Shown here piece by piece: positions 1 through 28,998 of a DNA stretch of 28,998 nt. The notes below the pieces were generated by a model. That model had not been told where the DNA came from. It saw only the letters and a program-made list of their open reading frames with translations, and did no database searches. Origin of the DNA: a virus; the IMG/VR virus record IMGVR_UViG_3300030012_000334, positions 1 to 28,998 of that record. The stretch is one strand, 5' to 3'. Both the position numbers and the translations under genes were made by a program. Position 1 is the first letter of the stretch, and each line of letters starts with the position of its first letter.

Positions 1-99
1 AATAATTTATTTAATACTTATTGGCTGCCTTATCTAAATGAGTTATACAATCCTGATACAAGAACAATGACACTTAAAGTAAATTTAACTTCAGGCGAT
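1..99. repeat. 99-bp terminal direct repeat, left copy (assembly circle junction)
   Basis: Bases 1-99 are identical to 28900-28998. The repeat lies inside a coding sequence, and joining the two copies keeps the reading frame of the long tail-tip gene. A perfect overlap of 99 bases is typical of the k-mer overlap left by a de Bruijn assembler on a circular or circularly permuted molecule. It is more likely an assembly signature than a physical terminal repeat. It implies a unique length of 28,899 bp. Confidence 0.95.
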
Positions 100-216
100 A
101 TTAATACTTTTAAATTCTTTGATACAGTATTTATTAAAAACAGAGAGTTTAGAGTAAATAAAATAGATTACAAACCAAACGATTTAGCAACAGTAGAATT
201 TATACTTATACCATAA
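1..216 (+). CDS. Tail-tip/baseplate-like protein, C-terminal end (continues from 26464-28998)
   Basis: This is the last 71 codons of the gene that starts at 26464. Position 1 is a codon start in the same frame as position 28900, so the pieces join without a shift to give one protein of 883 residues. The first 33 codons here duplicate the right edge; the new sequence is 100-216. It ends in TAA at 214-216, overlapping the ATG of the next gene as TAATG, a sign of translational coupling. The tail end is beta-rich, with the residues NREFRVNKIDYKPNDLA near the C-terminus. Function is discussed under the N-terminal part. Confidence 0.9.
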   Translation, partial: NNLFNTYWLPYLNELYNPDTRTMTLKVNLTSGDINTFKFFDTVFIKNREFRVNKIDYKPNDLATVEFILIP

Positions 217-1070
217 TGGCAATACCTTATTTAAACGGATATACAATTAAACCTGCTTCAGTTAATGCTTTAGGAATTGTAACATTTACTGATGGAACTA
301 ATGATGTTACACCTAACCAACAACAATGTGAAGCTTATGGTTACACATATAATGAAATATTAGGCACTTGTACTTCTTTTAACTATAATACTAATTTAGA
401 CAGAAGTTTTAACAATATAGATAATGTAAACAAAGGAACTGGCAATACAACAGAAAGAGGTACTAATAACACCTATATTATAGGAGAAAACAATACGGTT
501 AAAGGGTTGTCAAGAAACAACATTATAATAGGTACTGATAACGAAATATCTAATGGAGTTAATAACACTTTTGTTTATGGAAATAAAGCAAACTCAATAG
601 CTGACAACTCAATAGTATTAGGTGGTAATAACAGTACAGATATATTAGGTAAAAGACAAAACACTACTATAATTTATGGTGGGATTACTGAAGATGCTTC
701 AGCAACAGATGCTTATTTAAACAATGTAACTGGCAGTTATTACAAACCTGCAAGTGTTGCTAATAATAGTATCTTATATTTTCAAAGTGAAACAATAGCA
801 GTAAGAGTAGGGGGTATATCAGCAGGAAGCACTGGAGACTATAAAGCATGGGTTGAAAGGGGTGTAATTAAAAACGCTAGAACTACATTAAGTATAGACA
901 TGAGTAAAACAGCTATTAGTTCAAGCGGCACAACTACTGGTTGGGATTTTGAAAGTCAAGTATCAGGTACAGATTATAAACAATCTTTAACAGGAGCCGC
1001 TAATACAGAAATAGAATGGGTTTCAACTATTAGGATAACAGAAATAAGAACAAGTGTAGATTTAACATAA
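216..1070 (+). CDS. Tail fibre / adhesin-like protein with YadA-head-like repeats
   Basis: A 284-residue protein directly coupled (TAATG) to the tail-tip gene, so most likely a tail appendage or receptor-binding protein. Residues about 60-150 hold a run of short repeats with alternating Asn/Gly and aliphatic residues, such as NNTYIIGENN, NNIIIGTDN and NSIVLGGNN. Repeats of this kind build the left-handed beta-roll of trimeric autotransporter (YadA-like) heads. The residues on either side are beta-rich and contain no obvious chaperone or peptidase domain. The N-terminal region contains Cys pairs around residues 38 and 52. Position in the tail operon and the repeat type support a trimeric fibre; host specificity is inference. 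Confidence 0.7.
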   Translation: MAIPYLNGYTIKPASVNALGIVTFTDGTNDVTPNQQQCEAYGYTYNEILGTCTSFNYNTNLDRSFNNIDNVNKGTGNTTERGTNNTYIIGENNTVKGLSRNNIIIGTDNEISNGVNNTFVYGNKANSIADNSIVLGGNNSTDILGKRQNTTIIYGGITEDASATDAYLNNVTGSYYKPASVANNSILYFQSETIAVRVGGISAGSTGDYKAWVERGVIKNARTTLSIDMSKTAISSSGTTTGWDFESQVSGTDYKQSLTGAANTEIEWVSTIRITEIRTSVDLT

Positions 1071-1076
1071 AAAGAT

Positions 1077-2534
1077 ATGGCAAATACAACAGAAACAGCA
1101 ACATTTAATGTAAAATCAAATGTAGGAGAAGTAGGAAAAGATGCAGCTTCAGCAGCAGCAGAATTTAAAGTAATGGGGGTATCTTTAAATTCAGTAAAAG
1201 CAGGTTTAGCATCAGTAGGCAAAACTGCTAAGGCATCCTTTGCAACTATTAGAGCAGGTATTATGTCTACTGGAATAGGTGCTTTATTAATTGCAGTAAC
1301 ATCTTTAATATCATATTTTACAAACACTAAAAGAGGTGCAGACAAATTAGCTCAAGCATTTACTGCTATGGGAGCAGTTGTAGATGTTTTAAAAGATAGA
1401 TTAAGTCAGGTAGGGGAAGCGTTATCATTGGTATTTTCAGGGAAATTCAGAGAAGCAGGAGAAGCATTAAAAGGTACTTTTTCAGGTATTGCAGATGAAG
1501 TTGAGAGAGAAGTAAAAGCAATGGTTGCTTTAAAGAAAAGAACGCAAGAGCTTAGAGATGCCGATATTGAGTTTATGGTTCAAAAAGCCAAGACTAGACA
1601 AGAAATAGAAAAAGCAAGACTTAATGCTGAAGATGAAACAAAGTCAGCAAAAGAAAGATTAACTGCTTTAAAAACAGCACTAGATTTAGAAGAAAAAACA
1701 ACTCAAAGAGAATTAGAGTTAGCAAGAGAAAGGTTAGCGATTCAACAAGAAGAGATGGCATTAAGTGAAAACTCTGCAGAAGATGAAGCTAGACTAGCTC
1801 AGTTAAAAGTTGAACTTATTGAAAAAGAAACTGCATCTGTTAAAATGCGTAGAAGGGTTGTTACTGAAGTTAATGCGTTAGATAGAGAAATACAAGCTGA
1901 AGAAAATGCTAGAGCAAAAGAAAGGCAAGACCGTATTGATGCAGAATTTGATGCTATGGTAAAAGCTAATGATGAGTGGAATAAAGAGCAATTAAGACTT
2001 GCTGATGAAGAAATAGCTTTAGCTGAGAAAGTAGCAGCCGCTAAAATAGCAGCAGATGATGCAGTTAAAAAAAGTAAGCAAGATATGGCAAGTGCAGTAG
2101 GAGCAGCAATAGGAGCTTTAGGTGGATTAATGGAACAGGGCTCCGCCGCAGCTAAAGCCGCAGCTCTAACTGAAATTGCGGTTAATACAGGGGTAGGCTT
2201 TGTACAGGGACTTGACATAGCTCAGAAATCAGCAAAAGCAGCAGGCCCTGCAGCAGCATTAGCATTTCCTCTATTCTATGCTACACAAGTTGCGGCAGTA
2301 TTAAGTGCAGCAAATCAAGCAAAACAAATTTTAGGAGCAGGGGGTACTACTTCAGCACCAGCTACGCCTACGCCTACGCCTTCACCAGCAGCACCAGCAC
2401 CTCAAATGATGTCAGGAGCATTCCAATTAAGTGGCGGTCAAGCACCTGAAGCTATGAGAGCTTATGTAGTAACTGATGAAATGACCAACAGTCAAAACCA
2501 ATTAGCTAACATTAGAAGAAGAGCTACAATTTAA
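1077..2534 (+). CDS. Tail tape measure protein (short)
   Basis: A 485-residue Ala/Lys/Glu-rich protein with the layout of a tape measure. It has an N-terminal segment, a hydrophobic helix at about 60-81, a long charged coiled coil at about 140-335, a second small-residue hydrophobic block at about 337-420, and a Pro/Ala-rich linker at about 425-443. The tape measure sets tail length and is ejected with the DNA. At about 0.15 nm per residue the tail would be roughly 70 nm, short for a siphovirus. It lies after the fibre gene and before the head genes, which is unusual because tape measures normally precede tail-tip genes. No lytic transglycosylase or peptidase motif was seen. A head-morphogenesis or ejection protein is the main alternative. 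Confidence 0.7.
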   Translation: MANTTETATFNVKSNVGEVGKDAASAAAEFKVMGVSLNSVKAGLASVGKTAKASFATIRAGIMSTGIGALLIAVTSLISYFTNTKRGADKLAQAFTAMGAVVDVLKDRLSQVGEALSLVFSGKFREAGEALKGTFSGIADEVEREVKAMVALKKRTQELRDADIEFMVQKAKTRQEIEKARLNAEDETKSAKERLTALKTALDLEEKTTQRELELARERLAIQQEEMALSENSAEDEARLAQLKVELIEKETASVKMRRRVVTEVNALDREIQAEENARAKERQDRIDAEFDAMVKANDEWNKEQLRLADEEIALAEKVAAAKIAADDAVKKSKQDMASAVGAAIGALGGLMEQGSAAAKAAALTEIAVNTGVGFVQGLDIAQKSAKAAGPAAALAFPLFYATQVAAVLSAANQAKQILGAGGTTSAPATPTPTPSPAAPAPQMMSGAFQLSGGQAPEAMRAYVVTDEMTNSQNQLANIRRRATI

Positions 2535-2570
2535 AAATCAAATAAATATTAATTAAATCTATTATATAAT
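2534..2570 (+). promoter_or_regulatory. Putative phage late promoter, copy 1
   Basis: AAAATCAAA at 2534-2542, then 15 nt, then TCTATTATATAAT at 2558-2570, directly abutting the ATG of the XkdF-like protease gene at 2571. The same 9-mer at the same spacing is found in copy 2. If the TATAAT-like end is the -10 region, the transcript would be leaderless or nearly so. Confidence 0.55.
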
Positions 2571-3293
2571 ATGCCATGCGAAGAATGTGAAAACGGAAAA
2601 TACAAATGGGGGAAAACAGGAAGCTGTGAGTACGATACTATAGCTCAATGTGAAGCCGCTAATAAAGACTATTACGAAAAGACTACATCTATTGTAGAAT
2701 TGGTTATTGATGATGATAGTCAAGAACTAGCAATTGATGCTATTAGTTTAGTATCTAGTCCTGCTATTGAGCAAGACTTTGTTTACTTTGGTAAAGAGAA
2801 AAACAACTTAACTTTTGCTAAAGTAGATGAAGAAAAAAGAATGCTAGTTAGTCCTGCATTAATACCTAATAAACAAATTTTTAGATACGACCCAAATACA
2901 GACTCAGAGTATTATGTTTATTTTAGTCCTGATACAGTTCGTAAATCATCTGAACTTTATTTAAAACATAACAATCATCATAAAGCAACATACGAACACC
3001 AAGATAGAGTGTCAGGTGTCTTAACAACTGAAAGCTGGATAATTGAAGACCCTAAAATGGATAAGTCAAGACTTTATGGATATAATCTTCCAAAAGGAAC
3101 ATGGATGGTGTCTATGAAAATTAATAATGATGATTTATGGCAGAAAGTAAAAGCAGGAGAGCTTAAGGGGCTATCTATTGAAGGCTACTTTACAGATAAG
3201 ATGGAAAAGATGTCAGAAAGACAACCAACTGATGAAGAGATACTATCAGCTTTAAATGAAATAATACGGGAAAATCAAACAAACTCAAAATAA
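2571..3293 (+). CDS. XkdF-like prohead serine protease
   Basis: A 240-residue protein upstream of scaffold and major capsid protein, the normal place for a prohead protease. The segments LVSPALIPNKQIFR (about 92-105), ESWIIEDPKMD (about 153-163) and GTWMVSMKINNDDLW followed by KGLSIEGYF (about 176-206) match the XkdF-like putative serine protease family. Such enzymes cleave scaffold and the capsid N-terminus during maturation. The His at the HNHHKA segment (about 132-137) and the Ser of GLSIEG are the candidate catalytic residues by family analogy. The N-terminal 35 residues are Cys-rich (CEEC and later Cys) and may be a separate small domain. The C-terminal tail is charged and could be self-cleaved. 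Confidence 0.75.
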   Translation: MPCEECENGKYKWGKTGSCEYDTIAQCEAANKDYYEKTTSIVELVIDDDSQELAIDAISLVSSPAIEQDFVYFGKEKNNLTFAKVDEEKRMLVSPALIPNKQIFRYDPNTDSEYYVYFSPDTVRKSSELYLKHNNHHKATYEHQDRVSGVLTTESWIIEDPKMDKSRLYGYNLPKGTWMVSMKINNDDLWQKVKAGELKGLSIEGYFTDKMEKMSERQPTDEEILSALNEIIRENQTNSK

Positions 3294-3306
3294 TTCTATT
3301 ATATTA
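3271..3306 (+). promoter_or_regulatory. Putative phage late promoter, copy 2
   Basis: AAAATCAAA at 3271-3279 (inside the end of the protease gene), 15 nt, then TCTATTATATTA at 3295-3306. The scaffold ATG follows at 3318, leaving a short A-rich leader. The upstream 9-mer and the spacing are identical to copy 1, the strongest evidence that the motif has two parts. Confidence 0.5.
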
Positions 3307-3317
3307 AAAAAGAAACT

Positions 3318-4040
3318 ATGGACATTAAAGAACAAATATTAGTAGCACTTGGCTTGAATAAAGCTGAAGAAGAAATTAAATTAGCTTGGCAGGCAAAAGG
3401 AGAAGACGGTACAATCTATGTATCTACTGCTGAAGAGTTAGAATCAGGCGTAGACATTTCTGTATTGACAGAAGATGGAACTACAATTTTACTACCTGTT
3501 GGAACTTATAAGACTGACACTGGTGTATCTTTTAGAGTAGAAGAAGAGGGTATAGTAGCTGAGGTTATTGAATCAGAAACAGAAGAAGTTGATACAGTTG
3601 AAGAAGAAGAAATGTCAGAAGAAGTAGCATTAGCACCTGAAGACGAAAGTAGAGCAGAAGAAACGGACTGGGCTAAGACTTATGAAGAGATGAAAGATAA
3701 GGTAGACAACTTAGAAGATGCTATTGCTGATATTAAAGCAAGATTAGGTGATAGTGAATCAGAAGATGTTGAGATGGCAGAAGAAACAACTGAAGAGGTT
3801 GTAGAACCATCTAAAAACCCTAAAACTATTAAAACAACAGAAGTTAAAGAATTTTCAGCAGAAGAAGAATTAGAAATACTTAAAGCTGAGAATGAAAAAC
3901 TTAAAACGGAATTAGCAGCTAGTCCTGCTGATGCACCGATTAACACAAATAAATTTAGCTCCGAAAAACCTGTATTATCTAGAAAAGATTATAACAGGCT
4001 TTCAAGACAAGAGAAATTCTTATACAATTTAAACAAATAA
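3318..4040 (+). CDS. Capsid scaffolding protein
   Basis: A 240-residue, very acidic protein between the protease and the major capsid protein. Residues about 1-80 look like a small beta-rich domain. Residues about 80-165 are Glu/Asp-rich and disordered-looking. A heptad-like stretch follows (EEELEILKAENEKLKTELAA, about 180-200). The C-terminus is basic (SRKDYNRLSRQEKFLYNLNK), as in scaffolds that bind the capsid shell electrostatically. Acidic middle, coiled coil, basic tail and position together support the scaffold call. No sequence family was recognised. Confidence 0.65.
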   Translation: MDIKEQILVALGLNKAEEEIKLAWQAKGEDGTIYVSTAEELESGVDISVLTEDGTTILLPVGTYKTDTGVSFRVEEEGIVAEVIESETEEVDTVEEEEMSEEVALAPEDESRAEETDWAKTYEEMKDKVDNLEDAIADIKARLGDSESEDVEMAEETTEEVVEPSKNPKTIKTTEVKEFSAEEELEILKAENEKLKTELAASPADAPINTNKFSSEKPVLSRKDYNRLSRQEKFLYNLNK

Positions 4041-4063
4041 TAATAACAAAAAAATAAAAAAAA
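4041..4063 (+). promoter_or_regulatory. A-rich translation leader of the capsid gene
   Basis: The intergenic stretch before the capsid ATG is almost pure A with a few T, ending in an A-run next to ATGG. Bacteroidetes ribosomes depend little on Shine-Dalgarno pairing, and A-rich leaders favour strong initiation. This fits the most highly translated gene of a phage. No copy of the late promoter motif is found here, so the gene is probably transcribed from the promoter at 3271-3306. Confidence 0.5.
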
Positions 4064-4975
4064 ATGGCTTTAACAACAACAAGCAACTTCGCAGGAAAGG
4101 CAGCAGGATTTTATATTTCAGCAGCACTCCGTGAAGCTAAATCATTAGACTACTTAACTATTATTGAAAATATTAAGTTTAAGTCTAACATACAGAAAAT
4201 GGCTGCGACTGGTATGGTGCAAAATGCAGACTGTAATTTTTCAGGGGCAGGGACATTAGCTCTTACTGAAAATGTATTAGAACCTAAAAACCTAATGGTA
4301 AATACTGACTTATGTAAAAAAGAATTATTAGATTCATGGGAAGCTCTACAAATGAGAGCAGGTGCAGGCGCACCACCACCTGCATCTTTTGATGACTATG
4401 TTATTTCTTACTTAGGACAAATAATTGCAGATGCAACAGAAGGTGATGTTTGGTCAGGTAATAATGGAGCAGGAAGATTTTTAGGATTTTTAGATGCGGC
4501 AGCAGGAACAATAGCTACTGGTGCAGGTATTGTAGCTTCAGCAGCAGCAGGTGCTTATACAACAGGAACAATAATTAGTGAGTTACAAAAATTAGTTACT
4601 GACTGGTCAGGTAGTACAGCTTTAAACACAATGTATAAAGATGATACCTACATATACATGAATAAAAAAACTTACTCTATGTATATAGCAGCAATTTCAG
4701 CTTTAACGGGAGTTCCTTATATGCATATGAGAGAAGATTACACTCCTGTATTTGAAGGACATTCTCTAGCGATTTGTCCAGGTATGCCTGACAATCAATT
4801 AGTTGCGGCTGAAAAATCTAATCTATTCTTTGGAACTGATTTGCTTTCTGACCACACAAGAATACAAATTATGGACATGGCACAATTAGATGGTTCTGAC
4901 AACATGAGAGTTGTAGCAAGATACTCAGCAGGTGTACAAACTGGTATAAATAGTGACATCGTAAGACAATCGTAA
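4064..4975 (+). CDS. Major capsid protein
   Basis: A 303-residue Ala/Gly-rich protein that follows protease and scaffold, has an A-rich leader and is followed by a strong terminator. The residues SLDYLTIIENIKFKSNIQK (about 28-46) resemble the N-arm/E-loop region of HK97-fold capsid proteins. The C-terminal third (about 210-300) contains NKKTYSMYIAAI and a final beta-rich P-domain-like segment ending VVARYSAGVQTGIN. The size fits the HK97 fold without a large delta domain. The call rests mainly on gene order and general character; the closest family cannot be named from sequence alone. Confidence 0.75.
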   Translation: MALTTTSNFAGKAAGFYISAALREAKSLDYLTIIENIKFKSNIQKMAATGMVQNADCNFSGAGTLALTENVLEPKNLMVNTDLCKKELLDSWEALQMRAGAGAPPPASFDDYVISYLGQIIADATEGDVWSGNNGAGRFLGFLDAAAGTIATGAGIVASAAAGAYTTGTIISELQKLVTDWSGSTALNTMYKDDTYIYMNKKTYSMYIAAISALTGVPYMHMREDYTPVFEGHSLAICPGMPDNQLVAAEKSNLFFGTDLLSDHTRIQIMDMAQLDGSDNMRVVARYSAGVQTGINSDIVRQS

Positions 4976-4986
4976 TAACATAAAGT

Positions 4987-5012
4987 AGGGGGCGTAAAAA
5001 CCCCCTCTTTTT
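4987..5012 (+). terminator. Rho-independent terminator after the capsid gene
   Basis: A perfect 6-bp stem AGGGGG (4987-4992) / CCCCCT (5001-5006) with an 8-nt loop CGTAAAAA, followed by CTTTTT. It sits 12 bases after the capsid stop. It probably sets the 3' end of an abundant capsid transcript, with partial read-through to the next gene because no promoter is seen between it and 5033. Confidence 0.85.
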
Positions 5013-5032
5013 AACTTTTAAAACAATAAAAT

Positions 5033-5614
5033 ATGGCTTGTACAAGTTTAACAAAAGGTAGAGGAGTTGACTGTAACCGAATAAGTGGGGGTGTTAAATA
5101 CATCTACTTTGGGGTGCTTGACCAATTTGACTCACCTATTGAAACAACAGGAATTGTTGTAAGTAGTGGAGAAATTACTGATATTGAAATGGGTACTAAT
5201 ACTCTTTATAGATATACAATGCCAATGGGTGTAGCTAGTGTTACAGATACTATTGTAGGTAGTCGTGAGAACGGAACTATTTACTATACACCAACAGCAC
5301 AAGTATTATTTAACAGAATCTCAAAAGAAGACCAAAATCAAATTAAACTCTTAGGAGCAACTAAAGTAGTTGTTTTTGCTCAGTTAAATCAACAATTAAC
5401 TAACGGGCATGACATTATCTTAGGAATGGGAGTTGTTAATGGAATGGAATTAAATGCAGGTACTGTTGACTCAGGAGCAGCATGGGGAGATAAAAACGGT
5501 TATACTTTAACCTTTGATGGTATGGAGCAGTCTCCAATGCCTGTCGTAGCAGACTATACTTCAGAACCATTTGACAATACAGCATTCACAATGGGTACTA
5601 TTATAAAATCTTAA
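5033..5614 (+). CDS. Structural protein, candidate major tail tube or capsid-associated protein
   Basis: A 193-residue beta-rich protein immediately after the capsid gene and bracketed by two terminators, which suggests high, separately tuned expression. The N-terminus has the pattern KGRGVDCNRISGGVKYIYFG, and residues about 150-170 have GDKNGYTLTFDGMEQSPMP. A Gly-Tyr-Leu-Thr-Phe-like strand near the end is common in tail tube proteins of Bacteroidetes phages. The protein is abundant-looking and has no enzyme motif. A head decoration protein is equally possible given its head-gene neighbours. The start ATG follows an A-rich leader. Confidence 0.55.
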   Translation: MACTSLTKGRGVDCNRISGGVKYIYFGVLDQFDSPIETTGIVVSSGEITDIEMGTNTLYRYTMPMGVASVTDTIVGSRENGTIYYTPTAQVLFNRISKEDQNQIKLLGATKVVVFAQLNQQLTNGHDIILGMGVVNGMELNAGTVDSGAAWGDKNGYTLTFDGMEQSPMPVVADYTSEPFDNTAFTMGTIIKS

Positions 5615-5641
5615 TTAGTAGTTTTCATATATTTCTTGATT

Positions 5642-5669
5642 AGAGTGGTTTAATACCACTCTTTTCTTT
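5642..5669 (+). terminator. Rho-independent terminator
   Basis: A perfect 8-bp stem AGAGTGGT (5642-5649) / ACCACTCT (5655-5662) with a 5-nt loop TTAAT and a T-rich tail TTTCTTTT. It closes the transcript of the gene at 5033 and is directly followed by late promoter copy 3, a terminator-promoter pair that supports the promoter reading of the motif. Confidence 0.85.
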
Positions 5670-5671
5670 TA

Positions 5672-5708
5672 TATACCAAATAAATAATGACTTTTTCTAT
5701 TATATAAT
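5672..5708 (+). promoter_or_regulatory. Putative phage late promoter, copy 3
   Basis: TATACCAAA at 5672-5680, 15 nt, then TCTATTATATAAT at 5696-5708, followed two bases later by the ATG at 5711. It lies directly after a strong terminator, where a new promoter is needed for the following genes to be transcribed. Confidence 0.6.
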
Positions 5709-5710
5709 AT

Positions 5711-6190
5711 ATGATACAAGCAATTACAGAAACTAACCTAACAACTTATTTACAGACTGAAGATAATCGTATAGACACTTCAGTAGGTTCAGACAAAATA
5801 AGGCATTTAGTTAAGTTCACTAATGACATGGATAAGTCAGTTCAGTATGCTTATTCAACAGTTCATTTAATCTATGATAGATATACAAAGTTTGTATTTG
5901 ATTATAATGCAACACCTGATGTTTATACTGGTAAAGTAAACTTTATACCGTCAGGATTTTGGAAATATGAAGTATATGAAGTAAGTTGGACAGGTGCAGT
6001 AGCTATTAGTGCAGGAAACGCACCTATTAATGAGAATGATGTATTGCCTATTGGAGCTACTCATGGCGTAGTTCAGGGTTTGGTAACTAAAGGCAAAATG
6101 TATGTAGCAGATAAAGCAGGAACAGCACAAGTACAATATACACAAAGGCAAGAGCCTAGTGGAACAAATTATATATATTACGGACAATAA
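5711..6190 (+). CDS. Phage structural protein of unknown role
   Basis: A 159-residue protein, beta-rich and with many aromatic residues. The central part alternates strands (YDRYTKFVFDYNATPD, then FIPSGFWKYEVYEVSW at about 80-95). It begins a transcription unit of its own after a terminator and late promoter copy 3 and leads the group of small structural genes between capsid and portal. It has no signal peptide, membrane segment or catalytic motif. A head fibre, head decoration or connector role is plausible, but no family was recognised. Confidence 0.6.
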   Translation: MIQAITETNLTTYLQTEDNRIDTSVGSDKIRHLVKFTNDMDKSVQYAYSTVHLIYDRYTKFVFDYNATPDVYTGKVNFIPSGFWKYEVYEVSWTGAVAISAGNAPINENDVLPIGATHGVVQGLVTKGKMYVADKAGTAQVQYTQRQEPSGTNYIYYGQ

Positions 6191-6200
6191 AAAATAAAAA

Positions 6201-6473
6201 ATGGCAATAGATAATGTACAACAACTCTTAACAGAGCAATTAGGTAAAAACGGTGGAACTGAAATATTTACAACAGCAGCACAAACAAGTAAAAACTGGT
6301 ATTGTGTTTACTTTCCAGTTGAAAGTGTAGTAGCTTCAATTACAGTAGCAGATGCAACTGGTGAAGCAGCTTTACATACGACTTTAGCAGCAGGAACTAC
6401 TTTGTTTATGAATGTGACCGCAATTACTTTAACAAGTGGTATTGGAATAGGATATAACGAAAACCCATCATAG
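6201..6473 (+). CDS. Small structural-type protein, unknown
   Basis: A 90-residue protein with a short A-rich leader after the gene ending at 6190. The sequence is rich in Thr/Ala/Val with a likely beta sandwich core (VESVVASITVADATGEAA). Similar small beta proteins often lie beside fibre or decoration genes, so it is probably a virion protein. No motif allows a precise call. Confidence 0.55.
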   Translation: MAIDNVQQLLTEQLGKNGGTEIFTTAAQTSKNWYCVYFPVESVVASITVADATGEAALHTTLAAGTTLFMNVTAITLTSGIGIGYNENPS

Positions 6474-6476
6474 TAA

Positions 6477-6656
6477 ATGCTATCACTAAAATTAGGCATA
6501 AGTTTAAATAACATCAAAGCTGGTGGCGGTGGTGGTGGAGACCCTATCTCAACTATGATAGCTGATTTTCAGTCAAGAGTTACAACTGATGGTGGTACTT
6601 TTGAAGGTAGTTCATGCTTAAACACTATACTAACCGATTTAAATGATATATCATGA
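6477..6656 (+). CDS. Small Gly-rich protein upstream of the LamG-type gene
   Basis: A 59-residue open frame starting four bases after the previous stop and ending in an ATGA overlap with the gene at 6653. It has a poly-Gly hinge (AGGGGGGDP, about 15-23), preceded by a short helix (MLSLKLGISLN) and followed by a Ser/Thr-rich part. A short N-terminal helix plus glycine hinge is a common layout for capsid-anchored fibre pieces. Tight packing on both sides supports a real gene; its function is unknown. Confidence 0.6.
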   Translation: MLSLKLGISLNNIKAGGGGGGDPISTMIADFQSRVTTDGGTFEGSSCLNTILTDLNDIS

Positions 6657-7843
6657 CATTACTAGATGATGTAAAACTTTTAACAACTGCAAACGCAGGC
6701 AAAGCAGGAACTCTTTATAGTATTAAACCTGATGATGGAAGTTGTGATTTAGATGTTACTCGTTCTACAACCGCTACAAGAGTAAACCCCTCAGGAGTTA
6801 TAGAAACTGTTGCAATAAATGAACCTCAACTAGATTATAGTGATGGTTGTGGCTGTTTATTAATTGAACCAGTTAGCACCAATTTACACCGATATAGTGA
6901 AGAAATTGACAATGCTGCTTATATTAAGAGTTCGGTTACTGTTAGTGCAGATGCAGTAACTTCCCCTGATGGAACTACAAATGCTGATGAATGTGAAACA
7001 ACAAGTACTGGTGCGCAAATGTGGCAGCAAATTTCTCTAGCATCTAATACAACTTACACTTGGAGTTTTTATGCAAAAAAAGGCACTATGACTGATGTTG
7101 GTCAGCAGATTTTTAATATGAATGGAGATGGAGATTATGGAACTCCAGGCAAATATTATTCACTAATTGGTTCTGATTGGACAAGAGTTTCTTTTACTTT
7201 TACAACTGGTGCTAACGGTGGTAATACTCGCTTTTATCCTATTAATGCTTCAGGTGTTACTGGTTCTATATATTTATGGGGCTTTCAATTAGAGCAGCAT
7301 ACTTCTGATTTAAATATGGAAACATCCTATATACCAACAACAAGTGCATCAGTAACTAGAAACCCTACCTCGTTTATTAAGACAGGGGTCTCTAGTGTTA
7401 TTGGCTCTTCAGAGGGTGTTTATTTTGCCGAAATAGCCTATTTTTATAATGGCACAAGCGTAACTTCTACTCAATCAATACTTGGTATAAATGATAGTAA
7501 CAATGATGCTATTTATCAGATTGGCAAATGGGGCACAAGTTTTCTAGGTTTTACTAGAAATACCGCAGGTAATAGTGTATTATTTTCAATGAGTCCTGCT
7601 ATAACTTCAGGTTCATTTGCTAAGTTGGCTATAAAATATAAAGCAGGAGACCATGCTTATTGGTGCAATGGAGTTGAAATTACAACTAGCACAAATGCAG
7701 ATTCAATACCTGCAACGCAAGATAGGGTTGTTGCAAGTTATAAAGGGAATGCTCTATTTTGGGAGTTTTACGGCAAAATAAGGTCTATTCAAGTTTATAA
7801 CACTGCATTAACAGATGCTCAATTATTAGCTTTAACTACTTAA
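6653..7843 (+). CDS. LamG / carbohydrate-binding-like fibre or decoration protein
   Basis: A 396-residue protein with two beta-sandwich-like regions. Residues about 75-215 (NLHRYSEEIDN, TYTWSFYAKKG, then FQLEQ) follow the pattern of CBM4/9-like carbohydrate-binding modules in phage fibres. Residues about 240-396 end with FYGKIRSIQVYNTALTDAQL, the typical closing strand of concanavalin/LamG domains. The N-terminal 75 residues contain the ATRVNPSGVIE segment often found before such domains. It lies between capsid and portal, not with the tail genes, so it may decorate the head and bind glycans. It starts in an ATGA overlap with the 59-aa gene. Confidence 0.65.
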   Translation: MTLLDDVKLLTTANAGKAGTLYSIKPDDGSCDLDVTRSTTATRVNPSGVIETVAINEPQLDYSDGCGCLLIEPVSTNLHRYSEEIDNAAYIKSSVTVSADAVTSPDGTTNADECETTSTGAQMWQQISLASNTTYTWSFYAKKGTMTDVGQQIFNMNGDGDYGTPGKYYSLIGSDWTRVSFTFTTGANGGNTRFYPINASGVTGSIYLWGFQLEQHTSDLNMETSYIPTTSASVTRNPTSFIKTGVSSVIGSSEGVYFAEIAYFYNGTSVTSTQSILGINDSNNDAIYQIGKWGTSFLGFTRNTAGNSVLFSMSPAITSGSFAKLAIKYKAGDHAYWCNGVEITTSTNADSIPATQDRVVASYKGNALFWEFYGKIRSIQVYNTALTDAQLLALTT

Positions 7844-7844
7844 T

Positions 7845-8192
7845 ATGAATATATATAAATTACAATACGATAATAAAGCACAAGCTGATGCTGACTTCTT
7901 AGATAAAGGAGTTACTCAGGTAATAGAGGTTGAGGGTCAACAATACACTAAAAACTCTAGTGCAACTCAAGCAATAGTAGACTTAGGTAGAATAGTAAAA
8001 ACAGAGGGTGCTTATGACCCTGATGGTCATGTAATAACGCCGCCTGTTTATTATGATGGCGTTTTTTACGATATAATGACTACTGAGCATATAGACTTTG
8101 GAGCACATGCTTTAACACCTACTAAATGCGTACATGGCTTTGCAGGTTACAGTATAGATGCAAACGGAGATAATGTAGAACCACAACAATAA
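7845..8192 (+). CDS. Hypothetical protein between fibre and portal genes
   Basis: A 115-residue protein starting two bases after the LamG-type gene and ending two bases before the portal gene, so clearly in the same operon. It contains the segment HIDFGAHALTPTKCVHGFAG in the C-terminal third, with several His and one Cys. It has no signal peptide or membrane helix. Small proteins in this position of related phages are often fibre partners or head components, but nothing in the sequence fixes its function. Confidence 0.65.
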   Translation: MNIYKLQYDNKAQADADFLDKGVTQVIEVEGQQYTKNSSATQAIVDLGRIVKTEGAYDPDGHVITPPVYYDGVFYDIMTTEHIDFGAHALTPTKCVHGFAGYSIDANGDNVEPQQ

Positions 8193-8194
8193 TT

Positions 8195-10264
8195 ATGAAA
8201 GACTCAATAATTTCAATAAATTTAGAAACAAGTACAGCGCCAGTAGTGCAAGAAGTAAGAGGGCGTGACTACATTGAATATGGCACTGATGACTGGAGAA
8301 ACCTCTACCCACAGTTTCTTATAGACTTATACTACAACTCTTCAACTCATGCAGCTATAATAAATGGAACTGCTGAGATGATAGCAGGAGAGGATTTAAT
8401 AGTTCCTGATGATGATGTTAATTTAGATGCTTATGTTAAACTAAAGAAATTTATGCGTCATGCAAACTCTAAAGAGTCTTTACATCAAGTAATTAAAAAA
8501 GTAGCATTTGACTTTAAACTTCAGGGAGCTTATGCAATACACATTATATGGAATAGAGAGAGAACTGAAATAGCTGAAATATATCATGTGCCAGTTGAGA
8601 GAGTTAGAGCAGGTAGACCAAATGAAATGGGTAAAGTAGACACATATTATATTAGTGCTGACTGGGCAAATACTAGAACACACAAACCTTATCCAATAGC
8701 AGCATTTAACACTAATGATAGAACTTCAGGTAGTCAATTACTTTACACAGGGGCGTATAGTCCTAATATGGACATCTACCACACACCTGACTACTTAGCA
8801 GCTTGTAACTGGGCATTAGTAGACCAAAGGGTTGCTGAGTTTCACTTAAACAATATAGAGAACGGTTTTAGCGGAAGCTACTTCATCAGTTTCGCAAATG
8901 GAGTTCCTACTGCTGAAGAAAGAAGACAGATAGAACAAAGTCTAACAGATAAATTTACAGGTGCTAAAAACTCAGGAAAGTTTGTTTTAACTTTCTCAGA
9001 CGACAGAACTAGAACACCTGAAATAACACCTATAAGTGTATCTGATGCTGACAAACAGTATTTAGCACTTCAAGAACTGTTAGTACAAAACATCCTCACA
9101 GGTCATAGGGTGACTTCTAAGACACTTATGGGTATTGATAGTACCAATGGCTTCTCAAGCAATACAGATGAGCTTATAAACGCTTCTAACTTTTACTTAA
9201 ATACAGTTGTTAGACCTTTTCAGCTTAACATACTAGACACTTTACAGACTATATTTTCTGTAAACAATATGGATTTAGAAGTTGAGTTTGTACAATTAAA
9301 ACCAATTACAGTTCAATTTGACTCTAAGACTATTAGAGAAGTAATGACACAAGACGAAATTAGAGAGGATATTGGTTTAGCACCATTAGAAGAAGATGAA
9401 GCAACTGTTGAGCAAGATGTAAAACTAGCTAAAGTTGGAATAATAGATGGAGAACCAGTATTTAGTACAATAGAAGAAGCTGAAGCTCATGCTAAGACTA
9501 AAGGTTGTACTGGTTATCATGAACACGAACTAGAGGGCAAAACAGTTTACATGGCTTGTGATGGTCATGCTGAAGCAACTGAGATGAAAGTAGAAAAAAC
9601 AGAATTGCAAAAATTTATAGAAGATTTTGGTGAAGATATTTCTGAAGACTGGGAACTAATTGAAGAAGAAGTAGTAGATGGAGAACACCAAGACTTTAAT
9701 TTTGAAACTGAGCTTAACAATATAGCTAATAGTAAAACAGAGTTAGCTTCTACTGGTACTGCTAGACCTAATGCTAGAAGTAGTCAAGACGGAACTAATA
9801 AGTCAGATAATGATTTTTACAAAGTTAGATATGTTTATACTAAAGATAATTTTTTAAGTCAAGAGGGTGAAACTAGAGAGTTTTGCAGGTTAATGATGGC
9901 TGCTAAAAAAATATATAGAAAAGAAGATATAGTAAGATTAAATGATATTGCAGTTAATCCAGGTTGGGGGCCAAGAGGTGCTGCAACTTACTCTATATGG
10001 TTAGCTGACCAACATGAAGAATGCTGTAAGTCATTGAAAAACAGTAAGTTAGAGCTTTACAAAGGCGGCGGAAACTGTCATCATTTTTGGCTGAGACAGA
10101 TTTACAAAACATCATTAAGAGGTGCTAAAAGTAATATAAAACCAAGTGAAGCAATATCATATACTAAGGCATTGTCAGAAGGTTTTACAGCAGAGAAAAA
10201 TGACAACCTAGTAGCAAGACCCCCTAAGAGAATGAAGAATAACGGATTTTTAGAACCAAGATAA
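8195..10264 (+). CDS. Portal protein with a long C-terminal extension
   Basis: A 689-residue protein. Residues about 25-400 look like a phage portal: the N-terminal part has YGTDDWRNLYPQFLIDLY and then THAAIINGTAEMIAG, and a later helical stretch precedes the QFDSKTIREVMTQDEIRE region. Portals form the dodecameric DNA channel at one capsid vertex. Beyond the core come a small Cys/His segment (about 420-458, GCTGYHEHELEGK and MACDGH), an acidic linker (about 460-510), and a C-terminal domain at about 540-645. That domain has FCRLMMAAKKIYRKEDI and GGGNCHHFWLRQIY, with conserved-looking Cys/His that may bind metal. The extension recalls domains attached to head proteins of other Bacteroidetes phages. 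Its role is unknown. Confidence 0.75.
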   Translation: MKDSIISINLETSTAPVVQEVRGRDYIEYGTDDWRNLYPQFLIDLYYNSSTHAAIINGTAEMIAGEDLIVPDDDVNLDAYVKLKKFMRHANSKESLHQVIKKVAFDFKLQGAYAIHIIWNRERTEIAEIYHVPVERVRAGRPNEMGKVDTYYISADWANTRTHKPYPIAAFNTNDRTSGSQLLYTGAYSPNMDIYHTPDYLAACNWALVDQRVAEFHLNNIENGFSGSYFISFANGVPTAEERRQIEQSLTDKFTGAKNSGKFVLTFSDDRTRTPEITPISVSDADKQYLALQELLVQNILTGHRVTSKTLMGIDSTNGFSSNTDELINASNFYLNTVVRPFQLNILDTLQTIFSVNNMDLEVEFVQLKPITVQFDSKTIREVMTQDEIREDIGLAPLEEDEATVEQDVKLAKVGIIDGEPVFSTIEEAEAHAKTKGCTGYHEHELEGKTVYMACDGHAEATEMKVEKTELQKFIEDFGEDISEDWELIEEEVVDGEHQDFNFETELNNIANSKTELASTGTARPNARSSQDGTNKSDNDFYKVRYVYTKDNFLSQEGETREFCRLMMAAKKIYRKEDIVRLNDIAVNPGWGPRGAATYSIWLADQHEECCKSLKNSKLELYKGGGNCHHFWLRQIYKTSLRGAKSNIKPSEAISYTKALSEGFTAEKNDNLVARPPKRMKNNGFLEPR

Positions 10265-10266
10265 TT

Positions 10267-10827
10267 ATGAGCTATGTACTTTTTATATCAGAACAGAAGT
10301 TAAAAGATTCAACTGCAATCAACTTAAATGTTGATGTTGACATATTACTCCCATTTGTGCGTGAAGCACAGAAGCTATATGTTGAGACTGCACTTGGAAC
10401 TCAGCTAACTCAAAAGCTTAAAAATGAAATAATAGCAGGAACATTAGCAGGTGCTTATAAGACCTTAGTAGATGAATACATAGGTGACATGCTACCAGGT
10501 TATAGTCTGTACCACGCCATTCCTTATCTTAGGCATAAAGTAGAAAATGGGAATATTTATAATAAATCCTCAGAGACTGGAAGTGCTTTAACAACTGCTG
10601 AAGCGCAGAGCTTTAGGGAAGAGGTTTTAAATACTGCTAGTTATTATAGAGAAAGACTCATAGACTATATTAAAAACAACATAAGTAGCTTTCCTGAATA
10701 CAATCAAAATTCAGGTGCAGATGTTTCTCCATCAACTGAAAACTATTACTCAAACATGAATTTAGATATGCCAAGACAAAGCAATAAATTAACTTTAAGA
10801 GATTTTCTAACTCCTGATTTAACTTAA
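10267..10827 (+). CDS. Head-tail connector-like protein (DUF6712-like)
   Basis: A 186-residue, mostly helical protein three bases after the portal gene. The N-terminal half (VDVDILLPFVREAQKLYVE, and later YIGDMLPGYSLYHAIPYL) resembles the small helical adaptor proteins that sit under the portal. A long helix follows (EAQSFREEVLNTASYYRERLIDYI), then a disordered Asn/Ser-rich tail. Position after the portal and helical content support a neck or adaptor role. The DUF6712 assignment is from memory of such genes and is not certain. Confidence 0.6.
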   Translation: MSYVLFISEQKLKDSTAINLNVDVDILLPFVREAQKLYVETALGTQLTQKLKNEIIAGTLAGAYKTLVDEYIGDMLPGYSLYHAIPYLRHKVENGNIYNKSSETGSALTTAEAQSFREEVLNTASYYRERLIDYIKNNISSFPEYNQNSGADVSPSTENYYSNMNLDMPRQSNKLTLRDFLTPDLT

Positions 10828-10970
10828 TGAAGAAATATTACAAGCCAAAAATAAAAAATATAAATAAACTTAAAACATATTTGAAAGATGCCACTCAAGC
10901 AGATAACAAAAGAAGTAGGAGAAGTGTTAGGAGTAAACAGCGTGATACTAAGCGTAACGACATTCACTAA
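10827..10970 (+). CDS. Small very basic protein
   Basis: A 47-residue open frame that starts in a TAATG overlap with the connector gene. About a third of the residues are Lys or Arg (for instance NKRSRRSVRSKQRDTKR near the C-terminus). It overlaps the next gene (10888) by 83 bases in another frame. Coupling to the upstream stop favours translation. It could be a nucleic-acid-binding or structural peptide; no family is recognised. Confidence 0.5.
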   Translation: MKKYYKPKIKNINKLKTYLKDATQADNKRSRRSVRSKQRDTKRNDIH

Positions 10971-11058
10971 CTTAGAACTATTTTTAAAAATAATACTGTT
11001 ATTAGTTACAATAGTTTATACTGTTGACAAGTGGTGGTATCATAAAAAGAAAAGATAA
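10888..11058 (+). CDS. Small membrane protein of the lysis region
   Basis: A 56-residue protein with one transmembrane helix (LELFLKIILLLVTIVYTV, about 29-46) followed by DKWWYHKKKR, a short aromatic and basic cytoplasmic end. It overlaps the basic protein gene in another frame and ends in TAATG with the next small gene. Small single-helix proteins of this form are common beside lysis genes of Bacteroidetes phages. A holin, antiholin or spanin-like role is possible, but none can be assigned. Confidence 0.65.
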   Translation: MPLKQITKEVGEVLGVNSVILSVTTFTNLELFLKIILLLVTIVYTVDKWWYHKKKR

Positions 11059-11189
11059 TGCCTAAGAAACGCAAATTAAATAGCAACAATCCAAAGTATA
11101 ACAAAGCAAAAGAAAGTGATGTTAAAATGCGTAAAGAATTTGTTAAAGAAGTTAAAGGGTGTAAAATTTATAAGTCCTACTATCTCTAA
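11058..11189 (+). CDS. Small basic protein overlapping the DUF5675 gene
   Basis: A 43-residue open frame starting in a TAATG overlap with the membrane protein gene. It is Lys-rich at the N-terminus (MPKKRKLNSNNPKYNK). Its 3' 71 bases overlap the DUF5675 gene in another frame. The coupled start supports it, but the short length and overlap leave room for doubt. Confidence 0.45.
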   Translation: MPKKRKLNSNNPKYNKAKESDVKMRKEFVKEVKGCKIYKSYYL

Positions 11190-11601
11190 AAACTCCAACA
11201 TAAACCTTTTAATTCTCAGAGATACTTTTAGTGATGAAAGTACAATAGGAGAGTTGTTTCTTAATGGAGAACGCTTTTGTGATACATTAGAATTACCATA
11301 TAGAGATAATCAAAGAAGTATATCTTGCATACCAGTAGGCGAATACAAAGTAAGATTAAGATACCCAAGAGAAAGTGCTACTAGAAATTACTTGCACTTG
11401 CTTGTAGAAGATGTAAAAGACCGTTCATATATATTATTCCACAGAGGAAATACTGCTAAAGACACAAGAGGTTGCATCCTAGTAGGACAGGGAAGCCAAC
11501 AAGACATTGTTCATAATTCAACTTTAGCTATGGATTTACTTATAAAAGAAATAATAAATTTGGGTGGCACTAATATTAATTTAATAATCAAAAATAAATA
11601 A
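11119..11601 (+). CDS. DUF5675-family protein, candidate lysis enzyme
   Basis: A 160-residue protein from ATG 11119; a GTG one codon upstream is the alternative start. The body (LLILRDTFSDESTIGELFL through the C-terminal helix) matches the DUF5675 family of phage and prophage proteins. Residues 108-123 read HRGNTAKDTRGCILVG. This recalls the His...(S)xGC core of L,D-transpeptidase (YkuD) domains, with H108 and C119 as candidate catalytic residues. That comparison is inference. It stands between a small membrane protein and a holin-like gene, the expected place of an endolysin, and no other peptidoglycan hydrolase is visible in the genome. A cysteine peptidase or transpeptidase acting on peptidoglycan is the favoured guess. 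Confidence 0.7.
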   Translation: MLKCVKNLLKKLKGVKFISPTISKNSNINLLILRDTFSDESTIGELFLNGERFCDTLELPYRDNQRSISCIPVGEYKVRLRYPRESATRNYLHLLVEDVKDRSYILFHRGNTAKDTRGCILVGQGSQQDIVHNSTLAMDLLIKEIINLGGTNINLIIKNK

Positions 11602-11602
11602 A

Positions 11603-11791
11603 ATGAAAGATTACATTATTACACAGCTGTTAGGCTCAAAAAAAGTATGGTTAGGAATTAGTTCTATTTTAGTTCCAATGATAGCTTCATGGTTAGGAGT
11701 TGATGAAGAGTCAGTTTCTAAAATTTGGTGGAGTTTAATCGCTATGTTAGGCGGACAATCATTAGCAGATTTTGGAAAGTCAAACAAATAG
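11603..11791 (+). CDS. Holin-like small membrane protein
   Basis: A 62-residue protein two bases after the DUF5675 gene. It has two moderately hydrophobic segments (about 15-31, VWLGISSILVPMIASWL; and about 41-52, WWSLIAMLGGQS) separated by an acidic turn, and a short basic end. This layout, together with the neighbouring lysis candidates, fits a small holin that would permeabilise the inner membrane. There is no signal peptide. The function is inferred from topology and position. Confidence 0.6.
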   Translation: MKDYIITQLLGSKKVWLGISSILVPMIASWLGVDEESVSKIWWSLIAMLGGQSLADFGKSNK

Positions 11792-12497
11792 ATTTAGATT
11801 AAAGCCGCATGAAATTGTGGCATTAAAAAAGATGCGAGAAGCTGACACTAGGAATATCCTAGTTGTTGGCGACTTGCATGAACCATTTTGCCTAGATGGC
11901 TATTTAGAGTTTTGTATAGAGCAGTACGAGACCTATAATTGTAACCATGTTATAATGATTGGTGATTGCGTTGATTCGCATGGATTCTCATACCATGAGC
12001 CTGACCCAAATGGATTATCAGCAGGAAATGAGCTAGAATTAGCAATTAAAAAGATAGAAAAATGGCATAAAGCATTTCCTAATGCTGATGTTTGTATAGG
12101 TAACCATGATAGAATGGCTGCTAGAAAAGCAATGACTGGCGGTATTCCTGCTCAATGGATAAAGTCTTACAACGAAGTATTAGGAACTCCAACATGGAAC
12201 TGGGTTGAATCAGTAGTATATGATGATGTTCTTTACGAACATGGAGAGGGTGGACAAGCACAAACAAAAGCAAAGAACAACTTAATGTCAAGCGTTTGCG
12301 GACATACTCACACAGAAGCATACTGTAAATGGTTTGTAGGCAAAAGATATAAAATCTATGCAATGCAAGTAGGTTGCGGGGTTGACTGTACAACTTATGC
12401 TGCTGCTTACGCTAAGAACTTTAAAAAACAAGCCATAGGCTGTTCCGTAGTGCTAAACAATGGTACACTACCTATAAATCTTTTAATGCCCTTATAA
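11772..12497 (+). CDS. Calcineurin-like metallophosphoesterase
   Basis: All metal-binding motifs of the family are present: GDLHEP (33-38), GDCVDSH (64-70), GNHDR (110-114), H157 in YEHGEGG, and GHTHT (177-181). The enzyme should bind two metal ions and hydrolyse a phosphate mono- or diester; its natural substrate is unknown. The start is uncertain: TTG 11772 overlaps the holin-like gene by 20 bases and keeps the N-terminal helix RFRLKPHEIVALKKM, which I think belongs to the family. The first ATG, at 11832, would remove it but leave all motifs. A role in nucleic-acid processing or in evading host signalling nucleotides is possible but not shown. Confidence 0.85.
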   Translation: MESQTNRFRLKPHEIVALKKMREADTRNILVVGDLHEPFCLDGYLEFCIEQYETYNCNHVIMIGDCVDSHGFSYHEPDPNGLSAGNELELAIKKIEKWHKAFPNADVCIGNHDRMAARKAMTGGIPAQWIKSYNEVLGTPTWNWVESVVYDDVLYEHGEGGQAQTKAKNNLMSSVCGHTHTEAYCKWFVGKRYKIYAMQVGCGVDCTTYAAAYAKNFKKQAIGCSVVLNNGTLPINLLMPL

Positions 12498-12574
12498 TGC
12501 GCCTAAAAGACTCTACAAAGCTAACTCTACTCTACTTATTACTTATAGTAATAGTCCTACTTATATCTCTTTAA
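12497..12574 (+). CDS. Membrane micropeptide
   Basis: A 25-residue open frame that starts in a TAATG overlap with the phosphoesterase gene. After MRLKDSTK it is almost pure Leu/Ile/Val (LTLLYLLLIVIVLLISL), a single transmembrane helix. It ends the lysis operon just before the early promoters. The coupled start and clear helix make it plausible, but its length gives little statistical support. Confidence 0.4.
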   Translation: MRLKDSTKLTLLYLLLIVIVLLISL

Positions 12575-12579
12575 TTTTC

Positions 12580-12609
12580 TTGTTAACACTGTAATTGTTA
12601 ATAACTTTG
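12580..12609 (+). promoter_or_regulatory. Bacteroidetes-type promoter P1 (early)
   Basis: TTG at 12580-12582, a 19-nt spacer, then TAACTTTG at 12602-12609, matching the TAnnTTTG -7 box of Bacteroidetes housekeeping promoters. TTGTTAA, which contains the -33 element, is repeated at 12595-12601. The promoter opens the early region after the lysis operon. Confidence 0.7.
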
Positions 12610-12620
12610 TAAATAAAGTT
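12603..12620. promoter_or_regulatory. Inverted repeat over the P1 -7 box, possible operator
   Basis: AACTTT (12603-12608) and AAAGTT (12615-12620) form a perfect 6-bp inverted repeat with a 6-nt spacer. The left arm is part of the P1 -7 box, so a bound dimer would block P1. It is AT-rich and short, so chance is possible. Confidence 0.35.
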
Positions 12621-12628
12621 GTAAATAA

Positions 12629-12659
12629 TTGTGTGAATTAAAAATAATATGTATCTTTG
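12629..12659 (+). promoter_or_regulatory. Bacteroidetes-type promoter P2 (early)
   Basis: TTG at 12629-12631, 20 nt, then TATCTTTG at 12652-12659. The predicted start near 12665 leaves a leader of about 25 nt before the ATG at 12690, with the A-rich AAATAAA leader usual in Flavobacteriia. It is about 50 bases after P1 and in tandem with it. Confidence 0.8.
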
Positions 12660-12689
12660 CATCATAATAATTAAATAAAAACAAATAAA

Positions 12690-12851
12690 ATGAAAACAAA
12701 AACGCAAACAGAACTACAAATTGAATTTAATCTAAGAAATAAAATAAAAAGACTAAATCTACAAGTAAAATCGCAAAAAGATTTGGGCAATTTAGGAAGA
12801 GCAGATTTGCTTTCTAAAGAAATAGAAAGACTAAACAAAAAATTAATTTAA
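12690..12851 (+). CDS. Small coiled-coil early protein
   Basis: A 53-residue Lys-rich protein, the first gene after promoters P1 and P2. It is mostly helical with a heptad-like end (DLLSKEIERLNKKL). It is too short for a family call. First genes of early phage operons often encode small host-takeover proteins; that reading here is speculative. Confidence 0.6.
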   Translation: MKTKTQTELQIEFNLRNKIKRLNLQVKSQKDLGNLGRADLLSKEIERLNKKLI

Positions 12852-12859
12852 TAAATAAA

Positions 12860-13114
12860 ATGAAAACAACTTATAAAATGAAAGAAGCAACAAACAAAGA
12901 AGAAGCTATTGTATCAATATTAGATGTAATAGAAGAAAACCCATTATGGCTTAACAAAGTAGATGATATTGAGTTAATTTTATTAATGAGATTATCAAAA
13001 CAAACCCGTAGAAATCATATTGCAATATTTACAAATGGTGAAGTAATAGACTTATTTGTTAAACTAAAAAAAGAATACTATCACTTTAAAGATTTTACAC
13101 AATGGAATTACTAA
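12860..13114 (+). CDS. Hypothetical early protein
   Basis: An 84-residue acidic/basic mixed protein with an AAATAAA leader. A predicted helix with DDIELILLMRLSKQTRRNH lies in the middle. It shares 13 bases with the next gene in another frame. No motif or membrane segment was recognised. It belongs to the early operon from P1/P2. Confidence 0.6.
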   Translation: MKTTYKMKEATNKEEAIVSILDVIEENPLWLNKVDDIELILLMRLSKQTRRNHIAIFTNGEVIDLFVKLKKEYYHFKDFTQWNY

Positions 13115-13476
13115 TTTGCGAAGACTACTACTTCTATAATAACGGAGTGTATAAAACAATAGAAAAACTATCACCTGATGGTTGGTTTACAGATTTAAAA
13201 AAGGTAGAGCCAAGTATTAGAATCTTTGGAACTAGAGAGCAGGTAGATGAAGCTCTTGATACTTATATTGAATTGACTGGTCTTAATCTTGACGAATCAT
13301 TTGAATATAAGACAGAAAAGAAAGGTAGCTACTGGGATGGTATTGTATTTAGTGAAACAAGAAAAGACAGACCAACTCTAAAAGAATACAATAAAGCTGT
13401 AAATAAGAATCTATCAATATACAGAGAGAAATATAATAAACTAAATAATAACAAAGCATTAATAACTACGATATGA
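13102..13476 (+). CDS. Hypothetical early protein
   Basis: A 124-residue soluble protein overlapping its neighbours at both ends (13 bases upstream, 4 bases ATGA downstream). The N-terminal half alternates strands and aromatic residues (YYFYNNGVYKTIEKLSPDGW), and the C-terminal third is a Lys/Asn-rich helix. It lies directly upstream of, and is coupled to, the Rad52-like gene, so it may be a partner in DNA metabolism. No family was recognised. Confidence 0.6.
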   Translation: MELLICEDYYFYNNGVYKTIEKLSPDGWFTDLKKVEPSIRIFGTREQVDEALDTYIELTGLNLDESFEYKTEKKGSYWDGIVFSETRKDRPTLKEYNKAVNKNLSIYREKYNKLNNNKALITTI

Positions 13477-13934
13477 AACTAAAAGATTTAAAAAAGGAAT
13501 TGCCTTATAAATGGAGAGTACAGTCTGTTAAATACGGAAAGGCAACTTGCGTAGCTTATATAGACGCAAGAGATTGTCAAGACTTACTTGATGAAGTAAT
13601 AGGTGCTGAAAACTGGCAGTCTATTTACTATGAGCAAAATGGACTACTATTTTGTAAGGTAGGAATATTTAATGGTGCTGAATGGGTATGGAAATCAGAC
13701 ACAGGGTCAGAATCTAATGTAGAAAAAGACAAAGGTCATGTGTCAGATGCTTTTAAAAGAGCTTGTGTTTGTTGGGGTATTGGTAGGTTTTTATATAGGT
13801 TGCCAATTCAAACACTACAAGCTAAAAAACATACAAACGGAAGAGAGTACCCTTATTCTCCTGAAAAGGATAAAATTATATTTGATGGAGAAACACTAAC
13901 AAATTATATAAACTGGAAATTAAAAAACAAATAG
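13473..13934 (+). CDS. Rad52-like single-strand DNA annealing protein (Sak-type)
   Basis: A 153-residue protein with the core of phage Rad52/Sak-type annealing proteins. It has the segment VAYIDARDCQDLLDEVIGAE (about 28-47), then WQSIYYEQNGLLFCKVGIF, and the helix KGHVSDAFKRACVCWGIGRF (about 88-107), the most family-specific part. Such proteins form rings that bind and anneal single-stranded DNA, used in phage recombination and concatemer formation. It is followed by an SSB-like gene, a common pairing. The length fits the N-terminal annealing domain without a long C-terminal tail. Confidence 0.85.
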   Translation: MKLKDLKKELPYKWRVQSVKYGKATCVAYIDARDCQDLLDEVIGAENWQSIYYEQNGLLFCKVGIFNGAEWVWKSDTGSESNVEKDKGHVSDAFKRACVCWGIGRFLYRLPIQTLQAKKHTNGREYPYSPEKDKIIFDGETLTNYINWKLKNK

Positions 13935-13937
13935 CAT

Positions 13938-14010
13938 GAGGGGGTTAAATATCAATATGAATAATAATGTCAGCAGTTATACTTTGTAAAGATATATTCC
14001 CCCTCTTTTT
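13938..14010 (+). terminator. Large-loop hairpin with terminator-like end
   Basis: GAGGGGG (13938-13944) pairs perfectly with CCCCCTC (13999-14005). Inside it ATATC (13949-13953) can pair with GATAT (13991-13995), leaving a 37-nt loop. The 3' arm continues into TTTTT (14006-14010). The sequence CCCCCTCTTTTTAA is shared with the terminator after the capsid gene. It could be a terminator or attenuator between the Rad52-like gene and the next genes, or the end of a small RNA. Confidence 0.6.
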
Positions 14011-14029
14011 AATAATTAAAAATTAAATT

Positions 14030-14200
14030 ATGGAAACCGCACTACCTAGTAACAGTATAAACAAAACAATAAGTGATAGTGAGCAGCTTAGAAAAGAAAA
14101 CACAAGATTAAGAAAAAACAATTTAACTTTAAAATTGCAAGTAATTAAAGAAAAAGAAAAGCTGTCAAAAATTATAGAGTACATTAAAAGTTACAAATAA
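14030..14200 (+). CDS. Small coiled-coil protein
   Basis: A 56-residue protein after the hairpin, with an AT-rich leader. From residue about 18 it is a clear leucine-zipper-like helix (EQLRKENTRLRKNNLTLKLQ and onward). It probably dimerises, possibly with another early protein. It lies between the Rad52-like and SSB-like genes. Confidence 0.6.
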   Translation: METALPSNSINKTISDSEQLRKENTRLRKNNLTLKLQVIKEKEKLSKIIEYIKSYK

Positions 14201-14231
14201 AACCTAGTATTAATAAATTAAATAAATAAAA

Positions 14232-14552
14232 ATGGAAGTAAAAGGAAAATTAGTTAAGATGCTTAAACTTGAAACAGGTGTAAGTAAATCAGGAAAAGAA
14301 TGGAAAAAACAAACAGTTGTAGTAGACAATGGAGAGGAATTTAATAATCTAATAGCAGTAAGTGCTTTTGGTGAAGAAAAAATTAAAGACTTAAATAAAT
14401 TACAAGAGGGAATGACTGTATCTATTCTTTGTAATGTTTATTCAAGAGAATATAAAGGTAAATATTATCACAATATAGATGGGTATTGGTTTACACAAAA
14501 ATCTGATAATGAGGACTTTGTAACTTCAGACTCAGATGAAATGCCATTTTAA
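14232..14552 (+). CDS. SSB-like protein (DUF3127-type)
   Basis: A 106-residue protein that starts MEVKGKLVKMLKLETG and has an OB-fold-like strand pattern (KEWKKQTVVVDNG, NLIAVSAFGEEK, GMTVSILCNVYSREYKGKYY). It ends with an acidic tail DSDEMPF, close to the DD(I/M)PF tip through which single-stranded DNA-binding proteins recruit partners. It resembles DUF3127, an SSB-like family of Bacteroidetes. Next to the annealing protein it should coat single-stranded DNA during replication and recombination. Confidence 0.8.
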   Translation: MEVKGKLVKMLKLETGVSKSGKEWKKQTVVVDNGEEFNNLIAVSAFGEEKIKDLNKLQEGMTVSILCNVYSREYKGKYYHNIDGYWFTQKSDNEDFVTSDSDEMPF

Positions 14553-14553
14553 G

Positions 14554-15063
14554 ATGATACAAGAAGATAATTTTAAAAACTTATGCGACCTTACTACAAG
14601 ATTAGTAGGGCTGCGTAAAGGTTCGCTTGCCTTCAAAAGCAGAAAACAAGAATATCAAATACCAAGAAGTGTAGCTAGTGTAGTTGCTAGAATGATAGAT
14701 GAAACACATAGAACTATAATAGCTAAAGAATTGAAAAGAGATAGAAGTTTAATTTATCACTATGAGAAAATGCACGAGTTTAATTATAGGTCATTTCCTA
14801 AATATAGAGAGGTTTTTAATTTAGTCTATAATGCGTATTCTAGTATTCAGGGTTCTAAAAGGACTTTTTCAGATTCTAGGGAGTTAGAAATATACCTTAG
14901 AGAAAATGGAGTAAGTAATAGTGATAAGTACCAAACTATTATTAAAGTTACTTCAGGAAGAGCTGAATGTAATATTAGACTTTCATATAAAGATTTTTAC
15001 AATCAATTAGAATTATGTAAGTTTGCACTGACAGATTGCAATTACAACTTAGAAATTATTTAA
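14554..15063 (+). CDS. DnaA domain IV-like DNA-binding protein
   Basis: A 169-residue protein from ATG 14554, one base after the SSB-like stop. An in-frame ATG at 14536 lies inside that gene and is less likely. Residues about 45-80 (ARMIDETHRTIIAKELKRDRSLIYHYEKMHE) resemble the helix-turn-helix of DnaA domain IV, where a (K/G)RD(H/R)S-type loop precedes the recognition helix. There is no AAA+ domain. It may bind the phage origin or compete with host DnaA. Its start and position between the SSB-like gene and an initiator-like gene support a replication role. Confidence 0.55.
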   Translation: MIQEDNFKNLCDLTTRLVGLRKGSLAFKSRKQEYQIPRSVASVVARMIDETHRTIIAKELKRDRSLIYHYEKMHEFNYRSFPKYREVFNLVYNAYSSIQGSKRTFSDSRELEIYLRENGVSNSDKYQTIIKVTSGRAECNIRLSYKDFYNQLELCKFALTDCNYNLEII

Positions 15064-15665
15064 TGGAGAAACCAAACTACTACGCAGTTATTCCTGCTGA
15101 TGTAAGATATAGCAAAGAATTAACCCCTAATGCTAAATTACTTTATGCAGAGATAACTGCTTTATGTAATATGAATGGAAAGTGTACTGCTTCAACTCAA
15201 TACTTTTGCAGATTATATGAAGTTAGTAGAGTGTCAATACAAAAATGGTTAAAAACCTTAGAAGATAATAATTACATAAAGCGTGTTAACATATATAAAC
15301 AGGGTAGTAAAGAAATAGAAACTAGGGTGATAACTTTGGTTAACACCCCTACACAAGAAAAGTTTACAGATAATATTAATATAAATATAACTAATACTAA
15401 TCTTACAGATAGTAATAAAAAGGTGCGCTTTAAAAAACCAACTGTTAAAGAAGTTAAAAATTATTGTATATTACGCAACAACAATATAGATGCTGAAAGT
15501 TTTATAGATTTTTATGAAAGTAAAAACTGGCAAATAGGAAAGAATAAAATGAAAGACTGGAAAGCGTGCGTTAGAACTTGGGAAAGAAGAGATATAAAAA
15601 AACAAACAATGAGTAAGATACACTCACAATTAAATGAATGGCAACAAGCTAAGAAACTATTATGA
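15063..15665 (+). CDS. Helix-turn-helix replication initiator-like protein
   Basis: A 200-residue protein from ATG 15063, which overlaps the previous stop as TAATG. The first part (PADVRYSKELTPNAKLLYAE, then a winged helix with YEVSRVSIQKWLKTLEDNNY) is the HTH_36-type domain seen in phage and plasmid initiators. A linker of Asn/Thr-rich sequence follows. The C-terminal part (about 130-185, KKPTVKEVKNYCILRNN and DWKACVRTWERRD) resembles the C-terminal segment of DnaD/O-like proteins. It would bind the phage origin and help load the host helicase, by family analogy. Confidence 0.75.
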   Translation: MEKPNYYAVIPADVRYSKELTPNAKLLYAEITALCNMNGKCTASTQYFCRLYEVSRVSIQKWLKTLEDNNYIKRVNIYKQGSKEIETRVITLVNTPTQEKFTDNININITNTNLTDSNKKVRFKKPTVKEVKNYCILRNNNIDAESFIDFYESKNWQIGKNKMKDWKACVRTWERRDIKKQTMSKIHSQLNEWQQAKKLL

Positions 15666-16024
15666 AACCACTAAAAAACGAAAACTTACAAGACCTAACT
15701 GAAAAGGTCTTAGACTTAGTAGCAAAGACTTCAGTAGAGATAGGACACAAGACAGATGCAAATACAATGGCTACATTAAGCAAAATATTTGCGCAAGACC
15801 TTATACAAGAAAAAAGATTTGGCAATATGACATTTAATCAAGTTGAAGATGCTTTTAGATATGGAGTAAGATTTGGAAAGGATGAACCATTTTTAAACAT
15901 TAGAACTTTTTATAAATGGACATATAAAATGAAAGAAATGTGTGATAATGCTTATTATCAAGTACATACATTAGGACAAAAGAATGTACCTTTTTATCAA
16001 GAACCAATAAAACTACTCAAATGA
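15662..16024 (+). CDS. Hypothetical, candidate helicase-loader partner
   Basis: A 120-residue helical protein overlapping the initiator gene by 4 bases (ATGA). The central segment FNQVEDAFRYGVRFGKDEPF followed by LNIRTFYKWT is similar in style to small proteins found next to initiators in Bacteroidetes phages, where they may act with the replicative helicase. No ATPase motif is present. The loader idea is inferred from position only. Confidence 0.6.
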   Translation: MKPLKNENLQDLTEKVLDLVAKTSVEIGHKTDANTMATLSKIFAQDLIQEKRFGNMTFNQVEDAFRYGVRFGKDEPFLNIRTFYKWTYKMKEMCDNAYYQVHTLGQKNVPFYQEPIKLLK

Positions 16025-16083
16025 TAGGTTGGGTAATAATCGCAGCAATAGTGCTGCATATAAACTATAAATTAAAAGAATGA
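16021..16083 (+). CDS. Membrane micropeptide
   Basis: A 20-residue open frame MIGWVIIAAIVLHINYKLKE, joined by ATGA overlaps to the genes on both sides. It fills the only gap between the two neighbours. Its first 13 residues can span a membrane. The double coupling makes translation likely even though the peptide is very short. Confidence 0.45.
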   Translation: MIGWVIIAAIVLHINYKLKE

Positions 16084-16364
16084 AAACAATTACAATCAAA
16101 GAAGAAGAAGTAAAAAGTCAATCTGATGCTGTTTTATGGCATTTAAAAACACATGGAAGTATAACAAGTTATGAAGCTATTAGAGAGTATGGTGCTACTA
16201 GACTTTCAGCTATTATATTTAACCATAGAAAAGATGGGTATGAAATAAATAGTATTCCTTTAAAAAAGAAAACTAGATTTGGTAAGACTACTACTATTGC
16301 TAAATATATTTATACAAAACCATTAAAAGTTTTTAATCAGGAAGTTTTATGGCAAAATCAATAA
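16080..16364 (+). CDS. Helix-turn-helix protein (HTH_39-like)
   Basis: A 94-residue protein. Residues about 14-55 (SDAVLWHLKTHGSITSYEAI, then YGATRLSAIIFNHRKDGY) match the winged helix of small phage HTH proteins, with a GSIT(S)xEA turn and a recognition helix starting TRLSAII. The C-terminal part is a basic strand region. It is likely a small DNA-binding regulator or recombination accessory protein. Its 3' end contains the old start of the ninG gene (see the repeat at 16354-16393). Confidence 0.75.
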   Translation: MKTITIKEEEVKSQSDAVLWHLKTHGSITSYEAIREYGATRLSAIIFNHRKDGYEINSIPLKKKTRFGKTTTIAKYIYTKPLKVFNQEVLWQNQ

Positions 16365-16384
16365 GTAAATTAAAAAAGAACTAG
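16349..16384 (+). pseudogene. Remnant 5' end of a NinG-like gene
   Basis: The ATG at 16349 opens MAKSISKLKKN and then a stop at 16382-16384. The same sequence in the intact gene at 16972 reads KSISKLKKELDKW. One A is missing from the A-run in this copy, which shifts the frame; restoring it gives MAKSISKLKKELDKW. This is the probable original start of ninG, left behind when the acetyltransferase gene entered. Confidence 0.7.
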
Positions 16385-16393
16385 ACAAATGGA
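16354..16393 (+). repeat. Direct repeat flanking the acetyltransferase gene, copy 1
   Basis: Bases 16355-16393 match 16975-17013 with one missing A and two substitutions. AAATCAATAAGTAAATT is identical in both. The ATG of the acetyltransferase gene (16389) lies inside this copy, where the NinG codons for DKW read GACAAATGG in place of GATAAGTGG. Confidence 0.85.
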
Positions 16394-16988
16394 TAATTTT
16401 ATAATTGTAAAAGAACACCCTGATTTACTTACTTATATTGATAGTTTACAAAAAAAAAACGCAGAACAATTAAGTTTTTATCCAAAACAAGTATTTGAAA
16501 GAGAACAAAAAAACGGAAGGCTGTATTTAGGACTGCTAAACGGAGAACCCTGTGGATATATTTATGTTGGTGCGGCTGGGGGTGATGTAAAATGCCATCA
16601 AGTTTGTATTCAGTATGATGCAAGAAGAAAACTGTATGGAGCAATGCTTGTAATGGCTTTAGAAAATTATGCAAATGAAAGTTTGTCAAATAGTATTACA
16701 TTGAGATGTGGTTTTGATTTACAAGCCAACAAGTTTTGGAAAGAGCTGGGATATAACTGTATTGCTGTAAAACAGGGGGGAGTTAGAAGAATGAGAAAAA
16801 TCAATATATGGAGAAAATATTTACAACCTCAATTATTTGAAACTAAATGGGTTGAACCTGCTAAAGGCAAAACCAATTCAACATTATGGAGAAAGCACAA
16901 AGAAACAGGTATAGTGACAGGGTTTACAAGAGGCAAAAAATTAGAAGAATATAGATTAAAATTAATAAATAGTGAAATCAATAAGTAA
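16389..16988 (+). CDS. GNAT-family acetyltransferase
   Basis: A 199-residue protein. Residues about 1-130 have the GNAT layout: strands with RLYLGLLNGEPCGYIYVG (about 44-61), then VCIQYDARRKLYGAMLVMAL (about 72-91, the acetyl-CoA-binding R/Q-x-x-G/A-type region, here RRKLYGA), and FWKELGYNCIAVKQGG. The C-terminal 60 residues are basic (TLWRKHKETGIVTGFTRGKK) and could bind nucleic acid. Substrate unknown. It sits between two copies of the ninG start, so it looks like a later acquisition. Its last bases overlap the ninG gene by 17 bases. Confidence 0.75.
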   Translation: MDNFIIVKEHPDLLTYIDSLQKKNAEQLSFYPKQVFEREQKNGRLYLGLLNGEPCGYIYVGAAGGDVKCHQVCIQYDARRKLYGAMLVMALENYANESLSNSITLRCGFDLQANKFWKELGYNCIAVKQGGVRRMRKINIWRKYLQPQLFETKWVEPAKGKTNSTLWRKHKETGIVTGFTRGKKLEEYRLKLINSEINK

Positions 16989-17376
16989 ATTAAAAAAAGA
17001 ACTAGATAAGTGGTTTAGTCTTTACATTAGACTTAGAGATGCTGATGAATTAGGATATGTAATGTGTTTTACTTCAGGAAGATATTATCATTACAAAAAC
17101 ATCCATGCAGGTCATTTTATGTCAAGAAAATGTTTGTCTACTCGTTGGTGTGAAACAAATGTACAACCCCAATCAGCAGCAGATAATATTTTTGCTCAGG
17201 GTAGACAGTATCAATTTGGAAAAGAATTAGATTTTAAATATGGAAAAGGAACTGCTGAAAATTTACAAATTAAATCAAAACAAACAATGAAGTTTACTAG
17301 AGCTGATTATGAAGATAAAATAAGTTATTACAAATCATTTGTTAAAAAATTAAAAAAAGAAAAGGGAATAGAATAG
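16972..17376 (+). CDS. NinG-like HNH-type recombination protein
   Basis: A 134-residue protein that begins with GTG at 16972, inside the end of the acetyltransferase gene. It has the NinG pattern: N-terminal KSISKLKKELDKWFSLYIRL, then GHFMSRKCLSTRW and ETNVQPQ, and a C-terminal YEDKISYYKSFVKKLKKEK. NinG/Rap proteins are Holliday-junction-processing nucleases with zinc-binding CxxC pairs. Here the expected pairs read CFTSG and QSAADN, so three of the four Cys are missing. The GTG start is explained by the loss of the original ATG, still visible at 16349. Confidence 0.7.
   Translation: MKSISKLKKELDKWFSLYIRLRDADELGYVMCFTSGRYYHYKNIHAGHFMSRKCLSTRWCETNVQPQSAADNIFAQGRQYQFGKELDFKYGKGTAENLQIKSKQTMKFTRADYEDKISYYKSFVKKLKKEKGIE
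16974..17013 (+). repeat. Direct repeat flanking the acetyltransferase gene, copy 2
   Basis: The second copy, in the coding start of the NinG-like gene. It has the full A7 run and codes for KSISKLKKELDKW in frame. The identity with copy 1 beyond the shared protein motif, including synonymous positions, shows common origin. Confidence 0.85.
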
Positions 17377-17385
17377 TTTTTTTTA

Positions 17386-17393
17386 TAACTTTG
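17386..17393 (+). promoter_or_regulatory. Bacteroidetes-type -7 box TAACTTTG, P3
   Basis: TAACTTTG at 17386-17393 follows an eight-T run after the ninG stop. The predicted transcription start falls at or next to the ATG at 17398, so the transcript would be nearly leaderless. No clear TTG -33 element lies about 20 nt upstream. The promoter would serve the gene at 17398 and the sigma-like gene after it. Confidence 0.55.
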
Positions 17394-17397
17394 GCAT

Positions 17398-17754
17398 ATG
17401 CATAAACCTATTTATTCAAGTGAAGAACACAAATCAATAGTAGATGTTTATGTTTTAATGTGCAAACAATTTGTAGAAGAAGTAACTACTCAAGCAAGAT
17501 ACAAGAATTATTTAGAAGTATTAGACTTAGTTATAGAATACTCAAATAACTATGGCAAAGGAGTTAGAGAAAACAATTTCTATGACTGGATTACTATTAT
17601 ACCAATAAATGTATCAGTTGCTACTAGCGGTTTTTTTGCAGGAGTAGAGACTAAAAGTAACTCAGCAGTAATAAGAGCTTATAAAGTTGTGTTAGACCAA
17701 ATGCTTCAAGAGGTTATTGATAGAATAGATAAACTAGAACCTACTCATGATTGA
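17398..17754 (+). CDS. Hypothetical protein upstream of the sigma-like gene
   Basis: A 118-residue, mostly helical protein that overlaps the sigma-like gene by 8 bases. It has no Cys pair, membrane helix or known motif; the segment YDWITIIPINVSVATSGFFAG (about 61-81) is the most hydrophobic part. Its tight coupling to the sigma-like gene suggests an anti-sigma or partner role, but nothing in the sequence proves it. The ATG is five bases after the P3 -7 box. Confidence 0.6.
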   Translation: MHKPIYSSEEHKSIVDVYVLMCKQFVEEVTTQARYKNYLEVLDLVIEYSNNYGKGVRENNFYDWITIIPINVSVATSGFFAGVETKSNSAVIRAYKVVLDQMLQEVIDRIDKLEPTHD

Positions 17755-18328
17755 TATTTATATTGAAATATCAAAGCTAACAGATAAATTTAGGACAATG
17801 GCTTATGGATTAACAACAGATGAAAATAAAATAAATGAAGCAGTACAGGAGCTGATGCTTTATTTTTTACAAATGAATCCTGAAACGCTTAGGAGTATTT
17901 ATGAAAAAGATGGGATTGATGGAATAACAAGATATGGTGCTGTGGCATTAAGGAGAGCATTAACAAGCACAAGAAGTAATTTTTATTATAAATATGAAAA
18001 GTATTATACACATATTGATAGTTCTGTTTTTAGTTCTAATACAACTGACACTAATGAGTATATTATTCCTGATGGTTTTAATTATAAAGATATTTCAAAT
18101 ATTCCAAACGAAGAAGTAGATAATAACAAGCTAATGAAATTAGAGTTGATAGATAAAGAGTTAGATAAGTTAGATAGTTGGTATGATAGAGAGTTATTTA
18201 AATTATACTATTCAGGAGAAACATTAGACAGTCTAGCTGCTAAGACTAAGATAAGCCGCAACAGTCTTTTTACAACAATAGATAAAGTAAGAACAATAAT
18301 TAAAAAGAATTTAAATGAAGATGTATAA
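17747..18328 (+). CDS. Sigma-70-like RNA polymerase sigma factor
   Basis: A 193-residue protein with the two-domain plan of a small sigma factor. Residues about 15-85 (FRTMAYGLTTDENKINEAVQ, then MLYFLQMNP and YGAVALRRAL) resemble region 2, which binds core polymerase and melts the -10 element. Residues about 137-190 (KELDKLDSWYDRELFKLYYS, then LDSLAAKTKISRNSLFTTID) are a region 4-type helix-turn-helix that would read the -35 element. The linker is long and acidic. The phage has five copies of a non-host promoter motif before late genes, so this protein is the natural candidate for reading them. A non-sigma HTH regulator is the alternative. Confidence 0.65.
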   Translation: MIDIYIEISKLTDKFRTMAYGLTTDENKINEAVQELMLYFLQMNPETLRSIYEKDGIDGITRYGAVALRRALTSTRSNFYYKYEKYYTHIDSSVFSSNTTDTNEYIIPDGFNYKDISNIPNEEVDNNKLMKLELIDKELDKLDSWYDRELFKLYYSGETLDSLAAKTKISRNSLFTTIDKVRTIIKKNLNEDV

Positions 18329-18437
18329 CCCTGTAAAGAATGATAGTTTCGTAATGCAGTTTGGTTTTAGAAGCCCTAACTGGCAACCAAGAACTAAAAA
18401 TACTTATGTAAAAAAAGCAGATAGAAAAAGTGAATAG
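18321..18437 (+). CDS. Small basic hypothetical protein
   Basis: A 38-residue open frame starting inside the end of the sigma-like gene and overlapping the next GTG start. The sequence is Lys/Arg/Asn-rich with MQFGFRSPNWQPRT in the middle and no hydrophobic segment. It exactly fills the gap between two genes, the main argument that it is translated. Confidence 0.5.
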   Translation: MYNPVKNDSFVMQFGFRSPNWQPRTKNTYVKKADRKSE

Positions 18438-18831
18438 ATTTTTTGTGCCTGATGAAGTCTATCAAGACAGGATAGCAATATGTAAAGAGTGTGTTTACTA
18501 TTTTAAACCTACAGGAACTTGTAAGCGGTGCTTATGTTTTATGAAAGTAAAGGCAAGACTAGCACCAATGGCATGCCCTCAGAAGTATTGGGATAAAACA
18601 ACCGAAGTAGAAACACCTGATGACTTGCCGCAAGAAATAATAGATGAAATATTAGATATGTGGAAAGACTTAAAGACGGGTAGAGCAAAAGATGTTCAAG
18701 CTAAAAAAAGAATGATAGAGACATATAATACAATACACAATACTAATTATTCACCTAATACAAATTGTGGTTCGTGTATATCAACTTGTTTTGATGCAAT
18801 TAAAAAACTATATAAAAAATATAGCGAATGA
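18430..18831 (+). CDS. Zinc-ribbon-like protein (DUF6171-like)
   Basis: A 133-residue protein with GTG start. Residues 17-38 contain CKECVYYFKPTGTCKRCLCF, a CxxC...CxxC zinc site, followed by RLAPMACPQKYW. The C-terminal third has a second Cys group (NCGSCISTC, about 115-123). This two-part Cys layout is found in small phage proteins listed as DUF6171-like. It probably binds zinc and possibly nucleic acid or a host protein. Its role in infection is unknown. Confidence 0.6.
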   Translation: MNRFFVPDEVYQDRIAICKECVYYFKPTGTCKRCLCFMKVKARLAPMACPQKYWDKTTEVETPDDLPQEIIDEILDMWKDLKTGRAKDVQAKKRMIETYNTIHNTNYSPNTNCGSCISTCFDAIKKLYKKYSE

Positions 18832-19010
18832 TAAAAAACACAAAAGAAATACTAGACTATTACTTTGAAAACCCTAGCAAAAACAGTAACAAAGAAATGG
18901 CAGAAAGATTTAATATTTGCACAGTAACTTTTAGTAGAATATTGTCTAAGGAATTAAAAAGAAGAAGAGAAAACAGCATGGTCAGAAGATTAATGAAAAA
19001 GCACGATTAA
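18828..19010 (+). CDS. Small helix-turn-helix protein
   Basis: A 60-residue protein overlapping the previous gene by 4 bases (ATGA). The segment NKEMAERFNICTVTFSRILS (about 21-40) has the spacing of a helix-turn-helix, followed by a strongly basic end (KELKRRRENSMVRRLMKK). It is likely a small DNA-binding regulator or inhibitor. No specific target can be inferred. Confidence 0.6.
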   Translation: MIKNTKEILDYYFENPSKNSNKEMAERFNICTVTFSRILSKELKRRRENSMVRRLMKKHD

Positions 19011-19022
19011 AATAAATAAAAA

Positions 19023-19280
19023 ATGAAACAAGATTATAAAAGAACACCTGAGCCAAGTTATTATTCAGGAACATTGTATGGTTATTCAGCTAAAGACATA
19101 GTTGATGATTTTAACTTAAATGCTTGGACTGCACAAGCAATTCAATATATCCTAAGAGCAGGAAAAAAAGATGGTAGTCCTGCTGAACAAGATATACAAA
19201 AGGCTATTAATGTTTTACATTTTGAGTTAGACAAACTTTATAAAGAAAGTAAAACTAAAACAGGTGGACTAGCAAAATGA
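19023..19280 (+). CDS. DUF3310 protein
   Basis: An 85-residue protein that starts after an AAATAAA leader. Residues about 35-72 (WTAQAIQYILRAGKKDGSPA, then DIQKAINVLHFEL) are the signature of DUF3310, a small helical family common in phages and sometimes listed as nucleotide kinase-like without proof. Its end overlaps the next gene by four bases. It probably takes part in nucleotide or DNA metabolism. Confidence 0.85.
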   Translation: MKQDYKRTPEPSYYSGTLYGYSAKDIVDDFNLNAWTAQAIQYILRAGKKDGSPAEQDIQKAINVLHFELDKLYKESKTKTGGLAK

Positions 19281-19534
19281 CACTATACACTTGTATATGT
19301 TGTAAAGAAAAAAAAGAAGTAAACAAAGCTAAAATAGTTTACAGAGATAGCAAATGGGTTGCTGATGTTATTTGTAGTTGTGGCAAATATATGGATAGCG
19401 AACCTGAAGATGGTATGCCTAGCCTTAAAAGAACTGAAGCATCTTTAAGTAAAAAGATAAGGCACGATAAACTATGGGCAGGTGCTAAAGAAAAGCTAGT
19501 AGGAGAACGAGGTATTAATGAATCATTTGATTAA
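19277..19534 (+). CDS. Small zinc-ribbon protein
   Basis: An 85-residue protein with CICC (6-9) and a second pair CSCG (34-37), a likely zinc ribbon. The second half has SEPEDGMPSLKRTEASLSKK, a motif I associate with similar phage proteins of unknown role. It overlaps genes on both sides by 1-4 bases, so it is firmly in the operon. Function unknown. Confidence 0.65.
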   Translation: MTLYTCICCKEKKEVNKAKIVYRDSKWVADVICSCGKYMDSEPEDGMPSLKRTEASLSKKIRHDKLWAGAKEKLVGERGINESFD

Positions 19535-19980
19535 TGAAAACATTACTATTACTATTATGTTTTACTGAATGGATATGTACTACTGGTGGGGGCAAAACTT
19601 TTATAGCACCTTATAGTTCTATTAATCAAAGTAATTATTATACAGAACATCACATAGACTTTGGAGATGGAACTGATACTACATTTATTGGAATACATAA
19701 TCCAATAGCTATAGCATACCAAACAATAGAACACACATATAATTCAGGAATATATATAGCAACTTTGACTACTAATTTTTATGATTCAACAACTAACATA
19801 TTATTATGTACAGCAGTTAAGCAAGATACTATATGCCCTTACAATATTACTTATGTAAACGAAATAAGAAAGCCAATAAAAAACAAGATATATAACTTAA
19901 AAGGAATAGAGCTGTTAGAAGCACCTAAAAACATGATGTATATTAAGAATAGAAAGTTACACTATGAACTTCGTGATTAA
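19534..19980 (+). CDS. Secreted PKD-like protein with possible T9SS-type C-terminal end
   Basis: A 148-residue protein with an N-terminal signal-like stretch (MKTLLLLLCFTEWICTTGGG). The centre carries the PKD-domain hallmarks DFGDGT (42-47) and EHTYNSGIYIATL (66-78). The last 32 residues (NKIYNLKG at 117-124, then a MYIKN turn and a final basic strand) look like the end of the type A sorting domain used by the Bacteroidetes type IX secretion system. If right, the phage makes a protein that the host exports to its surface, for example for superinfection exclusion. The C-terminal match is short, so this part is tentative. It starts in an overlap with the zinc-ribbon gene. Confidence 0.6.
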   Translation: MKTLLLLLCFTEWICTTGGGKTFIAPYSSINQSNYYTEHHIDFGDGTDTTFIGIHNPIAIAYQTIEHTYNSGIYIATLTTNFYDSTTNILLCTAVKQDTICPYNITYVNEIRKPIKNKIYNLKGIELLEAPKNMMYIKNRKLHYELRD

Positions 19981-20347
19981 TACCAGTCAAGACAAGCAAA
20001 CTCTTTTTAATTATCTAAAAGAACTTGAAACAGATTATATAGTTAAAGTAAAAAAGCAAAGAAACAACAGAAGCAATATGCAGAATAACTATTACTGGGC
20101 GTGTATAGTACAACCATTAGCAAATGAGCTAGGATATTTCCCTGATGAAATGCATGACACTTTAAAGGTCAAGTTTGCAAGTGAATGGCAAAGTATAGAT
20201 ATAAACGATAAACAGATAGGACTGCAAACAGTTAATAGTACAGCAAGAATGAATACAAAAGAGTTTGAAGTTTATGCAGAACAAATACGGATTTGGGCTT
20301 TAACAGAACTAGGCGTAAGATTAATGCTGCCAAATGAATATGAGTAA
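19964..20347 (+). CDS. NinB-like recombination protein
   Basis: A 127-residue protein that overlaps the PKD-like gene by 17 bases. Residues about 31-55 (KKQRNNRSNMQNNYYW and QPLANELGY) match the NinB core, where the (R)SxxQNxYYW motif is characteristic. NinB of lambda is a recombination mediator that binds single-stranded DNA. With the Rad52-like, SSB-like and NinG-like genes it completes a recombination set. It has the usual length of the family and ends one base into the methyltransferase ATG. Confidence 0.75.
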   Translation: MNFVINTSQDKQTLFNYLKELETDYIVKVKKQRNNRSNMQNNYYWACIVQPLANELGYFPDEMHDTLKVKFASEWQSIDINDKQIGLQTVNSTARMNTKEFEVYAEQIRIWALTELGVRLMLPNEYE

Positions 20348-21066
20348 TGGAAATAAATAAAATATATAATGAAGATAATTTAGATACAATGTCTAAAATG
20401 GATAATGATTGTATTGATTTAATAATCACCTCACCACCCTATGAAGATGTAAATGGAGCAGGTTATGGTGCAAAAAGTAAAGACATATTATTTCTAAAAT
20501 TTTATTCTGATTATTTAGAAAAATTATTTAATGAGTATGAAAGAATCTTAAAGCCAACAGGACAGATATTTTTCAATATAAAAAGCAAAACATTTAACAA
20601 AAAATTAAGCACTCCTCATTGGATAGAATTTTTAGATAGCTTTAAAAAATTAAAATTCAAAAGCTTTATCATTTGGAAATATGCAGGTAGTTTTGACAGC
20701 ACAAAGAAAAGATTTCATTTAGACTATGAAGTTATTTATCATCTGAGCAAAGGAGATGATATTTATTTAAACGAAGATTGCGGTATTCACGACCCATTAA
20801 GTTCAGTATGGTATGTACCTCACACCATAAAGAGTAGCGAAAGAATCCACCCGACACAAATGCCTGAAGCTTTAGTAGAAAGAATATTAAAAGTAGCTTC
20901 AAAAAAAGATTATCTAGTATATGATAGTTTTATGGGGAGTGGTACTACTGCTATTGTTTGCTTAAAAAATAATATAAATTATATAGGTAGTGAACTCAAT
21001 AAAACTAACTATGATAACTGCAATAAAAGAATTAAAAATTATTTAAGTCAAAACAAATTGTTCTAA
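20347..21066 (+). CDS. DNA methyltransferase, beta class
   Basis: A 239-residue enzyme. Motif IV is TSPPYED (28-34), and motif I is DSFMGSGTT (193-201), the order IV then I of beta-class amino-methyltransferases. HPTQMP (168-173) before motif I is also typical. An SPPY catalytic motif is found in N4-cytosine and some N6-adenine enzymes, so the target base is open. There is no restriction gene nearby, so it is an orphan that could protect phage DNA from host restriction. Length fits a compact enzyme with a small target-recognition region at about 40-160. It is the last gene of the early region. Confidence 0.9.
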   Translation: MEINKIYNEDNLDTMSKMDNDCIDLIITSPPYEDVNGAGYGAKSKDILFLKFYSDYLEKLFNEYERILKPTGQIFFNIKSKTFNKKLSTPHWIEFLDSFKKLKFKSFIIWKYAGSFDSTKKRFHLDYEVIYHLSKGDDIYLNEDCGIHDPLSSVWYVPHTIKSSERIHPTQMPEALVERILKVASKKDYLVYDSFMGSGTTAIVCLKNNINYIGSELNKTNYDNCNKRIKNYLSQNKLF

Positions 21067-21080
21067 TTTCTATTATATTA
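21045..21080 (+). promoter_or_regulatory. Putative phage late promoter, copy 4
   Basis: AAGTCAAA at 21045-21052, 16 nt, then TCTATTATATTA at 21069-21080, after and partly inside the end of the methyltransferase gene. It precedes the terminase genes. The true small-terminase ATG is at 21111, leaving a leader of about 30 nt. The ATG at 21080-21082 opens only a four-codon frame. Confidence 0.5.
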
Positions 21081-21110
21081 TGAGAATTGAATAATCAATC
21101 TTTTTCAATT

Positions 21111-21380
21111 ATGGATAAAAGAATAAATAACGGTGGGGCTAGAAAAGGCGCAGGGCGCAAATCTAAAGCAGATGAGCAAAGATTAATAGAGAACCTAACA
21201 CCAATGAATGAAAAGGCGTTAAAGTCCTTAGAACAGGGTATTGATAAAAAAGAACAATGGGCAGTTAAGCTATTCTTTGAATACTTTTATGGCAAACCTC
21301 AGCAAAGGGTGGATGTAACTTCAAATGATGAAAGTATTAATATGCCACTAATAAACTTTGTAGAAACTGAATCTGAATAA
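21111..21380 (+). CDS. Terminase small subunit-like protein
   Basis: An 89-residue protein from ATG 21111; the TTG at 21087 would add eight residues and is less likely. It begins MDKRINNGGARKGAGRKSKA, the basic GRK-type N-terminus common in small terminases and phage HTH proteins, followed by helical NEKALKSLEQGIDKKEQWAVKLFFEYFYGKPQQ in two parts. It lies directly before the large terminase and overlaps its presumed start. It should recognise phage DNA and activate packaging. It is shorter than most small terminases. Confidence 0.7.
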   Translation: MDKRINNGGARKGAGRKSKADEQRLIENLTPMNEKALKSLEQGIDKKEQWAVKLFFEYFYGKPQQRVDVTSNDESINMPLINFVETESE

Positions 21381-22569
21381 GAAATACAATCCTCTGTTTA
21401 ATTCTGATGCTCGTTATTTTATAATAACAGGCGGAAGAGGTAGTGGTAAGTCTTTTGCAGTTACAGTCTTTTTAACTTTACTTACAATGGCTGAAGGTAT
21501 TAGAGTATTGTTTACTCGTTATACAATGGTATCAGCTCATTTATCTATTATTCCTGAGTTCTTAGAAAAGATAGGGCTATTAGGTTTTGAAAATATCTTT
21601 AGTGTAAATAAAGCTGAGGTTGTAAACTTAGGCAATCAATCTGACATACTATTTAGAGGAATCAAGACTTCAGCAGGTAATCAGACTGCAAGTCTAAAGT
21701 CATTACAGGGTATTAGTTGTTGGGTATTAGATGAGGCAGAAGAGCTTATTGATGAAGATATATTTGACACCATAGACCTTAGTATTAGAGAAAAGAATAT
21801 ACAGAACAGAATCATACTTATATTAAACCCAGTAACGAAAGAGCATTGGATTTATAAAAGGTTTTTTGAGGACAAAGGCGTAGAAGCTGGTTTTAATGGC
21901 GTTAGAGACAATGTTTGCTATATCCACAGTACATACCTAGATAATAAAGAAAACCTCTCACAGAGCTTCCTAGAGCGTATTAGAACTATAAAGCATAGGA
22001 ACTTTAAAAAGTATCAGCATAAAATCTTAGGGGGTTGGTTAGATAGAGCAGATGGTGTAGTATTTACTAACTGGAGTATAGGAGAATTTAATCCTGATGG
22101 CTTACAGACTTCTTGTGGAATGGACTTTGGCTTTTCTGTTGATGTTGACACTCTCACAGAAGTTGCAATAGATAAGCGTAAGCAAAAGATATATTTAAAA
22201 GAGCATATATATAAGAATGGTTTAAAATCACAAGAACTTGCACAGATTATATTAGACAAAGTTGGGAATATGTTGATTATCGCAGACAGCAGCGAACCAA
22301 GATTAATTGCCGATTTAAAGCATTTAGGAGTAAACATTAAACCAGTAAAAAAAGGAACTATTGAAAGTGGAATAACTCGTATGCAAGATTATCATTTAGT
22401 AATAACACCTGAAAGCACTAACATAGCTAAAGAGTTAAATAACTACATATATTCAGATAAATCTTCTAAGTTATATGTAGACTCATATAATCATGCTATT
22501 GATGGTATTCGTTATAATGTAATATATCACTTAGACAACCCTAATGCAGGTAAATATTTTGTGCAATAG
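21373..22569 (+). CDS. terL: Terminase large subunit
   Basis: The ATPase/nuclease of DNA packaging. The frame stays open upstream of the first ATG (21487). That upstream part encodes the Walker A motif TGGRGSGKS, so the protein must start earlier, between the in-frame stop at 21361 and the Walker A codons at 21427. No ATG, GTG or TTG lies there; CTG at 21373 or 21367 is the best candidate, giving about 398-400 residues with the start MNKKYNPLFNSDARYF. Walker B is WVLDEAEE. The nuclease domain begins CGMDFGFS, with IIADSSEPRLIADL and DSYNHAIDGIRYN as later acidic motifs. The size and motifs fit a complete Terminase_3-like enzyme. Confidence 0.85.
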   Translation: MNKKYNPLFNSDARYFIITGGRGSGKSFAVTVFLTLLTMAEGIRVLFTRYTMVSAHLSIIPEFLEKIGLLGFENIFSVNKAEVVNLGNQSDILFRGIKTSAGNQTASLKSLQGISCWVLDEAEELIDEDIFDTIDLSIREKNIQNRIILILNPVTKEHWIYKRFFEDKGVEAGFNGVRDNVCYIHSTYLDNKENLSQSFLERIRTIKHRNFKKYQHKILGGWLDRADGVVFTNWSIGEFNPDGLQTSCGMDFGFSVDVDTLTEVAIDKRKQKIYLKEHIYKNGLKSQELAQIILDKVGNMLIIADSSEPRLIADLKHLGVNIKPVKKGTIESGITRMQDYHLVITPESTNIAKELNNYIYSDKSSKLYVDSYNHAIDGIRYNVIYHLDNPNAGKYFVQ

Positions 22570-22646
22570 AAAAGCCCCCCACTTTAAGTATTACGACAAG
22601 ATAATAGAAAGGTTGTGAGGGGCTAGTAACTAACTTGAAAACAAAA
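22570..22646 (-). ncRNA. Candidate minus-strand small RNA ending in a hairpin
   Basis: On the minus strand a TATATTTG -7 box (complement of 22653-22660) would start an RNA near 22646. The RNA ends in a 10-bp stem: AGCCCCUCAC (complement of 22615-22624) pairs with GUGGGGGGCU (complement of 22573-22582), with one G-U pair and a 32-nt loop, followed by UUUUCUAUU. Read on the + strand the same arms have a C-A mismatch and no T-tract, so the minus strand makes the better structure. No -33 TTG at good spacing is seen. It is the only intergenic gap of this size in the late region. Confidence 0.4.
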
Positions 22647-22652
22647 ACCGTA

Positions 22653-22660
22653 CAAATATA
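22653..22660 (-). promoter_or_regulatory. Possible minus-strand -7 box TATATTTG
   Basis: The complement of 22653-22660 is TATATTTG, a match to TAnnTTTG, at the right distance to start the candidate RNA. The upstream side on this strand is a poly-T/AT-rich tract without a TTG at 17-23 nt, so the promoter is weak or fortuitous. Confidence 0.35.
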
Positions 22661-22674
22661 TAAAAAAAAATAAA

Positions 22675-22711
22675 AGAGTAAACTAAATTTCAAGAATTTC
22701 TATTATATAAT
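22675..22711 (+). promoter_or_regulatory. Putative phage late promoter, copy 5
   Basis: TCTATTATATAAT at 22699-22711, two bases before the ATG of the tail chaperone gene at 22714. The upstream block is weaker here (AGAGTAAAC at 22675-22683) but at the same 15-nt distance. It opens the tail operon after the terminase genes. Confidence 0.55.
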
Positions 22712-22713
22712 GT

Positions 22714-23355
22714 ATGAAGATTAAAATTAAGAAGCAGGGCAAGACAAAAGAGTTTAAGTTAATTAGTAAGTGGGAAGATGTAACACTAGAGAAGTGGTTA
22801 AAGCTAATAGACTTTCACAAAGGTACAAAGAGTAAAGAAGCTCAAGAAACAATAGCAGCTTTATCTAATATTCCAAAAGACCTAATCAATCAGTTGGAAT
22901 TAAAAGATGTTGCAGTTATAATGAGTAAGTTATCTGAGCTTCAAGCAAAACAAGATAGTTCTTTAAAAAGGATAGTTGAGGTAAATGGCAAAAGGTATGG
23001 TTTCCATCCTAATTTAGATGAAATTACATTAGGAGAGTATGCAGACATAGAGACCATGATTAAGAATGATATTGAAAAGAATATGCCCGAAGTAATGGCA
23101 ATTCTATATAGACCAATAGTTGAAGAAAACAATGATGTCTATACAATAGAAGCGTATGATGGTAATATAACCATAAGGGCGGAAGAAATGAAGAAGATGT
23201 CAGCAGAGCAAGTGCAAAGTGCGCTGGTTTTTTTTTATCATTTCGCAACGATATTATTACTAACTTTGGAATCATCTTTGACGGAAGTGCTGAAGGAAAT
23301 GAAGATGCAATTGCCTCAGAATCTTTTGCAGAAAAGTGGAGCTGGTTTGGAGTAA
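22714..23355 (+). CDS. Tail assembly chaperone, short (zero-frame) form
   Basis: A 213-residue soluble protein, the first gene of the tail operon. Residues about 15-60 (ISKWEDVTLEKWLKLIDF) and MAILYRPIVEE (about 129-139) follow the pattern of tail assembly chaperones in Bacteroidetes phages. The stretch ALVFFYHFATILLLTLESSL (about 170-189) is a conserved-looking helix. The gene contains a T9 run at 23228-23236 that should allow a -1 frameshift to a longer product. Such chaperones hold the tape measure while the tail tube polymerises. The ATG at 22714 is preferred over one at 22710, which hits a stop after four codons. Confidence 0.65.
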   Translation: MKIKIKKQGKTKEFKLISKWEDVTLEKWLKLIDFHKGTKSKEAQETIAALSNIPKDLINQLELKDVAVIMSKLSELQAKQDSSLKRIVEVNGKRYGFHPNLDEITLGEYADIETMIKNDIEKNMPEVMAILYRPIVEENNDVYTIEAYDGNITIRAEEMKKMSAEQVQSALVFFYHFATILLLTLESSLTEVLKEMKMQLPQNLLQKSGAGLE

Positions 23356-23492
23356 TGTATAGATTAACTAATGCAGATATTTCAAAGCTAGAACAAATAA
23401 CTAAGCTAAACTTATTAGAAGCATTGACTTGGTTAAGTTATGAAACAGATTTAGAATCACAAAATAAAGTAAAACATGGCAGTAAGCAATAA
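22714..23492 (+). CDS. Tail assembly chaperone, long form made by -1 frameshift
   Basis: The ribosome is predicted to slip back one base on T TTT TTT (23229-23235). The product keeps the first 174 residues and gains 85 more in the -1 frame, ending with TAA at 23490-23492 (259 residues). The extension carries EKWSWFGVMYRL followed by ADISKLEQITKLNLLEALTW, a pattern I know from the C-terminal part of tail chaperones in other phages. The KWSW segment lies upstream of the only ATG in that frame (23355), so restart at the TAATG there would lose it. This is the classical G/G-T arrangement of siphophage tails. Confidence 0.65.
23228..23236 (+). promoter_or_regulatory. Slippery T9 run, predicted -1 ribosomal frameshift site
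   Basis: Nine T residues preceded by GG and followed by A. The heptamer T_TTT_TTT (23229-23235, zero-frame codons TTT TTT) allows perfect re-pairing of both tRNAs after a -1 slip. The zero and -1 frames then overlap for 120 bases, both open. No downstream pseudoknot was worked out. Confidence 0.65.
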
Positions 23493-24024
23493 GACTTATA
23501 ACAATGTAGTAGACACCCTTTGTAGACTTGGGGAATATCATGAGCAAATTTCAACAGTATCAGTTGGAGACATATTTGACATAAATCTTGAAAAGATGGA
23601 GAAAATGCCACTGCTGCATATTAACCCAACATCTGTATCAACCGGAGACTCAGAACTTGTCTACTCATTTCAGCTTTTTATTGCTGACTTAGTTTCTGAA
23701 AAAGATAACTGGAAAACATATCAAGCTAAACAATTAACTAAACTATTAGACCCTAAAAATAACGAGCAGCAAGTATGGAATCAGACCTTAGAAATATGTA
23801 CTGATTTTATAGGTATGTTAAGGCATAGTTCAAGACAATCACAAGCTGGAGTAAATGATATTAATGCTCCTTTATATTTTACACAAGACCAATTTACTAT
23901 AGAGCCATTCCAAGAACGGTTTGACAATCTTTTATGTGGTTGGACATTTACAATAGGCGTTAGAGTAATGAATGACTTTGATACTTGCGAAATACCAGTA
24001 ACAGATGCAGGAGCAGGGTACTAA
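23476..24024 (+). CDS. Tail completion / neck-like structural protein
   Basis: A 182-residue protein whose ATG lies inside the end of the long chaperone form. It is mixed alpha/beta, with ELVYSFQLFIADLVSEKDNW in the middle and the C-terminal FQERFDNLLCGWTFTIGVRV, followed by a short DFDTCEIP end. This layout recalls proteins that cap tail tubes or form the head-tail joint in Bacteroidetes phages. No family was fixed. Position between tail chaperone and tail genes supports a tail role. Confidence 0.55.
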   Translation: MAVSNKTYNNVVDTLCRLGEYHEQISTVSVGDIFDINLEKMEKMPLLHINPTSVSTGDSELVYSFQLFIADLVSEKDNWKTYQAKQLTKLLDPKNNEQQVWNQTLEICTDFIGMLRHSSRQSQAGVNDINAPLYFTQDQFTIEPFQERFDNLLCGWTFTIGVRVMNDFDTCEIPVTDAGAGY

Positions 24025-24089
24025 TGAAATTTAAAATAGGAAGATATACAATAGAAATAGGATTTTTTAAAATAACAATAAAATTATAA
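24024..24089 (+). CDS. Micropeptide between tail genes
   Basis: A 21-residue frame MKFKIGRYTIEIGFFKITIKL starting in a TAATG overlap with the previous gene and ending two bases before the next ATG. It alternates hydrophobic and charged residues like a beta hairpin. Coupling and exact fit support it; length does not. Confidence 0.35.
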   Translation: MKFKIGRYTIEIGFFKITIKL

Positions 24090-24091
24090 AC

Positions 24092-24541
24092 ATGGCAGAT
24101 TTAGTAACAACAATAAGTGAGTCAGTAACTCTAAACGGTTCAGTTAGAGGGGCTAGTAACTCAGTAACAACAACAGGCATAGTTGATGTAATGGAAAGGA
24201 TAGTAACTTGCACACAAGCACAAACTACAACAATAGCGGTATTTGACACCAACCCTTACTCTTCAGCAGGTGCAATAGATGTTGATAGAACAAGATATGT
24301 AAGAGTGACAAACTTAGACACTACTAACAGCATAGAGTTAGCAGTAGTAACAACAGGAACAAATTATCAAGTAACAATAACTGGGGGTAATTCTCATATC
24401 CTAAGTATAGGAACTGAAGCAGCTATTGGAGAAACAGATACCTCTCCAGCATTTGGTACTTTAGAAAACTTAGCATCTTTACAAGTAAGACCAGTAACAG
24501 CAAATGATGCTCAGGTAGAATTATTTATAGGGCTTGTTTAA
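24092..24541 (+). CDS. Beta-rich virion protein, candidate tail component
   Basis: A 149-residue protein, rich in Thr/Val/Ser, with alternating strands throughout (RYVRVTNLDTTNSIELAVVT, about 69-88; then YQVTITGGNSHIL). The N-terminal half has VTLNGSVRGASNSVTTTG. This looks like a small Ig-like or tube-like structural protein. No Cys pair, signal or catalytic residue pattern. It lies between the neck-like gene and a basic gp10-like gene and ends in TAATG with the next ORF. Confidence 0.55.
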   Translation: MADLVTTISESVTLNGSVRGASNSVTTTGIVDVMERIVTCTQAQTTTIAVFDTNPYSSAGAIDVDRTRYVRVTNLDTTNSIELAVVTTGTNYQVTITGGNSHILSIGTEAAIGETDTSPAFGTLENLASLQVRPVTANDAQVELFIGLV

Positions 24542-25068
24542 TGAAAACCCAAAACATAGAAAAGTACTTAAATAGCTTTGGCAAACAAGTAGTAAACAGG
24601 GCTAAAGGCGGTATTCAAAAGGCTAAAGGTGGCGGAACGAATTTAGAGAAATCTATAAGGTTTGAAGTTAAAACTGATGCTGATGGGTTTACAGTACAAT
24701 TTTTTATGGATAGTTATGGTACTTTTGTAGACAAAGGGGTATCAGGAACACAACAAGCTAGAAAATTTAAAGACTATAAAGGACAAGTAAAATCAAGCCC
24801 TTATAAATATACAACAAAGCAACCACCACCAAGTATATTAGCCAAATGGATAAGTAAAAAAGGCATGAAAGGCAGAGATAAAAAAACAGGTAGGTTTATT
24901 AGTAATATGTCTTTAGCTTTTATAATTGGAAGAGCAATAAAAAGAGACGGAATACAGGGCATTAGTTTTTTTCAAAAACCTTTAGGGCTTGGATTAAAGC
25001 AATTTGGAAAAGACTTACTTGGTGCAGTAAAAGAAGATATAATAGAAGGATTAACAACAGTAAATTAA
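24541..25068 (+). CDS. HK97 gp10-like neck/tail protein
   Basis: A 175-residue basic protein starting in a TAATG overlap. It has a central DSYGTFVDKGVSGTQQ and PPPSILAKWISKKGMK, a layout found in gp10-like tail completion proteins of siphophages, where a YGxxV(D/E)xG segment precedes the PxPF-like strand. Long basic helices flank it. It would sit at the head-tail joint. The family match is from pattern only. Confidence 0.55.
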   Translation: MKTQNIEKYLNSFGKQVVNRAKGGIQKAKGGGTNLEKSIRFEVKTDADGFTVQFFMDSYGTFVDKGVSGTQQARKFKDYKGQVKSSPYKYTTKQPPPSILAKWISKKGMKGRDKKTGRFISNMSLAFIIGRAIKRDGIQGISFFQKPLGLGLKQFGKDLLGAVKEDIIEGLTTVN

Positions 25069-25069
25069 T

Positions 25070-26464
25070 ATGGCAGCAAATTGTGTAATAGAGCAACACC
25101 CAATAGGATTTTTTATACCAGTAGGACAGGAATTAATATTTGTAGTGTCTAACCAAACGGCAGTAGCAAATGAAACTAAAGTTAAGTTTTGTGCTGAAGT
25201 ACACATAGGTACTACTATACCAGTAACAGCAACATCTAATGATTTAAAAGGTGTATTTAAAACAACACCTAATAATGCAGGAGTAGGAATGTTTGATTTA
25301 AGGAATGTAATTGAGAACTATGTAAAGGCGGATAACATGGCTGCTAATGGTAGTTCTTATAAAGGCACAACTACTTCAGATAGTGAAAGACACCCAGTTC
25401 ATTTAATAGATAAATATTCTTTAAATACTAACTTAGGGCGTTATATGGTGATACAGTTTTATGTAGAATATCTAAACACAACAACCAATGTAGTTGAAAG
25501 AGCAGCAGGTACAACACAGAACTCAGGAGTTTATTTTCTTTTTAATGGCTATGTAAAACATACTGATAGTCTTTATAAGTCAGGTAATAATTTTGGATTT
25601 GATACTTCTAAATTTCTTTTAAGTAGTATTACTGATGAATTTTTAACTAACGCACCTACTGAGCAATATGCAAATGTTGAGGACTATGGAACTATGTCAT
25701 TTGTAACATCTTCTATAAGTATGAATAGTATTGCACTTAATTATTATGATAGCAGCTTTAGTGTAATAGGAAGCGATACGGTTGTAAGAAACTCAACCAA
25801 TGGGGCTTGGGATAATCCTGTTGCAGCAGTTTCAGAAAATCAAATATTGCATTTAGGTTGCTTTCCAGCCAATTTAAGAAACTGGAGCTCAACTTTTCAA
25901 AACTTAGTTTCATTAGGAACTATACAGGGCGGCTTTATTTCAGTACAGGCTTATTTTGGTTTTTCAGCAATATCTAAGGCATATATGATTCATGTTAATT
26001 GCCCTGACACTAAAAACTTTGAAAGCATTAGACTATGTTGGCTCAACCAATGGGGCGCTTGGGATTATTACACATTTACTAAAAAGTCAACTAGAAGCAC
26101 AACAACACAGGGAACTACATACCATCAACTAGGTGGTAGTTGGAATGAAAGTCTATATAGACCTGATAGCTTTAAAGGTGGTAAGAAGTCTTTTAGAGTT
26201 AATGCTACTGAAAGAATTACAATGAATACTAATTTTGTTTCTGAAGATGACAATGTAATGTTTGAGGAACTAATTAATAGTCCTGAAGTTTATTTATTAG
26301 AAGGCCATCAAACTGATGCTGCTAATGCAGTTTTAAATAACTATGTAACACCAGTAAGACTTACAACATCTAGCTTTACTAAAAAGACTTCAGCTAATGA
26401 CAAACTTATTCAATATACATTTGAAATAGAAAAAAGTAAAACACTAAGAACGCAATCTATCTAA
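25070..26464 (+). CDS. Tail protein (distal tail / adhesin carrier type)
   Basis: A 464-residue beta-rich protein. The start has CVIEQHPIGFFIPVGQELIF and DLRNVIENYVKADN; the C-terminal half carries SIRLCWLNQWGAWDYYTFTK (about 320-340), a pattern I recognise from large tail proteins of Bacteroidetes phages. The end (VRLTTSSFTKKTSANDK, then IQYTFEIEKSK) recalls distal tail or baseplate proteins with an all-beta fold. It is coupled (TAATG) to the 883-residue tail-tip gene, so the two proteins probably form the tail end together. Enzymatic motifs were not seen. Confidence 0.65.
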   Translation: MAANCVIEQHPIGFFIPVGQELIFVVSNQTAVANETKVKFCAEVHIGTTIPVTATSNDLKGVFKTTPNNAGVGMFDLRNVIENYVKADNMAANGSSYKGTTTSDSERHPVHLIDKYSLNTNLGRYMVIQFYVEYLNTTTNVVERAAGTTQNSGVYFLFNGYVKHTDSLYKSGNNFGFDTSKFLLSSITDEFLTNAPTEQYANVEDYGTMSFVTSSISMNSIALNYYDSSFSVIGSDTVVRNSTNGAWDNPVAAVSENQILHLGCFPANLRNWSSTFQNLVSLGTIQGGFISVQAYFGFSAISKAYMIHVNCPDTKNFESIRLCWLNQWGAWDYYTFTKKSTRSTTTQGTTYHQLGGSWNESLYRPDSFKGGKKSFRVNATERITMNTNFVSEDDNVMFEELINSPEVYLLEGHQTDAANAVLNNYVTPVRLTTSSFTKKTSANDKLIQYTFEIEKSKTLRTQSI

Positions 26465-28998
26465 TGAGTGTACAACTGATATTATATCCGCAAAGTTATA
26501 ATGGCTTAAACTCCTTATCAGGAGTAGGTACAGAGCGTATTATTGATGGTATTAATTTTAATACTATTAATAGCTCAACTACTTCTTTATCTTTAGCAGC
26601 ACCAACTTATCAATCAGCAATAAATGCCTTAAACGCTTCAATGGTTGTTAATACATGGTACAGATTTAGCTCTTCAGCTACACCGCCAACAGAATCAAGC
26701 GGAACGGTTGGAATAGTGGCACAACAGGGTATAATACAAAAACTTTCTAATTTAATAATAGGACAAATTTATGATGTAACTATTGAAACAACCGCATCTA
26801 CTCTAACTTTTTATGTTTATTCAGGAACTAACCAACAAAGCTCAACACCTGCAACAGTAGTAGGCACTAATAGTTTACAATTTACTGCAACATCTACTAC
26901 CAATACTATTGTTATTTACTCAACAGGAACAAGTGCAGTAACATCTGTTTCAATAAGACAAGCGGCTCAGAACCCAAGTGGTGCTATACAAGACTTAGCA
27001 ACTGGTCAAGTCATTTGCGACCTTTATGAAGATGAAGATATACCCCTGACTCTAAGTGTTGATGATTTTAAAAATGTAGCTGAACAAGTACAGTCATATT
27101 CTAAGGCATTTAACCTACCTGCAACAAAACGAAATAATCAAATCTTTGATAATATATTTGAAGTAACAAGAGACACTAGCGGACTGGCTTTTAATCCTTA
27201 TGTAAGAACACAATGCGAATTAAAGCAAGATGGGTTTATATTGTTTCAGGGTTATCTTAGACTAATAGACATACAAGAAAAACAGGGTGAAATAAGCTAT
27301 AATGTTAACTTATATTCTGAAGTTATTGCCTTAGCTGACTTTTTAGAAGATAGGACTTTCAATGATATTAGCTTTTTAGAATTACAACATAGTTATAATG
27401 TAACTAATATTACAAATAGTTGGAATGATAGTGGCACAGGAATAAATTATACAACAGCTTCAACTTCAGGATTTAGAACCGATTTTAATACATTAAAATA
27501 CCCATTAGTTGATTGGACGCATAAATTTTATTTAACTGGGAATGATATATTCTTTACAAGCATGGCTGATATTTTTAGACCTTTTATAAATATAAAATAC
27601 TTGATTGATAGAATTTTTAAAGACACTCCTTTTACTTATACAAGTGATTTCATAGATAATGACACAGATTTTCAAAAGTTGTTTATGGATTTTACTTGGG
27701 GTTCAAATGATATACCAAATTATAATAATTTAAACGGAATCTATAGTGCGGCTTCTAGTATTAGCCCTGCTTATTATGCAAACACAAGTTTTACTAATTT
27801 AACAATATATTCAATATACACTAGTATATTTGCTCCAGTACCCTCTGATTATGATACTACCACAAATATATTGACAAATACAACAGCCAATAATCAATAT
27901 CAGATAAATTATACTTATGAAGTAAAAAATACTGATACAGTAAGTAGGAATGTTGAATTTAGAATATTGTCATCTGGTCAGGTTTTTGATTATACTGGTG
28001 TTATTACTCTTGCCGCAAATCAATCATATATATATACAGGGAGTATAGCTCTACCCCCTATGGCTATTGGAGAGACTTTACAGTTGCAATTTAAAGGGAG
28101 TGTTGCAAGTGTAATAAGTCAAATAAATTATAGTGTAACTTGGACATCTTCTCTTTATACTTTTGATGCCATGTTAAACTCTTTAAGGGGGGAATTAGGA
28201 CAATGGGATTTTTTAAAAGGCATTATGACAATGTTTAACTTGGTATCTGTGCCTGACAAGAACAATCCTAATAACATTATTATAGAACCATACAAAAATG
28301 TGTTTTTGTCAAGTGATGATGCGGCAGCTCCTAATTTTTTTGATATTAATTCAACTAAATTAGATTGGACAGATAAAATAGATATTGAAGAAATTAAGCT
28401 AACACCCTTAACAGAATTAAATAAAAAAACAATCTTTAAATTTGTAGAAGATGATGATGATTATGCTTTTAGTGTATATAAAAACTCAGGTCATTTATAC
28501 GGAAGTAATATTTTTGATGCTAGTACAAGCTCTAATAACTTGCCAACAATACTATCAGGAGAAAAAGAAGTAATAGCAGAGCCATTTGCAGCAACAGTAC
28601 CAAAACCTTTAGATGATTTATTTCCTGACTTTATAATTCCAAGCATTTATTCTTATAATGCAGATGATGGTACTTCTGAGGGGTTTGACAGCAGTCCTAG
28701 AATAATGTACAATAACGGAGTGAAAAACATTTCCACTTATGATTATCATGCACCTACTCCTAATGGGTCATCAGCATTTCAAAATGAAAATCAATTTTTA
28801 CAATTTAGTCATTTGACAGATATACCAACAACATCATCAACTACTGATTTTCATTTTGGTATTTGTCAGCTTATACAACCAATAGGCAATCCAACAACTA
28901 ATAATTTATTTAATACTTATTGGCTGCCTTATCTAAATGAGTTATACAATCCTGATACAAGAACAATGACACTTAAAGTAAATTTAACTTCAGGCGAT
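26464..28998 (+). CDS. Tail-tip/baseplate-like protein, N-terminal 845 codons (continues at 1-216)
   Basis: The longest gene of the genome, 883 residues when joined across the circle. It starts in a TAATG overlap with the 464-aa tail gene. The first 170 residues are Ser/Thr-rich beta sheet with an Ig- or CBM-like look. Residues about 185-235 carry the block DLYEDEDIPLTLSVDDFKNV followed by SYSKAFNLPATKRNNQIFDN, which I associate with tail-tip proteins of flavobacterial phages. A further domain near 560-680 has LNSLRGELGQWDFLKGIMTM and later LTPLTELNKKTIFKF. It should form the tail-end hub that carries the fibre encoded at 216. It has no reliable enzyme motif. Confidence 0.7.
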   Translation, partial: MSVQLILYPQSYNGLNSLSGVGTERIIDGINFNTINSSTTSLSLAAPTYQSAINALNASMVVNTWYRFSSSATPPTESSGTVGIVAQQGIIQKLSNLIIGQIYDVTIETTASTLTFYVYSGTNQQSSTPATVVGTNSLQFTATSTTNTIVIYSTGTSAVTSVSIRQAAQNPSGAIQDLATGQVICDLYEDEDIPLTLSVDDFKNVAEQVQSYSKAFNLPATKRNNQIFDNIFEVTRDTSGLAFNPYVRTQCELKQDGFILFQGYLRLIDIQEKQGEISYNVNLYSEVIALADFLEDRTFNDISFLELQHSYNVTNITNSWNDSGTGINYTTASTSGFRTDFNTLKYPLVDWTHKFYLTGNDIFFTSMADIFRPFINIKYLIDRIFKDTPFTYTSDFIDNDTDFQKLFMDFTWGSNDIPNYNNLNGIYSAASSISPAYYANTSFTNLTIYSIYTSIFAPVPSDYDTTTNILTNTTANNQYQINYTYEVKNTDTVSRNVEFRILSSGQVFDYTGVITLAANQSYIYTGSIALPPMAIGETLQLQFKGSVASVISQINYSVTWTSSLYTFDAMLNSLRGELGQWDFLKGIMTMFNLVSVPDKNNPNNIIIEPYKNVFLSSDDAAAPNFFDINSTKLDWTDKIDIEEIKLTPLTELNKKTIFKFVEDDDDYAFSVYKNSGHLYGSNIFDASTSSNNLPTILSGEKEVIAEPFAATVPKPLDDLFPDFIIPSIYSYNADDGTSEGFDSSPRIMYNNGVKNISTYDYHAPTPNGSSAFQNENQFLQFSHLTDIPTTSSTTDFHFGICQLIQPIGNPTTNNLFNTYWLPYLNELYNPDTRTMTLKVNLTSGD
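28900..28998. repeat. 99-bp terminal direct repeat, right copy (assembly circle junction)
   Basis: Identical to bases 1-99. See the left copy for interpretation; dropping one copy gives the circular sequence. Confidence 0.95.

Follow-up and report, generated by a model that had tools for sequence, protein, structure and literature searches.

Late promoters of phage T4 are AT-rich and are served by a phage sigma factor, gp55; these lack a -35 box and depend on the sliding clamp and on gp33. In phage phiEco32 the sigma factor phi32_gp36, which has no recognisable region 4, acts together with a helper, gp79, at the single-element promoter tAATGTAtA (PMC8948821). The closest experimentally proven case to the system described here is SaPh711_gp47, the late sigma factor of Salmonella phage 7-11, whose bipartite promoters GTAAtg-(16)-aCTA were proven in vitro; between 7-11 and phiEco32 the promoter locations are conserved and the sequences differ, and further sigma/promoter pairs have been predicted (PMC8948821). 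Phage late sigma factors of the ECF type are already known from phiEco32 and 7-11, and what is new here is a group of phages carrying one. A literature search, covering few subscription papers, returned no late sigma system for Bacteroidota phages, and an ECF-type late sigma apparently has not been described for them so far.

The window, by which we mean the whole stretch of 28,998 nucleotides that was analysed, is an IMG/VR virus record of 28.9 kb with all genes of substance on the plus strand. Its 99-bp direct terminal repeat (1-99 and 28900-28998) is consistent with a complete phage; among the relatives, G008 and G011 have terminal repeats of the same length (99 bp), and G001 and G009 have repeats of 123 bp. 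The closest cultured relatives are the Nonlabens phages P12024S and P12024L, with a large terminase 63% identical and a putative capsid protein 23% identical, so the host is most likely a marine flavobacterium, to which the Bacteroidota-type promoters of the early region add support; we know of no cultured member of the exact group to which the window phage belongs. A scan of genome contigs returned nothing besides one phage contig of 29000 bp (L143, PBGL02000003.1; sigma 94% identical) in a MAG named Euryarchaeota archaeon, an assignment that is probably a misbinning.

According to our analysis, in which fold, conservation, the motif with its layout and position, co-occurrence and co-divergence were computed directly, it would be logical to suggest, and with considerable confidence, that an early phage sigma factor of ECF architecture redirects the host RNA polymerase to five bipartite late promoters. 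The candidate sigma gene is the following.

17747..18328, plus strand: phage-encoded sigma factor of ECF architecture by prediction, 193 aa (alignment, profile matches, AlphaFold2 and Foldseek).

The earlier note had read this open reading frame, from its pattern, as a protein with a region 2-like N-terminus and a region 4-type HTH. The frame is conserved as a protein, with 366 relatives in a first scan of IMG/VR viral contigs, no stops across a 41-member alignment, and a copy in each of the 28 near-complete family genomes that were examined (minimum identity 47%). Residues 1-90 form the region 2-like part with five helices and residues 126-189 a region 4-like HTH, with nothing but a disordered and variable linker (approximately 91-125, about 35 residues) and no region 3 between them. 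One relative, G029 (L318/L319), has a copy of the sigma gene at each contig end with flanks 70% identical in DNA, which looks like two strains joined in assembly over this end overlap, and we do not count it as a duplication.

The window protein alone is hard to classify: it matches NCBIfam TIGR02937 (sigma70-ECF) weakly, with 19.1 bits and E=8e-4, below the curated cut-off of 42.9, and the PHROG sigma factor family with E=0.012; it matches no Pfam sigma model, region 2 included, and has no relative in a tblastn search over GenBank phages. Sequence searches of Pfam and the PDB, run with the protein alone or with the aligned family, yielded nothing of use, and the mraZ and RAG1 matches among their results are noise. 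It is the family that settles the identity. TIGR02937 matches all 36 members of a broader alignment of relatives (A3), and a relative 63% identical to the window protein (L155) reaches 46.8 bits over residues 9-175, above the cut-off. Sigma70_r4 is matched weakly by 17 of the 41 aligned members, and profile comparison links the family to the sigma2 domain of the P12024S group (E=1.7e-5).

The structure prediction that had been suggested as a check gives both sigma regions. Two AlphaFold2 models consist of a helical N-terminal domain and a C-terminal HTH domain with the disordered linker in between; in the second, built on the broader alignment, mean pLDDT is 77.7 and that of the N-terminal domain about 90-91, and pTM values of 0.41-0.44 leave the relative orientation of the two domains uncertain. 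In Foldseek searches of the PDB with either model the best matches are nearly all sigma factors, mostly ECF, with M. tuberculosis SigL at the top at modest values (E=1e-3 with model one and 3.4e-3 with model two) and structures of RpoE, SigE, SigH and SigW after it. The region 4 domain superposes on sigma4 of 3hug with TMt 0.66 and rmsd 2.7, and the matches of the region 2 domain are ECF sigma factors. Against predicted viral structures many of the named matches are phage sigma factors, with RpoE homologs besides, and among them is the ECF sigma of Cronobacter phage GAP52, which is related to phage 7-11. That the open reading frame encodes a sigma factor is nearly certain.

The protein might instead be a late activator in the manner of ArpU/RinA, with a sigma4-like HTH that would bind the upstream box of the late promoters and aid the holoenzyme of the host sigma. 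Phage activators of the ArpU/RinA type sit upstream of terminase genes, as the sigma gene does here, and many members match PHROG 36 'transcriptional regulator', which covers the C-terminal part, and PHROG 79 'Q-like'. The sigma70-ECF matches, however, are full-length and cover both domains, a sigma2-like N-terminal domain is modelled at a pLDDT of about 90, and the P12024S counterpart passes Pfam Sigma70_r2. The NCBIfam matches of the members are mostly to sigma families, the 25 listed families contain no ArpU model, and the downstream box of the late promoters is not of host type (see below). We regard the activator as improbable.

The late motif, which the earlier note left unprinted, was reconstructed as CTATTATAT at 2559, 3296, 5697, 21070 and 22700. 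Alignment of 107 unique contexts from relatives brought out a second, upstream box, AA(A/C)T(A/G)AAT, separated from the first by a spacer of constant length and little conservation, and the late motif is thus bipartite: AA(A/C)T(A/G)AAT, a spacer of 9 bases, and TTCTATTATATA. The five sites of the window are predicted to be the following late promoters.

2540..2570, plus strand: late promoter 1, AAATAAAT (2540-2547) and CTATTATATAAT (2559-2570), with the ATG of gene 2571 directly after.
3277..3307, plus strand: late promoter 2, AAACAAAC (3277-3284) and CTATTATATTAA (3296-3307), ahead of gene 3318 and of gene 4064, which putatively encodes the major capsid protein.
5678..5710, plus strand: late promoter 3, AAATAAAT (5678-5685) and CTATTATATAATAT (5697-5710), with the ATG of gene 5711 directly after.
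21051..21081, plus strand: late promoter 4, AAACAAAT (21051-21058) and CTATTATATTAT (21070-21081), upstream of the putative small terminase gene (ATG 21111).
22681..22713, plus strand: late promoter 5, AACTAAAT (22681-22688) and CTATTATATAATGT (22700-22713), with the ATG of gene 22714 directly after.

The spacing was tested by a scan of 2.9 million IMG/VR viral contigs with varied spacer length, which returned at least 120 contigs for N9 against 5 for N8, the spacing control with a spacer one base shorter, and 18 for N10. Six contigs with matches to these patterns (L141, L264, L273, L276, L171 and L188) were set aside as chance, there being no window genes in the stretches examined. With a weight matrix, 134 sites were found on the coding strand of 28 related genomes versus 1 on the other strand; 1.5 Mb of simulated sequence contained none, and the reversed-pattern control gave 0-1 matches per genome. 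In most of the 28 genomes the sites stand at five syntenic positions, namely before gene 2571, before gene 3318 with the capsid gene after it, before gene 5711, before the small terminase or its replacement gene, and before gene 22714. The late motif on which the earlier note relied is real, and an upstream box belongs to it. The note's view that the motif is not of host type also holds, as none of the 134 sites contains the host box TAnnTTTG. A point against the reading as sigma promoters is that the distance between the two boxes is slightly shorter than for a textbook -35.

The start codon lies 12 nt or more after the C of CTATTATAT, and the commonest distances are 12 and 14 nt. Many motifs thus abut the ATG at one of two fixed distances, as would also be expected of an RNA or DNA element near start codons, such as a translation enhancer or a processing or packaging site, which would not be a promoter at all. 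We hold such an element to be very improbable, the least likely of the alternatives considered here, because the distance can be as large as 48 nt and at the terminase site measures about 41 nt, because there are two boxes with an unconserved spacer of fixed length, and because the sites number only about five per genome and head gene blocks.

Taken as promoters, the sites have a consequence for the late mRNAs. Transcripts from the sigma promoters of phages 7-11 and phiEco32 start 6-9 nt from the promoter element (PMC8948821), and with start codons 12 nt or more from the motif the late transcripts of the window phage would begin at the ATG or just before it. Several late mRNAs are probably leaderless or nearly so, if the start sites are placed by this analogy; in Flavobacterium psychrophilum only 5.5% of mapped mRNAs are leaderless (PMC9723704).

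The early side is of another type. In Flavobacterium psychrophilum the primary sigma consensus is TAnnTTTG at -12 to -5 (PMC9723704), and the following features belong to the early region.

12629..12659, plus strand: complete promoter of host type, TTG-N20-TATCTTTG, heading the early region.
17386..17393, plus strand: host-type -7 box TAACTTTG (TAnnTTTG), immediately preceding the start codon (ATG) of gene 17398, kept in 24 of 28 genomes.
17398..17754, plus strand: 118-aa protein with no family match, its 3' end overlapping the sigma start by 8 bases, in 28 of 28 genomes.

The claim that the sigma gene is expressed from a host-type promoter holds in kind, at the level of sequence: the pair of gene 17398 and the sigma gene is preceded by the conserved TAnnTTTG box, and no TTG box is found at 17-23 bp from it. 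Within 120 nt upstream of gene 17398 or of the sigma gene there is no late motif. The product of gene 17398, which evolves fast (minimum identity 32% over the 28 genomes), could be a partner or a modulator of the sigma factor. Gene 18430-18831, after the sigma gene, encodes a 133-aa protein with a cysteine-rich, zinc-ribbon-like N-terminus and a sub-threshold match to DUF6171, and is present in 28 of 28 genomes; NinG, 17398, sigma and 18430 move together as a single cluster. Lineage-wide early genes other than the sigma gene include 17398, 18430 and 14536-15063, the last encoding a 175-aa protein with a weak likeness to the DnaA C-terminal HTH (Bac_DnaA_C, E=5e-5; 28 of 28 genomes), possibly an origin-binding protein; their presence counts against the reading preferred here.

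The pairing of the sigma factor with the motif was examined across lineages. Among contigs fetched by the N9 motif alone and tested, every one of the ten between 27 and 33 kb has the sigma gene. Two larger contigs, of 77 and 176 kb, are without it; each has a single site with no family genes nearby, and both were rejected as chance matches. The motif stays unchanged where a relative has a sigma about 50% identical. Shared descent within a single phage lineage would, however, produce co-occurrence of sigma and motif as well. In P12024S/L, where a protein encoded shortly before the terminase genes passes the Pfam Sigma70_r2 cut-off, AAAACAAA and CGTTAATA, with a spacer between them, stand before the late genes, and 12 nt separate them from the start codon as in the window. 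This pair is unannotated in P12024S and P12024L (L326 and L327); in P12024S its copies stand before the genes at 3031, 5412, 23961, 25201 and 26802 and end at or near the ATG, and a variant, CGTTACTA, precedes gene 179. Cross-scans returned no window-type sites in the P12024S/L group and two marginal P12024-type sites in the 28 genomes. In a third group, with a sigma 23-30% identical (hmmsearch E=4e-8), ATTATATAG or (A/T)CGTTATA stands before the corresponding genes, as judged by inspection and 8-mer counts. It was an accidental N10 match within a gene that brought in one member of this group (L278). A large further group of sigma factors (L337-L403), 42-100% identical to that of L278, has its own late motifs, and several of its members have CGTTATA directly before start codons.

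A genuine phage sigma could still leave the motifs to another reader, either an alternative (ECF) sigma of the host or a phage regulator such as the DnaA_C-like product of 14536-15063. Gene 14536 is, like the sigma gene, present in 28 of 28 genomes, and Bacteroidota hosts hold several ECF sigmas, seven in F. psychrophilum (PMC9723704). In separate lineages, however, a different phage sigma goes with a different motif, the two-box layout suits a sigma that has both region 2 and region 4, and the 14536 protein is the more variable one (minimum identity 28% vs 47% for the sigma) although the motif is nearly invariant. A reader of this kind seems to us about as improbable as the activator. Co-occurrence in genomes, the two boxes expected of a region 2/4 sigma, and a different motif with a different sigma together support the phage sigma as the very probable reader of the late motif, which the earlier note had only proposed.

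The following order of events can be suggested, in which we infer RNA polymerase binding, promoter recognition, timing and the sites of transcription start. The host RNA polymerase would read the early region, the sigma gene included, from host-type promoters. The phage sigma, built of sigma2 and sigma4 with no sigma3, would then compete for the host core, join it and direct it to the five phage-specific bipartite promoters, where region 4 would recognise the upstream box AA(A/C)T(A/G)AAT and region 2 would recognise and melt the downstream box TTTCTATTATATA. These promoters would drive the packaging, capsid and tail operons, with transcripts beginning at the ATG or within a few bases of it.

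We also lean, with less confidence, towards a wider proposal, that marine Bacteroidota phages may possess a homologous series of sigma factors whose late promoters have co-diverged at fixed positions (CTATTATAT, CGTTAATA, CGTTATAT, ATTATATAG), with late transcription largely leaderless. If it is true, the series would be a ready system for reading the sigma-promoter recognition code. Sigma and promoter change together from one lineage to the next, which makes the residues that set specificity directly testable; the cultured P12024S/L can serve as an entry point for such work, and the pairs could find use as orthogonal expression tools in Bacteroidota. The window sigma with its predicted promoters would provide an early-to-late switch for abundant uncultured small marine Bacteroidota phages, for which no late regulator was found in the searched literature. 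The near-leaderless placement of the late promoters and the natural series of co-diverged pairs deserve particular attention.

Compared with known systems, the window sigma resembles gp33/gp35 of P12024S/P12024L (Inhavirus; NC_018271, NC_018272), likewise encoded shortly before the terminase genes in phages with a similar large terminase and with the same late motif layout and start-codon distance; unlike the window sigma, to which they are 15-19% identical, these proteins go with the boxes AAAACAAA and CGTTAATA, and in the records they are annotated only as Sigma-70 region 2-containing, with no promoter annotated. With T4 gp55 it would share the service of AT-rich late promoters; in contrast to T4, the window phage family keeps two boxes. 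Like phi32_gp36, the window protein is predicted to redirect the host RNA polymerase to a handful of phage promoters, which in phiEco32 are middle and late ones, but it has a predicted region 4 and two-box promoters. With SaPh711_gp47 it shares region 4 and bipartite promoters upstream of late genes, and with phage 7-11 the two-class scheme in which early genes use host promoters. The consensus is unrelated, 7-11 is an enterobacterial podophage, and its system is proven in vitro whereas ours is predicted. The window case fits the expectation of more sigma/promoter pairs (PMC8948821), in phages of a different bacterial phylum.
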